NCBI RefSeq assembly: GCF_029094545.1
Contig: NZ_CP117835.1
Span: 2,770,001-2,834,000, forward strand
Direction: 5' to 3'
DNA from: Alkalihalophilus pseudofirmus
GTDB lineage: Bacteria; Bacillota; Bacilli; Bacillales; Bacillaceae_D
DNA length: 64,000 nucleotides
This document shows, one piece after another, positions 1-64,000 of this stretch (positions are counted from its first letter, which is position 1; every line of letters begins with the position of its first letter). A program made the translations under genes and the position numbers. The notes under the pieces are model-generated. The model did no database searches, was not told the DNA's origin, and saw only the letters and a program-made list of their open reading frames with translations.

Positions 1-332
1 TAGTAGCCAAGGACCCCTAGCGCGATGGTCATATGAAAATCATGTCCGCAGGCATGCATAAATCCATCATGAGTAGATTGATAACCTATACAATTTGTTC
101 TCTCTTTTATTGGAAGTCCGTCAATATCAGCACGGTACGCAATGGTTTTTTCAGAGTGACTACCATTCACCTTAACTAAAATACCCGTTCTCCACGTTTT
201 GATCTCTAAGAAGTTTTGAGGCAGCTCATTAATTTTATTAAGTAAGTAAGCTTGCGTCTTAAATTCATTAAATCCAATCTCAGGAATTTGATGTAAATCT
301 CTTCTTATTTTAATAAGGTCTGAAGCATTCAA
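1..332 (-). CDS. dapL: N-acetyldiaminopimelate deacetylase, 5' part only
   Basis: An M20-family amidohydrolase that removes the acetyl group from N-acetyl-LL-diaminopimelate in the acetylase branch of lysine and peptidoglycan-precursor synthesis. About 110 N-terminal residues are present and the rest lies beyond the window edge. The start is TTG at 332, preceded by a G-rich ribosome binding site (GGGGAGGGG). The protein opens with an [13 protein letters not shown] stretch typical of the family. It also carries YRADIDGLP and the metal-site motif MHACGHDFH. It follows dapH on the same strand, as in Bacillus subtilis (ykuQ-ykuR), but a terminator-like hairpin separates the two here. The family call is firm. 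The exact substrate is inferred from the neighbour. Confidence 0.9.
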
Positions 333-420
333 AAGGCCCCTCCCCTTTCTTTTAATAACTATCTCTTCTAATTATATCATCGACTTGTCTTCAGTTGGAG
401 GATAGTGAATGTATGGAAAT

Positions 421-457
421 GGAAAAAGAGCTTTGCTCTAAAATATAGAGCAAAGCT
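421..457 (-). terminator. Intrinsic terminator or attenuator between dapH and dapL
   Basis: A perfect 12-bp stem (429-440 with 446-457, AGCTTTGCTCTA) has a 5-nt loop. On the minus strand it is followed by CTTTTT. It lies after the dapH stop and before dapL, so it should reduce but not abolish read-through. Confidence 0.7.
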
Positions 458-474
458 GCTTTCTTTCCTAATTA

Positions 475-1191
475 TTAATCGTTAAGGCGGCGAAGTTCTT
501 GCTTGATCTCCGTTTTACCTTTTGTTTTTTCATCAATCTCTTTAATCACGCGAGCTGGTGTACCTGCTACTACCGTGTTTGGAGGTACATCCTCTGTTAC
601 AATAGCTCCAGCTGCTACTACAGCTCCCTTACCTACTGTAACCCCTTCAAGGATAACACAGTTAGCACCAATCACTACATCGTCTTCTACAACAACAGGC
701 TTTGCAGAAGGCGGCTCAATAACTCCAGCTAAGACAGAACCTGCACCAACGTGACAGTTCTTCCCTACTGTAGCTCGTCCACCAAGTACAGCGTTCATAT
801 CGATCATTGTACCTTCACCAACAACTGAACCAATGTTAATACTTGCACCCATCATGATAACAGCATTATCACCGATCTCTACTTGATCACGAATGATAGC
901 ACCTGGCTCAATGCGTGCTTTGATGTTTTTCATATCAAGAAGCGGAATAGCTGAATTGCGACGGTCATTTTCTACAACAAAATCTTCAATTTTTGCTTCA
1001 TTTTCTTTTAAAGCCGGTTCAATTTCTTCCCACTCACCAAATAATACGCCTGTATTTCCTGTAACGAATGATTTTGTATTTGCACCAAAATCGATTCCTT
1101 CAATTTCACCTTTAATATGTACTTTTACCGGTGTCTTCTTTTGACTGTTTGAAATAAATTGAATAATTTCATTAGCATCCATCATTTTCAC
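475..1191 (-). CDS. dapH: 2,3,4,5-tetrahydropyridine-2,6-dicarboxylate N-acetyltransferase
   Basis: Acetylates tetrahydrodipicolinate using acetyl-CoA, the committing step of the acetylase branch of diaminopimelate and lysine synthesis in the cytoplasm. The 238-residue protein has an N-terminal helical domain. Left-handed beta-helix hexapeptide repeats run from about residue 90 to 215 (for example [20 protein letters not shown] and later [16 protein letters not shown]). Length and the opening KMMDANEII match Bacillus DapH. The start is a GTG at 1191 with AGGAGG eight bases upstream. It is the first gene of the dapH-dapL pair. Confidence 0.95.
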
Positions 1192-1293
1192 GTAAAAAAC
1201 CTCCTACATCTTTATAAAACACTTCTTCATTATGATAAAGAAACCTGTACAAAATTGCAATGATGTTGCTGATAAAGTTAAAGAAAATCCATT

Positions 1294-2190
1294 TTACCCT
1301 AACCAAATAAGCAACCCTGTAATGGTCAGTACACTGCCTATTGTTGTCATAAGAGTAATACTTGAAACAAGTCTAGGTTCTGCTTGGAATTGGACCGCAT
1401 ACATAACAATCGTTGCAGCTGACGGCATAGCGGCAGATACAATTAATACTTTACTCAGGAGCGGGTCAACAGGAAGAAATAGTAAAATTAGAAAAGCTAA
1501 AGCAGGTGAAATAAACAATCTTGTCAAAAATCCAAAAGAAAGATTAGGCCAATCAAAATCTCCCCACTTAATAAGTGCTAGCTGCATTCCTAATATAAGC
1601 ATCACAGTTGGTACAGTTGCCTCAGCTATCATATCGATCGTCAATATTAATGGATTTGGCATCTCTAGTGCTAACACATTAAATAGCAGCGCAACAATTA
1701 CAGCATACGTTGCCGGCATAGCAAGTACAGCCTTCTTAGCAATCTTTATGCCGTCTTTACCTTTCGCTGCGTAATACACCCCAAAAAAGTTCATTATAAT
1801 CGCTTGTAGAACCATAAATGATACAGAATAAGCAAATCCCGCTTCACCGTATGCAAAAAGGATAATAGGCGCGCCGTAATTTCCTGAATTCATAAAGGCA
1901 GTGGCTAGGATCATCCCGCTCTCTTCAGAAGTTGATAGTCTTCTAATCTTTGCATATAGCTTGTTAATGAAAATTAAACCAAATAACAATGCCATAGCAA
2001 ACGTAACCATATAGACATACTGTAAATTCAGCTCTGATGTATAAAAGGTGCGAAATACAAGACAAGGGGTCATAACATAAATAGCAACAGTAGAAATCGG
2101 TTTGATATCTACCTGCTTCCACTTTTGTATCAAGAAACCAAGTACAAAGACAAGTAATACAGGTAACATGACATGAATGAATATAGTCAT
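1294..2190 (-). CDS. AEC (auxin efflux carrier) family transporter
   Basis: A ten-helix integral membrane permease of the AEC family, whose bacterial members include malate and other organic-acid carriers. The protein is hydrophobic throughout (about 298 residues). It has the family signature region with MNSGNYGAPI near residue 100 and the C-terminal SAAMPSAATIVMYAVQF motif. I place the start at the ATG at 2190 (MTIFIHVMLP) because GAAGGC sits just upstream. An ATG ten codons earlier would put that site inside the gene. It is a single gene between dapH and the TRAP operon. The substrate cannot be read from the sequence. Confidence 0.85.
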   Translation of the reverse strand: MTIFIHVMLPVLLVFVLGFLIQKWKQVDIKPISTVAIYVMTPCLVFRTFYTSELNLQYVYMVTFAMALLFGLIFINKLYAKIRRLSTSEESGMILATAFMNSGNYGAPIILFAYGEAGFAYSVSFMVLQAIIMNFFGVYYAAKGKDGIKIAKKAVLAMPATYAVIVALLFNVLALEMPNPLILTIDMIAEATVPTVMLILGMQLALIKWGDFDWPNLSFGFLTRLFISPALAFLILLFLPVDPLLSKVLIVSAAMPSAATIVMYAVQFQAEPRLVSSITLMTTIGSVLTITGLLIWLG

Positions 2191-2269
2191 TATAACGCCT
2201 TCTTTTTTATTTTTATTCATATTCTCTTATTCAAATAAATCTACTTCAATAAATCTACTAAAAGAAACA

Positions 2270-2303
2270 CGTAAAAGAGGCTAGCATTCTAACCTCTTTT
2301 ACG
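2270..2303 (-). terminator. Intrinsic terminator after dctM
   Basis: An 11-bp perfect stem (2270-2280 with 2293-2303, CGTAAAAGAGG) lies directly downstream of the TRAP large-subunit stop. On the minus strand the tail is T-rich but interrupted (TGTTTCTTTT). Confidence 0.75.
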
Positions 2304-2306
2304 ATT

Positions 2307-3587
2307 TTATTGTTTAAATTGCAGGAGCCATAATGAAAGCTCAGGTATGAAGACAATTAGTAGCAACGTAGCAAGCATCGCTACAAAAAATGGAATAATC
2401 GCCTTTGAGAGCGTCTCAATGGATAGTCCCGAGATTCCTGAACCAACGAAGAGATTTACTCCAAGCGGCGGGGTAATGAAGCCAATAGCTAAATTGACAA
2501 CCATGATAATACCAAAATGTATCGGATCGTATCCTAAATTAACGGCAATCGGTAATAAAATCGGTGTCAGAATAATAATTGCTGCAAGTGTATCCATAAA
2601 ACAGCCGACAATTAACAGCAGTATCGTTATAAGCAAGATAAGGACAATTGGATTTTCTGAAATCGCAAGCATTGCTTCCGCTACTTGATTTGGGATTTGC
2701 TCAATTGTTAATAGTCTTCCAAAAGCCGTTGCTGAACCAACGATAATTAATACCGTTGCAGTCGTCAATGCCGCATCAGCAAAGACGCGCGGCAGGTCTT
2801 TTATCTTTAATTCACGGTATAACAACAAACCTGCAATAAGGCCGTAAACTACTGCAATAACTGCAGCTTCAGTCGGGGTGAAAATCCCCCCATATATTCC
2901 TCCAAGTATAATAACTGGAATGAGAAGTGCCCATTTTGCTTCCCATGCAGACCGCAGAATATTTTTCACTGATGTTTTCTCAGCAGTCCCTGTATAGCCT
3001 TTTTTCTTAGAATGAAAATAGGCATAAATCATGAGCCCTAACCCTACTAGTACACCTGGAATAATCCCGGCAATAAACATATCGCCAATGGAGGCACTGC
3101 CGACCACCCCGTAAATAACCATTGGTATACTAGGTGGAATAATAACACCTAATGAACCTGCAGCAGCAACAAGAGCCGTTGCAAATTTTTTATCATAACC
3201 TTGACGGACCATTGCAGGTATCATGATCCCGCCAATTGCTGCAACAGTTGCCGGGCCTGAGCCAGAAATTGCTGCAAAGAACATACACGTAATGATTGTA
3301 GCAATCGCAAATCCACCCGTTTTATTCCCTACGATTGAATTGGCAAATAAAAACAACCGGTTAGAAATACCGCCTTTACCCATAATTTCACCCGCCAAAA
3401 TAAAGAAAGGCACCGCCATTAAAGGAAAAGAGTCAACCGATGTAACTAATCCTTGAACAAGAAACTCAACAGGAATCGACCCAGAATATAAAATAGTGAC
3501 CAGCGTCGCCAGTCCAAGAGCTATCCCGATTGGAACACTTAAAAATAAAAAGAGTGCAAAACTAGCAAATAAGACAATAGCAGTCAT
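2307..3587 (-). CDS. dctM: TRAP transporter large permease subunit, DctM family
   Basis: The membrane channel subunit of a tripartite ATP-independent periplasmic (TRAP) transporter, which uses an ion gradient to import organic acids or sugar acids delivered by a binding protein. The 426 residues are almost wholly hydrophobic with about twelve helices, the normal size. Family motifs include AISGSGPATVAAIGGIMIPA (about residues 106-125) and the later GCFMDTLAAIIILTPILLPI. The gene starts one base after the dctQ stop (TAAATG) with AGGAGG upstream, so the two are translationally coupled. The neighbouring gnd, RpiR and gluconokinase genes point to gluconate or a related sugar acid as substrate. 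This is an inference from context. Confidence 0.9.
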   Translation of the reverse strand: MTAIVLFASFALFLFLSVPIGIALGLATLVTILYSGSIPVEFLVQGLVTSVDSFPLMAVPFFILAGEIMGKGGISNRLFLFANSIVGNKTGGFAIATIITCMFFAAISGSGPATVAAIGGIMIPAMVRQGYDKKFATALVAAAGSLGVIIPPSIPMVIYGVVGSASIGDMFIAGIIPGVLVGLGLMIYAYFHSKKKGYTGTAEKTSVKNILRSAWEAKWALLIPVIILGGIYGGIFTPTEAAVIAVVYGLIAGLLLYRELKIKDLPRVFADAALTTATVLIIVGSATAFGRLLTIEQIPNQVAEAMLAISENPIVLILLITILLLIVGCFMDTLAAIIILTPILLPIAVNLGYDPIHFGIIMVVNLAIGFITPPLGVNLFVGSGISGLSIETLSKAIIPFFVAMLATLLLIVFIPELSLWLLQFKQ

Positions 3588-4163
3588 TTATTTATCCTCC
3601 TTTCGGTCAAGAGGAGTATGATCTTCCTCATTCAGACGCTGCTCAACAATTAATTCCTGCTCCGTTTTCACCTCGAAAGAGCCTTCACCTACTAAGGATT
3701 TCCCTTGTATAATTAATTGTTGAATTAACCGAATAGAGGTTAACGCCATTCCAACTGGTGTCGCCATATAGACTAGACCCATTGGAATATGTAAGGCTGG
3801 AGACGTTTGACCAAAAGCAAGAAGCCTTTCAGCAATATCATAGCCGTAAATAATAACAAACAAAGCAAACGCCAGAAATAATAGATTAGCAAACATAGCA
3901 AGCAATACTTTCGCTTTCCCTTTTAAGAGAAGAAGTGCTACATCGACTTTAATGTGCCGTTGCTTTTTTACTCCATAACTAATCCCTAAGTAAACTAACC
4001 AGATAAAACAATATCTCGCAAGCTCTTCTGACCAAGACAAAGAAGATTCCATTACATGCCGCATAAATACTTGGGCTGCAATCACTACAACCATGACGAC
4101 AGAAAACCCTATTAAGAACACTTCCTCAAAATGTTCATCGATCCATCTGAGCAATTTCACCAA
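3588..4163 (-). CDS. dctQ: TRAP transporter small permease subunit, DctQ family
   Basis: The four-helix small membrane subunit that pairs with DctM in TRAP transporters. It is 191 residues long and carries the DctQ pattern, including SWSEELARYCFIWLVYLGIS around residues 39-58. A charged cytoplasmic C-terminus (EQELIVEQRLNEEDHT) is longer than usual. The frame opens with TTG at 4163 followed at once by GTG at 4160. GGGGAG lies just upstream, and either could be used. It is the middle gene of the dctP-dctQ-dctM set and is separated from dctP by a terminator. Confidence 0.9.
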   Translation of the reverse strand: MVKLLRWIDEHFEEVFLIGFSVVMVVVIAAQVFMRHVMESSLSWSEELARYCFIWLVYLGISYGVKKQRHIKVDVALLLLKGKAKVLLAMFANLLFLAFALFVIIYGYDIAERLLAFGQTSPALHIPMGLVYMATPVGMALTSIRLIQQLIIQGKSLVGEGSFEVKTEQELIVEQRLNEEDHTPLDRKEDK

Positions 4164-4268
4164 ATATCTCCCCTTATCTATCTATTTCTCTCTTATTAAT
4201 TAAGAAGCACAAAACTAATTATGTCTATAGCCATATTCACTTTTGGACTTCTTTTTTTGATTTTTTTG

Positions 4269-4303
4269 AAAAAAAGGCTTGAACCTGATAGGTCAAGCCC
4301 TTT
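4269..4303 (-). terminator. Terminator between dctP and dctQ
   Basis: The stem GGCTTGACC/GGTTCAAGCC has a short loop (4276-4299) and a strong T-run on the minus strand. It sits between the binding-protein gene and the permease genes, so only part of the transcripts should continue into dctQM. This would favour excess binding protein. Confidence 0.85.
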
Positions 4304-4312
4304 GCTTTCTGA

Positions 4313-5368
4313 TTACTGTGCAGCTTCAATGGCTGAATACACTTCTTCTACTACATCAGTACCAATATTCTCAGCATATTTATCAATAATAGGCTGAACC
4401 GCTTCGATCATTTTTTGACGCTCTTCTTCACTGATTTCAGTGTAAGTCATACCTTCCTCTTGAAGATTTGCTAAGTATGTTTCATTTGCTTCGCGATTTA
4501 ATTCACGTTGGTAAGCACCTGCTTCAAGTGCGGCTTCGCTCACGATTTCCTGCTCTTCTTCTGTTAAAGAATCAAAGAATGTTTTGCTCATCATAAAAAC
4601 AAATGGACTATAAATATGGTTGGTATTGGAGACATGCTTTTGAACTTCGTAATAGCCTTCTAAATATATCGTTGCATATGGATTTTCTTGCCCGTCAACA
4701 GTCCCTTGCTGCATTGCTGTAAATAACTCGGTAAATGCCATAGGTGTAGGATTCGCTCCTAGTGCTCTGAATGCTTCTAGATGAAGATCATTTTCCATTG
4801 TACGAATGGTTAAGCCTTTAAAATCTTCTGCTGTTGCAACCGCTTGTTTACTGTTTGTAAGATTTCGGAACCCATTTTCCCAGTAGGCAAGCCCTACTAA
4901 ACTTTGATCTTCTAATCTATCTAAAAAGCCTTGCCCCACTTCTCCATCAAGTACTTGATCAGCTACTTCACTGCTTGGGAATAAGAATGGGAAATCAAAT
5001 ACCGAGAACTCAGATACGAAGTTAGCGATTGGCGCTGTAGATGGAACAGTAACTTCTTGTGTACCTAATTGCAGCGCTTCCATCATTGAGCGATCATCAC
5101 CAAGCTGCCCACTATGGTACGTTTCAACTACAATTGCTCCATCTGTTCTTTCCTCGACTAACTCTTTAAATTTTTCTAACCCCTTATATTGAGGATGCTC
5201 ACTATTTAGTCCGATTCCTGCACGAATCGTTTTAGAATCTACTTGTTCAGTTGCTTCTCCCCCTTCATTTGAAGCGCTTCCATTTCCTTGAGTAGAATCA
5301 CTTCCCCCACATGCTGCTAACAAAACAGCCATTGATCCGATTAGAAATGATGACATAAGTTTCTTCAT
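4313..5368 (-). CDS. dctP: TRAP transporter substrate-binding lipoprotein, DctP family
   Basis: The extracytoplasmic solute receptor of the TRAP system, anchored to the outer face of the membrane by a lipid. The 351-residue precursor has a signal peptide ending in the lipobox LLAACGGS (Cys20). A short Gly/Ser/Asn-rich linker follows, then a DctP fold. Family landmarks include YHSGQLGDDRSMMEALQLG, the region around GFRNLTNSKQ, and the TVDGQENP motif near residue 226. It is the first gene of the transporter operon with GGGGAG upstream of ATG. The ligand is probably gluconate or another hexonate, inferred only from the adjacent gluconate genes. Confidence 0.93.
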   Translation of the reverse strand: MKKLMSSFLIGSMAVLLAACGGSDSTQGNGSASNEGGEATEQVDSKTIRAGIGLNSEHPQYKGLEKFKELVEERTDGAIVVETYHSGQLGDDRSMMEALQLGTQEVTVPSTAPIANFVSEFSVFDFPFLFPSSEVADQVLDGEVGQGFLDRLEDQSLVGLAYWENGFRNLTNSKQAVATAEDFKGLTIRTMENDLHLEAFRALGANPTPMAFTELFTAMQQGTVDGQENPYATIYLEGYYEVQKHVSNTNHIYSPFVFMMSKTFFDSLTEEEQEIVSEAALEAGAYQRELNREANETYLANLQEEGMTYTEISEEERQKMIEAVQPIIDKYAENIGTDVVEEVYSAIEAAQ

Positions 5369-5458
5369 AATTATTTCTCCCCTCGCCTTTTAATGGACTC
5401 TTAATTAAAATGAACAATCATTAAAGAGGGCGGCCCCTCCATAATGTCTTATTGCTCT

Positions 5459-6361
5459 TTACTTATTTACTTTGACTACTTCATGGCCGCCAAATTCATT
5501 TCTTAGCGCAGCAACCACTTTACCATTAAATGTATCTGTTTCCTGGGAACGATATCGCATCATTAATGACATGGCAATCACTGGAGCTGCTGTTTGAAGA
5601 TCAAGTGCCGTTTCAACAGTCCACTTTCCTTCTCCTGAGGAATTCATCACCCCACGAATTTCAGAAAGCTTAGGATCTTTTTTGAAAGCGTTCTCCGTAA
5701 GCTCCATGAGCCATGAACGGATAACCGAACCATTATTCCATACCTTTGCTACTTCCTCATAATTGTAATCAAACGGGCTTTTCTCTAAAATATCAAAGCC
5801 TTCTGCAATAGCTTGCATCATCCCATATTCAATCCCATTATGAATCATTTTAAGGAAATGTCCGCTTCCTGGCTTCCCGCTAGCTAAGTAACCATCCTTC
5901 ACAGAGATATCTTTAAAAACTGGTTCTAAATAGTTAAGAACACGTTCATCTCCACCAGCCATCATACATACACCGTTACGTGCACCCTCTACTCCGCCGC
6001 TAGTACCTACATCGACGAAAGAAATTCCTTTATCAGATAAAGACTCTGCTCGCGCTAGAGTATCTTTATAGTTTGAATTTCCCCCATCAATTACGATGTC
6101 TTCTTTGTCTAAAAGGTTTTTCAAGCTGGACAATACTTGTTCGGTAATCTCCCCTGCAGGCACCATCAGCCAAACAACTCTAGGCTTTTCTAACTTTGTT
6201 ACTAACTCTTCTAATGAGTAAGCAGAAGAAGCCCCTTCTTTTTCAATCTCTTTTACTTGTGTTTGATTCACATCATAAGCGACAACGTCATGCTTATGAT
6301 CGAGTAAATTCAAAACGAGGTTGTAACCCATCTTGCCTAGTCCTACCATACCAATTTGCAT
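5459..6361 (-). CDS. gndA: 6-phosphogluconate dehydrogenase, decarboxylating, short NAD-type
   Basis: Oxidises and decarboxylates 6-phosphogluconate to ribulose 5-phosphate. At 300 residues it belongs to the short GndA/YqeC class, not the 470-residue Gnd. It opens with a Rossmann motif IGMVGLGKMGYNL. It carries IDGGNSNYKDTL and the substrate-site stretch VDVGTSGGVEGARNG, plus GSGHFLKMIHNGIEYGMMQA with the catalytic Lys and Asn region. It is transcribed toward the TRAP genes and divergently from the RpiR regulator and gluconokinase. The set covers uptake, phosphorylation and oxidation of gluconate. Confidence 0.93.
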   Translation of the reverse strand: MQIGMVGLGKMGYNLVLNLLDHKHDVVAYDVNQTQVKEIEKEGASSAYSLEELVTKLEKPRVVWLMVPAGEITEQVLSSLKNLLDKEDIVIDGGNSNYKDTLARAESLSDKGISFVDVGTSGGVEGARNGVCMMAGGDERVLNYLEPVFKDISVKDGYLASGKPGSGHFLKMIHNGIEYGMMQAIAEGFDILEKSPFDYNYEEVAKVWNNGSVIRSWLMELTENAFKKDPKLSEIRGVMNSSGEGKWTVETALDLQTAAPVIAMSLMMRYRSQETDTFNGKVVAALRNEFGGHEVVKVNK

Positions 6362-6390
6362 TTCCTCAACTCCCGTTACATGTACTCAAT

Positions 6391-6502
6391 GAAAATATTT
6401 TTCTTAAAATTTTTTCCAACAGAAATATTATTCCCTTGCTTCTCATTATAGAATAAAATTTTTCTTTTACAATAAAAAATATGAAAAAATATTTTTTTAT
6501 TC
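6391..6502. promoter_or_regulatory. Cluster of GAA-N-TTC quasi-palindromes between gndA and the RpiR gene
   Basis: Four AT-rich inverted repeats of the form GAA...TTC occur at 6391-6403, 6422-6433, 6451-6464 and 6483-6502, in the 193-bp divergent intergenic region. RpiR-family regulators often bind such dyads. A TATAAT -10 for the plus-strand gene lies at 6514-6519, just beyond the last repeat. The base composition is very AT-rich, so chance matches are possible. Confidence 0.4.
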
Positions 6503-6554
6503 CGTTTTTTTTATATAATAGAACATATCAATCGATTGTAGAGGGGCGTTTTTC

Positions 6555-7409
6555 ATGACTAATGAACATATTCCATGCCTGACTAAAATACGTGCCACCT
6601 ATTCTTCCTTTAGTGAAAAAGAAAAAATGGTGGCTGACTATATTCTTGAAAATTCACAAGAGATGATTCATGCCACAATCAATCAAGTAGCTGAGGATTT
6701 AGGAATAGCAGAAGCGACGGTTTTCAGATTTTGTAAGAGATTAGGGTTCTCAGGGTTTCAAGCGATGAAAATTGCTTTAGCTAGTGAAGTGGTTACACCT
6801 ATTCAAGACATTCATGAGACGATTCAAGAAGATGATGATGAAAAAGCCATTACTGAAAAAGTGTTTAAATCTAATATACGCACATTAGAGGACACATTGC
6901 ATGTCATTGAGTCTGATCACTATAAAAGAGCAGTCCATGCCATTGTGAACGCTAGACGTGTTGAATTTTACGGGAATGGAGGTTCCGGAATTATCGCCCT
7001 TGATGCCCATCATAAATTCTTACGGACTGGTATACCTACAGCTGCCTATCAAGATTCTCACTTTCAAGTGATGTCTGCTTCTCAGCTTACAAAAGAAGAT
7101 GTCGTTGTTTTAATTTCTCATTCAGGTACGAATCGAGATATTTTACAAGTACTTGATGTAGCCGAAGAGCATGGTGCGACTACCATTTGCATTACTACAT
7201 TAGCTAAGTCACCTTTAAGCCGGCAAGTAGATATTCCGCTCTACACTGTTTCAAAAGAAACAGAATACCGTTCAGAAGCTCTTGCCTCAAGACTGGCTCA
7301 GCTGAGTATTATTGACGCTCTTTATGTAAATGTCAGCATTCAGAGAAAGGAACAAATGAAAGATTCACTGCAACGAATGAGAAAGGCGATTTCAAATAAA
7401 CGAATTTAA
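6555..7409 (+). CDS. RpiR-family (MurR/RpiR, SIS domain) transcriptional regulator
   Basis: A sugar-phosphate-responsive DNA-binding regulator of 284 residues, the usual size. The N-terminal helix-turn-helix (about residues 1-80) includes INQVAEDLGIAEATVFRFCK. The C-terminal SIS phosphosugar-binding domain (about 120-260) includes EFYGNGGSGIIALDAHHKFL and VVLISHSGTNRDILQVLDVA. It is divergent from gndA and the TRAP genes and runs into the gluconokinase gene after about 20 bases. It is probably the local regulator of gluconate use, sensing 6-phosphogluconate. The role is inferred from context, while the family is clear. Confidence 0.92.
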   Translation: MTNEHIPCLTKIRATYSSFSEKEKMVADYILENSQEMIHATINQVAEDLGIAEATVFRFCKRLGFSGFQAMKIALASEVVTPIQDIHETIQEDDDEKAITEKVFKSNIRTLEDTLHVIESDHYKRAVHAIVNARRVEFYGNGGSGIIALDAHHKFLRTGIPTAAYQDSHFQVMSASQLTKEDVVVLISHSGTNRDILQVLDVAEEHGATTICITTLAKSPLSRQVDIPLYTVSKETEYRSEALASRLAQLSIIDALYVNVSIQRKEQMKDSLQRMRKAISNKRI

Positions 7410-7428
7410 TTAAATGGAGTGTCAAAAT

Positions 7429-8955
7429 ATGAGTGAAATTACCTATGTAATGGGGATCGATATCGGTACGACTTCGTGTAAAGCTGTATTATTTACACGA
7501 AAAGGATATGTTGTATGCGAAGATGAGGTTCTATATCCAACCCATTCCCCAAAGCCAGACCGATCTGAACAAGATCCAATACTTATTGAAAAGGCTGTCA
7601 TAAAATCTATTTCTAATGTGATAAAACAAAGTAATGTGCATGCAGACCAACTCCTTAGTGTCGGGTTATCAGCAGCTATGCACTCTTTAATTTGTGTTGA
7701 TTCTAATAATGAACCTTTATCTCCTATGCTTACATGGGCAGATAGAAGAAGTGTTAGTCAGGTTAATCAATACACTACAAATGAATACAGGGATAAAAAT
7801 GGAGTTGGATTGCATCAAAACGGTACGCCGATTCATCCCATGTCACCACTATTCAAGCTGATGTGGATGAAAGAACAGAAGTACAAACCGTATGTTCATG
7901 CAAGTAGATTTCTATCAATAAAAGAGTTCATTACCGCTAGATGGTTTAATGAATCCGTTGTTGATTACGGCATAGCATCAGCTACAGGGTTATTTAATGT
8001 CCATACCTTGAAGTGGAATGAGAGCGCTTTAAAACTTGCAGGGATTCAAAAAGAGAATCTATTCACCCCTGTACCCCCTACCTATATATTAAAAGGACTA
8101 AATGACCGAATCGTCCTCGAAACAGGTCTGAAAAAAGATACACCTATTGCCCTTGGATCTAGTGATGGGCCTTTAGCTAACATCGGGGTAGGAGCGATAA
8201 ATAAAGGGGATTTAGCTCTTACCATCGGAACAAGCGGGGCCATCCGAAAGATTAGTTCAACACCTGCTGATAAGGTCACCCACCTATTTAGTTACAGCAT
8301 CACAAAATCGCATTGGATTTTAGGAGGGCCTTCAAATAATGGAGGGAATGTATGGAAATGGGCTGTTGAAACAGTGACTCCCCCCCAAATGAGTGAATCT
8401 CACTCATTTGACCGTGCATTTCATTTGGCCAGTTGTTCTCCTGTTGGTTCAAAAGGCCTTCTATTTCTACCATATTTAAATGGGGAACGTGCACCATTAT
8501 GGCGTGCAGAAGCTAGAGGAAGCTGGTTGGGCATCAGCAGTACCCATACAACAGGAGACTTACTGCGTTCCACTTTGGAAGGGATTGTATTTAACCTTTA
8601 TCAGATCAGCCTTATTCTTGAAGAGAAAACAGGAGAAAATAAGAGGATATTTGTAAATGGAGGTTTTGCAAGATCACCTTTTTGGCTGCAGCTTGTTGCT
8701 GATATTTTTGGCAGAGATCTTGAATTACCTTTATCTCATCAAAGTGCAGCTTGGGGAGCTGCTTGGTTCAGTTTAATGGCAATTGGAGAAGAATCTAAAC
8801 TTGAAGATATAGCACAGCATATTCCTATGGGCAAAACTGTCCACTATAATAAAACGAATCATATGAATTACAAAAGCTTGTTTGAATTATTCATGGAGGC
8901 TCAATCTTCACAAGAATTGATCTCAAGTAAGTTAGCTCATTATCAATTACGGTAA
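7429..8955 (+). CDS. gntK: Gluconokinase, FGGY carbohydrate kinase family
   Basis: Phosphorylates gluconate with ATP to 6-phosphogluconate, the substrate of the divergent gndA product. The 508-residue protein begins with the phosphate-1 loop GIDIGTTSCKAVLF and has the FGGY-type QDP near residue 50. It also carries LTWADRRS (about 100), LTIGTSGAIR (about 265) and the C-terminal nucleotide motif FVNGGFARSPFWLQLVADIF. I start it at ATG 7429 because GGAG lies seven bases upstream. The ATG at 7414 would include that site. It follows the RpiR gene in one plus-strand unit ended by the hairpin at 8961. Other FGGY kinases cannot be fully excluded, but context favours gluconate. Confidence 0.88.
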   Translation: MSEITYVMGIDIGTTSCKAVLFTRKGYVVCEDEVLYPTHSPKPDRSEQDPILIEKAVIKSISNVIKQSNVHADQLLSVGLSAAMHSLICVDSNNEPLSPMLTWADRRSVSQVNQYTTNEYRDKNGVGLHQNGTPIHPMSPLFKLMWMKEQKYKPYVHASRFLSIKEFITARWFNESVVDYGIASATGLFNVHTLKWNESALKLAGIQKENLFTPVPPTYILKGLNDRIVLETGLKKDTPIALGSSDGPLANIGVGAINKGDLALTIGTSGAIRKISSTPADKVTHLFSYSITKSHWILGGPSNNGGNVWKWAVETVTPPQMSESHSFDRAFHLASCSPVGSKGLLFLPYLNGERAPLWRAEARGSWLGISSTHTTGDLLRSTLEGIVFNLYQISLILEEKTGENKRIFVNGGFARSPFWLQLVADIFGRDLELPLSHQSAAWGAAWFSLMAIGEESKLEDIAQHIPMGKTVHYNKTNHMNYKSLFELFMEAQSSQELISSKLAHYQLR

Positions 8956-8960
8956 ATCGT

Positions 8961-8997
8961 AAAATAACCGGCTCATCTAATGATGGCCGGTTATTTT
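8961..8997. terminator. Bidirectional terminator between gntK and aceA
   Basis: The 12-bp stem AAAATAACCGGC/GCCGGTTATTTT (8961-8972 with 8986-8997) serves both convergent genes. It lies 6 bases from the gntK stop and 8 bases from the aceA stop. Confidence 0.85.
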
Positions 8998-9005
8998 ATC
9001 ATTTA

Positions 9006-10298
9006 TTATTGCTTTTGGAATTGTGATTCTTCAGTAGAACCTTTTAATGCTGTTGTTGAAGATGTACCACCAGAAACTGCTTGTGAAATTTCATCAAAGT
9101 ATCCTGTACCTACTTCACGTTGGTGGCGAGTTGCAGTGTAGCCTTTTGACTCACTTGCAAATTCAGCTTGTTGTAACTCTGAATATGCACCCATTCCACG
9201 AGTTTTATAGCCATGTGCTAATTCAAACATGCTGTGGTTTAGAGCATGGAATCCTGCAAGCGTAACGAATTGGAATTTGTAACCCATTTTCCCAAGCTCC
9301 ACTTGATACGTTTCAATTGTTTCTTTATCAAGATTAGCTTCCCAGTTAAATGAAGGCGAGCAGTTATAAGCAAGCATTTTTCCTGGGAATTTAGCATGGA
9401 TAGCATCAGCAAATGCTTGAGCTTCTTCAAGCGATGGTTTTGAAGTTTCACACCAGATAAGATCAGCATATGGTGCATACGCTAAACCACGCGCAATAGC
9501 CTGGTCAAGGCCTGGTTTCGTACGGTAGAATCCTTCAGGCGTACGTTCTCCTGTAATAAATGGATGATCTGCCGGGTCAATATCACTCGTAATAAGATCA
9601 GCAGCATCTGCATCTGTTCTAGCAATTAGGAGTGTTGGTACACCGCTTACATCTGCAGCTAGACGAGCAGCTGTAAGGTTGCGTACTGCAGTTTGTGTAG
9701 GAATTAATACTTTACCGCCTAAATGTCCGCATTTCTTCTCAGAAGCAAGTTGGTCTTCTAAGTGAACACCTGATGCACCAGCTTCAATCATGCCTTTCAT
9801 TAATTCAAATACGTTTAACTGACCGCCAAATCCAGCTTCCGCATCAGCCACGATCGGTTGGAAATAATCAATATCTCCTTCACCTTCCATATGTTGAATT
9901 TGGTCTGCACGCTGAAGTGCTTGGTTAATACGCTTAACAACACTTGGAACACTGTTTGCAGGATATAAACTTTGATCTGGATACATTTGACCAGATAAGT
10001 TAGCATCTGCAGCTACTTGCCATCCACTAAGATAAATAGCTTTTAAACCAGCTTTCACTTGTTGAACAGCTTGGTTACCAGTTAAAGCGCCTAGTGCATT
10101 GATATAATCTTCATTGTGAAGATAGTTCCAAAGCTTTTCAGCTCCGCGCTTAGCTAATGTATGTTCAATTTGAACTGATCCTCTTAATTTGACTACTTCT
10201 TCAGCAGAATATGTACGTTCAATCCCTTGCCATCTCTCATCATTTTCCCACTGTGCTTGTAATTGTTCAGCTGCTAATTTTAGATTTTCTTTTGTCAT
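9006..10298 (-). CDS. aceA: Isocitrate lyase
   Basis: Cleaves isocitrate to succinate and glyoxylate in the glyoxylate shunt, allowing growth on acetate and fatty acids. The 430 residues include the catalytic-Cys signature [14 protein letters not shown] (around residue 190) and the metal-site region [10 protein letters not shown]. They also include [17 protein letters not shown] and the later YNCSPSFNW. These are all diagnostic. The partner enzyme malate synthase G is encoded about 18 kb away at 28763-30949. The gene has a strong ribosome binding site (GGGAGAG) and a long untranslated leader. Confidence 0.97.
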
Positions 10299-10575
10299 GA
10301 TAATCTCTCCCTTTTTTTAAAGTGTTGATACTGCCCATGATCCTGATTCTGTCTCTAAGCGTCACACACTTCAGATCCTCATACTGTTCAATAACAGAAT
10401 TCATAAGCTGAATCAATGTCTTTTCAATGGACTAACAGTTATGCACTTCTTGCAGGATTCTTACGAAGTTAAGATGCTCTAGATGTCATTGATTGTCACT
10501 TTTCGTACATTCACCCTCTCCTAGTTCGACCCCTTTTTTCTCTCTGTATTATTACAGTTTGTTTCTACGTGTTTT
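10299..10575 (-). promoter_or_regulatory. Long leader of aceA with a possible mini-ORF
   Basis: From the promoter at 10576-10604 the predicted transcript carries about 270 untranslated bases before the aceA ATG. Near its 5' end a ribosome-binding-like GGAGAG precedes an 11-codon frame (GTG start, peptide MNVRKVTINDI) and an overlapping four-codon ATG frame. A small CTGTTATTGAACAG hairpin is also present. No recognised riboswitch motif is visible. The rest of the gap, up to 10775, is featureless AT-rich sequence. Confidence 0.3.
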
Positions 10576-10604
10576 ATAATATAACAGTATTCAAATAATT
10601 ACAA
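10576..10604 (-). promoter_or_regulatory. Predicted SigA promoter of aceA
   Basis: On the minus strand TTGTAA (10599-10604) and TATTAT (10576-10581) are separated by exactly 17 bases. This is the best-scoring promoter by eye upstream of isocitrate lyase. Confidence 0.6.
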
Positions 10605-10775
10605 TAGTTTTTTCTTATTTTTTTGAAAAATTATACTTTTGAAGAAATTATAAGTGACATACCCAGAAGTAATAACACTATTACGCCGCCTTAACGAAAA
10701 CACTTTATCTTTATTTGGCTAACTTCCTTCATTTGAAAAAAATATACGAGCAGGTATTCACTGTAGCAGAACAAC

Positions 10776-10808
10776 ACAAAAAGAGTACCAACGTTTTCGT
10801 TAGTACTC
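10776..10808 (-). terminator. Terminator of the 10826-11368 lipoprotein gene
   Basis: The stem GAGTACTAACG/CGTTGGTACTC with an AAAA loop (10783-10808) is followed on the minus strand by TTTTTGTG. Confidence 0.85.
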
Positions 10809-10825
10809 TCGCTCCTACTTGTTAT

Positions 10826-11368
10826 TTATTGTTTTTCTGATTCAACTAACCATACAAATTCAAGCGGGCTTCCTTCCTCAGAGGTTTCAAAAAACAACGT
10901 ATAATCATCTAATTCATAAGAATAGGTCCAATAACCATCCAATTCATCTAATTCGCTGCGGTCCGGTGTTCCTAAAGCTCGCTTCATTTCCTCTACCGAA
11001 ACCCGGTAGTCAGATATGTCCATCATGATGGCTTCTAATAAGTAGTTCTCACTTGAAAAAATATAGGTTGTACGGTCATAAGTATAATAATTTCCACCTT
11101 CATATAACCCTTTTTCATTAGGCTCTCCAAGACTTTCTAACACATCTGTCTGCGATTCTCCTAAAGCTTGATCAGTCGGAAAAAAGATACCGTTAAATCC
11201 TTTTTCAATCCAAGTAAATGAAAGAAATGAAGGGGTCGCAGCTGAAACGACTGATCCTGGTTTGTCTAACTCCTCGATATCCATTACTATTGAATTCCCT
11301 TGTCCACAGCCAAATAGGAAGATAGCCATATTCATCACAATAAAATATTTTATATATTTCATCCTCAC
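10826..11368 (-). CDS. Predicted lipoprotein of unknown function, possibly YjgB/DUF4309-like
   Basis: A 180-residue exported protein. It has a positively charged start, a hydrophobic segment and a lipobox ending FLFGC (Cys21), so it is probably lipid-anchored. The mature part is acidic and contains FFPTDQALGESQTDVLESLG and LGTPDRSELDELDGYWTYSY. These look like the repeated stability motifs in YjgB-type (DUF4309) lipoproteins. I recognise the resemblance only by eye. It is a single gene with its own terminator. A candidate SigB-type promoter lies upstream. The function is unknown. Confidence 0.7.
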   Translation of the reverse strand: MRMKYIKYFIVMNMAIFLFGCGQGNSIVMDIEELDKPGSVVSAATPSFLSFTWIEKGFNGIFFPTDQALGESQTDVLESLGEPNEKGLYEGGNYYTYDRTTYIFSSENYLLEAIMMDISDYRVSVEEMKRALGTPDRSELDELDGYWTYSYELDDYTLFFETSEEGSPLEFVWLVESEKQ

Positions 11369-11425
11369 ACACCTGCCTTTAACCTTTTAAAACGTTTTAA
11401 ACGGAAATATTATCTATATATAGAA

Positions 11426-11452
11426 TTACCCTGCTCACCCGCTTTTTAAAAC
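11426..11452 (-). promoter_or_regulatory. Candidate SigB-type promoter upstream of the lipoprotein gene
   Basis: The minus strand has GTTTTA (11447-11452), 15 bases, then GGGTAA (11426-11431), close to the general-stress consensus GTTTAA-N12-15-GGGWAW. Two AAAACGTTT blocks (11385-11401 and 11444-11457) flank it. Support is sequence similarity only. Confidence 0.35.
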
Positions 11453-11585
11453 GTTTATCTTGTTAAAATTAAATATTCGTGTGATTTTTTGTGATTCCTA
11501 TGAAAACCATTCCAATAATTAAGACATAATCAGCACAAAAATTGTCAAAGATAACGTAATTTGTCGATATACGAAATATTCCTTT

Positions 11586-12797
11586 TTAATTTACCGTATA
11601 AGAAGTCGATTTAAGATGGTCTGTTTCCTCTAAATGTTTCATTTGAATAGATGTGTATGTGGTCACCACCAGAATCATCATTGACCCAGCCACCACTCCT
11701 ATCCACCCAGCATGCACCCAAAACCACCCTAAATAAATACCGCCAAGTCCGCCCCCAATGTAATAAGCAGTTAGGTACAATCCTGAAGCACTTGCTTTCG
11801 CTGTTGTTGCATACTTTGATACCCATGCACTAGAGCATGAATGAGCAAAAAAGAATCCAAAGCTAAGCAAGAGCAATCCCAGCACAATCAATAACAAATT
11901 CATAATCAGTGTAAGAGTAATACCTACAGCCATAATCAGGATACCGATTTTAAGACAATAAGCCTGTGAGTATTTTTTAGCAAGCTTTCCGGCAAGCGTT
12001 GAAGAAAAAGTACCTGCCATATATGTGATAAAAACAAACCCTACAACTGTAGTTGATAAAGAAAATGGCTCTGCTAACAGTAAGAACGCAACATAACTGT
12101 AAAACCCTATAAAAATTAGAAAGTGTAGTCCTCCAACAATATACGCTGGCTGCAGCTGCCGGTCACTTAAATGATGCCGGTAATTAGCAATCACTTCTTT
12201 AAAGTGAAAAGGCTGCGGTGTAAATTGCTTTGAATTTGGGAGAAACAGTAATACTAATATTACAGACAAGACACTGATTAATCCCATAACTAAAAAAGCT
12301 ATTCGCCAGCTTGAAAGATCCGTTAATACCCCGCTCATAAAACGGCCTGTCATTCCTCCAAAGCTGTTTGCACTAATATAGACGCCGATTGCTACTGTCA
12401 TTGCTTTTTTTGCATATTCTTCGCTTATATACGCTAGCGCAATAGTTGGGATCCCAGCAAGTGCGATGGCTTGCAGCGTCCGGATTAGTAAAAGTCCTTC
12501 AAACCCAGGGACAACTGCCAGACCAAGCGATAACAAACAAGCAATAACCATTGCTGTATTCATTATTTTCTTACGCCCCAGCGCATCAGACAATGGGCTG
12601 TAAATGAAAAAGGCTATGGCTAGAACAAATAAGGGAACGGAAACAAGTAAACTAATCATTACATCCGAAACTTGAAATTCTCTTGCTAGTACAGGTAAAA
12701 TCGGCTGCGGAAAATGTAAATTGGCAAAAATAAAGAAAGCAGCTACTCCTAAAGCAAATGTAGTCCGCCTAAACTGTGCGGTCTTCTCTTCGATCAT
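11586..12797 (-). CDS. MFS transporter (YgaY-like drug/arabinose-efflux type)
   Basis: A 403-residue major facilitator with twelve predicted helices. The loop 2-3 signature appears as SDALGRKKIM near residue 70, and the paired region appears in the second half. The helix-4 motif IALAYISEEY and FGGMTGRFMSG match the YgaY/YbcL group of proton-driven efflux carriers. It is a single gene with no coupled neighbour. The substrate is unknown. The stop region is followed by AT-rich sequence without a clear hairpin. Confidence 0.85.
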   Translation of the reverse strand: MIEEKTAQFRRTTFALGVAAFFIFANLHFPQPILPVLAREFQVSDVMISLLVSVPLFVLAIAFFIYSPLSDALGRKKIMNTAMVIACLLSLGLAVVPGFEGLLLIRTLQAIALAGIPTIALAYISEEYAKKAMTVAIGVYISANSFGGMTGRFMSGVLTDLSSWRIAFLVMGLISVLSVILVLLFLPNSKQFTPQPFHFKEVIANYRHHLSDRQLQPAYIVGGLHFLIFIGFYSYVAFLLLAEPFSLSTTVVGFVFITYMAGTFSSTLAGKLAKKYSQAYCLKIGILIMAVGITLTLIMNLLLIVLGLLLLSFGFFFAHSCSSAWVSKYATTAKASASGLYLTAYYIGGGLGGIYLGWFWVHAGWIGVVAGSMMILVVTTYTSIQMKHLEETDHLKSTSYTVN

Positions 12798-12910
12798 TTT
12801 TCTCCACTCCTTAAATTGCAGCTAACACCATTTTCTCTCTAATAGTTAATAAAAACATTATAAAGGATTCAGAATCATTTGAACATCACAGCCGCTTTTC
12901 TAGGCTAAAG

Positions 12911-12942
12911 AAAAAAACAGAACATCTCTAAGAGAAGTTCTG
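12911..12942 (-). terminator. Terminator of the BCCT gene
   Basis: A CAGAACTTCTCT/AGAGATGTTCTG hairpin is followed by seven T on the minus strand (12912-12918). Confidence 0.85.
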
Positions 12943-12955
12943 TGCAGTATTGAAT

Positions 12956-14449
12956 TTATTTTTTTTGTGCCTTCATTTCCAGCTTAAACACCTTAAGTAT
13001 GCTGTAGCTCATAGCAAGTAAGATAAAGGTTAAAGGAAATGCGCTGACAATAATCGCCGTTTGCAAGGCATTTAGTCCTCCTGATGCCATTAATACAACC
13101 GCAGACGCACTTAAAATCAGCCCCCAAGAGATTTTAATAAAGACGGAGGGATTTAAATCTCCTTCAGTCGTCTGCATTCCAAGAACAAATGTGGCAGAGT
13201 CAGCAGAGGTGATGAAAAATGTACTTATAAGCAATACAGTTAATACAGATAACACCCCGCCTAACGGTAAAAAGTTATAGACGTAAAATAACCCCGTCTC
13301 TAAACTTTGGCCAGCTACATCTAGCCCCTCTATTAAGTCAAAATAAATTCCTGTTCCGCCAAAGATGGCAAACCAGAATGCGCAAACAAGTGTAGGAACG
13401 ATTAATACAGCTACAACAAATTCTCTAACTGTTCTCCCTTTTGATACTCTAGCAATAAACATTCCAACAAATGGAGACCAAGAGATCCACCATGCCCAAT
13501 AAAAAATCGTCCACCCTTGAGTCCAGGCAGCACTTTCTTGATTAAATGGAGAAATACGCAGCCCCATTTGCGGCAAGTTTTGAATATACTGCCCTAATGT
13601 ATGAGTAAAAAGGTTTAATAAAAATAACGTCGGACCAACAATGATCATAATGATTAAGAGTAATACCGCTAAAATCATATTCGTATTACTTAAATATTTA
13701 ATTCCTTTTTTAATACCTGTTGAAGCTGAAATAATAAATAAAACTGTAATAATACCTATAATCAATAACTGGATGTTAAAATTAATAGGTATCCCAATCA
13801 AATAATTTAATCCTGCATTAATTTGTTGAGCACCTAAGCCTAACGAAGCACAAACTCCAAATAACGTTGCAAATACAGCTATAATATCAATTGTATATCC
13901 AATAGGTCCTCTGACTTTGTCTCCAAAAATAGGCTGCAATGTGGAACTCATTAAACCTGGTACCTGCTTGCGAAACTTATAATAAGCTAAAGCTAATGCT
14001 ACTGTCGCATAGATGGCCCATGCATGAAATCCCCAGTGTAAGTATGTAAATCTCAATGCAATGAGAGCTGCCTCAGACGTTCTAGCTAGTTCTTCCCCGC
14101 CATACGGAGGTTCTGCATAATGTGATATAGGTTCTGAGACACCATAAAAGAGTAACCCGATCCCCATCCCCGCACTAAAAAGCATGGCAAACCAAGTAAG
14201 CCGGTTAAATTCAGGTTTATCATGTTCCTTTCCTAATTTTATTTTTCCATATTTACTGAAGATCAAAAACAGAGCAAACAATAGAAAGAATGAAGCAGCA
14301 AGCTGATAAAACCAACCAAAAGCTGTCAAAAAAAATGTTTGCGCACTCTCCATTACTTGACCGAGATTTGCCGGAAAAAATGTTCCCCATAAAACAAATA
14401 AAAGCGCCATAACAATTGATATTTTAAAGGTTATCGTTAGATTTTTCAC
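12956..14449 (-). CDS. BCCT-family transporter (betaine/choline/carnitine type)
   Basis: A sodium- or proton-coupled importer of quaternary ammonium osmolytes such as glycine betaine, in the membrane. At 497 residues with twelve helices it matches OpuD/BetL. Diagnostic motifs are MLFSAGMGIGLLFYGVSEPI (about residues 91-110) and WTIFYWAWWISWSPFVG (about 314-330), which carries the Trp-rich substrate-binding helix. ARVSKGRTVREF follows. It is a single gene. Such carriers commonly serve osmoprotection in halotolerant bacilli. The exact substrate is not decidable here. Confidence 0.93.
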   Translation of the reverse strand: MKNLTITFKISIVMALLFVLWGTFFPANLGQVMESAQTFFLTAFGWFYQLAASFFLLFALFLIFSKYGKIKLGKEHDKPEFNRLTWFAMLFSAGMGIGLLFYGVSEPISHYAEPPYGGEELARTSEAALIALRFTYLHWGFHAWAIYATVALALAYYKFRKQVPGLMSSTLQPIFGDKVRGPIGYTIDIIAVFATLFGVCASLGLGAQQINAGLNYLIGIPINFNIQLLIIGIITVLFIISASTGIKKGIKYLSNTNMILAVLLLIIMIIVGPTLFLLNLFTHTLGQYIQNLPQMGLRISPFNQESAAWTQGWTIFYWAWWISWSPFVGMFIARVSKGRTVREFVVAVLIVPTLVCAFWFAIFGGTGIYFDLIEGLDVAGQSLETGLFYVYNFLPLGGVLSVLTVLLISTFFITSADSATFVLGMQTTEGDLNPSVFIKISWGLILSASAVVLMASGGLNALQTAIIVSAFPLTFILLAMSYSILKVFKLEMKAQKK

Positions 14450-14573
14450 ACAGAATTCTCCTTCTCATTAGCCAATTTCACAACTGCAATTGATGTGTCA
14501 TCTAATAGTGTGCATCATTTATTGTTTTCTTATGATAAGAACAACACAGTGAAGTGACTCTTTGAAAGTGCCA

Positions 14574-14604
14574 TAAAAAAAAGAGCTCATTATTTTGAGC
14601 TCTT
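14574..14604 (-). terminator. Terminator overlapping the 3' end of the mscS gene
   Basis: AAGAGCTCA/TGAGCTCTT with eight T on the minus strand. The 5' arm lies inside the last codons of the channel gene. Confidence 0.85.
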
Positions 14605-15747
14605 CTCGTTTTCAGCGGTATGATCTTCTTCCACTTCTTCTTTTAACATTTCTTGCATGACATCTTGATGATCTTTTTCAACATAGAGACTTCTGCTTGG
14701 GAATGCAATCTCTACACCTTCTTCTTCTAATATGTTCATGATCTTAAAATTAATATCTTCTTTTATTCGATACCATTCGGTCCATGCAGTCGTATTCGTA
14801 AAAAAGTAAACAAAAATGTCCAAGCTTGAATTATTAAAATCACTAAAACGAACCATAATCAAATCTTGATTGACTTCTTCATGCTCTCTAAGCAACGTAT
14901 CAATTCTATGAACACAGTTTTCTAACTTATGACGAGGGGTAGAATACGTTACACCGACTTTAAAAGTAATTTGACGCTTTGTCATCTGTGACCAGTTGGT
15001 AATCGGTTCGTTTGCAAGGGTAGAGTTAGGAACCGTAACAATAGAATCAGCAAAAGTTCTTATTTGTGTACTGCGGAAAGTGATATCCTCTACAGTACCT
15101 TCTACTGAAGGCGTTTTGATCCAGTCTCCTTTTGAAAAAGGTTTTTCTGTAATAATAATAATTCCTCCAAAGAAGTTACCGATTGTATCTTGTGCTGCAA
15201 GAGCAAATGCCAGACCACCAAGCCCTAAACCAGCAATGAAACCACTAATACTATACCCCCACTCACCAGCTATGACCACGATTGTTAAGGCAATCACCGA
15301 AAACCTTAGGATCTTAGATAAGAAAGGAACTAACATACTATCTTCATCAAGTTCTACTCTTTTAGCAAAACGGAAGAAAAAAGCGGAATGAGCAGACATA
15401 TAATTATGTAAGCCCCATCCAAGAAGCATAATTATAAACGACCTGTAAATATGCTGAACAAACTCTGTTGTGGTTATGTTGAAAGGCAGATACAACAAAG
15501 CTAAGTATGTACCTAATACAATCCAAAAAAGCCTTAAGGGCTTCTCAAATGAAAGCAGCACATCGGTAAACACATGAGTTGGGGTTCTCCGTGTCAGAGA
15601 AACAATAAATTTAAACACATATTTGGTAAATAGCTTACGAAAAACCAAGAAGATAAGAAATATTCCAAAGGCAATTGAAATATCTATCCACTCTAGACGT
15701 TGAAAGGATGCAATCAGCATTCTCCAGCGTTCCATTGAATTATCCAT
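14590..15747 (-). CDS. Small-conductance mechanosensitive channel family protein (MscS/YhdY type)
   Basis: A 385-residue membrane protein with several N-terminal helices. An MscS pore and beta domain spans about residues 160-265: ISGFIAGLGLGGLAFALAAQ (the pore helix), then FFGGIIIITEKPFSKGDWI and VEDITFRSTQIRTFADS. The C-terminal tail is acidic. These channels open on membrane stretch during hypo-osmotic shock. Its position beside a BCCT osmolyte importer fits osmotic adaptation, although the two genes have separate terminators. Confidence 0.92.
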   Translation of the reverse strand: MDNSMERWRMLIASFQRLEWIDISIAFGIFLIFLVFRKLFTKYVFKFIVSLTRRTPTHVFTDVLLSFEKPLRLFWIVLGTYLALLYLPFNITTTEFVQHIYRSFIIMLLGWGLHNYMSAHSAFFFRFAKRVELDEDSMLVPFLSKILRFSVIALTIVVIAGEWGYSISGFIAGLGLGGLAFALAAQDTIGNFFGGIIIITEKPFSKGDWIKTPSVEGTVEDITFRSTQIRTFADSIVTVPNSTLANEPITNWSQMTKRQITFKVGVTYSTPRHKLENCVHRIDTLLREHEEVNQDLIMVRFSDFNNSSLDIFVYFFTNTTAWTEWYRIKEDINFKIMNILEEEGVEIAFPSRSLYVEKDHQDVMQEMLKEEVEEDHTAENEKSSK

Positions 15748-15882
15748 TAAATAGTCACCTCTATCTCACATTAACCTCTCCATTAAAATTAATATTTTAC
15801 CACAAAAACCTCATATGAGATGGCAATCACATAATAATACGAATACCTTTTACATTTTCCTCAAAACAATGGATTAAAACCT

Positions 15883-15914
15883 AAAAAAGAGCAGTCAAAA
15901 TGAATTGACTACTC
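15883..15914 (-). terminator. Terminator overlapping the ytxH stop
   Basis: The 10-bp stem GAGTAGTCAA/TTGACTGCTC has a TTTTTT tail on the minus strand. It begins within the last codons of the YtxH-domain gene. Confidence 0.85.
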
Positions 15915-16232
15915 CTCTTCTAACACACCTTGTATTAATTCACCAATTTCTGATTGTTCACCAGCACTTTGGTTTTTCGTCTGTTCAGGTTTTTTGCTGT
16001 CACTTAGTACTTCTTTTATATCCTCGCTCCATTCACTGCCAAATTCAAGCAATAGGTGGGATAAGGCGCCTCCTTTTTTTGAATTTGCTTCTGGCATTTT
16101 ATTAACCAGACCTTTTCTCATTTGGCTGCCTCTTTCACTAGCTAATAAGTAATAACCAGCAACACCAACTGCTGTGCCGACAAGTGATCCGATAAAGTAT
16201 CCTGAACGAGATGAACGTTTCTTTCTAAACAT
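15909..16232 (-). CDS. YtxH domain-containing protein
   Basis: A 107-residue small protein. It has a basic N-terminus (MFRKKRSSRSG), then one glycine-zipper membrane segment (YFIGSLVGTAVGVAGYYLLA) and the conserved SERGSQMRKGL after it. This is the standard layout of YtxH proteins. These are stress- or sigma-B-associated in Bacillus subtilis, but their mechanism is unknown. The C-terminal half is polar and acidic. It is a single gene upstream (in transcription) of nothing obvious. Confidence 0.8.
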   Translation of the reverse strand: MFRKKRSSRSGYFIGSLVGTAVGVAGYYLLASERGSQMRKGLVNKMPEANSKKGGALSHLLLEFGSEWSEDIKEVLSDSKKPEQTKNQSAGEQSEIGELIQGVLEEE

Positions 16233-16306
16233 CCCTACAACCCCTTCCTTTTCAAATAGTATGAGGTTATAAAGCGTTTCTTATGAATGTAATTTATTTT
16301 GTTAAT

Positions 16307-17296
16307 TTAAGTAACTGGAATAGCGCGCTCTTCAATTTCAAACCCTAGGTCTTCAATCATATGATGATCAATCTCAACACTTTGTCCCTCTGTTGTTAAA
16401 TAATCTCCTACAAAAATAGAGTTCGCTGCATACAACGCGAGCGGCTGCAATGTTCTGAGATTTAATTCCCTGCCCCCTGAGACACGGATTTCTTTTGATG
16501 GATTAATAAATCTCATTAACGCTAAGACGCGTAAGGCTTTCATTGGCGCTGTCCGGCTTTTCCCCTCAAGAGGAGTACCTGGTACGGCATGTAAAAAATT
16601 TACTGGAATTGAATCCGCATCGATCTCACGCAGGGCATATGCCATTTCTACAATTTGCTCATCTGTTTCTCCCATTCCTATAATGACACCGGAACAAGGT
16701 GACATCCCTGCACTCTTTGCACTTTCTACTGTTTCGACTCTATTATCATATGTATGACTTGTTGTAATCGCCTCATGATGATCGCGATGAGTATTAATAT
16801 TATGATTATATCTATGAACCCCAGCTTGCTTTAGTCTTTTGGCTTTCTCATCTGTCAAAATCCCTAAACACGCACATATTTTTAAAGGCATCGTAGCTGT
16901 AATCTCTTCTACTGCTTCAATAACCCCGTCGAGCTCTCGCTCAGTCGGACCTCGTCCGCTTGCTACGATACAATAGGTTCCTGCTTTTCTCTCCATCGCT
17001 TCTCTTGCACCCGCTAACAATGTTTCCTTATCTAAGAAAGAATACTTCTCAACTGGTGCTGTTGATACAATTGATTGTGAACAGTACCCACAATTTTCAG
17101 GACATAGTCCACTTTTAGCATTGATGATCATATTTAATTTCACTTTTTTTCCATAGAAATGACTTCTAACTTTAAAAGCCGCCTGTAAGATAGGCAGTAC
17201 TTCTTCATCGTCTGCCTGTAAGATAGACAGCCCCTCATCTAAGGATAATTTTTCTCCAGTTATCGCTCTTTTAGCATAGTTTAACCATTCACTCAT
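16307..17296 (-). CDS. bioB: Biotin synthase
   Basis: A radical-SAM enzyme that inserts sulfur into dethiobiotin. It is 329 residues long. The radical-SAM cysteine motif CPENCGYCSQ lies near residue 68. YNHNINTHRDHHEAITTSHT, CSGVIIGMGET and SGGRELNLRTLQPLALYAAN are also conserved, including the residues that hold the auxiliary 2Fe-2S cluster. No other biotin genes lie nearby. A BirA-type operator immediately upstream suggests biotin repression. Confidence 0.97.
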   Translation of the reverse strand: MSEWLNYAKRAITGEKLSLDEGLSILQADDEEVLPILQAAFKVRSHFYGKKVKLNMIINAKSGLCPENCGYCSQSIVSTAPVEKYSFLDKETLLAGAREAMERKAGTYCIVASGRGPTERELDGVIEAVEEITATMPLKICACLGILTDEKAKRLKQAGVHRYNHNINTHRDHHEAITTSHTYDNRVETVESAKSAGMSPCSGVIIGMGETDEQIVEMAYALREIDADSIPVNFLHAVPGTPLEGKSRTAPMKALRVLALMRFINPSKEIRVSGGRELNLRTLQPLALYAANSIFVGDYLTTEGQSVEIDHHMIEDLGFEIEERAIPVT

Positions 17297-17314
17297 TGTG
17301 TTTTGCCCTCCCGT

Positions 17315-17345
17315 TTGTTAACTACTTTTTATTTTAAGTTAACAT
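17315..17345 (-). promoter_or_regulatory. BirA-type biotin operator upstream of bioB
   Basis: The inverted repeat TTGTTAAC (17315-17322), 15 bases, GTTAACAT (17338-17345) lies 18 bp upstream of the bioB start codon. This matches the long-spaced dyad bound by biotin-loaded BirA in Firmicutes. It overlaps the expected promoter and leader. Confidence 0.75.
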
Positions 17346-17460
17346 TAAACAAGCTAATAAACAAGCAGTTTTACAATTAATTGCAAAAAAACAGATAATT
17401 CTCTGTTTTCATAGTAAAAAAGATGCGGTTATTTATTTCCAGGGCAATTTTCGAGGCATA

Positions 17461-17493
17461 AAAAAATCAAGGTGCAGATACCTACACCTTGAT
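17461..17493 (-). terminator. Terminator of the potassium-channel gene
   Basis: ATCAAGGTG/CACCTTGAT stem followed by TTTTTT on the minus strand. Confidence 0.85.
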
Positions 17494-17513
17494 AATATTA
17501 TTCTAATATAAAT

Positions 17514-18278
17514 TCAACACGTATCTCGATTACGCTTTTCTTCTTCAAGAAGTTTTATAAGAATGTCTATTTCAGCAGCAGTTAAGTGATCTAATTCATT
17601 GATTTTTTCTTTCATATACGTAACTTGGGTAGATTCCTCTTTAATCGTCCCTGTTAAAAAATAACTGGTGATTGAAGCTGTAATAATCCCAATTAATCCT
17701 ATTCCAAAAAGCATCAGAAACACAGCAATTAATCGACCTATAGGGCTTGATGGCGATATATCTCCATAACCTACAGTCGTGGTTGTCACAATACTCCACC
17801 ATAGTGCATCAGCATATGTTTCAATATTCGGTTCAAGGTGAACAATAGGAATCGAGCTTAAAAAGACCATCAACGTCATGAATGTGACAGCTTTTCCTAA
17901 TCCGTGCTTATTTAATATTACTGCTAAGGGCCTTGCATATCTAGAAACAATCACCAAAAGTCTAAGTGCCCTGATGACTCTTGCAATTCTAGCCAGCTGA
18001 AATACCGCATCAAATGGTATGATGATGATCAAATCAAGAGGGTTCTTTTTAAGATGAGCGGTTTTATTTTTACTTAGAATGAATCTTATAAGTACATCGA
18101 TTGTAAAAATGAGCCACACAATTAAATCTAATACATAATACTGATTTTCATCAATAAAGACGAGTCCAAACGTTACACATGCTAATGTAAATAAAAGAAC
18201 TTCATATGCAAAGATCCATTTGTTTTTTTGTGCGATTTGTTTATCTTTAGTTATGTCTGCTTCCATACTTATCACCAT
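17514..18278 (-). CDS. Voltage-gated-type potassium channel
   Basis: A 254-residue six-helix ion channel. The selectivity filter TTVGYGDISP sits near residue 167. The S4-like helix has regularly spaced arginines (LARIARVIRALRLLVIVSRY, about residues 94-113). The C-terminal cytoplasmic tail is a charged helix (KINELDHLTAAEIDILIKLL). No RCK domain is present. It lies directly downstream of the two ATP-grasp ligase genes and DUF350 gene on the same strand, with a weak terminator between. Membership of that module is therefore possible. The start could be the ATG at 18278 or one four codons later. Confidence 0.88.
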   Translation of the reverse strand: MVISMEADITKDKQIAQKNKWIFAYEVLLFTLACVTFGLVFIDENQYYVLDLIVWLIFTIDVLIRFILSKNKTAHLKKNPLDLIIIIPFDAVFQLARIARVIRALRLLVIVSRYARPLAVILNKHGLGKAVTFMTLMVFLSSIPIVHLEPNIETYADALWWSIVTTTTVGYGDISPSSPIGRLIAVFLMLFGIGLIGIITASITSYFLTGTIKEESTQVTYMKEKINELDHLTAAEIDILIKLLEEEKRNRDTC

Positions 18279-18284
18279 CTTAAA

Positions 18285-18310
18285 GAGACAGCCACATTTA
18301 CTGCTGCCTC
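18285..18310 (-). terminator. Weak terminator between the ATP-grasp operon and the channel gene
   Basis: An 8-bp GAGGCAGC/GCTGTCTC stem with only TTTAA after it. Read-through into the channel gene is plausible. Confidence 0.5.
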
Positions 18311-18316
18311 TTTTGA

Positions 18317-19561
18317 TTATTTCATTATAGTAAATCCAACAAACATGGACAAATTACCAGTAATATATTCACCCACCCGGAAAAATAGTCCTGCTGGTTC
18401 ACCATTCATAGTATGAGACCCAATAAGTAATCTGCCTGTATAAGGTCCATCCCATGTGTCTATCGTTTGACTTGGCATCGGGTAATATTCTTGATAAACC
18501 ATTTGTTGATCTTGATAGTAATCAAGGTCCTGATCTAGAATATGATTATTTTCTACTACAGTAATCCCCCCGCCCTCTCGTCCTAGTACGGGCTTTTTAA
18601 CGTAGGAATATAGACCTGCCTGATCGTCATACGTGCGTAAAAAATAACGCTCAATTATTTCTTGTTCCCCTCTTGTATACCATTCTTTTTTCTTCTCAGT
18701 AATCAATGAGAGGACTGCTTTGGACTGCATCATTAATGCTTGTGGAGGATTTATCAACTTTACTTTGCCTTCTAATACGTTTACAAGAAATTGCTCACCA
18801 ATCGACTCGCCCGTACCGCTTTTCTCATGAAGAAAGTATTCAAGTGGATAAAGACGGTATAAAAAGTGGATCTGATTGCCGCTCGGATCATATACCCCAT
18901 CTTTTCTTACTTCTATCTCCTCTAATGGGATGTAGTCTGCATTTTGAGGGTAGTGTTGCATCAAATACTTTGCTGTTAGCTTATCCTCATCATGCCAATT
19001 CGCAGCTGTAAAGTAGAGCGTATCTGAACTTCTTATCTGGTAATCTTTTATAACCTGATCCCATGCTTCTTTTACAAGCCGGTTTATCCCTTCATTAGGA
19101 TTTTCCACTTGATGCACGTTCGCTAGACGGTTCTGAGCAATAGCTGCTTCAACTAGTCCAACAGGTGTATCAGTATTTGCTTCTATTACCTTTAATCCAT
19201 GTACTGAAGCAATAAAATCATATCTAGTAAAGTATGAAAAGCGTTTACTCTGATCTTCCAACAAAAGATCCCACAGCATAATTGGAATGCCTAATCGATG
19301 CATGATACTAGGATTCTCTTTGATCATTTTATATGTTTTTATATAAATTGCATCTACTGCCCTTGTTGCATTTTTAATCTCGGTATACATCGCATGAGGA
19401 ACTTCTAGCATAGAATCACTCATATATTGATGTTCTTCGTAATTCTCATATAGAGTAGCCCATGTAAAACCAGCTTTCGCCATTTCATCATAGAGTGATT
19501 CAAAACGATTAAGATACTTTTCTTGCTCAAAAGGTGTTGTCAATGAGCGGTATGGTAACAT
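18317..19561 (-). CDS. Glutathionylspermidine synthase-like ATP-grasp ligase (YjfC/YgiC family), copy 1
   Basis: A 414-residue ATP-grasp amidoligase related to the synthetase half of glutathionylspermidine synthase. These enzymes form amide bonds between a carboxylate and an amine at ATP cost. Seen: the HGLKVIEANTDTPVG substrate/ATP region (about residues 130-144), YRLYPLEYFL, LINPPQALMMQSKAVLSLI, and the nucleotide-site KPVLGREGGG. Bacilli do not make glutathionylspermidine, so the true substrate is unknown, probably a peptide or polyamine-like group. I start at ATG 19561 because AGGAGG lies seven bases upstream. The gene follows DUF350 by 19 bases, so it is in the same operon. Confidence 0.87.
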   Translation of the reverse strand: MLPYRSLTTPFEQEKYLNRFESLYDEMAKAGFTWATLYENYEEHQYMSDSMLEVPHAMYTEIKNATRAVDAIYIKTYKMIKENPSIMHRLGIPIMLWDLLLEDQSKRFSYFTRYDFIASVHGLKVIEANTDTPVGLVEAAIAQNRLANVHQVENPNEGINRLVKEAWDQVIKDYQIRSSDTLYFTAANWHDEDKLTAKYLMQHYPQNADYIPLEEIEVRKDGVYDPSGNQIHFLYRLYPLEYFLHEKSGTGESIGEQFLVNVLEGKVKLINPPQALMMQSKAVLSLITEKKKEWYTRGEQEIIERYFLRTYDDQAGLYSYVKKPVLGREGGGITVVENNHILDQDLDYYQDQQMVYQEYYPMPSQTIDTWDGPYTGRLLIGSHTMNGEPAGLFFRVGEYITGNLSMFVGFTIMK

Positions 19562-19580
19562 ATCTGCTCCTCCTATCAAG

Positions 19581-19997
19581 TTAATAACTGATTGTTGCAG
19601 CGACAATAATGCCTACTAATACAGAAATGCCTCCAAGGAACAACCCGACTGCCACATTACCCTTTTCTACCTCATTTGCTAAATTGGTATTTCGTGTAAA
19701 GGCATGTTCTAATACAAAATGAAGCAACACTTGAATAATAATAGCAATTAATGCCCAGATCGCTAAGTCTACTAAATTGATTGAACTTCTGATCGCTGAT
19801 TGCAACACAACAACCAGGCCTGCCATTTTCCCTAGTAACTTAAGAGAAACGGCCACATTCCCTGCTCGTATCAAGTCTCTTTCTGAATAAGGAGTTAGCC
19901 GCTTAAAAATAAACGTTCCTATTAGAAATAATATAAATGATGTTGCTAAATAAATGAGAAAATGATCAAATGTTTGTAGATAATATAAAATGTCCAC
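19581..19997 (-). CDS. DUF350 membrane protein (YjfL family)
   Basis: A 138-residue integral membrane protein with four helices. They are arranged as two repeats, each containing a GN-AV-L-LxG pattern (GNVAVSLKLLGKMAGLVV and later GNVAVGLFLGGISVLVG). This internal duplication is the hallmark of DUF350. In E. coli the homologue yjfL neighbours yjfM (DUF1190) and yjfC (ATP-grasp). The same combination is seen here. It lies three bases after copy 2 of the ligase and directly before copy 1, between the two enzymes. The function is unknown. It may be a membrane platform for the ligases, by inference. Confidence 0.88.
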   Translation of the reverse strand: MDILYYLQTFDHFLIYLATSFILFLIGTFIFKRLTPYSERDLIRAGNVAVSLKLLGKMAGLVVVLQSAIRSSINLVDLAIWALIAIIIQVLLHFVLEHAFTRNTNLANEVEKGNVAVGLFLGGISVLVGIIVAATISY

Positions 19998-20000
19998 TAG

Positions 20001-21254
20001 TTAGGTATCCCCTTTCACTACACAAGGCAAAAAATATGATAAATTATCAGTAATGGCTGCACCTGCACGAAACCCAAATGCGCTCGCTTTTTCTCCAACA
20101 ACAAAACTGCCAATTAGCAAATGCATTTCTTTTGCACCTAATTCTGTGTTAACGACGGCCGTTGGCAGTTCCACGTATTTTTGAAATACTTTAATAAACT
20201 CGTCGTATGTATTGTGCGTCTCTTCTCCAATCACGCGGCCAAATTCTTTTATTCTTACCGTATCACCTTCTCTGCCGAATATAGGCTTAGAAACATATTT
20301 CTCTCCTGTTTCTACGAAAGGCTCCTCATCTAAGTATGTCGGCAAAAAATACGTTTCAATGATTTGGTGGTCGTAATCAGAAAAGTATGGATGATTCGCT
20401 TCATGCAGCCCCCATATAACAGCAAGCATTGCTTTTGTCTGCATTAAAAAAGCTGATGGCGGATTAAGGATTCCAACCTTTTTGTGTTCGACTAATTGCA
20501 AAAATGCTTCTCCAATCAGATAGCCATCATCTGTCTGATCTCGCACTAATGCTTCAAGCGGATAAGTATGACGGTAGACTATATCTATCTTCTTTCCATC
20601 TTGATCATATACTCCAGCTTCCCTCTCACCAGTATTTACAATAAGTTCATCTAATGGGATAAAAGCAGCGCCTGGAATCTTAGCAGACTTCATCAAATAG
20701 TTTAAGGTTTCACGATCTTCTATATCCTCTTTATGAGCGGTAAATACAACATATGGATACTCCATCAAGCCTAAGTAATCAGATAATTGATTAACGGCTG
20801 CTCGCACATTCTCGCCTATTTTCTCATCTTCTCCTTCATTAGGATCAGCACAGTCAAAGCTGTTTGCGACTTTGCCGTTTACTTCAAACACCTCTCTTAT
20901 AAAGGTCGGTGTATCCGCATTGAACTCTAAGATCTTTAATCCGTTTTTAGTGTCGACAAAGTCAAAACGGCCGATAACCGTTTCAAAGCTGATAGTCTCC
21001 TTTTTCAAAAGCGAGAGGGTTTGTTTAGGAACGCCAAGCTGTATGAACGTTTCCTCTTCCGCTAGTCTTACTAATTGATTCGTTTTCTTAAAAATGGAGT
21101 ATGCCTCTTGAGTTGCTTGCTGAACTTCTGCTACCTGCCTATTAGAAAGTGGAATATAATCATATAAAGCATATTCCATACCATATAATCGATCCCAAAA
21201 ATGATCGATCTGATTGTAAAAACTATCACGACGCTCTTTGTAACTACCCTCCAA
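20001..21254 (-). CDS. Glutathionylspermidine synthase-like ATP-grasp ligase (YgiC/YjfC family), copy 2
   Basis: A 417-residue paralogue of the 18317-19561 enzyme. Both ATP-grasp sites look intact: GLKILEFNADTPTF and SKPIFGREGD, plus LNPPSAFLMQTKAMLAVIWG. The family start region KERRDSFYNQIDHFWDRLYG lies at the very N-terminus. I choose TTG at 21254 with GGAGGTGG six bases before it. An ATG 45 codons upstream would lie entirely within the lipoprotein gene and add a low-complexity tail. This gives an 11-bp overlap with the lipoprotein stop, so translation is likely coupled. The substrate is unknown. Confidence 0.85.
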   Translation of the reverse strand: MEGSYKERRDSFYNQIDHFWDRLYGMEYALYDYIPLSNRQVAEVQQATQEAYSIFKKTNQLVRLAEEETFIQLGVPKQTLSLLKKETISFETVIGRFDFVDTKNGLKILEFNADTPTFIREVFEVNGKVANSFDCADPNEGEDEKIGENVRAAVNQLSDYLGLMEYPYVVFTAHKEDIEDRETLNYLMKSAKIPGAAFIPLDELIVNTGEREAGVYDQDGKKIDIVYRHTYPLEALVRDQTDDGYLIGEAFLQLVEHKKVGILNPPSAFLMQTKAMLAVIWGLHEANHPYFSDYDHQIIETYFLPTYLDEEPFVETGEKYVSKPIFGREGDTVRIKEFGRVIGEETHNTYDEFIKVFQKYVELPTAVVNTELGAKEMHLLIGSFVVGEKASAFGFRAGAAITDNLSYFLPCVVKGDT

Positions 21255-21723
21255 AAAAACCACCTCCACCCATTCCTGAGCGGGAGTTCGTTGTTTGGTT
21301 ATTATTTTGCTGGGATTGATTTTGCTGGTTCGTTTGTTGATTTTGATTTGACTGCTGGTTTGTTTGTGAATTTGTGCTTGTGGAGCCATCTTGTCTTTGA
21401 TTCGTTACTGGTGAGCTTCCTGCACTACCTAACGCTCTTCCGGCCATAAATGCGGCAAACGTTGGAAACCAGCTTCCACCTGCATAATAGTGACCATGGT
21501 GTTCTGACCCTTCTTCGGCACATTGATAAGCTTCTGCCTCTGCATCCCAAGTCCAAACTTCACAGCCTGTTTCCTCTGGAGATGGAGGGGGTTCCTCAGG
21601 TGATGTTTGCGGGATGTTTACTAAGTCTTCTGTATTGGGACTGTAGCATGCACTCAAACTTGCTAAGGCAAAGCTTGTACCAATTATTCCTTTTAGCAAG
21701 CGATCCGTTTTCGGTTTATTCAT
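21244..21723 (-). CDS. Lipoprotein resembling YgiB/DUF1190, Gln/Asn-rich
   Basis: A 159-residue exported protein with lipobox LASLSAC (Cys26). It then has an acidic Pro-rich stretch, a conserved-looking CEVWTWDAEAEAYQCAEEG pair of cysteines, and GGSWFPTFAAFMAGRALG. A long Gln/Asn/Thr-rich region follows, ending in SGMGGGGFFGG. E. coli YgiB/YjfM (DUF1190) share the order lipobox, GSFW-type segment, low-complexity tail, and they also sit before an ATP-grasp gene. I therefore infer the same role without claiming clear sequence homology. It is the first gene of the operon. A surface-exposed target or substrate of the ligases is possible. Confidence 0.65.
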   Translation of the reverse strand: MNKPKTDRLLKGIIGTSFALASLSACYSPNTEDLVNIPQTSPEEPPPSPEETGCEVWTWDAEAEAYQCAEEGSEHHGHYYAGGSWFPTFAAFMAGRALGSAGSSPVTNQRQDGSTSTNSQTNQQSNQNQQTNQQNQSQQNNNQTTNSRSGMGGGGFFGG

Positions 21724-21890
21724 TTTTTACACCTCCACTACCTTATACGATGATTGTTCATATTTGTTTCATTTTTCTACCGTTGTCATTCTAGCATATA
21801 TTTATTTAAAAAAGATGTTTGATTCATATTTTATCGGGTATAAGTATAGGATTAAGGATTTTTAATTTATTCAACATTAAGAGAGGAAGG

Positions 21891-22619
21891 ATGTTTGTTT
21901 TGAACATCTCTCAAGAAGCGCTGCACGATTTCGTGTGGGGCTTAATCGCATGCCGTTATACTTATGGAACAACTGTTAAAGAGGAAGAGAACCTAATTCA
22001 GGTTACATACGGATATCCTGTTGGTGATAGAAGACATGAGCTTTTCATTACTCCCTTTGGGCTTAGAAAAGTATTCAAAAAAGCTCCCTTTAGCCCTCAT
22101 TATTTGACACTCGTTACTTCAAGGCAAGAAGCACCTCAGCTATATTCTTATTATCTTTCATCCTCTCACTATCTCATGATCCTAGAAGATATTGCTGCAC
22201 TCGAATTGAGCACTTCTTACAAATCGGCAGATATGAAACTTAGTGAAATAACGGATTATACAGAAGCACAGGAAGTGAACACGTATTTTCAGTTAAATGC
22301 TGTAAATTTAGAACAGATAGAACAGGAAGGGATTAACCAATATGTAATGTACGATCACCTAACACCTGTCGGATTTGGCCGAATCTCTTCAACGAGAAAG
22401 TCAAAACGAGCCTGTTTAGATAATATTTATATTGACCCTGATTATCGAAAGCAAGGGTTAGGGAGCCACTTATGTGAAAAAATCATTCTCTATTCCGCCC
22501 CCCATACAACGAGCTGGATTTTAGCTTCTAGTCAAATGGGCTTCAGCATCTATCTCAAACTGGGGTTTAGAAACACAGCTTTCTTATTTACGTACAAAAA
22601 AAGGTCTAACTCTATATGA
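21891..22619 (+). CDS. GNAT-family N-acetyltransferase
   Basis: An acyl-CoA-dependent acetyltransferase of about 242 residues. The catalytic domain is C-terminal, with DNIYIDPDYRKQGLGSHLC (acetyl-CoA motif A) around residue 180 and a terminal FSIYLKLGFRNTAFLF. The N-terminal half has no recognised domain. Start choice is open. ATG 21891 is directly against the GGAAGG site, while TTG at 21900 has proper nine-base spacing. The gene is divergent from the lipoprotein/ATP-grasp operon, and its 3' end overlaps that of the cbiA paralogue by 8 bases. The substrate is unknown. Confidence 0.85.
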   Translation: MFVLNISQEALHDFVWGLIACRYTYGTTVKEEENLIQVTYGYPVGDRRHELFITPFGLRKVFKKAPFSPHYLTLVTSRQEAPQLYSYYLSSSHYLMILEDIAALELSTSYKSADMKLSEITDYTEAQEVNTYFQLNAVNLEQIEQEGINQYVMYDHLTPVGFGRISSTRKSKRACLDNIYIDPDYRKQGLGSHLCEKIILYSAPHTTSWILASSQMGFSIYLKLGFRNTAFLFTYKKRSNSI

Positions 22620-22632
22620 GGTTAGACCTTTT
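22599..22632. terminator. Bidirectional terminator inside two overlapping gene ends
   Basis: The perfect 12-bp stem AAAAGGTCTAAC/GTTAGACCTTTT spans the convergent stop codons of the GNAT gene and the cbiA paralogue. Each stop codon lies in the loop or stem. T-runs exist on both strands. Confidence 0.85.
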
Positions 22633-24000
22633 CTTCTTATATTCGGAGCAGGCATTAATTATATTTTTGACTACCAAAGGATTGGAGGCAAAATGAAGAT
22701 GGATATAACTAGCTACAAGAGAATCTCCTAAATATCCTTGGAACTGGTTCTTACCCCAGCTATCATATTGAAAACAAGGGTTAACTTCTTCATGGCTTCT
22801 AATAGAAGAATAATGAAATTCATGTCCTCTAAGCTTCGTCCCTTTTATTCCTAGTATTGAATCTTCTACAATATTTACTTCTCTGTACCCAATAGCTGAT
22901 AAGGTTTCATTCATCTGAATTTGCTGCGGAATAATACCTGCCATAGGGTATCTTTTTCCGTTTGTCAATCTAAGGCTTTCACATAAGAGCATATAGCCCC
23001 CACACTCTGCAAAAATCGGCATTTGGTCAACAACCGCCTCTTTTAGTTGTTTAAATAATAATGGATGAGAGGAAAGTCGGCTCGCATATTCTTCTGGGAA
23101 GCCCCCGCCTAAATAAAGCCCGTCACAATCAGCTGGAATGCCTTCTCCTTTCAATGGAGAAAAGTAGCATAGATCAGCTCCTGCCTGCCTTAGCAATTCG
23201 AGATTTGCTTCGTAATAAAAATGAAATGCTTCATCATAAGCAACTCCTATTTTCACCTTTTCTTTAGCAGGTGAACTGTATTTGACTTCACGTGGGGGAG
23301 GGGGAATAATAGGTGCTTCGCTCGCTATCTTATCGATCAGATCTAGATCAAACTGCTTTTCGATCGTAACGCTTAATTGTTCAATCAAACGATCATATTC
23401 ACCTTCTTGAAGAGCGGATATCAGTCCTAGTTGACGCTCTGGCAAAGTGGGTGTATCCCCTGTTTTAAGGTACCCGACTACAGGAATCTGGCATAATTGT
23501 TCAATTGCGCTCTTACATAATTCCGCATGGCCTGAACTCCCTGCCTGATTAAGAATCACTCCTTTAATCGTGGCATCGCTTTGAAGTAGTTGAAATCCTC
23601 TCACCATCGCTGCTGCACTTCTAGCTGCTCCGCTGATATTAATTACTAATAAACTAGGAGCAGCTAAGATTTTGCTTATTTCGTATGTGCTCCCCTCATC
23701 ACTTAAGGCTGAACGGCCATCATAATAACCCATCATTCCTTCAATGATTGATAGGTCCGCATCATTACTTCCATTTATAAATGTTTGCCTAACCCATTCA
23801 GATGAAGTCATCCATGTATCTAGTTGATGAGACGTACGCTTTGTAATAGCGCGATGAAACGTTGGATCAATATAATCGGGGCCGCATTTATATCCTTGAA
23901 CGCTTTTACCTTTCTTTTTATAGGTTGCCATTAAACCTAACGTAATGGTTGTTTTCCCTACTCCGCTGTCTGTACCTGTAACTACGAATCGTGGCTGCAT
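22612..24000 (-). CDS. cbiA: Cobyrinate a,c-diamide synthase paralogue (outside the main operon)
   Basis: A 462-residue glutamine-dependent amidotransferase of the CobB/CbiA family. It has an N-terminal dethiobiotin-synthetase-like ATPase (GTDSGVGKTTITLGLMATY; YKCGPDYIDPTFH; IIEGMMGYYDG) and a C-terminal class I-like glutaminase (GLYLGGGFPEEYA; catalytic Cys in FAECGGYML; His in SYIHLHFAS). All key residues are present. It starts at ATG 24000 with AGGAGTGAG upstream, and a longer frame is unlikely. A second full-length CbiA (41306-42694) sits in the cobalamin operon. This copy pairs with an MFS transporter and may act in corrinoid salvage or on another tetrapyrrole. Confidence 0.88.
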   Translation of the reverse strand: MQPRFVVTGTDSGVGKTTITLGLMATYKKKGKSVQGYKCGPDYIDPTFHRAITKRTSHQLDTWMTSSEWVRQTFINGSNDADLSIIEGMMGYYDGRSALSDEGSTYEISKILAAPSLLVINISGAARSAAAMVRGFQLLQSDATIKGVILNQAGSSGHAELCKSAIEQLCQIPVVGYLKTGDTPTLPERQLGLISALQEGEYDRLIEQLSVTIEKQFDLDLIDKIASEAPIIPPPPREVKYSSPAKEKVKIGVAYDEAFHFYYEANLELLRQAGADLCYFSPLKGEGIPADCDGLYLGGGFPEEYASRLSSHPLLFKQLKEAVVDQMPIFAECGGYMLLCESLRLTNGKRYPMAGIIPQQIQMNETLSAIGYREVNIVEDSILGIKGTKLRGHEFHYSSIRSHEEVNPCFQYDSWGKNQFQGYLGDSLVASYIHLHFASNPLVVKNIINACSEYKKKRSNLI

Positions 24001-24019
24001 TTTTTTATTCTCACTCCTG

Positions 24020-25261
24020 CTACAAATGTGCTTTTTCTTGTTCAAATGAATAGACATCCTTTTTTCGCTGGAATTGATGCATCTTCATACAAGTCATGCC
24101 CCCTATTAAACTAACAAATGCTGATAAAATAAGTGCTCCAAAATACTGATTTGTCATTTCTATAATGACCCCCGTAGCTAAAGGAGAAATGATCTGGCCG
24201 ACACTAAAAAAGATCGTGACAAACCCCATAGCTATAGGTACAGCTTTTGGAGAAACAAAATCTGCTACAGCCGCATTCATAATCGTTGGGACGGCCCATA
24301 AAGTAAGCCCGTATATACCTACTTCAATAGCAACCAATAATGGAGATATAGAAATAGATAACGCGATAAGCATTGTAAATTGAATCAGCAATACAGCTGA
24401 TAATGCGTACATTCTCCCTAATTTATCAGATATCGTCCCCCATATAAACCCGCTTGCTATACTGAGCGCTCCTGCAATAGAGAAATAGAGCCCTGATCGT
24501 TCTTTTGAGTAACCTAAATCAAACATAAGATAATCAACTAAAAAAGTAGAAAATACTAAATAACTGAATCCCCAAGATAAGTATATAAATCCTATTGTCC
24601 ACACTCTTTTATTACGATAAATAGAGGGTGTTGAATTCATATCTAAGGAACGGTCATTATTTATCGGGGGTTGAACCTGATGTTTTAATGCTGGTGCATT
24701 TTTTAAGAATAACCCATTAAACAAGATAAATATAGAAGTAATCCCCGCTAGGATATACCAGCTGTCTCTCCAACCCTCCGCACTCTCACGAACGATTTGT
24801 GGAACAAGTATACCGCTTATGACCATCCCGACTCCAAGGCCGCCCATTGCAATCCCTATCGCCATTCCTTTGTTTTTATTTGAAAACCAGCTTCCAGCTA
24901 AGCCCATTGCTGGTATAGAAGAACCGCCTGAGCCTATCCCTAAAAGAAGCACACCAACGACAGCTACAAAGAAATTTGCTGCATTGGCATTAATAAGCAT
25001 CCCGACAATAATAATCGTAAGGGAGACGTTAATGACAACTTTTGCACCAATCTTAACGACAAAGTAACCTACAACAGCTACACTTATCAAATACCCTATA
25101 AAAGCAGCAGAGGCGACAAAGCCGATCTGCCTGTAATCTAGACCTATTCCATCTTTCATAAAAGGTAAAATGGCTCCTAAAGAAAAGCGGCCAAATCCAA
25201 GACTAGCAAGCATCGTCAAAAACAATAAAAATAAAATAACAGAGCTTTTTTGTATCTTCAG
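24020..25261 (-). CDS. MFS transporter (YbfB/OFA-like) adjacent to the cbiA paralogue
   Basis: A twelve-helix major facilitator of about 413 residues with DKLGRMYALSAV as the inner-loop signature. GLAGSWFSNKNKGMAIGIAM resembles the YbfB/YjiJ and oxalate-formate-antiporter groups. No ATG lies near the expected N-terminus. A CTG at 25261 with GGGGTG seven bases upstream would give KIQKSSVILFLLFLTMLASL, a normal first membrane helix. TTG at 25225 is the alternative. It precedes the cbiA paralogue by 19 bases, so the two are probably cotranscribed. The substrate is unknown, and a corrinoid or precursor is a context guess. Confidence 0.8.
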   Translation of the reverse strand: MKIQKSSVILFLLFLTMLASLGFGRFSLGAILPFMKDGIGLDYRQIGFVASAAFIGYLISVAVVGYFVVKIGAKVVINVSLTIIIVGMLINANAANFFVAVVGVLLLGIGSGGSSIPAMGLAGSWFSNKNKGMAIGIAMGGLGVGMVISGILVPQIVRESAEGWRDSWYILAGITSIFILFNGLFLKNAPALKHQVQPPINNDRSLDMNSTPSIYRNKRVWTIGFIYLSWGFSYLVFSTFLVDYLMFDLGYSKERSGLYFSIAGALSIASGFIWGTISDKLGRMYALSAVLLIQFTMLIALSISISPLLVAIEVGIYGLTLWAVPTIMNAAVADFVSPKAVPIAMGFVTIFFSVGQIISPLATGVIIEMTNQYFGALILSAFVSLIGGMTCMKMHQFQRKKDVYSFEQEKAHL

Positions 25262-25350
25262 ATGTAAACACCCCTTTAGGCGCCTTTTTATTTATATAGT
25301 CCATCCTTAGATAATTCGCGGGCAAGATGACTATTCCTGCAAATATACAG

Positions 25351-25384
25351 CAAAAAAGCCCTAGCGCACGACACCACTAGGACC
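25351..25384 (-). terminator. Terminator of the 25388-25927 gene
   Basis: GTCCTAG/CTAGGGC-type stem with further internal pairing and TTTTTT on the minus strand. Confidence 0.75.
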
Positions 25385-25387
25385 AAA

Positions 25388-25927
25388 TCATTTGATACTT
25401 GTACATTTTATGGTTTGATGAAAGTCATTACTTGTTAAAATAATATTTTCATCAAGCCCATTACACACTGCTAAATACCCCCGCTCTAAATTAAATCCAA
25501 TCCCGTCAATCACATAATCAACCGCTACCTTTCCACTTAATTGATCTTCTTTAAGGCAGGAGATATGAACCGTGCTTTCAATCATTTCTATTGATCGTAT
25601 CTCTTGATTTAATACTCTATGTATTTCATTTAATTTGTTCTCTTCCCATGATATCTGCATACTAGAAGGTGCGAACTCTAAATTAATTGTGTTAAAGGTG
25701 ATTGAATACTCGCCAATCCGATTTGCACAAAGCTCAATTTGCTCATTCCCTGCCTCAATAATCACAGGCATTTCTCTCAACCACCTATTACTTTGATGAT
25801 CCCAAGCAATCCATATACTTTCAATCGTTTTCCCTGTCAAGGCTACTAATTTTTCTTTATGTTCTGCTACTAAGTCCACGGGATTACTGATAAAGCGAGG
25901 TGAATAAGTATTAAGTCTACCCATCAC
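25388..25927 (-). CDS. Conserved-looking hypothetical protein
   Basis: I do not recognise this 179-residue protein. It is soluble and slightly acidic, with alternating hydrophobic strands suggesting a beta-rich fold and no signal peptide. Notable segments are ESIWIAWDHQSNRWLREMPV, the acidic SWEENKLNEIHRVLNQEI, and a C-terminal CNGLDENIILTSNDFHQT. It starts at ATG 25927 with GGAGG nearby and ends before its own terminator. It is transcribed toward the MFS/cbiA pair but is separated from it. No function can be assigned. Confidence 0.6.
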   Translation of the reverse strand: MMGRLNTYSPRFISNPVDLVAEHKEKLVALTGKTIESIWIAWDHQSNRWLREMPVIIEAGNEQIELCANRIGEYSITFNTINLEFAPSSMQISWEENKLNEIHRVLNQEIRSIEMIESTVHISCLKEDQLSGKVAVDYVIDGIGFNLERGYLAVCNGLDENIILTSNDFHQTIKCTSIK

Positions 25928-26095
25928 GGTCCTCCTTTTCCGATATCTCTTTGGCTCAACATGATTGTAGATTCATTAATATATGAATACCGATACCGAT
26001 GCCTTCTTTACCCCTATACCTATATTATTAATCATATAAACGTATATTGGAAGGAAAATCTAATTCATATAATAATTTGTAAATGTTAATACCCT

Positions 26096-26122
26096 GTTTA
26101 GCTCCACTTGAACCATGGGTAA
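26096..26122 (+). promoter_or_regulatory. Candidate SigB promoter for the small membrane protein gene
   Basis: GTTTAG (26096-26101), 15 bases, GGGTAA (26117-26122). This is close to the general-stress sigma consensus and lies about 30 bases before the ribosome binding site of the 62-residue gene. Confidence 0.5.
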
Positions 26123-26151
26123 GGGATAGATAAAAGGAGGAGGAATCAGGT

Positions 26152-26340
26152 ATGTTCCGAAATGTAAACAAACATCTATTTTATTGCATTATTTACCTTA
26201 TTGCCGCCTTAATTAGTGGAATCGGATTGCTTTTTAATCACAATATAAGCATCCTATTCGTCATTTTAACTGGTGTTTTTTTCATCCTATCTATACTTTC
26301 ATTTTCACGTTACTTAATGAATAAGCCCAAAAAACTTTAA
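26152..26340 (+). CDS. Small two-helix membrane protein of unknown function
   Basis: A 62-residue protein with two hydrophobic helices (FYCIIYLIAALISGIGLLF and ISILFVILTGVFFILSIL) and a basic C-terminus (NKPKKL). An exceptionally good ribosome binding site (AAAGGAGGAGG) and a SigB-like promoter support its being a real gene despite its size. It is convergent with the persulfide operon. The function is unknown. A stress-induced membrane peptide is a reasonable guess. Confidence 0.7.
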   Translation: MFRNVNKHLFYCIIYLIAALISGIGLLFNHNISILFVILTGVFFILSILSFSRYLMNKPKKL

Positions 26341-26355
26341 TCCATGTCCCAAATG

Positions 26356-26381
26356 AAAACCCCGCTGCTTAGGCAGCGGGG
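26356..26381 (-). terminator. Terminator at the end of the persulfide operon
   Basis: The 9-bp GC-rich stem CCCCGCTGC/GCAGCGGGG is followed by TTTT on the minus strand. It lies between convergent genes. Confidence 0.8.
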
Positions 26382-26395
26382 CTATTAAAGTGTTC

Positions 26396-27523
26396 TTAGC
26401 GAACGGCACAGCGGTTAGGGCCGATCTCCATTTCACGTTGTTCGTCAACATCAGGAGTTACTTTCCCCATATTTGTTTGACGAATTTCTTGGTATGCATT
26501 AGGCTGCGGGGGAAGATTCTCAGTTACTAACTTTCTAAAAGTCTCTTCATCCTCAATATTTAAGCCATGATTCTCTGCAAATAAAGTCCCTAACTTCTTA
26601 GCTACGCTTCCATCTGCATTTAATTCCTCAATAATCATAAAGTGAGCAGGCAGTACAATTAATTCCTCAGATAACTCCTTGTACTTAACGTATAAGCTCT
26701 CACGCAAGTCGCCAACCCAGTCCTCTGCCATTCCAGCAAGATCTGGTCTGCCTATTGAGTCAATGAATAGGATATCACCAGATAATAGGTATTTTTCATC
26801 GACTACAAATGATGTAGAACCAATCGTATGACCAGGTGAATATAAGGCGTGAATATTAATTTTTGTATCCCCTATCTTCACTTCATTTCCATCTTGTAGT
26901 GCATGATATTCAAAAATAACTTCTTCAGCATCCTTTGGTGGAAGCCAGTAAGCTGCACCTGTAGCCTCAGCGATTTTTCTGCCGCCTGAAATATGGTCAG
27001 CATGAAGATGTGTATCGAATACATGCTTAATCGTTGCTCCTATCTCACTAGCGAAGTCAATATAAATATCTGTCATTCTCGTTGCATCGATAATAGCTGC
27101 TTCTCCGTTAGAGACAACCATGTAAGATAAGCACCCTTTTCCAATACGAACAAATTGATACATCTCTCCGCCATTACTTAGCTCCCCAACTTTCACAGGC
27201 TCTAAATGCTCACTCCAAGCTTTCATACCGCCAGAAAGATAGGATACATTTAAGCCAGCTTCTAGAATCATCTCAGCTACCATGATTGAAGAACCTTCTT
27301 TTGCACAGACCACTAGGATCTCTTTATCTTTTGGCAGTTTATCCATAATACCCTCTACCCCATCGATCAAATCAAAGTAAGGGATATTTAGGTACTCAAA
27401 CTTTTCTCCTTCAATTTTCCAATCAGCAAAATCTCCTTCGTTACGTACATCTAAAATAAATAGTTCTTTTTTGTCCATTACTTTTCTTGTTACTTCTTTA
27501 GCAGTCATCGCTTTTACTGACAT
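26396..27523 (-). CDS. Rhodanese / metallo-beta-lactamase fusion, persulfide dioxygenase-like (YrkH type)
   Basis: A 375-residue protein. The N-terminal rhodanese domain (about residues 5-108) has its active Cys in [10 protein letters not shown] glyoxalase-II/persulfide-dioxygenase-type metallo-beta-lactamase domain follows, with [34 protein letters not shown] and PAHF. Such enzymes oxidise glutathione-, bacillithiol- or coenzyme A-persulfides and pass on sulfane sulfur. It ends in CAVR. It is the last gene of a four-gene unit with DsrE-like, glutaredoxin and single-rhodanese genes. CstR-type operators suggest induction by sulfane sulfur. Confidence 0.9.
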
Positions 27524-27566
27524 TCAAGTTACCCCCTATAGTATAATTAATAGTAAAATTTTTTAA

Positions 27567-27962
27567 TTAAAATGTTAACGTTACGTCGGCATCTTTAGCA
27601 AACTCTAAAAAGGTTACCGCTCCGCCAACTTCAATTCCATCTACAAAATCTTTCTTTTCAAGTCCCATTACATCCATCGTCATTTGACAACCAATAAATC
27701 TAACTCCTAACTCTTGAGCCATCTCTACTAATTCTGGGATGCCTGGTACATTTGCTTCCTTGAACCCTTCAGCAATTTGTTCTTTTCCTTCTGGCATAGC
27801 TAATTGTTTATGTGCTTCCTTATGGATCAAATTCAATCCTTCAAATGTGAAAAAGATGGCTACTTCCTGATCTGTTGAAGCTGCTGCTGTAGCGATATTA
27901 AATACTTTGTATGCATCAAACATTCCACCATTACTTGCGATAATAGCTACTTTATTACTCAT
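27567..27962 (-). CDS. DsrE/DsrF/DrsH-like sulfur-carrier protein (YrkE type)
   Basis: A 131-residue DsrE-like protein that probably relays sulfane sulfur on a cysteine. The fold signature KVAIIASNGGMFDAYKVFNI opens the protein, and the conserved Cys is in VRFIGCQMTMDVMGL near residue 95. The size is normal. It sits between glutaredoxin and the rhodanese-MBL gene, in the same order seen in Firmicute yrk/cst-type operons. Confidence 0.88.
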   Translation of the reverse strand: MSNKVAIIASNGGMFDAYKVFNIATAAASTDQEVAIFFTFEGLNLIHKEAHKQLAMPEGKEQIAEGFKEANVPGIPELVEMAQELGVRFIGCQMTMDVMGLEKKDFVDGIEVGGAVTFLEFAKDADVTLTF

Positions 27963-28000
27963 TTAAAATTTCCCCCTAGTTTTTAATTTGAATTTTATGA

Positions 28001-28237
28001 TTAAACTTTATTCATCAAACTCATAATTTCATTTGGATCAAACCCAATAACCCACTTACCGTTGATGTTTGTTTGTGGAACTCCCATTTGACCTGTCGTA
28101 TTTACAAGCTGCTGCATTAATTCAGGCTTATCTTCCACGTTTACTTCTTTAAAAGTAATTTGAAATTCATTCAAAAAGTTTTTTAACATAACACAATATG
28201 GACATCTATTTGTCGTATAGACTGTAACACCCTTCAA
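28001..28237 (-). CDS. Glutaredoxin-family protein
   Basis: A 78-residue thioredoxin-fold protein with the dithiol motif TTNRCPYCVML at the N-terminus and the conserved GVPQTNINGKWVIGFDP later. It is likely to reduce persulfides or disulfides formed by the neighbouring sulfur-transfer proteins. A CstR/CsoR-like inverted repeat lies immediately upstream of its start, 17 bases before the ATG. It may therefore be separately controlled inside the operon. Confidence 0.9.
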   Translation of the reverse strand: MKGVTVYTTNRCPYCVMLKNFLNEFQITFKEVNVEDKPELMQQLVNTTGQMGVPQTNINGKWVIGFDPNEIMSLMNKV

Positions 28238-28253
28238 AATTAACGCCCCCTAT

Positions 28254-28267
28254 TACCCAATAGGGTA
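28254..28267 (-). promoter_or_regulatory. Internal CstR/CsoR-type operator
   Basis: The inverted repeat TACCC-AATA-GGGTA lies between the rhodanese and glutaredoxin genes. It resembles the GC-flanked dyads bound by CsoR-family repressors such as CstR. Confidence 0.55.
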
Positions 28268-28286
28268 TATTATGTTCCAAAAAAAT

Positions 28287-28583
28287 TTATGCTACTTCTC
28301 CATTCCACGCTATCATCCCACCAACCATATTGGTTACCTGATATCCGCGCTCTGAAAGGAATTGCGTGGCACGCCCGCTTCTAGCACCTGATCTACATAC
28401 AATAATATACTCTTTAGACTTATCTAATTCATGCATGCGGAATTCAAGCAACCCTAAAGGAATTACAAGGGCACCAGGGATTTTCCCTTCAGCCACTTCA
28501 TCCACTCCACGCACATCAATAATATTTAGTGGTGCTTTCTTCATTAATAGTGATTCAACTTCTCTTGCAGTCATTTCTTTCAT
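28287..28583 (-). CDS. Single-domain rhodanese
   Basis: A 98-residue sulfurtransferase with the active-site loop VCRSGARSGRATQFL (Cys near 64) and the N-terminal IDVRGVDEVAEGKIPGA. It carries sulfur as a cysteine persulfide. It is the first gene of the persulfide operon, directly downstream of a strong promoter that contains an operator dyad. Confidence 0.92.
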   Translation of the reverse strand: MKEMTAREVESLLMKKAPLNIIDVRGVDEVAEGKIPGALVIPLGLLEFRMHELDKSKEYIIVCRSGARSGRATQFLSERGYQVTNMVGGMIAWNGEVA

Positions 28584-28650
28584 AAGTGACCCTCCCTTTT
28601 TATTTAATCATTATTTATTTATTTTAAGTTGTGTGCTGCCTTCAATGACT

Positions 28651-28679
28651 ATATTATACCCCATTAGGTATATTGTCAA
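28651..28679 (-). promoter_or_regulatory. Promoter with embedded CstR-type operator for the persulfide operon
   Basis: TTGACA (28674-28679) and TAATAT (28651-28656) are 17 bases apart, and an overlapping TATAAT lies at 28653-28658. The inverted repeat TATACC-N6-GGTATA (28655-28672) fills the spacer. A CsoR-family repressor bound there would block RNA polymerase. The repressor gene is not in the window. Confidence 0.7.
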
Positions 28680-28708
28680 CAAAAAAATAAAAGTTTTTTC
28701 TTACACAT

Positions 28709-28748
28709 GAAAAATGCGTAAGGGATATCTCCCCTACGCATTTTCATG
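28709..28748 (-). terminator. Terminator of malate synthase G
   Basis: TGAAAATGCGTAGGGGAG paired with CTCCC-type bases through TACGCATTTTTCA. A near-perfect hairpin 15 bases after the stop, on the minus strand. Confidence 0.8.
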
Positions 28749-28762
28749 AACCATATAGCCTG

Positions 28763-30949
28763 TTATTTTGTTTGAGCTACACTAGCGACTTTTTCTTTAA
28801 ATTCAATACGACGTCTATGAAGGATAGGCTCCGTGTACCCGCTAGGCTGTTCGCATCCTTTTAATACCAGCTCAAGTGCTGCTTGAAAAGCAACGGAGTT
28901 CTCGTAGTCATCTGCCATCGGACGATAAGTAGGGTCTCCAGCATTTTGCTGATCTACAACCTTCGCCATACGTTTTAACGTTTCTAACACCTGCTCTTTG
29001 GAACAAATTCCATGATGCAGCCAGTTTGCTACGTGCTGGCTTGATATACGCAGGGTCGCACGATCTTCCATTAAGCCGATATTATTAATATCCGGAACTT
29101 TAGAACAACCGACACCCTGCTCTACCCAACGGACTACATAGCCCAAAATCCCTTGAGCATTATTGTCTAACTCTTGTTGCACTTCTTCTGCACTCCAATT
29201 TGTTTCTTTTGCAAGAGGAATGTCTAAAATTTGATCTTGTAAGTCTTGAATCGTACTCTTCAATTCTTCTTGTACATTTGCCACATTTACTTTATGGTAA
29301 TGCATAGCATGCAGAGTAGCTGCCGTTGGTGAAGGCACCCAAGCCGTGTTCGCTCCTGCCTTTAACTGACCATCTTTTTGTTTAAGCATCTCTGCCATAA
29401 GATCTGGCATTGCCCACATTCCTTTGCCGATTTGAGCACGCCCTGGCAATCCGCAATCGAGCCCTGTATTAACATTCGATTTCTCATAAGACTGCAGCCA
29501 AGTTGACCCTTTCATATCATTCTTACGGATCATCGCACCTGCTTCCATAGATGTGTGCATCTCATCACCTGTTCGATCTAAGAAACCAGTATTAATGAAT
29601 ACCACTCTGTCTTTAACTTCTTTTATACAAGCTTTAAGATTGAGGGATGTACGACGTTCTTCATCCATAACACCAATTTTAATCGTATGACGTTCAAGGC
29701 CTAACAGATCCTCTACGCGGTTAAATAATTGGTTAGAGAATGCCACTTCTTTTGACCCGTGCATTTTTGGTTTTACAATATAAATGGAACCTTTAGTAGA
29801 GTTTTGAACCTTGCTGTTATTAAGCAGGTCATGCTTCGCAATTAAACTTGTAACCATGCAATCTAGAATACCCTCAGGCACTTCATTACCATTTTCATCA
29901 AGGATTGCATTATTCGTCATTAAGTGTCCTACATTACGAACGAACATAAGTGATCTTCCGGAAAGTGTCAATGTATCACCAGTGGCTGTTGTATAGTTGC
30001 GATCCTTTTGAAGAGCACGTGTTACAGACTGACCACCTTTTGTGAAGGTCTCTTCTAAATCACCTTTCATTAACCCTAACCAATTCGTGTAAACGCCTAC
30101 CTTATCTTCTGCATCAACTGCTGCAACAGAGTCTTCACAATCCATGATGGTTGTAATTGCAGCTTCCATCACCACATCTTTAACTCCTGCTCGGTCCGTT
30201 TTCCCAATAGGATGTTCTCGGTCAATTTGTATCTCAAAATGAAGACCATTGTTCTTTAGCAACAGAATAGACGGGTCTTCTGTTGTCCCTTGATACCCTA
30301 CAAATTGTGATGACTCTTTTAATTCAGATGTCACCCCATTACTATGTACAACCAGCGTTCCACCTTCGACTGTATATTTTTCTGCATCTTTATGCGACCC
30401 GTTAGATAATGGAGCTGTTTCATCTAGAAATTCCTTAGCCATAGCAATGACTTTCTCACCGCGTACAGGATTGTATGCCTTCCCTTTTTCTTGACCATTC
30501 TCTTCAGAAATCACATCTGTACCATATAATGCATCATATAAACTTCCCCAGCGCGCATTAGCTGCGTTTAAGGCATACCGTGCATTATTTACTGGTACAA
30601 CTAGTTGAGGACCTGCTTGCAGCGCAATTTCATTATCCACATTCTCTGTTGTAATCTTAAACTCTTCTACTTTCGGTTCAAGATAACCAATTTCTTGTAA
30701 GAACGTTTTATATTGATTAAAATCAAATGTTTCTTTATTTTCCTTGTGCCAATTGTCGATTTTTTGCTGGAGGTCCTCTCTATCGTCAAGCAGTTGTCTA
30801 TTTCCTGGTGCGAACTCAGTAATTAACGTTTCCAAACCAGACCAGAATTCTTGTTCATTGACGCCGCTTTGCGGGAGAGCCTTCTTATTAATAAACTCAT
30901 AAAGAACTGGTGCTACTTGCAAATTACCAACTTTCAAATACTTAGTCAT
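28763..30949 (-). CDS. glcB: Malate synthase G
   Basis: Condenses glyoxylate with acetyl-CoA to malate, completing the glyoxylate shunt begun by isocitrate lyase (9006-10298). At 728 residues it is the long G isoform. Landmarks include [20 protein letters not shown] (about residue 262), the long central [18 protein letters not shown], and [40 protein letters not shown] then carries the catalytic region, and [15 protein letters not shown] follows. It is a single gene with its own terminator. Confidence 0.97.
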
Positions 30950-31092
30950 ATGAATCTGCCTCCTTGAAATATAAATCTACGAACCCGACTGTTATATAAC
31001 ATTACTTTTTTATTGTATAACAAATCACTTGAAAAATAAAGAATTCTGACAATAAAGTGGGATAATTTTTACATTTGCCTCGAATCATGTAT

Positions 31093-31130
31093 AAAAAAAC
31101 ACTGTAATTGCTTTAAGCAAATACAGTGTT
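31093..31130 (-). terminator. Terminator of the FdhF/YdeP gene
   Basis: AACACTGTA-TTTGC/GCAA-TACAGTGTT stem with seven T on the minus strand. Confidence 0.85.
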
Positions 31131-31137
31131 ACTTAGA

Positions 31138-33495
31138 TTAACCGACCGTCATTTCTAAGTCATCAATCTTCTTCTCTACATATTTGGTATCTTTTCGTGC
31201 ATTATAGCGGTCTGCTTTTTCTACTTTTACAGCTACATTATAATCAGGAATCTTAGCAAGCTTTTCATATCTCCCTTTAGGTAATAAGAAGTTGCCTTCA
31301 GGAAAATGAACGCCTAAATTTCCAGGTGTAATGTCCGCATATTTTGCCTTGCCTTGGAAGACTCCGAAATCATTATAAACAACAACTCCTTCTCCTTGGG
31401 CAATTCTTAACTCCTGTGCATCCTTCGCATTTATAAGCACGTCATACCGCTCAGCATTATTAAATGGATCTGTTTCTTTATAGACCATTGAGTTAAATTG
31501 CTTCCCGCGGCGTGTCGTTAATACAAAGTTGCCTTCCTTTTTTCCCATATCAGGTATTTCTACTGGAATTAAGCTCCCTCTACCGTCTGGAGTAGGACAA
31601 ATTCCATCTTCACACAACCACGCTCCGCCCCACTGGAACACATCGCCTTGCTTCTTCAAGTCTTGCACACCTTCGTAATTCGGGTTGGCGACCGCCATTT
31701 CATCCCGAATCTCCTGCCCCGTTTTAAAGTCTACTAAATGAGCAGTCTCCGGCTTCACTCGGCGGGCTAAGTCTACGTAGATTTTCCACTCAGAGCGGGC
31801 TTCTTCAATACGATTTTTATTCCCTTCAATTTCTGGCGAGAAGTATACCATACGTTCTGTAGAGGTAGACGTGCCGCCCCCGTCCTGCTCATAACGTGTT
31901 TTTGCCGGCAATACAATGACCGCTTCTTTTGCATCTACAAGTGTTGAAGTATTTAAAATAATATCTTGATGTACTCGGATTTCTAATTCTGATAAAGCTT
32001 TCTCAATGAAATCCGGGTCAGGCATTGTTTCTAAGAAATTACCGCCAGACATATAATAAAGTTTAATTTTACGCTCATGGTCTTCTGGAAGAACGATATT
32101 TTCTAACGTAACACCTACCACATCACCTTGCCATTTCGGAATTTCAAATCCCCAAATTTTCTCCATACGATTAATGTTCTCTTCCACAAAATCCCCGCCA
32201 GGCAAGACAAACGGATCTGCCCCCATCTCACCTGACCCTTGAACGGAGGAGTGACCACGGAAAGGCATCAGTCCATTATATTTACGTCCAAGATGACCAC
32301 GAAGAAGAGCTAGGTTTGCTACTTGAGAAATATTGTCTGAAGCAAAAGCGTGCATAGTGAGTCCCAGCGCCCATGCATAGACTGCATTTTTGCTTTTTGC
32401 CAAAAGTTCTGCGAGCTCAATGATTCTCTCTTTTGTAATCCCAGAAGATTTTACGATTTCTTCCCAAGATTGAGTCTGAACATGATCTCTTAATTCCTTA
32501 AAGTTATTTACATGCTGCTGAACGAATTCATGGTTGATCGCAGAGCCTGGGTCAATGGCCTCCATTTCAAACCAATGCTTCATAATCCCCTGCATGAATG
32601 CAATATCTCCGCCAATATTTACTTGATAGAAATCATCTGCAAGCTTTGTACCAAATAAAGCAGACTCTACATTAGATGGAACCCAATATTTATCCATTGC
32701 TGGTTCCTTATACGGGTTAATTACAATGATTTTTGCCCCGCGCTTTTTAGCCTCTAACATATATTTTGTAGAAACTGGAGATGCATTTGAAGCTACACTG
32801 CCCCAAAATAATAATACGTCTGCTCCGAACCAGTCCTGGTAGTTACAAGTTGAAGCTCCTACGCCAATCGAACGTTTAAGCGCGGTTTTACTTGGAGAGT
32901 GACAGATACGACTTGCATTATCAATGTTATTCGTGCCTAAAAAGCGGGCCGTTTTAGCTGCTACATAATACGATTCATTCGTTATCCCTCTTGATGTAAG
33001 ATAAAAACCATATTGTCTCGGATTAAGCTGTTTCATCTTATCTGCAATCATATCCATTGCATCGTCCCATGTTAAACGAGAAAACTTTCTTTCTCCTTTG
33101 CGGCGAATAAGCGGATAAGGAATACGCCCTAACTTCCTCAGCTCTTTACTGTCATATTTTCTTAATTCATCAATATCTGAATGCAAAATTTCCTCGTCAA
33201 TAGCCGGAGCGGTATTTAAGCGCAACACGTTAAGTCGTGTTGTACACATATGCGGGCCTTTTAAGGTTTGGTCGAACATGCCTGAAACCCCAAGAGCACA
33301 CCCATCACACACCCCTTTTGTTAAGATTCTAGTCGCATATCCAATATTATCTTTATTTTCCCAAGCAATTTTCATCGAATCTCTAATATGTTTTGGTTTC
33401 ACTTTTCCAAGTCCAAATGGTATCGGGCTTACCCAATGTTTGGGCTGCGGCATTTTTGTTCCTTTAATAGGGCCTTGGTGTTTTGTTTTTCCCAT
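31138..33495 (-). CDS. FdhF/YdeP-family molybdopterin oxidoreductase
   Basis: A 785-residue relative of formate dehydrogenase alpha subunits that should bind a bis-molybdopterin guanine dinucleotide. It has the YdeP-type N-terminus GVCDGCALGVSGMFDQ followed by MCTTRLNVLRLNTAP. The Mo-enzyme motifs are SRICHSPSKTALKRSIG, DVLLFWGSVASNASPVSTKY, FRGHSSVQGSGEMGADP and the C-terminal molydopterin-binding barrel (LTTRRGKQFNSMVYKETDPF). The normal four-cysteine cluster site is reduced, as is typical of this subfamily. The divergent fdhD supports a cofactor sulfuration need. The physiological substrate is unknown. Some relatives are acid-stress linked. Confidence 0.9.
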   Translation of the reverse strand: MGKTKHQGPIKGTKMPQPKHWVSPIPFGLGKVKPKHIRDSMKIAWENKDNIGYATRILTKGVCDGCALGVSGMFDQTLKGPHMCTTRLNVLRLNTAPAIDEEILHSDIDELRKYDSKELRKLGRIPYPLIRRKGERKFSRLTWDDAMDMIADKMKQLNPRQYGFYLTSRGITNESYYVAAKTARFLGTNNIDNASRICHSPSKTALKRSIGVGASTCNYQDWFGADVLLFWGSVASNASPVSTKYMLEAKKRGAKIIVINPYKEPAMDKYWVPSNVESALFGTKLADDFYQVNIGGDIAFMQGIMKHWFEMEAIDPGSAINHEFVQQHVNNFKELRDHVQTQSWEEIVKSSGITKERIIELAELLAKSKNAVYAWALGLTMHAFASDNISQVANLALLRGHLGRKYNGLMPFRGHSSVQGSGEMGADPFVLPGGDFVEENINRMEKIWGFEIPKWQGDVVGVTLENIVLPEDHERKIKLYYMSGGNFLETMPDPDFIEKALSELEIRVHQDIILNTSTLVDAKEAVIVLPAKTRYEQDGGGTSTSTERMVYFSPEIEGNKNRIEEARSEWKIYVDLARRVKPETAHLVDFKTGQEIRDEMAVANPNYEGVQDLKKQGDVFQWGGAWLCEDGICPTPDGRGSLIPVEIPDMGKKEGNFVLTTRRGKQFNSMVYKETDPFNNAERYDVLINAKDAQELRIAQGEGVVVYNDFGVFQGKAKYADITPGNLGVHFPEGNFLLPKGRYEKLAKIPDYNVAVKVEKADRYNARKDTKYVEKKIDDLEMTVG

Positions 33496-33543
33496 ATTGT
33501 TTCACTCCTAAGATTACGTTTAACATGTTGCTTTTCATCCCAT

Positions 33544-33600
33544 TGCAGTAATCAAATCCTCATACTGCAGTAATCAAATCCTCACACTGCAGTAATCAAA
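33544..33600. repeat. 22-bp tandem repeat, about 2.6 copies
   Basis: The unit TGCAGTAATCAAATCCTCAT plus AC is repeated at 33544-33565, 33566-33587 (one difference) and 33588-33600 (partial). Each unit junction forms the palindrome CTGCAG. It lies in the leader of the FdhF/YdeP gene between the terminator and the ribosome binding site. Confidence 0.85.
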
Positions 33601-33601
33601 C

Positions 33602-33847
33602 AAAAAACCACCGAACTATCCAAGATCATGGACGAGAACGGTGGTTAGTCTTTTACAGGATCGCTGCTAAGTGCCAAGCCAACTATGAATATATTCATTT
33701 CAAGTTCGTTTTTAATAAAATCTTTTTGAGGACTGTATTTGTGGGTCCTACTCCCCCATAATAGAAATCGCTTACAATGTCTGGTCAAATAAAACTGAAG
33801 ACAGGTGCGCTATCTCAGGATTTCAAATGTTACAGACTAATGAATTT
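33602..33847 (-). promoter_or_regulatory. Predicted transcribed leader ending in an intrinsic terminator, upstream of FdhF/YdeP
   Basis: From the promoter at 33854-33882 a transcript of about 245 bases would run to a hairpin with stem ACCACCG/CGGTGGT (33607-33645) followed by TTTTTT. This is still about 105 bases before the structural gene. The leader also has a GAAATC...GATTTC outer pairing (near 33819 and 33766) and an AGGAC...GTCCT stem with a GGGGGAGTAGG lead-in (33755-33731). It is either an attenuator or riboswitch-like leader, or a small RNA. It matches no class I can name. Confidence 0.5.
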
Positions 33848-33853
33848 ATTTAA

Positions 33854-33882
33854 ATCATACCGTTAATTCAAAAAAAATTCAA
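33854..33882 (-). promoter_or_regulatory. Predicted SigA promoter for the FdhF/YdeP leader
   Basis: TTGAAT (33877-33882), 17-base spacer, TATGAT (33854-33859) on the minus strand. It lies about 360 bases from the start codon. Confidence 0.6.
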
Positions 33883-34045
33883 TATCTATGCAGAATAAAT
33901 ATCCACCAAACAATTAAATTTACTTTTTCACTAATCATTAAGACTTGTCAGATTTATAGATTATGTTTATATTTGTAGCGTTCTTATTTTAAATGACTAA
34001 GTCAGTTTAATCAGCTTTAGTTGATCACGAAAGGGGGAGAAGGAA

Positions 34046-34840
34046 TTGAGCGAATCTCTAAGTTCATCTAGGTCGATCATTAAATACAGTCATCACGAAT
34101 TTATAGAACAAGAAGATGAAATAGCGATCGAATTCCCTTTAACCATTTTTATAAATAATGAAGAATTCGCAACGATGGTATGCAGTCCCTGTGACTTTGA
34201 GGAGATGGTGATCGGATTCCTAGCATCAGAAGGCGTCATTCGATTTAAAAAAGAAATTAAAGACATGACAATCGATAAAAACCGTGGCTTTGCCTATATT
34301 CACTTACATTCAAAAGAGGTAAAAAACCAACAGCTGTTTTCAAAGAGATTTATCGGATCATGCTGCGGCAAAAGCAGACAATTCTATTTCCAAAATGACG
34401 TAACAACGGCTAAGACGTCCATGATTAACATGACCATTAAAGCCACGCAATGCATAAACTTAATGAAGCTGATGCAGGAATCCAGTCATGTATTTAAGGA
34501 TACCGGCGGCGTACATAATGCTGCATTATGTACAGCTGATGAATTAATCGTCAGCCGCTCAGACATCGGACGGCATAATGCACTAGATAAACTGTATGGA
34601 TATTCATTGTTAAATGGAATTCCAGTAAAAGATAAAATTCTCGTTTTCAGCGGCCGAATCTCCTCTGAAATTTTAACAAAAGCGGCCAAAATAGGCGTTG
34701 GAATTGTTCTATCAAAATCTGCTCCTACAAACTTAGCAATTGAGTTAGCACACGATTTGAATATTACCGCAGTAGGCTTTATTCGCGGGCAGTCTTTTAA
34801 TATTTATTCTCACCCAGAACGAATTGTACTTGATTCATAA
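34046..34840 (+). CDS. fdhD: Formate dehydrogenase accessory sulfurtransferase FdhD
   Basis: Transfers sulfur from a cysteine desulfurase to the molybdenum cofactor of formate-dehydrogenase-type enzymes. The 264 residues include IGFLASEGVIRFKKEI, a Cys-containing loop (FIGSCCGKSR, about residues 108-117) and the signatures TGGVHNAALC and SDIGRHNALDKLYGY. FSGRISSEILTKAAKIGVGI follows. The start is TTG at 34046 behind a purine-rich GGGGGAGAAGGAA. It is divergent from the FdhF/YdeP gene it presumably serves. Confidence 0.94.
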   Translation: MSESLSSSRSIIKYSHHEFIEQEDEIAIEFPLTIFINNEEFATMVCSPCDFEEMVIGFLASEGVIRFKKEIKDMTIDKNRGFAYIHLHSKEVKNQQLFSKRFIGSCCGKSRQFYFQNDVTTAKTSMINMTIKATQCINLMKLMQESSHVFKDTGGVHNAALCTADELIVSRSDIGRHNALDKLYGYSLLNGIPVKDKILVFSGRISSEILTKAAKIGVGIVLSKSAPTNLAIELAHDLNITAVGFIRGQSFNIYSHPERIVLDS

Positions 34841-34864
34841 ATGACGAATAAGGAGGAACTTAAC

Positions 34865-35095
34865 ATGAGTTCTTGTAAATTAGATCATCCACTTGAAGAT
34901 GTAGAAAATAAATTAGGATCACAAGAGGAATACCTTCCTGAAGATGTGTACTCACAGTGCACCGTGTTTTTACAATCTAAGCCTAGCCAACTAGAATTAA
35001 ATGAACTCTTTCACCTTTTAAAGAAGTATGACTTAGCATCAGAAGAGGAGAAAAAAATGCGGGATGAGAAATTAAAGCAACTAACTAGGAAGTAA
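34865..35095 (+). CDS. Small hypothetical protein cotranscribed with fdhD
   Basis: A 76-residue charged, helical, soluble protein that I do not recognise. It starts at ATG 34865 with AAGGAGG at ideal spacing. The in-frame ATG at 34841 lies before that site. It contains two Cys (SSCKLDHP and YSQCTVF) and a basic, helical C-terminus (EEEKKMRDEKLKQL). It lies 24 bases after fdhD and ends at a strong terminator, so it is probably in the same transcript. A role in molybdoenzyme maturation is only a context guess. Confidence 0.7.
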   Translation: MSSCKLDHPLEDVENKLGSQEEYLPEDVYSQCTVFLQSKPSQLELNELFHLLKKYDLASEEEKKMRDEKLKQLTRK

Positions 35096-35106
35096 GTATT
35101 GCTGAC

Positions 35107-35142
35107 AAAAAAGTCTTTACCTAATTATGGTAAAGACTTTTT
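35107..35142. terminator. Bidirectional terminator between the fdhD unit and the cobalamin operon
   Basis: The perfect 14-bp stem AAAAAGTCTTTACC/GGTAAAGACTTTTT has T-runs on both strands. It ends the plus-strand fdhD unit and the 18-gene minus-strand operon. Confidence 0.92.
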
Positions 35143-35159
35143 ACATAGTACCTCTTCTT

Positions 35160-36155
35160 TTACTTATATAGACCTTCAACCAATATTTCAAGGGCATGCG
35201 GCACTCGAATACCTTCTGCAGCAGCAGACAATGGCATTACAATAAAATGCTCATTTTTAATAGCAGTCACATCTGTTAATCCAGGGTGGTTTAATAATTG
35301 GTTTCTTTTTTCATCTGCAGTGGTTTGACCATAATCAATAATAACAATAACCTCTGGATCGCGATCGACTACTGCCTCCCAACTTACCTCACCCCAATTA
35401 CTATCAATATCATTAAAGATATTTTCTGCACCAGCCATTGTCACAATTTCGTTCAGAAAGTTTTGTCCTACAGTAAATGGGGCTGCATCACCACTATCAT
35501 ATACAAACACCCTTAAAGGCTCCTCGTTCTCAGGGATTCGTGTTTGAATGGTTGTTAATTCTTTCTGTATTTTATTGATTAGTTCCTCGCCTTTATCATT
35601 CACATTGAAAATCTTTGAGATATTACGAATATCTTGGTAAATATGTTCAATGCTCGGTCCTACGATTTTAGAAGATTCATGTAAATAAGCGTTAATTCCA
35701 AACTGGCTTAACTGTTCTACTGTGCCTATATTGTCTTCTCGAAATGCACTTTCCCACCCAGCATAAACAAAATCAGGCTCCTGGGCTAACAAAACTTCTT
35801 GGGAGGGATATTGCTCAGATAAAACGGTAATTTGTTCATACGCTTCTTTATATATTGGTAAAATTTCATCATCCAAATATGCAGTCCCTACCATACTCTC
35901 TTCTAAACCAAGGGCCAGCATAACCTCAGTAACATGTTGGTTCAGTGAAACAGCTCTTTTAGGTACTTCTGAAAACACAAGTACATCTTCAATGTTTTCA
36001 ATTTCTACTTCTTTATATGCTTCTTCATGCTGCAAAGTTTCCACAGAATCAATCTCATCTTTTTCTTCAGTAGCAGTAACTCCTTCGCTATTTCCACATG
36101 CTGCTATTAATAATAACAGCATACCTATAATTAATTTCCTATGTAAATTCTTCAT
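35160..36155 (-). CDS. btuF: Corrinoid (vitamin B12) ABC transporter substrate-binding lipoprotein
   Basis: A 331-residue BtuF/FhuD-type class III binding lipoprotein with lipobox LLLIAACGN (Cys20). The mature domain has PKRAVSLNQHVTEVMLALGL, EPDFVYAGWESAFRE, and a C-terminal PEVIVIIDYG motif. Iron-siderophore receptors look alike, but its place at the end of the cobalamin operon with btuC and btuD makes a corrinoid the likely ligand. Its ATG overlaps the stop of the preceding methyltransferase (ATGA), so it is translationally coupled. Confidence 0.85.
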   Translation of the reverse strand: MKNLHRKLIIGMLLLLIAACGNSEGVTATEEKDEIDSVETLQHEEAYKEVEIENIEDVLVFSEVPKRAVSLNQHVTEVMLALGLEESMVGTAYLDDEILPIYKEAYEQITVLSEQYPSQEVLLAQEPDFVYAGWESAFREDNIGTVEQLSQFGINAYLHESSKIVGPSIEHIYQDIRNISKIFNVNDKGEELINKIQKELTTIQTRIPENEEPLRVFVYDSGDAAPFTVGQNFLNEIVTMAGAENIFNDIDSNWGEVSWEAVVDRDPEVIVIIDYGQTTADEKRNQLLNHPGLTDVTAIKNEHFIVMPLSAAAEGIRVPHALEILVEGLYK

Positions 36156-37225
36156 CTGTTTTTCTCCTTCAGTTCGGCAATAATCGTCCAGGTAATCGGT
36201 TGGTTATTAGCAGTACTTTTCACTCCAAACGGGTAGCCGCCATCTTTCCAGCTATCCCCTGTATAAGGATGCAGCCTGCCTTTATTTATATCTTCAAATC
36301 TATCCTCCAATGTTTCATCAACACTTAAGGGGGTTACATCACAAGAGAATTCTGCAACCTTTATTGTATCGCCTATTTTTTGGTTAGGTTGATAATCACA
36401 AACCATATCAGTCACAGAAAATCCTTCAAGCTTCAATAAATAAGCAAGTTCTCTAGGAGTTATAAAACTGAGTTCTCGCTCAACCTTATATTTTGTTTGA
36501 GAAACTCCTTCACGATATACCTCATACATTGCTGAATAATGAAAAAGCTGTTCCCTTAATGAAGTGAAGCCTTCCACCGTCAACTCCACGATCTTTATGG
36601 ACGTCATTTGTTTTTGATGCTGATTTTTCCACAAAGTAGTTGGAGGAGGTATAATGAGATCGATGGCAATTCTCCCTTCATTCCCTAAATGGTTCCTGAC
36701 CATCGCTAATAGTTCTTGTTGTTCTTTAACTGTGGTGAAGTGCTGAAAGAATCCATCAGCTAATAAAACATGGCTGAATGACTGTTTACAGTTTAATTTA
36801 AGAGCATCTTCTTCAATCAGCGTCATTTGGTTAGTTATGCGTTTAGCTTTTTTATTTGCCAAAGCTAACATCTCCTTGCTCCAATCCACCCCAGTAACTT
36901 TAATACCAACATTAGCGAGCTCCACAGCGATTCTTCCCGTACCAGTGCCTAAATCCAGAACATGAGATAGGTTCTTTGAGGTTAAAACCCATTCTCGAAA
37001 AAAAGCAACTCCTGCTTTACCAGCAAACAAATCGTAGTACTGCGCTTCTAAACTCTTATATTTAGGGTTTGCTTGCCTTATATGCCTATCTCCTTGCATA
37101 CCGCACCTTGAACATAATGTGCCCGCTAATTGTGCAAATGGTGTCCCTTTTGGAACTCCATTTTTAGAATCCCCGTGCTGCTCATTATATCGAAAGCTGC
37201 AATAAGCACATGTATAAAACGCCAT
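36152..37225 (-). CDS. Rubredoxin-like zinc/iron ribbon fused to a SAM methyltransferase
   Basis: A 357-residue fusion. Residues 1-48 look like rubredoxin. There are two CxxC pairs (Cys6/Cys9 and Cys38/Cys41) with the family spacer GVPKGTPFAQLAGTLCSRC. A class I SAM-dependent methyltransferase follows with motif I VLDLGTGTGRIAVELA near residue 90, GVDWSKEMLALA, and HVLLADGFFQHF. The C-terminus (about 300-357) has a Trp-rich GDSWKDGGYPFGVKS. It lies between btuD and btuF and overlaps btuF by four bases. No cobalamin step in this operon lacks its methyltransferase, so its substrate is unknown. A corrinoid-handling or alpha-ligand role is speculation. Confidence 0.75.
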   Translation of the reverse strand: MAFYTCAYCSFRYNEQHGDSKNGVPKGTPFAQLAGTLCSRCGMQGDRHIRQANPKYKSLEAQYYDLFAGKAGVAFFREWVLTSKNLSHVLDLGTGTGRIAVELANVGIKVTGVDWSKEMLALANKKAKRITNQMTLIEEDALKLNCKQSFSHVLLADGFFQHFTTVKEQQELLAMVRNHLGNEGRIAIDLIIPPPTTLWKNQHQKQMTSIKIVELTVEGFTSLREQLFHYSAMYEVYREGVSQTKYKVERELSFITPRELAYLLKLEGFSVTDMVCDYQPNQKIGDTIKVAEFSCDVTPLSVDETLEDRFEDINKGRLHPYTGDSWKDGGYPFGVKSTANNQPITWTIIAELKEKNR

Positions 37226-37284
37226 CTCGCGTCCTTCCTCTCTAACCCATCGTACTGTCCATCCGTTGTGATGATAACGACCCG

Positions 37285-38058
37285 CTATACCATCCCATCA
37301 GAAATATAAGAGATCTGGACCTTTCCCGTCATTGGATGGGTCGTAATAGTACATTCCACCTGGAAGATTTCTTTTACCAAATCCCTTGTAAGCACTTCAG
37401 TCGGTGATCCTTGCTTAACTATTTCACCACCGTTTATCACATAAATGATGTCACAATAAGCTGCAGCCAGATTTAAGTCATGAATTGCTGCTAAGGTGCT
37501 TACATTTAAATTTTTCACCACATCGAGAATATGTAGTTGATGCTGAATATCAAGATGATTCGTCGGTTCATCTAATATAAGTACATTCGCTTTTTGCACA
37601 AGTGCTCTGGCAATTAGTACACGTTGTTTCTCCCCCCCTGATAAGGTTGAGAAACTACGATTTGAATAACCTTCTAACCCAACTTTTACTAATGCCTGAT
37701 TAGTAATATAAGAATCTTCACTCGTGTCCTCCTCAAAGAATCTCTTATGAGGACTCCTTCCCATAAGAACTATTTCTTCAACAGTAAAATCAAAAGGTAC
37801 TGAACTTTCTTGAGCCACTACAGCCATACGCCTTGCCAATTCTTTATGAGTAAGGGTTGAAATATCCTTTTCATCCAACGCAACGAGACCTGCACGTGGT
37901 TCAAAGATACGGTAAATGGTTTTTAATAAGGTCGATTTTCCGCTGCCATTAGGCCCAATCAGCCCGACAAACTTTCCGGATTCAATGTCCATAGATACTT
38001 GATGAATAATATCTTTATGTTCAATGGTGGTTGTTAATTGCGAAACGGACAGCATCAT
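37285..38058 (-). CDS. btuD: Corrinoid ABC transporter ATP-binding protein
   Basis: A 257-residue ABC ATPase of the Fe-siderophore/B12 group. It has Walker A LIGPNGSGKSTLL, the Q-loop, signature LSGGEKQRVLIARAL, Walker B VLILDEPTNHLD and the H-loop AAIHDLNLAA. I start at ATG 38058 (MMLSVSQL) because GGAGG and GGGGGAG lie just upstream. A 46-residue N-terminal extension in the same frame is only btuC read in another frame. The start overlaps the btuC stop (ATGATGA). Confidence 0.9.
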   Translation of the reverse strand: MMLSVSQLTTTIEHKDIIHQVSMDIESGKFVGLIGPNGSGKSTLLKTIYRIFEPRAGLVALDEKDISTLTHKELARRMAVVAQESSVPFDFTVEEIVLMGRSPHKRFFEEDTSEDSYITNQALVKVGLEGYSNRSFSTLSGGEKQRVLIARALVQKANVLILDEPTNHLDIQHQLHILDVVKNLNVSTLAAIHDLNLAAAYCDIIYVINGGEIVKQGSPTEVLTRDLVKEIFQVECTITTHPMTGKVQISYISDGMV

Positions 38059-39179
38059 TTTTCTCCCCCACCTCCAAATGAATACGAATTTCTTCTTAGC
38101 AGCCAAATAAAAAATGGTCCTCCACAAAGCGCAGTCACAATTCCAATTGGCAACTCCTGTGGCGCGACAAATGTACGTGCACAAACATCTGCCCAAATAA
38201 GGAAAATCGCGCCAACGAACGCGCTTATTGGGAGTACATTTCTATGATCTGACCCTATAAAAAGCCGTACAACATGAGGCACCATCAGTCCAATAAAACC
38301 TATGGCACCACTTACAGCAACTAAAACACCCGTTAGTAATGCCGTAACTAGCATTAGTACTTTCTTAAAGATATTAATATTTAAACCCAGAGTTGCTGCT
38401 GTTTGTTCCCCCATTAAAAGTAGATTTAGTGGTCTCGCAAAAAAAAGAAGCAGCACCATGCCAATAAACAATGAAAAAAATGGAATAGCCAATTGCTCCC
38501 ATTTCGCTCCTGATAAACTTCCCATCATCCAAAATAGCGCGTCTCGCACGCCTTCTTCACGCGGTGCTGAAATCACAATATAGCTTGTTACAGCAGAGAG
38601 CATCATCGAAATGGCAATACCTGATAGGAGAAGTCTTACCGTAGAAATTTTCCCACTTACTTGTGCAACTAAAAAGACTAAGAAAACAGAGATCAATGCG
38701 CCCAAAAATGCAGCGATTGAAAGGGCATATAGTCCAAACATCTTAAATGCTCCTAATACAATGACAAGAGTTGCCCCCACTGAAGCTCCGGATGATATAC
38801 CTAAAATGAATGGATCAGCCAGGGAATTTCGAACGAGCGCCTGAATAGCCACACCAACAATCGCTAATCCTGCCCCTACAATGGCTCCTAAAATAATCCG
38901 CGGAAAGCGAATCTCCCAAATAATTTGTTCCTGAGCTTTTGTCCAATCTTGTACGATATATGTATCTAAATATGGAACTTTCGATAAAGCAATTTTCCAT
39001 ACGGTAATTGGAGAGATTGAAATAGGTCCTATCATTATTGAGACAGTTATCGAAACAATTAAAATGAGGATTAGGCAGAGAACGAGAAACCTTGTTCTCC
39101 CTCTTTGATGCTTATTTTTTTTACCCTCCTCTGCTTTTAAAGAAGGGTCGGCCCCACCCGCTTCTTGTAAGCCCCCCAT
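38055..39179 (-). CDS. btuC: Corrinoid ABC transporter permease, FecCD family
   Basis: A 374-residue inner-membrane permease with about ten helices. It contains FPRIILGAIVGAGLAIVGVA, LADPFILGISSGASVGATLV, GAIGFIGLMVPHVVRLFIGS and the terminal GPFFIWLLRR. These are the standard BtuC/FecD motifs. An extra cytoplasmic N-terminus (ADPSLKAEEGKKNKHQRG) is longer than usual. It follows btuR after 69 bases and is coupled to btuD. Within this operon it most likely imports cobalamin or cobinamide. Confidence 0.92.
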   Translation of the reverse strand: MGGLQEAGGADPSLKAEEGKKNKHQRGRTRFLVLCLILILIVSITVSIMIGPISISPITVWKIALSKVPYLDTYIVQDWTKAQEQIIWEIRFPRIILGAIVGAGLAIVGVAIQALVRNSLADPFILGISSGASVGATLVIVLGAFKMFGLYALSIAAFLGALISVFLVFLVAQVSGKISTVRLLLSGIAISMMLSAVTSYIVISAPREEGVRDALFWMMGSLSGAKWEQLAIPFFSLFIGMVLLLFFARPLNLLLMGEQTAATLGLNINIFKKVLMLVTALLTGVLVAVSGAIGFIGLMVPHVVRLFIGSDHRNVLPISAFVGAIFLIWADVCARTFVAPQELPIGIVTALCGGPFFIWLLRRNSYSFGGGGEK

Positions 39180-39248
39180 TTCTACTCCCCCTTTTTTTAT
39201 GAAGCAGTGTTAACAGCAATAGATATCTGAATTTATCTAAATTTCCTT

Positions 39249-39797
39249 CTAAAACTCTATACCTTTAACTGCTGGAACACCTTCATTGTAATAATGCTTT
39301 TCTGGTTCAATAACTGAAACTAGATCAGCTATATTTTTTATTTCATCTTTTGCAGACCTGCCTGTAACGACTAAATGGACGTGGGAAGGTTTATTTTGAA
39401 TTAAATCTATTACTTCTTTGATCGGTAAAACATCTTCTATTGGAAATTTTTCTATCGCTAGAGCATTATTCAGTTCATCTAAGATGACTAAATCGTATTC
39501 CCCGCTCATAACAGCTTCTCTTGCAATTGGCCAGCCTTTTTTCAATGCTTCTCTATGCTCTTCAGGGGTTTTCGTCCAAGTAAATCCAACCCCTAATTGA
39601 ATCATCTCTACACCTAACTTCTTTAGAGCTATTTCCTCTCCATAGGTCCGCTCTTTTGATTTTATAAATTGAAATATCCCTACATTAAATCCTCTTCCAA
39701 TCCCACGTAATGCTAACCCTAATGAAGAAGTGGTTTTACCTTTCCCATCACCCGTATATACAAGGGTCAATCCCCTTCTCTTTTTCTGCTGGCTCAT
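39249..39797 (-). CDS. btuR: Cob(I)yrinic acid a,c-diamide adenosyltransferase, CobO/BtuR type
   Basis: Transfers the 5'-deoxyadenosyl group from ATP to reduced cobalt of corrinoids. The 182 residues have the P-loop-like LVYTGDGKGKTTSSLGLALR, followed by VGIFQFIKS, LVILDELNNALA and VHLVVTGRSA. They are typical of the CobA/CobO/BtuR family, and the size is normal. It comes after the nitroreductase-like cbiY gene, exactly as in the Bacillus megaterium cob operon, and before btuC. Confidence 0.95.
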   Translation of the reverse strand: MSQQKKRRGLTLVYTGDGKGKTTSSLGLALRGIGRGFNVGIFQFIKSKERTYGEEIALKKLGVEMIQLGVGFTWTKTPEEHREALKKGWPIAREAVMSGEYDLVILDELNNALAIEKFPIEDVLPIKEVIDLIQNKPSHVHLVVTGRSAKDEIKNIADLVSVIEPEKHYYNEGVPAVKGIEF

Positions 39798-39870
39798 ATT
39801 AGCCTCCTTTACAGCTCACCTACTATTGATAGATTACTTTCTAATGGATACGAGTCTATTAATAGATTTA

Positions 39871-40443
39871 CTATCTTTCCATCCATATGGTTTTATTCTC
39901 AAATGAAGTTCTTACTTTTTCTTTTTGTTGCTTTAATGCATTCTGTGAAGGGTGCCCTATAAATAATGTGCCAATGACTTTTTTTCCTTCGGGTGATCCT
40001 ATAAAATCAAACGAACGAGAATCATGAACAAGACCTACACCGCGTGTGCGCCAAACAAATCCAAGATCTAGCTCTTGAGCTTGTAACCACATAGAATGAA
40101 TAGCACAGCAAACTGCATACTCATTATCTTTTGAGTCTGCATCATTTGAAGCAATATCTGAGGTTACAATAATAATGAGCGGAGTATTTCTTACTACATC
40201 AAGCGAGCTCTTTATTAAAGATGGTTTTGTAGGAAATCGTTCCTCTAGAAATTCCATTGCCAACTTTTCATACCTAAGTTTTGCTTCTTCTTGTATAATG
40301 TAAAAGTTCCAAGGCTCTCTCATACGATCATTTGGAGCTAGCGTTGCGGCTTCTAGCAAAAGCTCTATCTTTTCTCTTTCTATTTTCTCGTTAGTATAAT
40401 TTCGAACCGCTCTCCTATTACGGAGTAACTCTAACACTGTCAT
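39871..40443 (-). CDS. cbiY: Nitroreductase-like flavoprotein in the cbiY position
   Basis: A 190-residue FMN nitroreductase-family protein. The RNRRAVRNYTNEKI motif opens it, with LAPNDRMREPWNFYII next and the C-terminal VIGTLFIGHPSQNA last. In B. megaterium an operon of the same order holds cbiY between cysG(A) and btuR, and this gene fills that slot. A cob(II)yrinate reductase serving the neighbouring adenosyltransferase is a reasonable inference, but BluB-like or other flavin roles are not excluded. It overlaps the 3' end of the upstream cobA by 26 bases, with GGAGAG inside that gene. Confidence 0.78.
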   Translation of the reverse strand: MTVLELLRNRRAVRNYTNEKIEREKIELLLEAATLAPNDRMREPWNFYIIQEEAKLRYEKLAMEFLEERFPTKPSLIKSSLDVVRNTPLIIIVTSDIASNDADSKDNEYAVCCAIHSMWLQAQELDLGFVWRTRGVGLVHDSRSFDFIGSPEGKKVIGTLFIGHPSQNALKQQKEKVRTSFENKTIWMER

Positions 40444-41209
40444 CTAGAATCTCTCCTTCTTTACTAAACCAGCTTAATTTTTCTTTAAATTTAACAACCT
40501 CACCAACGACAATCATTGCAGGATGTTGTATTTTTTCGTGTATAACAATCGTCGCTATGGATTCTAGTGTACCTGTAACACACGTTTGATTGGCGGTTGT
40601 CCCTTCTTGAATCACAGCCACTAGAGTTTTAGGATCTTTTCCATGAATGATCATTTGTTCGCAAATATATGACAGATTACGAGTCCCCATATAAAAGGCC
40701 AAAGTATCACTGCCGTTAACCAGCGCTTCCCAGTTCAATCCATCCGTGCCGTTATCATTTCTTCCAGCCCCATGGACCATAGTAAAGGAAGTGGCATAAT
40801 TTCGGTAAGTTACAGGAATACCAGCATACGCAGGTGCTGCGATTCCAGAAGTAATACCCGGAACAATTTCAAAAGGAATCCCAGCATTTGAGAGAACTTC
40901 AGCCTCTTCACCTCCCCTGCCAAATACACAGGGATCTCCACCCTTTAGTCTTGTAACACTTTTTCCTTCAAACGCTTTAGATACGAGTAATTGATTAATT
41001 TCTTCCTGCATAAGACTATGGTTTCCCGGAGACTTCCCGCAATAAATAAGTTCAGCACCTTGTGCAGCATGATTTAATAACTCTTTATTAACTAAACGAT
41101 CGTAAGCTATGACGTCTGCTTTTTGAATGCACTTAAGTCCATAAACTGTAATTAACTTAGGATCTCCAGGTCCTGCCCCCACCAAAAAAACTTTCCCTTT
41201 TTTATTCAT
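40418..41209 (-). CDS. cobA: Uroporphyrinogen-III C-methyltransferase
   Basis: Methylates uroporphyrinogen III at C2 and C7 to give precorrin-2, the entry point to corrinoids and siroheme. The 263 residues show VFLVGAGPGDPKLITVYGLK, YDRLVNKELL, VTRLKGGDPCVFGRGGEEAE, the HGAGRN loop and ALVNGSDTLAFYMGTRNL. No sirohydrochlorin/precorrin-2 dehydrogenase is fused. It is the cysG(A) position of the operon. Its final codons overlap cbiY. Confidence 0.95.
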   Translation of the reverse strand: MNKKGKVFLVGAGPGDPKLITVYGLKCIQKADVIAYDRLVNKELLNHAAQGAELIYCGKSPGNHSLMQEEINQLLVSKAFEGKSVTRLKGGDPCVFGRGGEEAEVLSNAGIPFEIVPGITSGIAAPAYAGIPVTYRNYATSFTMVHGAGRNDNGTDGLNWEALVNGSDTLAFYMGTRNLSYICEQMIIHGKDPKTLVAVIQEGTTANQTCVTGTLESIATIVIHEKIQHPAMIVVGEVVKFKEKLSWFSKEGEILDDSVRVTP

Positions 41210-41305
41210 CCTCTCACCTTGATCCTCTATAGATAACGATGTATCTATTTATTTACTCGCGTAGTAATAGTAATGTAGTTCCTGATAGTGAACGATTAGT
41301 AGACT

Positions 41306-42694
41306 TTAGCGTTGCAAAATGGCTTTACTGGTTTTACATTTGTTAATCCATTTTTCAACCATCGTTTTACAAGAAGCAAAATGAAAGTGAGTATACCCTG
41401 CTACAAGATTATGCATCAAACAACCTTCTTGCTTGGTACCTCGCATTCCCTTCGTTACATACGCATGACGTATTTGCTCCTTAATCTCCTTATTATGGTA
41501 AGTAGAGTAATGAAACTCATGACCTCTGGCTTTTTCTTTTCCGCTTATTAAGAAATTATTATTTTCACCGGTAATTTCTCGATAACCCAGTGCCGCTAAC
41601 TTATGTTGCATTATTACTTTACCTGGAATCATGCCAACCATTGAAAATTCCTCTTGGCTAGTGGTTTCAATCGCTTCAGTTAAATACATAAACCCTCCGC
41701 ATTCGGCGAGTGTTGGCAGTCCCTTTTCAATAGCGGTCTTAATTGAATGCTGAACCTCTTTATTATGAGAAAGACTTTCCGCATATTCCTCTGGAAATCC
41801 ACCTCCTAGATATAAGCCGTCACTATTATCAGGCAAGCATTCATTTGCTAAAGGAGAAAAATAAACGATCTCAGCCCCTAACGATTGTAGTAATTCCAAG
41901 TTTTCAGGATAATAGAAATTAAAAGCAGCATCCTTTGCTACTGCAATTTGAACAACCTTCTCTTTTCTCTGAGTAAACAGTGAATAAATTTTAGGATTAG
42001 GGAGAACAGGAGCTTTTGAGAGTTCTAACAGTTGTTCTAAATCTACGGTCTCTTCTATTAAATCTCCTAATTTTTCAAAAAAGGAATCTAGCTCTCCCCT
42101 CTCAATTGAAGGAATTAACCCTAAATGTCGTTCAGGAATCTTAATATCAAGCTCTCGTTTTAAATAGCCAATAACAGGGATATTGCATTCTTGTTCAATA
42201 GCCGTCTTAACAATCTTAAAGTGCCCTTCACTACCTACTCTATTTGCAATAACACCTACTATGTTCGTCCCCTCAGCAAGCATTTGGAATCCTTTTACGA
42301 TAGCAGCTGCGCTTCTTGCCATACTTGCACAATTAACAACAAGTAAAACAGGGCTTTGTGTAATCATGCTTATATCAGCTGTACTGCCTTTATTATTTTT
42401 GGGATCTTTTCCATCCAAAAATCCCATAACACCTTCTATTATGGAAATATCTGCTCCCTTACTACCATGAGTCATAATATCTAAAACCGTATTTCGATCA
42501 AGCATCCAACTATCGAGATTTCTAGAAACTCGCTTTGTGACCGCCGTATGATAGGATGGGTCTATATAATCAGGGCCACATTTAAAGCCTTGTACTGTTA
42601 ATCCTCTTTTTTTAAAAGCCGCCATCAGACCAATGGTTAGTGTTGTCTTACCAACGCCGCTTCCTGTCCCTGCTATAACCATTCGATGATTCAA
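41306..42694 (-). CDS. cbiA: Cobyrinate a,c-diamide synthase
   Basis: Amidates the a and c side chains of cob(II)yrinate using glutamine and ATP. The 462 residues match the domain plan of CbiA: GTGSGVGKTTLTIGLMAAF, FKCGPDYIDPSYH, IIEGVMGFLDG, then GLYLGGGFPEEYA with catalytic Cys in LAECGGFMYL and His in GYTHFHFAS. This is the operonic copy. A second CbiA-like gene at 22612-24000 is of the same length and shares all active-site residues. It lies 15 bases downstream of cbiG and 96 bases upstream of cobA. Confidence 0.95.
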   Translation of the reverse strand: MNHRMVIAGTGSGVGKTTLTIGLMAAFKKRGLTVQGFKCGPDYIDPSYHTAVTKRVSRNLDSWMLDRNTVLDIMTHGSKGADISIIEGVMGFLDGKDPKNNKGSTADISMITQSPVLLVVNCASMARSAAAIVKGFQMLAEGTNIVGVIANRVGSEGHFKIVKTAIEQECNIPVIGYLKRELDIKIPERHLGLIPSIERGELDSFFEKLGDLIEETVDLEQLLELSKAPVLPNPKIYSLFTQRKEKVVQIAVAKDAAFNFYYPENLELLQSLGAEIVYFSPLANECLPDNSDGLYLGGGFPEEYAESLSHNKEVQHSIKTAIEKGLPTLAECGGFMYLTEAIETTSQEEFSMVGMIPGKVIMQHKLAALGYREITGENNNFLISGKEKARGHEFHYSTYHNKEIKEQIRHAYVTKGMRGTKQEGCLMHNLVAGYTHFHFASCKTMVEKWINKCKTSKAILQR

Positions 42695-42709
42695 TCTGTT
42701 TCCCCCTCA

Positions 42710-43834
42710 CTAGTACGGTATTAAAGCAACCGAGATCGTTACATTTCCTGATTTCTTCTTAACAAGAGCAAGATCTTTTGATCCACTGTATAACATCGCA
42801 GCCGGTTCACTTACACCATACGCACCTGTAAATTTATAAACCGTATCTGAAGGATCTTGAATGGACATTTTATTTAACTCATCAGCTGGGTAACAAATAA
42901 AGTCCCAATTATACTTTTGAGCTAAAGCTATAAGCCCCTCTTCATCTTTTTTAAGATCAATCGAACATATGGCTTTTATGCTCTTTATAGAAAACCTCAA
43001 TTCCTCCAATGTTTTTTTAATGACATTCTCAATCTCTGCTAAAGAAGTGCCTCTATTACACCCAATCCCTAAAACAATGACCTTTGGTCTATAGAGCACT
43101 CCATTTTCAAGAATTAGCTGCTCATTTCTGTTTAATTGACGATGTGTGATAATTAATGCCGCTTTGGGTTTTGCCTCAATAGCTTCCTCTACTGAAGCAT
43201 AGACTTTAATCGAGTCCGGCAAAGGGTGGTCATAATTCCACCATTCCTTTTCACCTGACTCTTGTACAATGGCAACATGTTCTTCATTAACGACTGATGC
43301 ACTCACAGGTGTTAAAAATTTCGCCGATTCCCACTCCCAGCCAAAACGGCTGCCAAATAGATCTACTGCAATCGTTTTTTGCACATCTGATGCTGTGGTA
43401 ATAACAGGTTTTGCATCTAGTATGTTTGCGACTTCTTTTGTTAATTCGTTAGCCCCGCCTAAATGTCCTGATAATACACTAATGACGTGTTCTCCCTTAT
43501 CATCAATGACTACTACAGCAGGATCCGTTTTTTTATCTTTTAATATTGGAGCAATCATCCGTACAACAGCTCCCAATGAGACGATCATAATAATCCCTTT
43601 ATAAGATTGGAATAGAGAGGGCAGCAACAGCCGTACATTCCCTTCAAATAATTGAATATGCCTGGTATCTTCATCTCCCTTTTCAAATTTGCTCATATAA
43701 AATAAATCTGATTGTTGAAATGTTGAATGTAATCCTCTTGCTAAATTCACTCCATGCTTTGTAATAGCGACAATAGCAAAAACCCCATTTTCCTTGAGTT
43801 CTACCTGTTTACCTTCTTCTAAAACAAGGGTCAT
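42710..43834 (-). CDS. cbiG: Cobalt-precorrin-5A hydrolase CbiG
   Basis: Opens the delta-lactone of cobalt-precorrin-5A, releasing acetaldehyde, in the anaerobic pathway. The 374 residues include the N-terminal AIVAITKHGVNLARGLH, IMIVSLGAVVRMIAPILKDK, and VVVIDDKGEHVISVLSGHLG with the following GGANELTKEVA. The C-terminal domain has VIVLGIGCNRGTSLAEIENV and AYGVSEPAAML. CbiG presence is diagnostic of the early-cobalt route. The gene overlaps cbiF by four bases. Confidence 0.95.
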   Translation of the reverse strand: MTLVLEEGKQVELKENGVFAIVAITKHGVNLARGLHSTFQQSDLFYMSKFEKGDEDTRHIQLFEGNVRLLLPSLFQSYKGIIMIVSLGAVVRMIAPILKDKKTDPAVVVIDDKGEHVISVLSGHLGGANELTKEVANILDAKPVITTASDVQKTIAVDLFGSRFGWEWESAKFLTPVSASVVNEEHVAIVQESGEKEWWNYDHPLPDSIKVYASVEEAIEAKPKAALIITHRQLNRNEQLILENGVLYRPKVIVLGIGCNRGTSLAEIENVIKKTLEELRFSIKSIKAICSIDLKKDEEGLIALAQKYNWDFICYPADELNKMSIQDPSDTVYKFTGAYGVSEPAAMLYSGSKDLALVKKKSGNVTISVALIPY

Positions 43835-44607
43835 GGTTTCACTCCTTTTCGAAATCCATGGGTAAATTCTTTATCATATAGCTTTGATTTAAACTGTTTA
43901 TCATGAATGTTTTCATCGATAGCCCAGCCTGCTAGAATCATAGCTTGTTTGCGAATTCCATTTACTCGCATATCTTCATCTAAGCGTTCAAGGGTAGATC
44001 GCACAATTTTCTGATCAGGCCAGGTCGCTTTATACACCACCCCTACTGGAGTATCCTTGCTCCAACCTGCCGCTAAAAATTCCTTGACGATTTTCTTTGT
44101 TAAAGTGGCACTTAAGAACAAAGCAACAGTACAATTATGCTTCGCCAAGTCTCTTAACTTTTCTGCTTCAGGTACTGGAGTTCTTCCTTCGGCACGTGTA
44201 AGAATAACCGTTTGAGTTAAGTCAGGAACGGTTAATTCTGCGCCAAGAGCAGCTGCCGATGCGAAAACTGAACTGACTCCAGGGATAATTTCTACATTTA
44301 TATCCTGCTTGTTCAACATGGAAATTTGCTCCATTATAGCCCCGTACACAGCAGGATCCCCAGTATGAACTCTTACAACTTGCTTTCCTTCCCGCAAGCG
44401 ATCAACCATTACTTGGACCATCTCTTCAAGGTGCATCCCTGCGGTTTTGATAATTTCTGCATCAGAGTTAGCTTGCTCAATTAACTCTTTACTAACTAGT
44501 GAGTCGGCATAGAGCACAACATCTGCTTCTTTCAGCTTTTTTAAACCTTTTACCGTAATAAGTTCTGGGTCTCCAGGTCCTGCTCCAATAATCGTTAACT
44601 TCCTCAT
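43831..44607 (-). CDS. cbiF: Cobalt-precorrin-4 C11-methyltransferase
   Basis: A SAM-dependent tetrapyrrole methylase that acts on C11. The 258-residue protein has TIIGAGPGDPELITVKGLK, VLYADSLV, VVRVHTGDPAVYGAIMEQI and LTRAEGRTPVPEAEKL, which matches CbiF/CobM. It also has the typical VALFLSATLTKKIVKEFLAA. It overlaps both cbiG and cbiL by four bases (ATGA type), indicating tight coupling. Confidence 0.95.
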   Translation of the reverse strand: MRKLTIIGAGPGDPELITVKGLKKLKEADVVLYADSLVSKELIEQANSDAEIIKTAGMHLEEMVQVMVDRLREGKQVVRVHTGDPAVYGAIMEQISMLNKQDINVEIIPGVSSVFASAAALGAELTVPDLTQTVILTRAEGRTPVPEAEKLRDLAKHNCTVALFLSATLTKKIVKEFLAAGWSKDTPVGVVYKATWPDQKIVRSTLERLDEDMRVNGIRKQAMILAGWAIDENIHDKQFKSKLYDKEFTHGFRKGVKP

Positions 44608-45305
44608 TTCCTCACCACCATCAGCGTTAAATATTCAAGTTCTGCACGGTCTAATTCATGAATGTCCCATACAATTTCTTCATCCGAAGTTACTTTTGTC
44701 ACTACGGAAGCTTTGTCTACTAAATCTAACTCCCTTAATACATCAAGCATCAAGTCCATAACTTTTGCTACTTTAATAAAAATGACACAATCATTTTCAA
44801 TAATTACTCTCTTCATTTCAGCATAATCATCTCTTGCTGGTACAATAGCAACATGATCATCTCCTTCAGCCAATGCAATACCAAGCCTTGAAGCAGCCCC
44901 ATTAATGGAAGAAATACCAGGAACTGTTTGAATATTTACTTCTGGATGACGTGACTTCATTAATTTCATCATGTGTATAAATGTACTGTATAATAAAGGA
45001 TCACCTTCTGTTACAAACGCTACATCCTTGCCCTTTTTCAGATACTCCCACACTTGGTTTACGGTATTTGACCATTCACGCTCTAAAATAACAGGGTCCT
45101 TTGTCATAGGAAAGACAAGACCTAGCATTTCTTTTTCCTCTGGCTTAATATATAAATCTATAATTCTATGAGCATAACTCTTGCTGCCCTTTCTTTTTTT
45201 GGGGTATGCAATGACCTCCGTTTCTTTCAGCTTGCGGAAAGCTTTTATGGTGAGCAATTCCGGATCCCCTGGGCCTACTCCTAAACCATACAATGTTCCA
45301 GTCAT
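44604..45305 (-). CDS. cbiL: Cobalt-precorrin-2 C20-methyltransferase
   Basis: Methylates C20 of cobalt-precorrin-2. The 233 residues carry YGLGVGPGDPELLTIKAFRK, VIAYPKKRKGSKSYA, VAFVTEGDPLLYSTFIHMMK and VQTVPGISSINGAASRLGI-type sequence, diagnostic of CbiL/CobI. The start codon shares its A with the cbiET stop (TAATG), so it is translationally coupled. Confidence 0.95.
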   Translation of the reverse strand: MTGTLYGLGVGPGDPELLTIKAFRKLKETEVIAYPKKRKGSKSYAHRIIDLYIKPEEKEMLGLVFPMTKDPVILEREWSNTVNQVWEYLKKGKDVAFVTEGDPLLYSTFIHMMKLMKSRHPEVNIQTVPGISSINGAASRLGIALAEGDDHVAIVPARDDYAEMKRVIIENDCVIFIKVAKVMDLMLDVLRELDLVDKASVVTKVTSDEEIVWDIHELDRAELEYLTLMVVRK

Positions 45306-46519
45306 TAGATTACTCCCTCCTTATGTTTGGCTGTAATGATGTAAATAGGATTTAAGGCATCAAAACGTGTTAATTGTAAAATAGGTTTACTCCTTGAAAT
45401 CTGAGCAAGCGTGATCGTTGTTTCAAACCCATTTTGTTTAAATCCTTCCACTGCCTGCATCAAATTTTCAATCGTAACTGCATTCAACACAATTCTTCCG
45501 CCTTCTTTTAAGCGAGAACAACAAGCCGCCAAAATATCATCCATGTTCCCAGCGGTACCACCTATAAAGACCGCATCGGGCTCAGAAAACGTATGTAGAT
45601 AGTCAGGTGCCTTCCCTTTGATCACAGTGAAATCCGTTCGAAATTTCACTTGATTCTTATAACAGTTTTCTAAGTCTTGTTCGTTTTTTTCAATCGCAAA
45701 CACTTGGCCATTTTTTGCAATAAGACTAGCTTCAATGGCGATCGAACCAGTACATGTTCCAATATCCCAAACAACACTGTCTTCCTTTAGGTTTAACTCC
45801 ATTAGACTAAGAGTTCTAATTTCTTTTTTTGTAATCAATCCTTTTTCTGGCTTTCTTTGATAAAATTCATTGTCAGCGATACCGAAACTCCATACTTTTA
45901 CTTTTTCAACTTTTTTCAAAATGACTACATTAAGCGGGGAGAAATCTATGTTTTCCAACTCTTCTAATTCATAGTAGCCACACCGTTCATTTTCTCCACC
46001 AAGATTCTCTGCTACAAATGCAAGGTATTCATCGACGTGAAAGGAACGTAGATACTGAGCTATTTTTGCAGGGGTATTTATATCATCAGTTAACAAAGCT
46101 ATTTTTTCTCGCCCATTGATTCGTTGAATTAACCCTTGGATACTTCGACCATGAACACTCGTTACATAGGCATCCTGCCAACTTTCATTCATGCGGGAAA
46201 ATGCAAGTTGAATGGAACTCAAATATGGATAGATGTCCACCTTTAACTTTTTACCTAAATAGCTTCCTATCCCATAAAATAAAGGATCTCCGGAGGCTAA
46301 AATAACAACCCTCCTACATTCTTGAGCAAGGTCATCTATAAGGTTTTTTAATCCTCCCTTAATCACCCTCTTCTCTCCATGATACTCAGGGAATAAATTC
46401 AGCTGCCTTTCTCCTCCTACTAACAGCTCACTTTCAAATATGTACTTTTTATATATAGGAAGAAGACCATTTTGTCCTTCATCACCGATACCTATGATTT
46501 TAATCTTCTTATCCATCAT
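45305..46519 (-). CDS. cbiET: Bifunctional CbiE-CbiT: precorrin-6B methyltransferase and decarboxylase
   Basis: A fusion of about 404 residues. The N-terminal CbiE tetrapyrrole methylase ([33 protein letters not shown]) acts at C5/C15. The C-terminal CbiT class I methyltransferase ([36 protein letters not shown]) methylates C15 and decarboxylates the C12 side chain. The equivalent fusion is CobL in the aerobic pathway. The longest frame begins at 46546, but MMDKKIKII at 46519 follows AGGTAAGG and leaves an 11-base overlap with cbiD, so I use it. Confidence 0.93.
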
Positions 46520-47621
46520 CCTTACCTGCCTTTCCAAGAAAAGCACCCTTCATCGAGTACAAACTTGTTTCAATCATCATTCCACCCCGCACTTCATCAA
46601 TTCCTGCAGCACAGCAATAGTTACAGAGTATTGCAAAAAACTCATGATAGCCTTTGGTGAACAGTAAATCTCCGACTTGTGAAGCGGTATTAGCCCCTCT
46701 GATCTCTTCAATTAATTCTTCATCGTTCACTCCAGCTTCTCGTGCAACATTTGCTAAAAAATTGAAATCTACCGGAGCGCTTTTAGAGTGAACCATCATC
46801 ACGCCTTGAGCTACCTTTGAAAACTTACCCATCATTCCAACAAGCGAGACCTTTTTTATCCCCTGCTTTTTACATTGTTTGAGGGTAAAACCCACAAAAT
46901 CGCCCATTTCGATGAAAGCTTCTTCAGGCAGCTCAGGGTATTGGGCTATCCCATATTTTTCACTTCTACCTCCGGTTGATATGACAACATGCTCGCAGCC
47001 GCTTGCTCTAGCAACACTTATTGCCTGCACAATGCTTGCCATATAGGCAGAACTTGAGAAAGGGATTACTGTTCCTCTTGTCCCAAGTATAGAAATACCC
47101 CCAACAATTCCAAGACGTTTATTGAGTGTTTTTTCTGCCATCTTTTCACCCTCTGGTACGGAGATGACAATCGATATCCCTCTATTAATTCCGTATGATT
47201 GGAGGATTTCTTTAGCCGTTTCATAAATCATTTTTCGAGGTACTGGATTAATCGCCGCTTCTCCTACAGGGACAGGCAAACCCTCTTTTGTTACACGTCC
47301 CACGCCAATTCCTCCATCAATATGTATCCCAGGCACAAAAGACCAAGATACTCTAGCAATGATTAAAGCCCCATGGGTGGCATCTGGGTCATCCCCGGCA
47401 TCTTTAATCGTCTCCGCTTCAGCAAAGCCCTGACTTATAGTACAGCATTCCATTTCAAACGTAGCAAACTTTCCAACGGGTAAGAAAATAGTAGCATCTA
47501 GCTGTTCTATACCTGTGATAAGAGCAACTAGTGCTGCTTTTGTACAAGCAGTAGCACACGCACCTGTAGTGTAACCGGAGCGCATTTCTTTCTTATCTTT
47601 CTTGTTTGCTTTTACCGCCAT
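46509..47621 (-). CDS. cbiD: Cobalt-precorrin-5B C1-methyltransferase CbiD
   Basis: Methylates C1 in the anaerobic pathway. It is structurally unlike the other methylases. The 370-residue protein opens [20 protein letters not shown], then has [44 protein letters not shown] and [11 protein letters not shown]. These are all CbiD hallmarks. With cbiG it marks early cobalt insertion. It overlaps cbiET. Confidence 0.96.
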
Positions 47622-47624
47622 TTT

Positions 47625-48272
47625 CTATGCCTTTTCTGCTAAGAGTGAGAGTGCATTAAGTGCTGCTACCGTGACTGTACTGCCGCCTTTTCTCCCCACA
47701 TTAGTAATAAAAGGTACATCGAGTTTTGCAAGCTCTTCTTTTGATTCAGGCGCAGATACAAACCCAACAGGCATCCCAATAACTAAACTAGGCTTCGCGT
47801 AACCTCCTTTAATTAACCTAATTAATTCAAGCAGAGCAGTTGGTGCATTACCAATTGCATAAATACCACCATCAAATTGTTGAATTGATTTTCTAACTGA
47901 TATAATTGCACGAGTTGTATTCAGTCTTTTTGCCTCTTTCATGACGTCCTCATCCGAAATATAAACGTGAACATTACCACCGTGCTTTTCAATTCTTCCT
48001 TTACTAACTCCGCTTACGATCATTTGAACATCAGCGTACACCTGCTCACCATTTTTAATAGCTTTAATCCCTGATTGAATGGCTTTTTCATGGAAAAGCA
48101 TGCTATGTCCAAGTTCAAAATCAGCTGAAGCATGAACGACTCGCTGCACAATTTTATACTGTTCTTCTTTAAAAGAATGCGCCCCAAATTCCTCATCAAT
48201 CATATTAAAGCTCATTCCTTCTATCTCCTGAGGCTGTACAGTTAAAGGTTTGAAATCTGTTAGAAAATCCAT
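47625..48272 (-). CDS. cbiC: Cobalt-precorrin-8 methylmutase
   Basis: Moves the C11 methyl to C12, forming cobyrinate. The 215-residue protein has the catalytic-His region QRVVHASADFELGHSMLF, then AIGNAPTALLELIRLIKGG, PSLVIGMPVGFVSAPESKEE and FITNVGRKGGSTVTVAALNA. I start at ATG 48272 behind GGGAGAGAG. The longer frame from 48311 would run through the cbiJ end. One base separates it from the cbiJ stop. Confidence 0.95.
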   Translation of the reverse strand: MDFLTDFKPLTVQPQEIEGMSFNMIDEEFGAHSFKEEQYKIVQRVVHASADFELGHSMLFHEKAIQSGIKAIKNGEQVYADVQMIVSGVSKGRIEKHGGNVHVYISDEDVMKEAKRLNTTRAIISVRKSIQQFDGGIYAIGNAPTALLELIRLIKGGYAKPSLVIGMPVGFVSAPESKEELAKLDVPFITNVGRKGGSTVTVAALNALSLLAEKA

Positions 48273-48273
48273 A

Positions 48274-49065
48274 TTACTCTCTCCCATCCATAAATTGATC
48301 TGTAAATACAACTCGATTAATATGAGTTAACACATCTGTATAATCAGAATAAAGATTTTTATATTCTATTTTAGGCCTTTTAATCATTATTACTTCAATA
48401 CCTAGCTCTAGCGCCGCTTCTACTTTTTCATCAACCGAGCCAACCTTGCCGCTTTCTTTTGTAATCATTGTCGTTACAGCATATTGCTTGTAAAGGGCTG
48501 AATTAAATTCTTTTGTAAATGGTCCTTGTATAGCAACAATGTCTCTTTGAGGCAGCTTAAGTTCCTCACATTTTTCCATATTATCTTTTCGGGGGAGCAT
48601 ACGAGCAATCAGCCTGATGTCCGGTTGATCGAGTAAACGTTCTGTAAAGACTTGAAGCGTTTTGCTTCCGGTCGTTAACATAATGACTCCTCTTCTTCTT
48701 AATGCATGCTCTGCAGCCATTACATAGTCATCGACAATCGTGATTCCTTTTCCAAAATGCGATTGAGATGCACGTTCGTATCGGATATAAGGAATTCCAG
48801 CTTCTTTTGAAGCGTTTAATGCATTTGTACTTGCTTCTTCTGCAAAGGGATGACTTGCATCTACAATCGCTTGAACGTTTTGTTCTTTAATCTTCTCTAC
48901 AAAATCATCTTCTGTTAATCGCCCCACATACACACTTAGCCCTGCTTTTTTTAATTCAATAGCTGCATTCTGCGTCACTACTGTTGTAAGGAGCGAATGT
49001 CCTGACCTTTTAAGCAGGATCGCTAACTCTCTTGCATCACTAGTACCTGCTAAAAAAAGAATCAT
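48274..49065 (-). CDS. cbiJ: Cobalt-precorrin-6A reductase
   Basis: Reduces the macrocycle of cobalt-precorrin-6A with a nicotinamide cofactor. The 263 residues contain the N-terminal nucleotide fold ILFLAGTSDARELAILLKRS, ASHPFAEEASTNALNASKEA, IPYIRYERAS and VIMLTTGSKTLQVFTERLLD, plus IAIQGPFTKEFN-like sequence. The family call (CobK/CbiJ) is clear. It overlaps cbiX by four bases. Confidence 0.94.
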   Translation of the reverse strand: MILFLAGTSDARELAILLKRSGHSLLTTVVTQNAAIELKKAGLSVYVGRLTEDDFVEKIKEQNVQAIVDASHPFAEEASTNALNASKEAGIPYIRYERASQSHFGKGITIVDDYVMAAEHALRRRGVIMLTTGSKTLQVFTERLLDQPDIRLIARMLPRKDNMEKCEELKLPQRDIVAIQGPFTKEFNSALYKQYAVTTMITKESGKVGSVDEKVEAALELGIEVIMIKRPKIEYKNLYSDYTDVLTHINRVVFTDQFMDGRE

Positions 49066-49958
49066 ACTTTCTGAACCTCATGGTGATCATGGTCATGGTG
49101 GTGGTGATCGTGGTCATGTTCATGGTCGTGGTGATGATGGTGGTCAATATGTTCCATTGCATCAATTCGATATATACAAGTATCACAATTCATCTTTACC
49201 TCACCTTGCAGCGCTTCTTCAATTCGGTCCTTGATGATGGTCTGAAGCCTGCTGTGAAAACCAAAGTAACCTGCTAAATTAAAAGAAATACCTGGATATT
49301 CTTGTTCAAATTCTTTAACCATTTTCTCAAGGCGCTTAATTAATATACCTGTAAACAAGAAATAAGGGAGGATCACAACCCTCTTAGCTCCAAGCCTTAT
49401 ACACCGCTCAACTCCTTCTTTTATGAGAGGGTCCGTTACCCCCATAAATGCAGGTTCCACTAATTTATAATTAAGCTTTTCCCATAATAAACGAGTCATT
49501 TTGTAAAGATCTGAATTAGCATCAGGATCGCTTCCACCGCGGCCTAATAAAACGATAGCTGTATCAGGATCAGCATTATCTACATTTTCGCCTACCTCTA
49601 CCAATCGATCTTTACAAATTTCAAGAGTTTCTTCATGAATTCCAAAAGGTCGTCCGTATGTAAAATGGATCTGTGGATACCTCTCCTTTGCTTCATCAAT
49701 TGCTGCAGGAATATGAATCTTGGAATGCCCAGCTGCAAGCAGCATAAGCGGGATGATAAAAACACTTGACGCACCTTTTTCTACACACGTTTGAATCCCT
49801 TGTTCAATGGTTGGTTTGGCAAATTCTAAATAACAGGTTTCTATTAAAAGGCCAGGATCTAATTTGGTTGATAATTCTTCAATCATACGCTTCACTTGTT
49901 CATTGCCTTCTGGATCCCTGCTACCGTGCCCTACAAGTAAAATGGCTCTCATGTTCAT
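49062..49958 (-). CDS. cbiX: Sirohydrochlorin cobaltochelatase CbiX, with Fe-S and His-rich tail
   Basis: Inserts cobalt into sirohydrochlorin. The 298-residue long form has two related chelatase lobes: LLVGHGSRDPEGNEQVKRMI with IFVIPLMLLAAGHSKIHIP-like sequence, and VLLGRGGSDPDANSDL with VILPYFLFTGILIKRL. The C-terminus carries MNCDTC, the MxCxxC motif that in the B. megaterium enzyme holds a 4Fe-4S centre. A tail of about 25 residues that is mostly His and Asp follows. The tail is probably a metal buffer. The gene overlaps cbiJ. Confidence 0.95.
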   Translation of the reverse strand: MNMRAILLVGHGSRDPEGNEQVKRMIEELSTKLDPGLLIETCYLEFAKPTIEQGIQTCVEKGASSVFIIPLMLLAAGHSKIHIPAAIDEAKERYPQIHFTYGRPFGIHEETLEICKDRLVEVGENVDNADPDTAIVLLGRGGSDPDANSDLYKMTRLLWEKLNYKLVEPAFMGVTDPLIKEGVERCIRLGAKRVVILPYFLFTGILIKRLEKMVKEFEQEYPGISFNLAGYFGFHSRLQTIIKDRIEEALQGEVKMNCDTCIYRIDAMEHIDHHHHHDHEHDHDHHHHDHDHHEVQKV

Positions 49959-49973
49959 TTCCCCCTGATTTTT

Positions 49974-51647
49974 CTAGTCTCCACATGGAGCTGGTTCAAT
50001 CTCAATTTTTGGTGTCATATCTTTGTATGTATAATCTAAAATTTTCCCCACTCGTTTAAAATATTTAAAGAATCGTTCGTTTGGGTGACCCTTCTCTTTA
50101 TAATCTGAGATGATTTCCTCTATGAGTGGTACGATTTTATCCGGTTCGATCCCCTCTGCCACTGGTTGACCAGCATGTGCTGTACGCCCTACTGTCTTTG
50201 CCCCTAAAAACAAATCAAATTTTCCCTTTCTAAATATAATGCCTATATCATCATTAACAGCTCCGTAACAAGCCATGCCGCAACCATTAAACCCTACTCT
50301 CAATTCTTTAGGCAGCTCTAGGCCACTTAATCTCTTATTGATTTCTTCTGCTTGTGGAATAGCATCTTTTTTCTCACCATCACAGAAATCACATGCTTTC
50401 AATTGAAAAACATCGCCTATAGGTTCAATAAGAAATCCAGCATCTTTTAATCTACCTGTAATCATCTCGGGCTCGGCTGTTGGTATTCTTAAATGAATTT
50501 GATGGTGAGGTGTATATTCCATCGTCCCTTCATTACCAACTACTTCTGCTAGTGTAATCATTTGTTTAGGAGTAAAGTGTTTATTAACCACCCCTGGACT
50601 TATCGCAAGTTCAAACACCGAAACAACAGGATTGTAGATCTCATTCTTTTTTTGTCCCTCGTTTGCTCGTGCGCCCGCATTTTCACCTGCTACTAAACTC
50701 AAAGCTTCTAAGGCTAAATCTAAAGATGTTTCCTTAGGTTCTGAGACTTTTGCGGCCGGTGCCGCTTCAGCTTTTCGTGTTTGACTTTTTTTCTGGATTT
50801 GTTCGTCTTCTTTTTTTCCTTGATGAAGTGCCCATGGCTCATTTTCATGCCTGAGTCGTTCATGAGGTTTTAATCGTTGCTCCGTTTTATCTAAGGTATA
50901 CTTTCTTTGATAACCTCTTGGAGTAATTAATTTGTTATCGTAAAGGAATGTCGAGGAATTTCCTATTACAACGGTTGTGAGCATACCAATATCATGATCG
51001 AGCATGTTCTGAAGATCCGTAATAACAATATGCTGCCTTTCACGGTAAGCACTCTTCACTAATCCAACAGGTGTATTAGGAGAACGATAGCTAAGTAAAA
51101 TTCTCTGTGCTTCTTGAATCTGTCTTGTCCTCCGTCCACTTTTAGGGTTATATAAACTAATGACAAAGTCTGCTTGTGCAGCAGCCTCTATTCTTTTTTC
51201 AATTAACTTCCACGGAGTTAAATGATCACTTAAGCTGATCGTACATGCATCATGCATGATCGGTGCCCCTAGTAGTGAAGCACATGAATTACTAGCAGAT
51301 ACACCAGGAACCACCTCTACACTTACTCCAGTCTCTTCTGTCCATCCTTTTTCAATTAAGACTTCATAAACAAGGCCAGCCATTCCATAAACACCAGCGT
51401 CTCCACTCGATATAACAGCCACTGTTTTTCCTTCTTCAGCGAGCTTTACCGCAGCTTGTGCACGACTCACTTCTTCTGACATCCCAGTACTTATAATCTC
51501 TTGATCTGTTAATAAATCACTAATCAGATCTACATAGGTTTTATATCCAATTATGCAATGACTTTCTTGTATGGCTGTTAATGCTCTGTTTGTCATGTGC
51601 TCAAAACTGCCAGGACCAAACCCTATAACTAATAACTTCCCAAGCAT
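49974..51647 (-). CDS. cbiH60: CbiH60: cobalt-precorrin-3B C17-methyltransferase fused to a nitrite-reductase-like Fe-S domain
   Basis: A 557-residue fusion. Residues 1-245 are a CbiH/CobJ C17-methylase and ring-contraction enzyme (LLVIGFGPGSFEHMTNRALT; VISSGDAGVYGMAGLVYE; FVISLYNPKSGRRTRQIQEA). An Ala/Lys-rich linker (about 265-330) leads to a sulfite/nitrite-reductase-like half with Cys residues in LKACDFCDGEKK and FNGCGMACYGAV, suited to a 4Fe-4S cluster. The same fusion is known as CbiH60 in B. megaterium. Start at ATG 51647 has AGGAGG seven bases upstream. The GTG at 51653 is too close. Confidence 0.93.
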   Translation of the reverse strand: MLGKLLVIGFGPGSFEHMTNRALTAIQESHCIIGYKTYVDLISDLLTDQEIISTGMSEEVSRAQAAVKLAEEGKTVAVISSGDAGVYGMAGLVYEVLIEKGWTEETGVSVEVVPGVSASNSCASLLGAPIMHDACTISLSDHLTPWKLIEKRIEAAAQADFVISLYNPKSGRRTRQIQEAQRILLSYRSPNTPVGLVKSAYRERQHIVITDLQNMLDHDIGMLTTVVIGNSSTFLYDNKLITPRGYQRKYTLDKTEQRLKPHERLRHENEPWALHQGKKEDEQIQKKSQTRKAEAAPAAKVSEPKETSLDLALEALSLVAGENAGARANEGQKKNEIYNPVVSVFELAISPGVVNKHFTPKQMITLAEVVGNEGTMEYTPHHQIHLRIPTAEPEMITGRLKDAGFLIEPIGDVFQLKACDFCDGEKKDAIPQAEEINKRLSGLELPKELRVGFNGCGMACYGAVNDDIGIIFRKGKFDLFLGAKTVGRTAHAGQPVAEGIEPDKIVPLIEEIISDYKEKGHPNERFFKYFKRVGKILDYTYKDMTPKIEIEPAPCGD

Positions 51648-51708
51648 TATCACACCTCCTGAGTTGATTACCTCTCCTTGATCCAGGCTATAATGTAAGC
51701 CGTTTCAA

Positions 51709-52098
51709 TTAGACTTTCGCTTGTTTCTTTTCACCTTTTTCAATGCCTTTAATTCGTTTATCAGTATTTATTGCTTTAAACTCCTCATTATTAAAGCTGT
51801 AGATAAGAGAGTCTCCTAATTCAATGGTGGGATCAACATGGCTTTTTATGATGGACCTTCCTTTTTCCGGAGAGTCCACTTCATACCAATTCCCTTCAGG
51901 ATAGACGACCACAACGCACACATCTTTACAACGACCGTTACATCTAGTTCTTGACGTATGAATCTTATCATCAAGTTCTAACTCATTAATTTCATCACGG
52001 ATTGCAACGGTGATCTCTTCCCCGTCTTTACGCATACAGCTTGATCCATTACAGATTAATACATGTTTTTGTGTACCATTTAAATTCCAAGTAGTCAT
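51709..52098 (-). CDS. cbiW: CbiW: thioredoxin-like 2Fe-2S ferredoxin
   Basis: A 129-residue protein with four cysteines placed as in thioredoxin-fold 2Fe-2S ferredoxins: HVLICNGSSCMRKDG and SRTRCNGRCKDVCVVVVYPEG. It is the first gene of the operon and matches CbiW of B. megaterium in position and type. It is probably an electron donor for the Fe-S enzymes CbiH60 or CbiX. That role is inferred. It lies just downstream of two riboswitches and a terminator. Confidence 0.9.
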   Translation of the reverse strand: MTTWNLNGTQKHVLICNGSSCMRKDGEEITVAIRDEINELELDDKIHTSRTRCNGRCKDVCVVVVYPEGNWYEVDSPEKGRSIIKSHVDPTIELGDSLIYSFNNEEFKAINTDKRIKGIEKGEKKQAKV

Positions 52099-52120
52099 CC
52101 ACTCACTCCTTTTTCAAAAT

Positions 52121-52147
52121 AAAAAAAGCACCCCTAGGTAGAGGTGC
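52121..52147 (-). terminator. Expression-platform terminator of the proximal cobalamin riboswitch
   Basis: The stem GCACCTCTA/CTAGGGGTGC with seven T sits 22 bases before cbiW. Its 5' arm (CTCTACC) is complementary to GGTAGAG at about 52189-52195. That gives an alternative antiterminator pairing. Confidence 0.85.
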
Positions 52148-52222
52148 ATAAAATGCCATACAAAAAAAAGACAGCATTTACTACACTTCTCTACCTATAA
52201 ACCCGTAGGTATTGAAGAAGAA

Positions 52223-52380
52223 AAACAAGGCAGGTCTCCTGACTTAGGTTCATCATTTCGTTGTGTCTTCCCGATTAATCAGTGACTTCATACAACGAAA
52301 CTTCCCATTACAGTGGCGGGACCGTGACGGATTTACACCGTACTTCCCTTTTAAGCATAACGAGCTGTTATACACCTTGC
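52223..52380 (-). promoter_or_regulatory. Cobalamin riboswitch, proximal to cbiW
   Basis: The minus-strand RNA has P1 CAAGG/CCTTG at its ends. The conserved core runs AAAAGGGAA..GGTGTAAATCC..CGGTCCCGCCACTGTAATGGG, with the B12-box CCGCCACTG at 52311-52319. A terminator follows downstream. Cobalamin binding should stop transcription of the cbi operon. Confidence 0.92.
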
Positions 52381-52401
52381 TTTACATATAAAATTAACCA
52401 C

Positions 52402-52434
52402 AAAAAAAACCGTAGCTTCATATTGGAAGATAGG
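52402..52434 (-). terminator. Likely terminator of the distal cobalamin riboswitch
   Basis: A hairpin (CCTAT-CTTC loop GAAG-CTA-CGG) with small bulges is followed by eight T on the minus strand. It lies between the two riboswitch aptamers. Confidence 0.65.
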
Positions 52435-52521
52435 TTAGTGGGCATGTCAAATATAGAGATTAATGATAGATCTCACATATGAACATCCCTCGTCCTCCCT
52501 CCGAAGACTGGATACATTGAA

Positions 52522-52683
52522 TTAAAAGCAGGTTTCCTAGCTTGTGTTGTTCAGCTTACTCATGTCCCTTCCCAGATAGTATCTAGTGGCACGACATTTT
52601 CATCAACACATACAGTAGCGGGGGCTGCATCAGATTTCAACTGATTTCCCTATTATCCCGTAACTAATTTAGGGCACTTTTAA
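52522..52683 (-). promoter_or_regulatory. Second cobalamin riboswitch, distal
   Basis: P1 TTAAAAG/CTTTTAA encloses ATAGGGAAATCAGTTGAAATC, then GCAGCCCCCGCTACTG and GCCACTAGATACTATCTGGG, the normal conserved elements of the cobalamin aptamer. It is followed by its own terminator, then by the proximal riboswitch. A possible promoter TTGCTA-N17-TTTAAT lies just upstream near 52697-52725. Confidence 0.88.
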
Positions 52684-52810
52684 TATACTGTCTATTAAAC
52701 TATGTTTTAATAACAATAGCAACAATTATTTTACCAGTTGGTATATTCGGAAAAGTCTATCTATTTCATCACAAAAGAGCACACCCTTTTAATACTGTTC
52801 TCTCACAAGC

Positions 52811-52879
52811 ATTAAATTGGGATCGAACCAGTGACCTCCACCCTTTCAAGTGGCGCACTCCAAACTGAGCTGACCGACC
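52811..52879 (-). pseudogene. Decayed copy of tRNA-Val
   Basis: The minus strand reads with strong similarity to the intact tRNA-Val at 53906-53978 through the D-arm, anticodon arm and T-arm. The T-loop GGTCACTGGTTCGA is identical. The acceptor stem no longer pairs, one base of the anticodon stem is missing, and the 3' end is replaced. The 15 bases preceding its 5' end (revcomp of AAGATATGTAGTAAC) are identical to those before the intact gene, so it is a duplicate with flank. The 80-codon frame across this area is not a gene. Confidence 0.8.
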
Positions 52880-53058
52880 AAGATATGTAGTAACTTGCGG
52901 AAGGTCGGACTTAAGTTTTTTAATTCTCACTTTTGCTCTAGTACCCACTTGAGGTTCAAGTATAGTCCATCCGCTAGCTTTGCGCTTCGTTCTTATTTTG
53001 ATTTTAAACACTCTAATTATGGACCAGCCTTACTTCTTAGGTAGTATTAACGAACTAG

Positions 53059-53715
53059 TTACTCCTCGCTTTCTTCTGAAGCGAGAGTTTGTAAGATTGG
53101 TTTAACTGCAGCTTCAAATGCTGTTGGCTCGTATCCAGCACTCGCCACAAATACTGCTGCCCCAAAAATGTTTTTACCACTCACTTCATTAAGTACCGTT
53201 TCAACATCATGGATAATCCGATGAGAATATAACAAGTGTTCTACCTCATGTGATTCAGTCGCATATCTTGTAATAGCCACAAAAGTTTCTAGGTCTTTAC
53301 GTAGTAATTCATGCTGAACATGAGGAATTACTTTTTCAATTAGATTTGCTTGGTCCAATAAGTTTGATTCAATTTTATTAAAGTTATCAATATGAGCTCC
53401 GTCACCACTTTCACGATAGGTGTCAAGCTGCCCATGCCCTGTTATCCCATTTAAGACTCCATGGACTGTTTGAATTGTTTCCCGAATTTCAAGTGGATCC
53501 ATCCCATCATTAAAGATTTCTTCAGAGGGTTCTTCTACGACCTCTTCTTCTAATGCCCCAACATCTTCATCATCTTCTTGTACCTCTATTTCTATTTCCT
53601 CTTCACTTCCACTAACAACCTGAATCTCGTTGTCTCCTCCAAATAATGAATAAATTCCAATCCCTGCTATAACGATCACTACGGATCCAATTGAAATGAT
53701 TGTTGATTTCTTCAA
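53059..53715 (-). CDS. Membrane-anchored acidic protein of unknown function
   Basis: A 218-residue protein with a single N-terminal membrane segment (TIISIGSVVIVIAGIGIYSL). It then has a very acidic linker rich in Glu/Asp (about residues 38-70) and a helical C-terminal domain (about 72-215) with HGVLNGITGHGQLDTYRESG and LLDQANLIEKVIPHVQHELL. It is predicted to face outside the cell. I do not recognise the family. It is a single gene lying between the tRNA-Val and its decayed copy. Confidence 0.65.
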   Translation of the reverse strand: MKKSTIISIGSVVIVIAGIGIYSLFGGDNEIQVVSGSEEEIEIEVQEDDEDVGALEEEVVEEPSEEIFNDGMDPLEIRETIQTVHGVLNGITGHGQLDTYRESGDGAHIDNFNKIESNLLDQANLIEKVIPHVQHELLRKDLETFVAITRYATESHEVEHLLYSHRIIHDVETVLNEVSGKNIFGAAVFVASAGYEPTAFEAAVKPILQTLASEESEE

Positions 53716-53861
53716 TATGAACCTCCCCCAAATATCTAATTTATTGATGCATATAAGACCAGCTATCTATAATAGACGTAAAGCGTTCTTAAAAGATTCG
53801 CACATCACGAAAAATAATTTACTAACTATAGGACTTTCGGAGCGAGAGGTTCTAAACACAA

Positions 53862-53897
53862 AAAATCCTTATTCTGAATACAGAATAAGGATTTTCA
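53862..53897 (-). terminator. Terminator of tRNA-Val
   Basis: The perfect 15-bp stem AAAATCCTTATTCTG/CAGAATAAGGATTTT is followed by TTTTTTG on the minus strand, eight bases after the tRNA 3' end. Confidence 0.9.
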
Positions 53898-53905
53898 AAA
53901 ACGTA

Positions 53906-53978
53906 TGACCCGTACTGGGCTCGAACCAGTGACCTCCACCCTGTCAAGGTGGCGCTCTCCCAACTGAGCTAACGGATC
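53906..53978 (-). tRNA. tRNA-Val (GAC)
   Basis: A full cloverleaf on the minus strand: acceptor GATCCGT/ACGGGTC, D-stem GCTC/GAGC, anticodon stem CCACC/GGTGG with loop TTGACAG (anticodon GAC), T-stem CACTGG/CCAGT with TTCGAGC. The discriminator is A. CCA is not encoded and must be added after transcription. Confidence 0.93.
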
Positions 53979-54078
53979 AAGATATGTAGTAACGACACTT
54001 ATAACTATACGTTAAGATTGACATATTGTCAATCTCTTTTATAAAATTCTATTACTTGGAAATAGCAGAGCCTCAAAT

Positions 54079-55938
54079 TTACTTGAGGCTCATGGTTTGT
54101 AAACCGGGGAGTTGAATACTCACTTCAGTACCTACCTCACATACACTAGTGATTGACATACTCCCTCCATGATTTTCAATAACTTTATAACATACCATCA
54201 AGCCAATGCCTGTCCCTTTACTTGAAATAGAATAGTAAGGTTCGCCTAGGCGAGCCAGGTCTTCTTGTGTCATTCCTATACCGGTATCTTTAACGATAAT
54301 ATGGATTGTTTGATTGACCTTTTTTACATTGATAGATAAATTACCTTCATTATCCATTGCTTCGACGGCATTTTTTAGCAGATTGATAAATACTTGAGTT
54401 AATTGATGTGGTGCACAGAGGAGATATGCCTCATCACAAAGCTGTAAGTCTAACGTAATATTCTTAAGCTGTATTTCTGTGTCGATGCTTGTTAAAGACT
54501 CCCTAATTACGTTTAAGAGATCCACCTCTTCCTCCTTAATTGCTCTTGGGCGAGCCACTAGGAGCAACTCTTCAATAATATCATTTATTTGATTTAACTC
54601 ATGCATCAGTACATCACGATAAGGTTCTAATTGACTTTCCGTTAATTGAAAAAAGCCTTTTAAGGTCGTTAGCGGGTTTTTGATTTCATGAGCGATCCCC
54701 GCTGCAAGCTCACCTGCTAGGGCTAGCTTTTCTGATCTAATTAAGAGATCATCCCTATTTTTCATATCTGTTATATCACGGCTTATTACTACAAAAGAAA
54801 CAACCTCACCGCTTGATGATAAAATGGGCATTCCTTTTCCTTCAAAATATTTATATTGCCCGTTAGCATGCATTTTTCGATAAACGACAGCTTCACTTTC
54901 TTCTTTCGTTTGTACCATTTTTATTAAGGTTTCTTGAACTCTTTTATGATCATTTGGATGAATATAAGATAGGACCGATTGCCCTGTAAGCTTTAAAGGC
55001 TCATACCCTAATACCGGTAAATAAGAATGAGAGGCCAATAAATAATGTCCCTCCTTATCAGTGAGACAGATAATATCATAGGAATTCTCCACAATTACCT
55101 TATATTTATCTTCAATGATGCTAGCAAGGTTATTCCAATTACACGGGAGCCTTTTAGGTTTCGCTACACCATAAACTCCACGGATCTTCCCGCTTACGAT
55201 GTGAGGAATATTAATGACAGTTAATACGATTAGTCCCTGTCTTCTATTTAAAGTCACATCATATACTTGGACTTCTCCTGCAAACGCTTTTTGAAAGTGT
55301 TTGGCAACATCCAGCCGATCCTCTTGAAGTAACAGTTCCTCATAATGAACTCCTTTAAAATCGTCTCCATTGAGGCCTGATAACGTTTCAGCTTTTTTAT
55401 TCATATCGATAAAGCATCCACTCTGATCCAATAAAAAGACCGCATCTTCCGTTTCATTTAATACATTATGAATGCTTAATTTAGAGGCATCGCCTGTCTC
55501 TGTCTCTTCGTCTTCTGTAAATTCACCATCTGTTTTTTTACCATCTATTTTTTCAACCTCTATTTCTTCTATTTCCTTTTCTTCTATTTTCTCTTCTTCA
55601 ATATAAAGTAGAAAATACGTTTCATCATCTGAACGAAAGATGATATTAGCTTCAACTGAAAAGACTTCAGCAGATGCGGTAAATGTCCGCTGCCATTTCA
55701 CTTCATTTCGTTTAATATCTGCTGAACAGTTAGAAGCACTGTCATACAATATTTGTTTGAAATCATGTAAATTCAATTGATACTTATTTAAACATTGCGT
55801 TGCTGCCTCATTTACACACAGGATGTCCAATGTTTGTTCTATTACTCCCCAACAACATAACAGTGTCGGAGCGTGTGATTGACTAACCACTTTATAAAAT
55901 ACATTAAGGTTTATATTTCCTTCTAAGACGACTCCCAC
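54079..55938 (-). CDS. Multi-PAS sensor histidine kinase (KinA/KinE-like)
   Basis: A cytoplasmic histidine kinase of about 619 residues without membrane helices. It has three PAS-like domains (about 1-115 degenerate; 160-270 with NETEDAVFLLDQSGCFIDMN; 285-400 with VIVENSYDIICLTDKEGHYL). A HisKA H-box follows (GELAAGIAHEIKNPLTTLKG), then a HATPase with NLLKNAVEAM, DTGIGMTQED and GTGIGLMV. An acidic Glu-rich linker separates PAS1 and PAS2. This layout matches sporulation phosphorelay kinases. I start at GTG 55938 because GGGGAGGGG lies six bases upstream. The frame extends nine codons further. There is no adjacent response regulator. Confidence 0.88.
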   Translation of the reverse strand: MGVVLEGNINLNVFYKVVSQSHAPTLLCCWGVIEQTLDILCVNEAATQCLNKYQLNLHDFKQILYDSASNCSADIKRNEVKWQRTFTASAEVFSVEANIIFRSDDETYFLLYIEEEKIEEKEIEEIEVEKIDGKKTDGEFTEDEETETGDASKLSIHNVLNETEDAVFLLDQSGCFIDMNKKAETLSGLNGDDFKGVHYEELLLQEDRLDVAKHFQKAFAGEVQVYDVTLNRRQGLIVLTVINIPHIVSGKIRGVYGVAKPKRLPCNWNNLASIIEDKYKVIVENSYDIICLTDKEGHYLLASHSYLPVLGYEPLKLTGQSVLSYIHPNDHKRVQETLIKMVQTKEESEAVVYRKMHANGQYKYFEGKGMPILSSSGEVVSFVVISRDITDMKNRDDLLIRSEKLALAGELAAGIAHEIKNPLTTLKGFFQLTESQLEPYRDVLMHELNQINDIIEELLLVARPRAIKEEEVDLLNVIRESLTSIDTEIQLKNITLDLQLCDEAYLLCAPHQLTQVFINLLKNAVEAMDNEGNLSINVKKVNQTIHIIVKDTGIGMTQEDLARLGEPYYSISSKGTGIGLMVCYKVIENHGGSMSITSVCEVGTEVSIQLPGLQTMSLK

Positions 55939-56030
55939 ATAAGTCCCCTCCCCTGCCATAAACATATATCTCTATAACAATAGAGTTCGACACTTATGTA
56001 GGAAACCCTTTTTCTCTCTAAAACTTACCA

Positions 56031-56059
56031 TTGTTTTTGAACATTTGTTCGTATATACT
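56031..56059 (+). promoter_or_regulatory. SOS promoter with LexA (DinR) box upstream of the polymerase gene
   Basis: TTGTTT (56031-56036), 17 bases, TATACT (56054-56059). The spacer contains TGAACATTTGTTCG (56038-56051), which differs from the Bacillus LexA consensus CGAAC-N4-GTTCG by one base. Repression by LexA and induction by DNA damage are expected. Confidence 0.85.
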
Positions 56060-56094
56060 TAAAGCAAACAAACGTTCTGTTAGGTGAGGGAGCT

Positions 56095-57330
56095 ATGAAG
56101 AGAAGAGAAATATTGTTGATTGATATGGAATCTTTCTATGCATCAGTTGAAAAGGGCTTTCACCCTGCATCTAGAGGAGTTCCAACCGTTGTCTCAGGCG
56201 ATCCTGAACGAAGAAGCGGAGTGATATTAGCAGCATGTCCGCTAGCAAAAAAATATGGAATAAAAACAGCCGAAAGATTATGGGAAGCCAAGCGTAAATG
56301 CCCTCATCTATATATTATAAAACCAAAAATGCAAACATACGTTGATGTTTCTACGCATATCACTACGATTTTACAGCGGTACAGTGATTTAGTTGAACCT
56401 TATTCCATTGATGAGCAGTTTGTTGATGTCACCTACACTTCGCATCTTTTTGGTTCCTTGCAATCACTCGCTGTACGGCTGCAAGAGGAGATAAAGTCTG
56501 AAACAGGTGTATTTGCTAGAATTGGCATCGGTGAGAATAAACTTCTCGCTAAAATGGCATGTGATCACTTTGCAAAAAAGAATAGCACTGGACTTTTTAC
56601 CATTTGGCATAAAGATACATCTAATACTATTTGGCCTCTCCCCGTGGAAGCATTATTTGGGATCAGCAGCCGTATGAGGACTCACTTTAACAATATGGGG
56701 ATAAGAACCATCGGACAATTGGCCACTACCCCTCTTGAGCGCTTAAAGAAAAAGTGGGGTATTCCAGGACATGTGTTATGGGAGTCTGCAAACGGGTATG
56801 ACTCATCACCGGTTCATTTCAAATCATTGGGCGGTGAAAAAGCAATCGGCCATGCGATGACGCTCCCTCGAGATTACCAAGAATTGAGCGAGATAAAGGT
56901 AATTCTACTTGAATTATGTGAAGAGGTGGCGTTACGAGCGAGAGGTAAAAAGGTAATTGGTGACACATTAAAAGTATTTGCTAAAGGAGCAAGCTATGAT
57001 CATCCAAGTTCGTTTTTACGACAAAAGCCGCTTTTAGAAGCTACAAATTATGGACTCGATTTATACGAAACAGCCGTACCATTGTTTAAAACATTTTGGG
57101 ATGGCCAGCCAATTAGGCAGGTAGGTATAACCCTCACAAACCTATCTTCAGCTGCCGAAAAACAATTAAGCTTATTTGATCAAGGCTGGGAACAAAAAGA
57201 ACGAATCGGGGCTGCGATGGACTCGATTCACTCACGGTATGGTCCGGCTTCGCTTGTTCGTGCCTCTTCCTTAACAAGAGCCGGCCAAGTATTTGAGAGA
57301 GCAAATAAGATTGGAGGACATTATAAATGA
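56095..57330 (+). CDS. yqjW: Y-family DNA polymerase, YqjW/UvrX type
   Basis: A translesion DNA polymerase of 411 residues. It has ILLIDMESFYASVEKGFHPA (catalytic Asp and steric-gate region), VLAACPLAKKYGIKTAERLW-like sequence and the second carboxylate pair YSIDEQFVDVTYT. A helix-hairpin-helix thumb (MGIRTIGQLATTPLERLKKK) and a little-finger domain follow. It is closest by eye to Bacillus YqjW/UvrX rather than DinB-YqjH. It is controlled by the LexA box upstream and overlaps the YolD gene by four bases. The two form a common SOS cassette. Confidence 0.92.
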   Translation: MKRREILLIDMESFYASVEKGFHPASRGVPTVVSGDPERRSGVILAACPLAKKYGIKTAERLWEAKRKCPHLYIIKPKMQTYVDVSTHITTILQRYSDLVEPYSIDEQFVDVTYTSHLFGSLQSLAVRLQEEIKSETGVFARIGIGENKLLAKMACDHFAKKNSTGLFTIWHKDTSNTIWPLPVEALFGISSRMRTHFNNMGIRTIGQLATTPLERLKKKWGIPGHVLWESANGYDSSPVHFKSLGGEKAIGHAMTLPRDYQELSEIKVILLELCEEVALRARGKKVIGDTLKVFAKGASYDHPSSFLRQKPLLEATNYGLDLYETAVPLFKTFWDGQPIRQVGITLTNLSSAAEKQLSLFDQGWEQKERIGAAMDSIHSRYGPASLVRASSLTRAGQVFERANKIGGHYK

Positions 57331-57683
57331 GACAACAAACAGAAGAAAGATTACAGCGCGGAAACCTTCTATGGGAGGGGAGTCGCTTTTTGCTTCCTGA
57401 ACATAAAGAAGCGATTCTGCCACTTTTCAAAGACAATCAGCCTAAAGAAAAACCACTGATTGATGACCAAGCCATACATGAGATGGAGAGAGTTATAGGA
57501 GCAGGACTTAAAAGACATATCGAGTTATACTTTTCTTATTGGGAGAATGGCACATTTAAAACCATCGTAGGGGAGCCAATACGTATAGATCAGCTTCAAA
57601 AACGATTATATATTAAAGATTCTTTTCACGAGACACAGCTGCTCGACCTTACTAGCCTAGTAGATGTCAGGTCAAACCACTAA
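57327..57683 (+). CDS. YolD-like protein
   Basis: A 118-residue protein of the YolD/YqjX family found next to UvrX/YqjW-type polymerases. It has the typical ERLQRGNLLWEGSRFLLPEH start, then a beta-rich core with IELYFSYWENGTFKTIVGEP and DSFHETQLLDLTSLVDV. YolD proteins are thought to assist or regulate the partner polymerase, but the mechanism is not known. The ATG overlaps the polymerase stop (ATGA), so translation is coupled. Confidence 0.9.
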   Translation: MRQQTEERLQRGNLLWEGSRFLLPEHKEAILPLFKDNQPKEKPLIDDQAIHEMERVIGAGLKRHIELYFSYWENGTFKTIVGEPIRIDQLQKRLYIKDSFHETQLLDLTSLVDVRSNH

Positions 57684-57685
57684 AA

Positions 57686-57720
57686 AACCTCTACTAACGA
57701 TCAACTCGTTAATAGAGGTA
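57686..57720 (-). terminator. Terminator of tRNA-Arg
   Basis: The stem ACCTCTA-TTAACGA/TCGTTAG-TAGAGGT is followed by TTTTTT on the minus strand, just after the tRNA. It lies close to the convergent YolD stop and may serve that gene weakly. Confidence 0.85.
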
Positions 57721-57734
57721 GACTATGTACAAAT

Positions 57735-57809
57735 TGGCGCGCCTAGCAGGATTCGAACCCACAACGCGAGAACCGGAATCTCGTGTGATATCCCTTTCAC
57801 CATAGGCGC
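57735..57809 (-). tRNA. tRNA-Arg (CCG)
   Basis: Cloverleaf on the minus strand: acceptor GCGCCTA/TAGGCGC, D-stem GTGA/TCAC, anticodon stem CGAGA/TCTCG with loop TTCCGGT (anticodon CCG), T-loop TTCGAAT. The discriminator is G and the CCA end is encoded (57735-57737). Confidence 0.93.
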
Positions 57810-57887
57810 CGGTAAAATGACACTATTAAATGTAGCTTATATAAGGGGAAGTTGTCAAGCGTTTCCCCTTATATAAGTGCTTGCAGC

Positions 57888-58247
57888 TTAAGAGTTTGCT
57901 GGTGCGCCTTCTTCAAACATTGTGTTGAAACGCTCATTAATATCTTCTTCTGTATAACCAGCTTGTCCTAGGCGAGTTGCAAAGTTTTTAGCCCATAATT
58001 GCAGACGTTGTGCCATTTTTGTATATTTTTTTGCTTCAGTTCCTTTTGTTTCTTTCGCACGGCCCTCAGCATTAGACATTACATTTTCCACGATAAATAA
58101 TGCTTTCCATAGTGTTTCCTCATCAAATTGCTCATGAGAATCACCTAATTCTTTAATAACCTTTTGGTAATAACTGTTAAACTCTTTGAAAGGGATTTCT
58201 TCTTCCATATTTAGATACACTTGAATTTGCTCGTATAATGATTGCAT
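57888..58247 (-). CDS. Hypothetical helical protein
   Basis: A 119-residue soluble protein that looks all-helical and moderately acidic. I do not recognise it with confidence. Features include YLNMEEEIPFKEFNSYYQKV, WKALFIVENVMSNAEGRAKE, and a Gly-containing C-terminus RLGQAGYTEEDINERFNTMF. It is monocistronic, with a stem (TATAAGGGGAA/TTCCCCTTATA, 57840-57872) beyond its stop that may act as a terminator without a T-run. It lies between the SOS cassette and brxB. Confidence 0.65.
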   Translation of the reverse strand: MQSLYEQIQVYLNMEEEIPFKEFNSYYQKVIKELGDSHEQFDEETLWKALFIVENVMSNAEGRAKETKGTEAKKYTKMAQRLQLWAKNFATRLGQAGYTEEDINERFNTMFEEGAPANS

Positions 58248-58408
58248 GTCATGCCAACTCCTTTTTCTATTCTGGCTTATTATAGCATATTTCTAAAACT
58301 GAAGCGAAGCTTGATTTAGCGTTCGAGCTTTATATAAACGTATTACAAGTAAATACAGCTGAAGCATCTGCTGCAGCTGTATAAAGTGTTCTTTTTAGCT
58401 TTAATCTA

Positions 58409-58834
58409 TTACTTACAATGTTGGTCAAATGCTTTTTCTAGCTTTTGAACAACTTGGATCGGCTCATGCCCTTCAATCTCATGACGTTCTACCATCATTT
58501 GAATCTCCCCATCCTTTAATAAGGCAAAAGAAGGAGATGACGGAGCATATCCTTTAAAATATTCACGTGCTTTCGCAGTAGCTTCCTTATCTTGACCAGC
58601 AAAGACCGTTACAAATCGATCTGGGGTTGTCTCGTAGTTTTTCATGTAAGCTGCAGCAGGGCGTGCAATTCCTCCAGCACAGCCGCATACAGAGTTCACC
58701 ATAACGAGCGTTGTGCCTTCTTCTTTCATAATTGTATCTACGTCCTCAGGTGATTTTAATTCCTTATAACCTGCTTCAACCATTTCTTTACGAGCTGTTT
58801 CAACGACATCATTCATATAGAAATTAAATTGCAT
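58409..58834 (-). CDS. brxB: Bacilliredoxin BrxB (YqiW family)
   Basis: A 141-residue thioredoxin-fold de-bacillithiolating protein. It removes bacillithiol from mixed disulfides on proteins under oxidative stress. The active site is the CGC motif in [16 protein letters not shown]. The family stretch [20 protein letters not shown] and a C-terminal [10 protein letters not shown] follow. It is closer to YqiW (BrxB) than YphP (BrxA) by the residues around the motif. A hairpin after the stop (58355-58382) has only a short T-run. Confidence 0.93.
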
Positions 58835-58920
58835 GAGTGTAACCCTCCAATAACATTGTTTCTTCTATTGTACCTGTTCCATTGTTAATGAACAACTGAA
58901 ATCGCTCATGCAAGCAAGAC

Positions 58921-58950
58921 AAAGGCTGATGAATAAAATCATCAGCCTTT
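58921..58950 (-). terminator. Terminator of the zinc-binding lipoprotein gene
   Basis: AAAGGCTGATGA/TCATCAGCCTTT stem directly beyond the stop, with a short T-rich tail on the minus strand. Confidence 0.7.
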
Positions 58951-58967
58951 ATCTATACTATTTCCAA

Positions 58968-60128
58968 TTATTCAAGTGCTGTACGAAGCGATTCAATGTT
59001 CTTTCTCATTAAGCTGAAGTAATCTTCTTCGTTTTCAACATCTTCCGCAACAAGCGCCTCTAGATTGTGAAGGTATAATGATTCAGCCCCCACTTCATCT
59101 TGAACAACCTCTGCCACTTTTGTAGAAATGTTCTGTTCATATAAAACATAATTCAACTCATATTCATTGGCAAAATTAATAATCTCTTGCAGTTGTCTTT
59201 GAGAAGGTTCGTTGGTAGGAGATAAGCCAGTTATTCCTACTTGATGCAACCCATATCTTTCCTCCCAGTAGCCATAACCTGCATGAGAAACAAGGAAGGT
59301 ATCTTTATTTGCTTCTTCAGCCATTTGTGTAAACTCTGCGTCTACTGCCTCAAGCTCCTCTTTTACCTCGTTAAAGTTCGCTGTAAAATATTCTTCCTGC
59401 TCCGGCATAAGCTCGATAAGGGTCGATTTAATATTTTCTGCTAATGTAATGGATAGAACAGGATCTAACCAAACATGCGGATCTTCGTCATGATCGTGAG
59501 CATGCTCGTGCTCATGGTCTTCCTCATGTCCGTGTTCTTCATGCTCGTGATCATGATCTTCCTCATGTCCGTGTTCTTCATGCTCGTGATCATGATCTTC
59601 CTCATGTCCGTGTTCTTCATGCTCGTGATCATGATCTTCCTCATGTCCGTGTTCTTCATGCTCGTGGTCATGGTCTTCCTCATGCCCATGTTCTTCATGC
59701 TCGCCATGTGAATGATCATGGTCATAATCAATTAAATCAATGCCCTCAGAGGCTTGAACGATTGAAACGTTCTCTTCTCCCACTGTATTGATTAAAGCAT
59801 CCACAAACCCTTCAAGGCCTGCCCCGTTATAAATAAAGGCATCTCCTTCAGCCACTTCAATCATTTGACGTGCAGTTGGTTCAAATGTATGAGCATCTGC
59901 TCCTACTGGTACCATGTTTTGAACATCGACATACTCACCGCCGATTTTACGAGCAAAATCTTCTAGAGGAAAAATAGTTGTATAGATCTTTAAAGTTTCC
60001 TCCGTGACTTCAATTTCCTCATTTTCTTCTGATTCTCCAGACTCTTCTGCTTGATCCTGGCCCCCGCATGCTGCAAGAAACGTTGAAAGAACAAGTATTA
60101 GTGCAAACAAACTAGATTTTATTTTCAT
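58968..60128 (-). CDS. znuA: Zinc ABC transporter substrate-binding lipoprotein (ZnuA/AdcA) with five His-rich repeats
   Basis: The extracytoplasmic zinc-binding component of a ZnuABC-type importer. It is 386 residues. The lipobox is STFLAACGG (Cys21). Then come LKIYTTIFPLEDFARKIGG, the metal-binding GADAHTFEPTARQM, five tandem 13-residue His/Glu/Asp repeats (around 150-215, unit HEEHGHEEDHDHE), DPHVWLDPVLSITLAENI, and FLVSHAGYGYWEERYGL with the third His. Two Zur-type boxes lie upstream. The permease and ATPase genes are not adjacent. The His tract probably captures zinc under scarcity. Confidence 0.93.
   Translation of the reverse strand: MKIKSSLFALILVLSTFLAACGGQDQAEESGESEENEEIEVTEETLKIYTTIFPLEDFARKIGGEYVDVQNMVPVGADAHTFEPTARQMIEVAEGDAFIYNGAGLEGFVDALINTVGEENVSIVQASEGIDLIDYDHDHSHGEHEEHGHEEDHDHEHEEHGHEEDHDHEHEEHGHEEDHDHEHEEHGHEEDHDHEHEEHGHEEDHEHEHAHDHDEDPHVWLDPVLSITLAENIKSTLIELMPEQEEYFTANFNEVKEELEAVDAEFTQMAEEANKDTFLVSHAGYGYWEERYGLHQVGITGLSPTNEPSQRQLQEIINFANEYELNYVLYEQNISTKVAEVVQDEVGAESLYLHNLEALVAEDVENEEDYFSLMRKNIESLRTALE
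59501..59695. repeat. Five 39-bp tandem repeats coding for the His-rich segment of znuA
   Basis: Five in-frame units at 59501-59539, 59540-59578, 59579-59617, 59618-59656 and 59657-59695. The middle three are identical, indicating recent expansion or homogenisation. Each encodes 13 residues. Confidence 0.9.
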
Positions 60129-60140
60129 GACGTACCCCTT

Positions 60141-60155
60141 TCGTAACGATTACGT
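60141..60155 (-). promoter_or_regulatory. Zur-type operator 1 upstream of znuA
   Basis: TCGTAACGATTACGT differs in two positions from the Bacillus Zur consensus TCGTAATNATTACGA and lies 13 bases before the start codon. Confidence 0.75.
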
Positions 60156-60177
60156 TTTATCACGATTATGAATTATA

Positions 60178-60192
60178 TCGGAATTACTACGA
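60178..60192 (-). promoter_or_regulatory. Zur-type operator 2 upstream of znuA
   Basis: TCGGAATTACTACGA matches the Zur consensus at all but two positions. It is spaced 37 bases from box 1, so the two could be bound together. Confidence 0.65.
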
Positions 60193-60228
60193 TTTGTAAA
60201 GGTTTCTCATGAATTTTACGAAAAACTT

Positions 60229-60258
60229 AAAATAGCTGTGCAAAGGCACAGCTATTTT
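60229..60258. terminator. Bidirectional-type terminator after the 60259-60762 gene
   Basis: The perfect 13-bp stem AAAATAGCTGTGC/GCACAGCTATTTT separates the secreted unknown from the znuA promoter region. Confidence 0.85.
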
Positions 60259-60762
60259 TTAGTCAACTTGCGGTTCAACAGATGAAAGTGAATTCACTCT
60301 TTGTTGAAAGACTTTATTCAATTCCTCATAATGAGTAAAGATTTGCGGTAGAATGGTTGAAATCTTCTCTTCATCTCTCTCTTTAACTGCTTTCGTTAAT
60401 TGTTTTTGTAAAAAGTGATGCTGCTCCTTCCATTCTTCTGATTTCACTTCTCCGTGAAGCAGCTCTCCACGCTTCTTAGCCTCGCTCAGTTTTTTCATAA
60501 GCAAATCTCTTTCTGTGCGAATCATTTTCCATTGTTCTGCAGATTCCGGAGCATACTTCTCTGTTAAAAGCTCAAAATAGAAATCTTTATGCACTCTCAT
60601 ATACTTGTGAAAATCTTTATGCTTTGCGTGATCTTTATAGCAGTCACACTCTTTTGTCTCTACCGCCTCTTCTGCACTCACGATGTTCGAGAGCGGCCCT
60701 TGTACTACGACAAATACGACAAGTAATTGCATGATGATAAATAAACCATGGATCTTCTTCAT
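60259..60762 (-). CDS. Secreted helical protein of unknown function
   Basis: A 167-residue protein with a signal peptide (hydrophobic LFIIMQLLVVFVVVQGPLSN, likely cleaved near VSAEE). The mature part begins with KECDCYKDHAKHKDFHKYMR, rich in His, Cys and Lys. A long charged helical region follows (RTERDLLMKKLSEAKKRGEL and LQKQLTKAVKERDEEKI). The start is ATG 60762 with AAGGATG upstream, and a TTG precedes it. The Cys/His cluster and the zinc gene next door hint at metal binding, but the genes have separate promoters. No family is recognised. Confidence 0.65.
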   Translation of the reverse strand: MKKIHGLFIIMQLLVVFVVVQGPLSNIVSAEEAVETKECDCYKDHAKHKDFHKYMRVHKDFYFELLTEKYAPESAEQWKMIRTERDLLMKKLSEAKKRGELLHGEVKSEEWKEQHHFLQKQLTKAVKERDEEKISTILPQIFTHYEELNKVFQQRVNSLSSVEPQVD

Positions 60763-60823
60763 CAAACAACATCCTTTCTATAGTGATTAGTCGTAGTATG
60801 AGCTAATTAAAAGTAAATAATGT

Positions 60824-60867
60824 AAAAAAGCTAGAAAGTAGGAGTGAAGTCCTTCTTTCTAGCTTTT
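60824..60867 (-). terminator. Terminator of the bkd operon
   Basis: AAAGCTAGAAAG/CTTTCTAGCTTT stem with further internal pairing and TTTTTT on the minus strand, immediately after bkdB. Confidence 0.85.
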
Positions 60868-60871
60868 AGTA

Positions 60872-62188
60872 TTAATAAATGGATGTTGTATCTTCAGTCA
60901 TATTTTCTAGAATTTCTTTTACTCGAGCTAAAAATCTTCCGCATACAAGCCCGTCAAGAACTCGGTGGTCTAGCGATAAGCAAAGATTAACCATACTGCG
61001 GATCGCAATCATATCACCAGTAGGACTCTCTACCACTACAGGACGCTTTACAATCGATTCAATCGACAGAATCGCTGCTTGAGGATGGTTAATAATCGGT
61101 GTTGATAAAACCGATCCAAATGAACCTGTATTATTTACTGTGAAGGTGCCTCCCTGCATATCCGCTCCAGATAGCTTTCCGGTACGAACTTTCGTTGCAA
61201 GTTCTTGCACCTCACGGCCGATTCCTTTAATCGTTTTCTCATCAGCATGCTTGATAACCGGGACATAAAGCGCATCATCGGTTGCCACAGCGATGGAGAT
61301 ATTAACATCTTTTTTCTGGATGATTTTATCTCCCGCCCACATTGAGTTTAATTGAGGGAATTCCTTTAAAGCTTCAACTGTTGCTTTAATAAAGAACGGC
61401 AGGAATGTTAGGTTAAATCCTTCTTTTTGTTTAAATTCACCTTTTACACTGTTACGGAAATGCACAAGATTTGTGACATCCACTTCAACCATTGTCCAAG
61501 CATGAGGCGCTTCATGCTTACTTTTAACCATGTTCGCTGCGATCGCTTTACGAACACCAGAAACAGGAATTTCCACATCACCAGCTGCTACAGGTATGTC
61601 CGCTTTATCAACAGACGGCGCTTGACTAGCTGAAGGTGCCTGCACTCCTTTAGATTCCGTACTTGTTTGGTTATTTTGTACAGGTGCAACAGATGACGCG
61701 GACTTTGGCTTGCTTGTCTGGCCTCCATTATCAATGACCTTTTGAATATCTTTGCGGGTAATTCTTCCGCCTTTACCACTGCCCTCAACTTGTGTTAAAT
61801 CAATACCATGCTCTTGAGACATTTTTAGGACGGCAGGTGAATAACGAGCTTTTTGAGAAGTATCTGCTTGTTCATTTGATGGCGCAGTTGCTGTACTTTC
61901 TGCTTTATCTGTTTCAACAGGTGCACTTGCTGCATTCGAAGATTCTTCACCTTCTACTTCAATCGTACAAACAGCCACACCAACTTCCACAGTCTCATCT
62001 TCTGCGACTAGAAGTTCTTTAATAGTACCCGTATAAGAAGACGGAACTTCAGCATTTACTTTATCTGTCATCACTTCTGCAAGTGGATCGTATTTATTTA
62101 CCTTGTCGCCTGGTTGAACGAGCCATTTACTAATCGTACCTTCTGTTACACTCTCACCAAGCTGCGGCATTGTAATTTCAGTAGCCAT
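60872..62188 (-). CDS. bkdB: Branched-chain 2-oxoacid dehydrogenase E2 (lipoamide acyltransferase)
   Basis: Core acyltransferase of the branched-chain 2-oxoacid dehydrogenase complex, supplying branched acyl-CoA for fatty-acid synthesis and Val/Leu/Ile breakdown. The 438 residues have an N-terminal lipoyl domain (MPQLGESVTEGTISKW; lipoylated Lys in VMTDKVNAEVPS) and an Ala/Pro-rich linker. A peripheral-subunit-binding domain (RYSPAVLKMSQEHGIDLTQV) and the catalytic domain with LSLDHRVLDGLVCGRFL follow. I start at ATG 62188 with GGAGGG upstream. It is the last gene of the operon. Confidence 0.95.
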   Translation of the reverse strand: MATEITMPQLGESVTEGTISKWLVQPGDKVNKYDPLAEVMTDKVNAEVPSSYTGTIKELLVAEDETVEVGVAVCTIEVEGEESSNAASAPVETDKAESTATAPSNEQADTSQKARYSPAVLKMSQEHGIDLTQVEGSGKGGRITRKDIQKVIDNGGQTSKPKSASSVAPVQNNQTSTESKGVQAPSASQAPSVDKADIPVAAGDVEIPVSGVRKAIAANMVKSKHEAPHAWTMVEVDVTNLVHFRNSVKGEFKQKEGFNLTFLPFFIKATVEALKEFPQLNSMWAGDKIIQKKDVNISIAVATDDALYVPVIKHADEKTIKGIGREVQELATKVRTGKLSGADMQGGTFTVNNTGSFGSVLSTPIINHPQAAILSIESIVKRPVVVESPTGDMIAIRSMVNLCLSLDHRVLDGLVCGRFLARVKEILENMTEDTTSIY

Positions 62189-62201
62189 AGGATCCCTCCG
62201 A

Positions 62202-63185
62202 TTAGAATTCTGCAAGCTCACGCATTGCTTTTTCAACTTTATCTGGGTTAATCATAAAGTATTTTTCCATTGTAGGTGCATAAGGCATTGCAGGTACATC
62301 TGGTCCTGCTAGACGCTGCACAGGTGCATCAAGATCAAATAAGCAATGTTCAGCGATAATAGCAGCTACCTCACCCATAATGCTGCCTTCTTTATTATCC
62401 TCTGTCACAAGTAGTACTTTACCTGTCTTACTAGCCGCTTCAATGATCGCTTCTTTATCAAGCGGATAGACTGTACGTAAATCAAGTACATGAGCTGAAA
62501 TACCATCTTTCTCAAGACGTTCTGCCGCTTGAAGAGCAAAATGTACGGAAAGACCATATGTAATGACGGTAATGTCATCACCTTCACGTTTCACATCCGC
62601 TTTACCAATCGGGAGTGTGTAGTCCTCTTCTGGAACTTCACCTTTAATCAAACGGTATGCGCGTTTATGTTCAAAGAATAGAACTGGATCTTCATCACGA
62701 ATGGCCGCTTTTAATAAACCTTTCACATCATATGGAGTAGAAGGCATAACAATCTTTAAGCCAGGAACACTTGCAAAAATAGCCTCCACAGATTGTGAAT
62801 GATAAAGTGCACCATGTACGCCGCCGCCATAAGGGGCACGAATGGTAATTGGACAATTCCAGTCATTATTGGAGCGATAACGAATTTTGGCTGCTTCTGA
62901 AATGATTTGGTTGACTGCAGGCATAATAAAATCTGCAAACTGCATCTCAGCAACAGGTCTCATTCCATACATTGCCGCACCAATTCCTACACCAGCAATA
63001 GCTGACTCTGCAAGCGGTGTATCAATAACACGCTCTTCTCCAAACTTTTCATAAAGACCGTTCGTTGCTCGGAATACCCCGCCGCGAGCACCAACATCCT
63101 CACCAAGTACAAATACTTTTTCATCGCGCTCCATCTCTTCTTTAAGCGCTAATGTTACAGCTTCGATATATGAAATAACTGCCAT
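62202..63185 (-). CDS. bkdAB: Branched-chain 2-oxoacid dehydrogenase E1 beta
   Basis: The beta subunit of the thiamine-diphosphate-dependent decarboxylase component. It is 327 residues. It has VFVLGEDVGARGGVFRATNG, RVIDTPLAESAIAGVGIGAA, EMQFADFIMPAVNQIISEAA, YGGGVHGALYHSQSVEA and VLLVTEDNKEGSIMGEVAAI, all standard. It follows bkdAA by 15 bases and precedes bkdB by 13 bases. Confidence 0.95.
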   Translation of the reverse strand: MAVISYIEAVTLALKEEMERDEKVFVLGEDVGARGGVFRATNGLYEKFGEERVIDTPLAESAIAGVGIGAAMYGMRPVAEMQFADFIMPAVNQIISEAAKIRYRSNNDWNCPITIRAPYGGGVHGALYHSQSVEAIFASVPGLKIVMPSTPYDVKGLLKAAIRDEDPVLFFEHKRAYRLIKGEVPEEDYTLPIGKADVKREGDDITVITYGLSVHFALQAAERLEKDGISAHVLDLRTVYPLDKEAIIEAASKTGKVLLVTEDNKEGSIMGEVAAIIAEHCLFDLDAPVQRLAGPDVPAMPYAPTMEKYFMINPDKVEKAMRELAEF

Positions 63186-63200
63186 GAGAAATCCCCCCTT

Positions 63201-64000
63201 CTATTCTGCGTACACGTGCTTCATTGCACTTTCTGGATCAGCATACGGTGCGTTCTCTGCATACTCTGTCGCATCATTAACAATCTTAGCTACGCGTTTT
63301 TCCATCTCTTCAAGTGATTGATCTGTTAGAAGACCCACTTCGCGTAAATATTCAGCAAAAGTAATAATCGAGTCAAGCTTCTTCGCTTCTTCTACCTCTT
63401 CACGAGAGCGGTAAGCACGATCGTCATCATCACTAGAGTGAGGAGTTAGACGATAAGATACTGTCTCGATTAAAGAAGGACCTTCCCCTCTGCGTCCGCG
63501 ATCTGCAGCTTCTTTAACAGCCGCATACACAGCTAGTGGATCATTTCCGTCTACTGTTACACCAGGCATACCATAACCAATAGCACGATCAGATACTTTT
63601 TCACATGCTAATTGCTTCTCGATTGGTACTGAGATGGCATATTTATTATTTTCACACATTAAAATAACCGGCAGTTTGTGTACCCCAGCGAAGTTTGCTC
63701 CTTCATGGAAATCTCCTTGGTTAGAAGACCCTTCACCAAACGTTGTAAAAGTAACAAAATCTTCCCCCTGCATTTTTCCTGCAAGTGCAATCCCAACAGC
63801 ATGAGGGACTTGTGTTGTAACAGGAGATGAACCTGTAACAATACGGTTTTTCTTTTGACCAAAGTGACCTGGCATTTGACGACCACCAGAGTTTGGATCT
63901 TCTGCTTTTGCAAAACCTGAAAGCATCAAGTCCGTAGCTGTCATTCCAAAGGTTAATACTACCCCCATATCGCGGTAGTATGGCAGAATATAATCTTTCT
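63201..64000 (-). CDS. bkdAA: Branched-chain 2-oxoacid dehydrogenase E1 alpha, 5' end missing
   Basis: About 266 C-terminal residues of the E1 alpha subunit. The frame runs open to the window edge (ILPYYRDMGVVL), so the gene continues. It contains the thiamine-diphosphate region TFGEGSSNQGDFHEGANFAG, the phosphorylation-loop-type SYRLTPHSSDDDDRAYRSRE and the terminal GDASDYAE-like helix. Upstream genes of the usual Bacillus operon (lpdV, buk, bcd, ptb) are presumably beyond the edge. Confidence 0.94.
   Translation of the reverse strand, partial: KDYILPYYRDMGVVLTFGMTATDLMLSGFAKAEDPNSGGRQMPGHFGQKKNRIVTGSSPVTTQVPHAVGIALAGKMQGEDFVTFTTFGEGSSNQGDFHEGANFAGVHKLPVILMCENNKYAISVPIEKQLACEKVSDRAIGYGMPGVTVDGNDPLAVYAAVKEAADRGRRGEGPSLIETVSYRLTPHSSDDDDRAYRSREEVEEAKKLDSIITFAEYLREVGLLTDQSLEEMEKRVAKIVNDATEYAENAPYADPESAMKHVYAE

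Follow-up and report, generated by a model that had tools for sequence, protein, structure and literature searches.

Two systems of Escherichia coli, ygiB-ygiC and yjfL-yjfM-yjfC, are built from the protein families considered here. Both combine a DUF1190 lipoprotein with an ATP-grasp ligase, the yjf system also holds the DUF350 protein YjfL, and the lipoproteins of both end in Gly-Gly (SMGG in YgiB and HWGG in YjfM). The ligases YgiC and YjfC carry the RefSeq name peptide--spermidine ligase, and the literature listings and passages covered gave no statement of their cellular substrate. A further relative is the PSP-linked "third group" of operons, described as containing an ATP-grasp ligase, DUF350, a DUF1190 lipoprotein, and a potassium channel, together with a CesT/Tir-PspA dyad, DUF2491, and intracellular ligand sensing by the channel (Ravi et al., 2024; PMC11237479). 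The word "glycine" occurs 0 times in that text, and its available portions make no mention of a C-terminal tail (PMC11237479). The original prediction had rightly named the two E. coli systems as combinations of the same families; its description of the module as uncharacterized was only partly right, as the 2024 survey, in the portions available (PMC11237479), holds a same-family operon group and the YgiC/YjfC ligases already bear names.

The window analyzed here is a 64,000-nucleotide stretch of the Alkalihalophilus pseudofirmus genome. Five genes lie on its minus strand in the order DUF1190-type lipoprotein (159 aa, 21244..21723), ligase 1 (AG1, 417 aa, 20001..21254), DUF350 membrane protein (138 aa, 19581..19997), ligase 2 (AG2, 18317..19561), and Kv-type potassium channel (254 aa, 17514..18278). 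The first four had been proposed as same-strand genes of these families with tight junctions, and both points were confirmed: Pfam matches support the assignments, ligase 1 most likely overlaps the lipoprotein gene by 11 bases, and spacers of 3 and 19 bases separate DUF350 from ligase 1 and ligase 2, respectively. The channel gene, expected just downstream, begins 38 bases past ligase 2 (18278-17514). The start of ligase 1 is most likely TTG 21254, as suggested by a Shine-Dalgarno-like sequence and homology, within an open frame that reaches ATG 21389; ligase 2 is taken to start at ATG 19561 in an open frame that reaches TTG 19606. A weak terminator had been placed ahead of the channel gene. 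The pattern scan found none in the gap that follows ligase 2 and instead located an intrinsic-terminator-like stem-loop (12 pairs and a T run, minus strand, 17466..17493) 3' of the channel; this consensus match at 17493-17466 is the likely operon end, with the terminator-like sites in the region (3 versus a mean of 2.6 in shuffles) showing no excess. The locus differs from the E. coli systems in having two deep-paralogue ligases per lipoprotein and a downstream Kv channel, and from yjf also in lacking the yjfIJK genes (DUF2170, PspA, DUF2491). Neither PspA nor a CesT/Tir-like partner was found among the five operon genes and the scanned neighbors, which sets the locus apart from the third group.

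The two ligases are the only GSP_synth genes detected in the genome by profile search (Pfam E 3.1e-72 for ligase 1 and 5.8e-55 for ligase 2). A phmmer search of ligase 1 against the PDB retrieved YgiC (7uk8, E 1.6e-19) and YjfC (4e-14), and these were the only two distinct PDB sequences at E ≤ 0.01. The AF2 model of ligase 1 (pLDDT 84.1) gave YjfC (7uk6, E 6.6e-25) as the top Foldseek match and Gss as the second, with GspS, trypanothione synthetase, and glutathione synthetase among the closest folds. Ligase 2 was assigned to the YgiC/YjfC class by alignment only. Both window ligases group with E. coli YgiC/YjfC, and nine AG2 proteins form a single clade separate from AG1 and the single ligases. 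E. coli Gss couples spermidine to a C-terminal Gly carboxylate through an amide, and the window ligases resemble it in fold and catalytic residues; they differ in lacking the amidase domain and in carrying ADTPT/TDTPV in place of ADSAS. The catalytic residues R316, D318, E330, N332, E391, K498, K533, and R598 of Gss have counterparts that do not vary across the 34 sequences of alignment A2, both window ligases among them; the ATP-grasp motifs are thus intact and not degenerate, as had been claimed. Identity with Gss (glutathionylspermidine synthetase/amidase) itself was rejected, the NCBIfam equivalog scores being 55.7 and 55.8 bits against a cut-off of 882, with the best stretches falling within positions 248-576 of the 619-position profile. 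Fold and catalytic residues place the window ligases in the YgiC/YjfC class, for which peptide-spermidine ligation is predicted.

The window lipoprotein has a signal peptide with a lipobox (...SLSAC, Cys26) and matches Pfam DUF1190 marginally (E 7.6e-5, 23.5 bits, cut-off 22), which upholds the proposed family assignment. Against a profile of itself and 32 relatives it matched at 3.9e-31. It consists of a head with two conserved cysteines (C54 and C68), a low-complexity linker, and a C-terminal tail; an alignment of 33 relatives (A1) showed linkers of variable length and composition of low complexity, with T6, C26, C54, C68, G150, and G158 as invariant residues. Past the linker the protein ends in SGMGGGGFFGG-COOH (codons 21247..21279, minus strand), a tail of the GFG...GG type, whose conservation marks it as the predicted ligase substrate. 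The conserved C-terminal tail of the lipoprotein is the new element of the present study. A final GG was found in 52 of the 56 DUF1190 copies from 54 Bacillota loci, the remainder being 3 GS and 1 SE, compared with 7/809 other ORFs, which were called mechanically by script and in some cases are incomplete at region ends; two loci duplicating the window (L001/L002) were left out of the counts. Of ten D1190-like proteins whose genes lie apart from any ligase gene, nine also kept the tail (6 GG, 3 GS).

Conserved co-occurrence of the families in related genomes had been posed as decisive for the module, and it was observed. Among 150 genomes of the order, a ligase scored over the cut-off in 54, and D1190 at E ≤ 0.001 was detected in 53 of these 54 and in 0 of the 96 others, the exception holding a fragment only; the counts take related genomes as they are, irrespective of kinship. 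At the 54 fetched Bacillota ligase loci, the lipoprotein gene was present in 53/54 and DUF350 in 49/54. Together with the genome-wide lipoprotein-ligase co-occurrence, the recurrence of the module genes exceeds chance. AdoMetDC was discarded as a discriminating co-occurrence, being present in 142/150 genomes and hence uninformative. SpeD is present in the source genome, which speaks for a polyamine as the amine used; the ligase-positive genome G133, with no AdoMetDC match, speaks against it.

The tail extends to many phyla. A pattern devised after the sequences were seen, [GS]G[FILMY]G followed by 2-28 residues and the carboxyl end, fitted the upstream ORF in 76/80 ligase loci, these being the best 80 of at least 563 confirmed stretches and not a random sample. 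The upstream ORF was picked by codon usage, with 4/80 picks (L091, L092, L105, and L110) wrong or untailed. The fit in L110 is a false positive, an unrelated protein, and one of the two background fits (2/697) is the true partner in L091; the counts used for the Fisher test after correction were 75/80 versus 1/696 within the best 80 of at least 563 loci. Only 23/76 partners from this best-80 set matched DUF1190 at E ≤ 0.01, and the GFG block alone held columns that stay invariant or close to it across the 76 partners of set A3 (80 loci minus L075, with its 623-aa open frame, L092, L105, and L110; frames in L091 and L126 hand-picked). As few partners match DUF1190 and the GFG block alone is near-invariant, the tail is the element common to the partners. 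Scanned against Pfam and NCBIfam, the 76 partners matched DUF1190 models and, in isolated cases, other models, none of them for the tail. In the 76 partners left after omission of L091, L092, L105, and L110 from the best 80 of at least 563 loci, the penultimate residue is Gly in 71, and the last residue is G in 42, S in 29, E in 4, and A in 1. This variation of the terminal residue across phyla exceeds what a strict Gly substrate allows and counts against the tail as the substrate.

At the level of sequence, both ligases are intact and belong to the right class, the exact C-terminus of the lipoprotein is a conserved tail, and ligase and lipoprotein co-occur strictly in the sample. We consider it fairly likely that the lipoprotein produced by the module is anchored in the membrane and bears a polyamine at its C-terminus, added by the YgiC/YjfC-class ligases to the Gly-rich tail; the conserved glycine tail of the partner lipoprotein is probably what the ligases modify. 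By analogy with the action of GspS on glutathione, the cytoplasmic ligases would spend ATP on activating the C-terminal carboxylate of the tail and would join a primary amine to it, spermidine being the likeliest. As the ligases are by eye devoid of an export signal and the tail of the mature protein is predicted to lie outside the cytoplasm, the modification would have to precede prolipoprotein export and lipidation. The product would be held by a lipid anchor and have a small head with cysteines, from which a flexible chain of low complexity would lead to a polycationic tip on the outer side of the membrane, with DUF350 as the putative membrane partner of the tailed lipoprotein. We infer the tail as the substrate, spermidine as the amine, and modification ahead of export. 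The original prediction, that the ligases attach an amine or peptide to a membrane or lipoprotein target, is supported in its main line and sharpened to the C-terminal tail, as a predicted activity. The tail on the adjacent lipoprotein offers one precise candidate substrate for YgiC/YjfC.

The ligases might instead use small soluble peptides, such as a glutathione-like metabolite, the lipoprotein being a functional neighbor whose tail has another role, for example in binding a partner or contacting the cell wall. Among the nearest folds are GspS, trypanothione synthetase, and glutathione synthetase, which work on small peptides, and Gly-rich C-termini can be adhesive. This reading is nevertheless unlikely, as the tailed lipoprotein accompanies the ligase so strictly (53/54 ligase genomes versus 0/96 others) and the tail, located at the exact C-terminus, is the most conserved part across divergent partner bodies. 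A second alternative accepts the tail as substrate and couples it to another amine, for example an aminolipid, a sugar of the cell wall, or a second protein, giving a covalent tether and not a polycationic tip. Two unlike ligases per operon could serve two amines, and the related-fold ATP-grasp ligase Cp1B (9cjn) is described, in the part of the source available, as having a broad substrate scope together with its partner enzyme Cp1D. The spermidine-ligase names of the E. coli homologues and the polyamine genes in PSP-linked versions of the cluster, reported in the available portions of PMC11237479, argue against such a tether, which we regard as quite improbable.

Polyamine tipping of the tail has a possible parallel in the DUF4178-PspA-DUF4247-DUF350-SpeE cluster of Bacillales, which likewise holds a tailed lipoprotein, DUF350, and a polyamine-type enzyme. 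In 20 loci hand-picked from 37 places found, the DUF4247 lipoprotein ended in GK-COOH in 20/20 and carried the tail RGGGPGxGK in 15/20, with DUF350 present in 20/20 and a spermidine-synthase homologue in 19/20. This cluster differs from the window in presenting a terminal Lys amine as opposed to a Gly carboxylate, and in place of ligases it has a homologue of spermidine synthase that is extended at the N-terminus. It could represent a second chemistry that adds an aminopropyl or polyamine group to a lipoprotein tip. An unnamed family of ~150 aa (C3) was rejected as a DUF4178 relative (hhalign probability 0.1%). We tentatively propose, with slightly less than even confidence, a previously unrecognized envelope modification in which YgiC-class ligases polyaminate [GS]GFG...GG/GS-COOH tails in many phyla and a DUF350-linked system aminopropylates the terminal Lys of DUF4247 lipoproteins, two unrelated chemistries having converged on lipoproteins that are tipped with polyamine and work with DUF350. 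If true, C-terminal polyamination of surface lipoproteins would be widespread, roles would be suggested for DUF1190, DUF4247, and DUF350, and the recurrence of polyamine genes in envelope-stress (Psp-type) operons would be accounted for.

The channel of the window (Ion_trans_2 E 1.5e-17, Ion_trans E 3.4e-17, TTTVGYGD) had no RCK or TrkA match listed in the Pfam scan. In 25/54 Bacillota loci the filter motif of potassium channels occurs close to the module, always from one protein cluster, of which the tested member belongs to the RCK (YugO-like) class, unlike the Kv class of the window; at 1e-60 the RCK-channel profile matched nothing in the source genome, which falls outside the RCK (YugO-like) form of the module. 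No channel adjoins the module in the same-genus locus L003, and the motif was found in only 2/80 cross-phylum loci (best 80 of at least 563), one of them doubtful. The channel was therefore rejected as a core component; its position beside the module is lineage-specific, and it is probably cotranscribed with the module as a non-core gene. The suggested link to ion homeostasis is accordingly weak, standing on the adjacency in 25/54 loci and undercut by the differing class and the rarity elsewhere. The DUF350 protein is a strong family member (126 bits, cut-off 26, E 1.3e-36), and its presumed internal duplication was recovered by hhalign of half against half (probability 92%, E 6.9e-7). A fold search with its AF2 model (pLDDT 92.6) found nothing in the PDB at E ≤ 0.001. 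Polyamines block potassium channels, and channels stand next to the module in the window and 25/54 Bacillota loci, with variable-length low-complexity linkers ahead of the tip; a ball-and-chain plug, in which the tethered polyamine tip blocks the pore of the neighboring channel or of DUF350, could be envisaged. It is very improbable, as the channel class differs from that of the relatives, channels are almost missing from the 80 cross-phylum loci (best 80 of at least 563), DUF350 has no significant PDB match and we know of no pore function for it, and the tip would work from outside, contrary to the classical polyamine block.

That the GG tail is a DNA-level by-product, with the GGAGG Shine-Dalgarno of the next gene dictating the two Gly codons that close the lipoprotein gene, is largely refuted and hardly credible: an SD-like string lies within the last 24 nt of 33/52 GG-ending Bacillota copies and the likely AG1 Shine-Dalgarno overlaps the tail codons in the window, but GGAGG is absent from the last 24 nt in 20/52, the last two Gly codons differ in their third bases, the tail is kept in 9/10 copies far from a ligase, the motif includes GFG/GMG several codons further 5' and persists across phyla at varied ligase spacing, and close relatives show nonsynonymous/synonymous counts of 14/107 over the final 13 codons, compared with 102/188 over the preceding 27. 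The substitution count covered 24 pairs from 23 loci in eight hand-picked near-relative groups, and an aligned repeat gave the same result. Third-base variation, nonsynonymous depletion, and ligase-distant tails show that it does not explain the GG tail in full; the Shine-Dalgarno contributes in some loci as a second cause of part of the DNA-level conservation in Bacillota.

The five genes of the operon were found as the original prediction described them, all on the minus strand. The DUF1190 lipoprotein gene (21723–21244) is followed by the gene for ligase 1, whose probable start, a TTG at 21254 read from the sequence, sits within the last codons of the lipoprotein gene and which ends at 20001. 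Next lie the DUF350 gene (19997–19581), the ligase 2 gene (probable start ATG 19561, likewise read from the sequence, end 18317) and the Kv-type channel gene (18278–17514). The weak terminator proposed before the channel was not recovered: a pattern scan found none between ligase 2 and the channel and a 12-pair terminator-like site after it (17493–17466), so the channel is probably cotranscribed with the operon, the three such sites in the region being no excess over a shuffle mean of 2.6. The internal duplication of DUF350 held on testing; its AF2 model was confident (pLDDT 92.6), and a PDB fold search with it gave no match at E ≤ 0.001. A second DUF350 gene of this genome (L071:4720–5151), flanked by a MutS2-like gene on one side and acyl-CoA-synthetase-like genes on the other (names by eye), has no tailed neighbour.

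The two ligases are the only GSP_synth genes found in the genome, and their whole catalytic part could be aligned with YgiC, YjfC and the E. coli glutathionylspermidine synthetase/amidase, Gss. Equivalents of Gss R316, D318, E330, N332, E391, K498, K533 and R598, which we take to be active-site residues, were invariant in 34 of 34 aligned sequences, both ligases included, in agreement with the predicted intact ATP-grasp sites. In RefSeq, YgiC and YjfC of E. coli carry the name 'peptide--spermidine ligase', which presumably stems from Pederick et al. (2023). In a PDB sequence search ligase 1 matched YgiC and YjfC alone, and the fold nearest to its model was YjfC (7uk6), then Gss and YgiC. Membership in Gss was rejected, as the NCBIfam Gss equivalog does not take in the ligases; YgiC lacks Gss activity according to a 2025 paper (PMC12506659). 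A maximum-likelihood tree rooted on YgiC/YjfC placed the nine ligase 1 sequences with the single ligases (support 99/97), their exact sister not being settled, and the nine ligase 2 sequences in a clade of their own (99/94). By these placements the two ligases either arose by a deep duplication or were acquired separately, and are not a recent tandem copy. At L054 and L055, the ligase gene is broken into two open frames and the adjacent tailed lipoprotein is intact.

Among 150 genomes sampled from the order, that of the window included, GSP_synth matched in 56 and exceeded the cut-off in 54. From the other 53 of these, 54 regions were fetched (G073 contributes two modules). The expected co-occurrence of the module families was borne out: besides the window, the lipoprotein gene was present in 53 of the 54 regions (56 copies altogether) and DUF350 in 49, and the sole region without the lipoprotein gene (L056) holds only a ligase fragment. 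Searched against whole genomes, the lipoprotein profile matched 53 of 150, every ligase genome apart from G021, which has the fragment, and gave no hit in the other 96; DUF350 occurred far more widely (138/150). Since presence is patchy inside families (e.g., f1, f5, f10 and f28), ligase and lipoprotein were probably gained or lost repeatedly as a pair, the genomes not being independent.

An alignment of 33 lipoproteins showed a conserved signal peptide and two head cysteines, a linker very unequal in length and composition, and a strongly conserved Gly-rich end, the tail (G150 and G158 invariant; G152, G154 and G159 nearly so). The 56 copies end in GG (52), GS (3) or SE (1), as against 7 of 809 ORFs of ≥90 aa from the same loci ending in GG, and 53 carry a lipobox by a simple pattern. 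In the SE-ending copy (L005:10300–10770) the stop comes ahead of the tail, and a tail-like stretch can be seen by eye in a different frame directly after it, through mutation or sequencing error. E. coli YgiB and YjfM end in SSRSMGG and SSARGHWGG, with RGGFG/RGGYG upstream in each.

It is fairly likely that the ligases join a polyamine, probably spermidine, to the terminal carboxylate of the tail in the cytoplasm, before export. Such early modification would fit the overlap of the lipoprotein and ligase 1 genes, and SpeD is present in the genome. The original prediction of an amine attached to the lipoprotein is supported and narrowed to a candidate site; its ion link fared worse, the Kv channel being absent from the same-genus locus L003. 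As a guess, the tipped lipoprotein might act in surface charge or signal polyamine supply to DUF350; that the polyamine tip plugs a pore is improbable. The GG tail is hardly credible as no more than a DNA-level by-product of the Shine-Dalgarno site of the next gene, whose GGAGG encodes Gly-Gly: an SD-like string is present in 33 of 52 GG tails, but GGAGG is absent from 20, codon third bases vary, the last 13 codons carry 14 nonsynonymous and 107 synonymous substitutions versus 102 and 188 in the preceding 27 (24 close-relative, non-independent pairs from eight hand-picked groups), and nine of ten further D1190-like proteins encoded away from a ligase retain the tail (six GG, three GS; the marginal match L070 has none).

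Four of these distant tailed lipoproteins (L061–L064) directly adjoin their own DUF350. This arrangement links DUF350 to the tailed lipoprotein and not to the ligase, and it suggests that a single ligase acts in trans on several tails. G129 and G066 (L065–L068) have one ligase each and three tailed D1190-like lipoproteins per genome.

The tail was also sought at 80 ligase loci, the best 80 of at least 563 stretches, assigned by record titles to Proteobacteria, Planctomycetes, Verrucomicrobia, Actinobacteria, Acidobacteria, Armatimonadota, Marinimicrobia and others. Among ORFs that end close to the start of the ligase gene, the one whose codon usage most resembled that of the ligase was chosen as partner. 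A pattern written after the sequences were known ([GS]G[FILMY]G, 2–28 residues, last G, S, A or E) matched 76 of the 80 chosen ORFs, or 75 without the false hit L110; the true partner at L091, passed over by the ORF choice, also matched. Background was 2 of 697 ORFs (one being that partner) and 0 of 809 in Bacillota loci. Leaving out L091, L092, L105 and L110, the last residue of 76 partners was G (42), S (29), E (4) or A (1), and the penultimate one Gly in 71. When 76 partners were aligned and scanned (L075, L092, L105 and L110 left out; L091 and L126 frames hand-picked), the GFG columns alone were invariant or nearly so, and DUF1190 was matched at E ≤ 0.01 by 23 (Pfam) or 24 (NCBIfam model). 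A lipobox was found by simple pattern in 52/76, some others having a plain transmembrane stretch (by eye); DUF350 occurred at 49 of the 80 loci.

The module cannot be called uncharacterised as a type, the operon type being already in print in PMC11237479, and a PspA/DUF2170 'bac' operon has been studied experimentally (PMC10948618). The literature searched, mostly at title/abstract level and with little on C-termini, showed no such tail or cellular substrate. The two deep-paralogue ligases with a Kv channel are a novel form of the published module, and the putative assignment of the tail as substrate is new as far as checked.

DUF4247, the lipoprotein family of a parallel cluster (DUF4178-PspA-DUF4247-DUF350-SpeE), occurs in 36/150 genomes, overlapping the ligase set only in G009. 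In 20 hand-picked 10-kb Bacillales loci of 37 places (L153–L172, L173–L192), DUF350 was present in 20, a Spermine_synth-type protein in 19, and DUF4178 and PspA homologues in 18 each, Pfam names being checked on one representative per family. All 20 DUF4247 lipoproteins end in GK-COOH (RGGGPGxGK in 15). The amine of a terminal Lys could serve an aminopropyltransferase as acceptor, just as the carboxylate of a terminal Gly could serve an amide ligase. PMC11237479 already suggests that 'aminopropylation of other substrates' may be what PspA-linked polyamine operons sense, and the lipoprotein tails supply candidate substrates.

An unnamed ~150-aa family, C3, occurred at 41 loci and in 44/150 genomes, every one ligase-positive, with no Pfam match above cut-off for the two members scanned. 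Near its end the consensus is SAEIDEDRxVYVLY (e.g., L047:6553–7014, in a single-ligase genome). C3 is missing from precisely the nine genomes having the two-ligase operon, by which its role appears linked to the single ligase; ligase 2 may replace it, and the nine may stem from one event.

A potassium channel adjoins 25 of the 54 regions; all of these channels fall into one cluster, and the member tested is RCK-type. The Kv type of the window stands alone among the loci, and at 1e-60 the RCK-channel profile hit nothing in its genome. Downstream (window 12956–17296) lie a BCCT betaine transporter, an MscS-type channel, a YtxH-like protein and BioB, in the same order as in L003, which is without the Kv channel.
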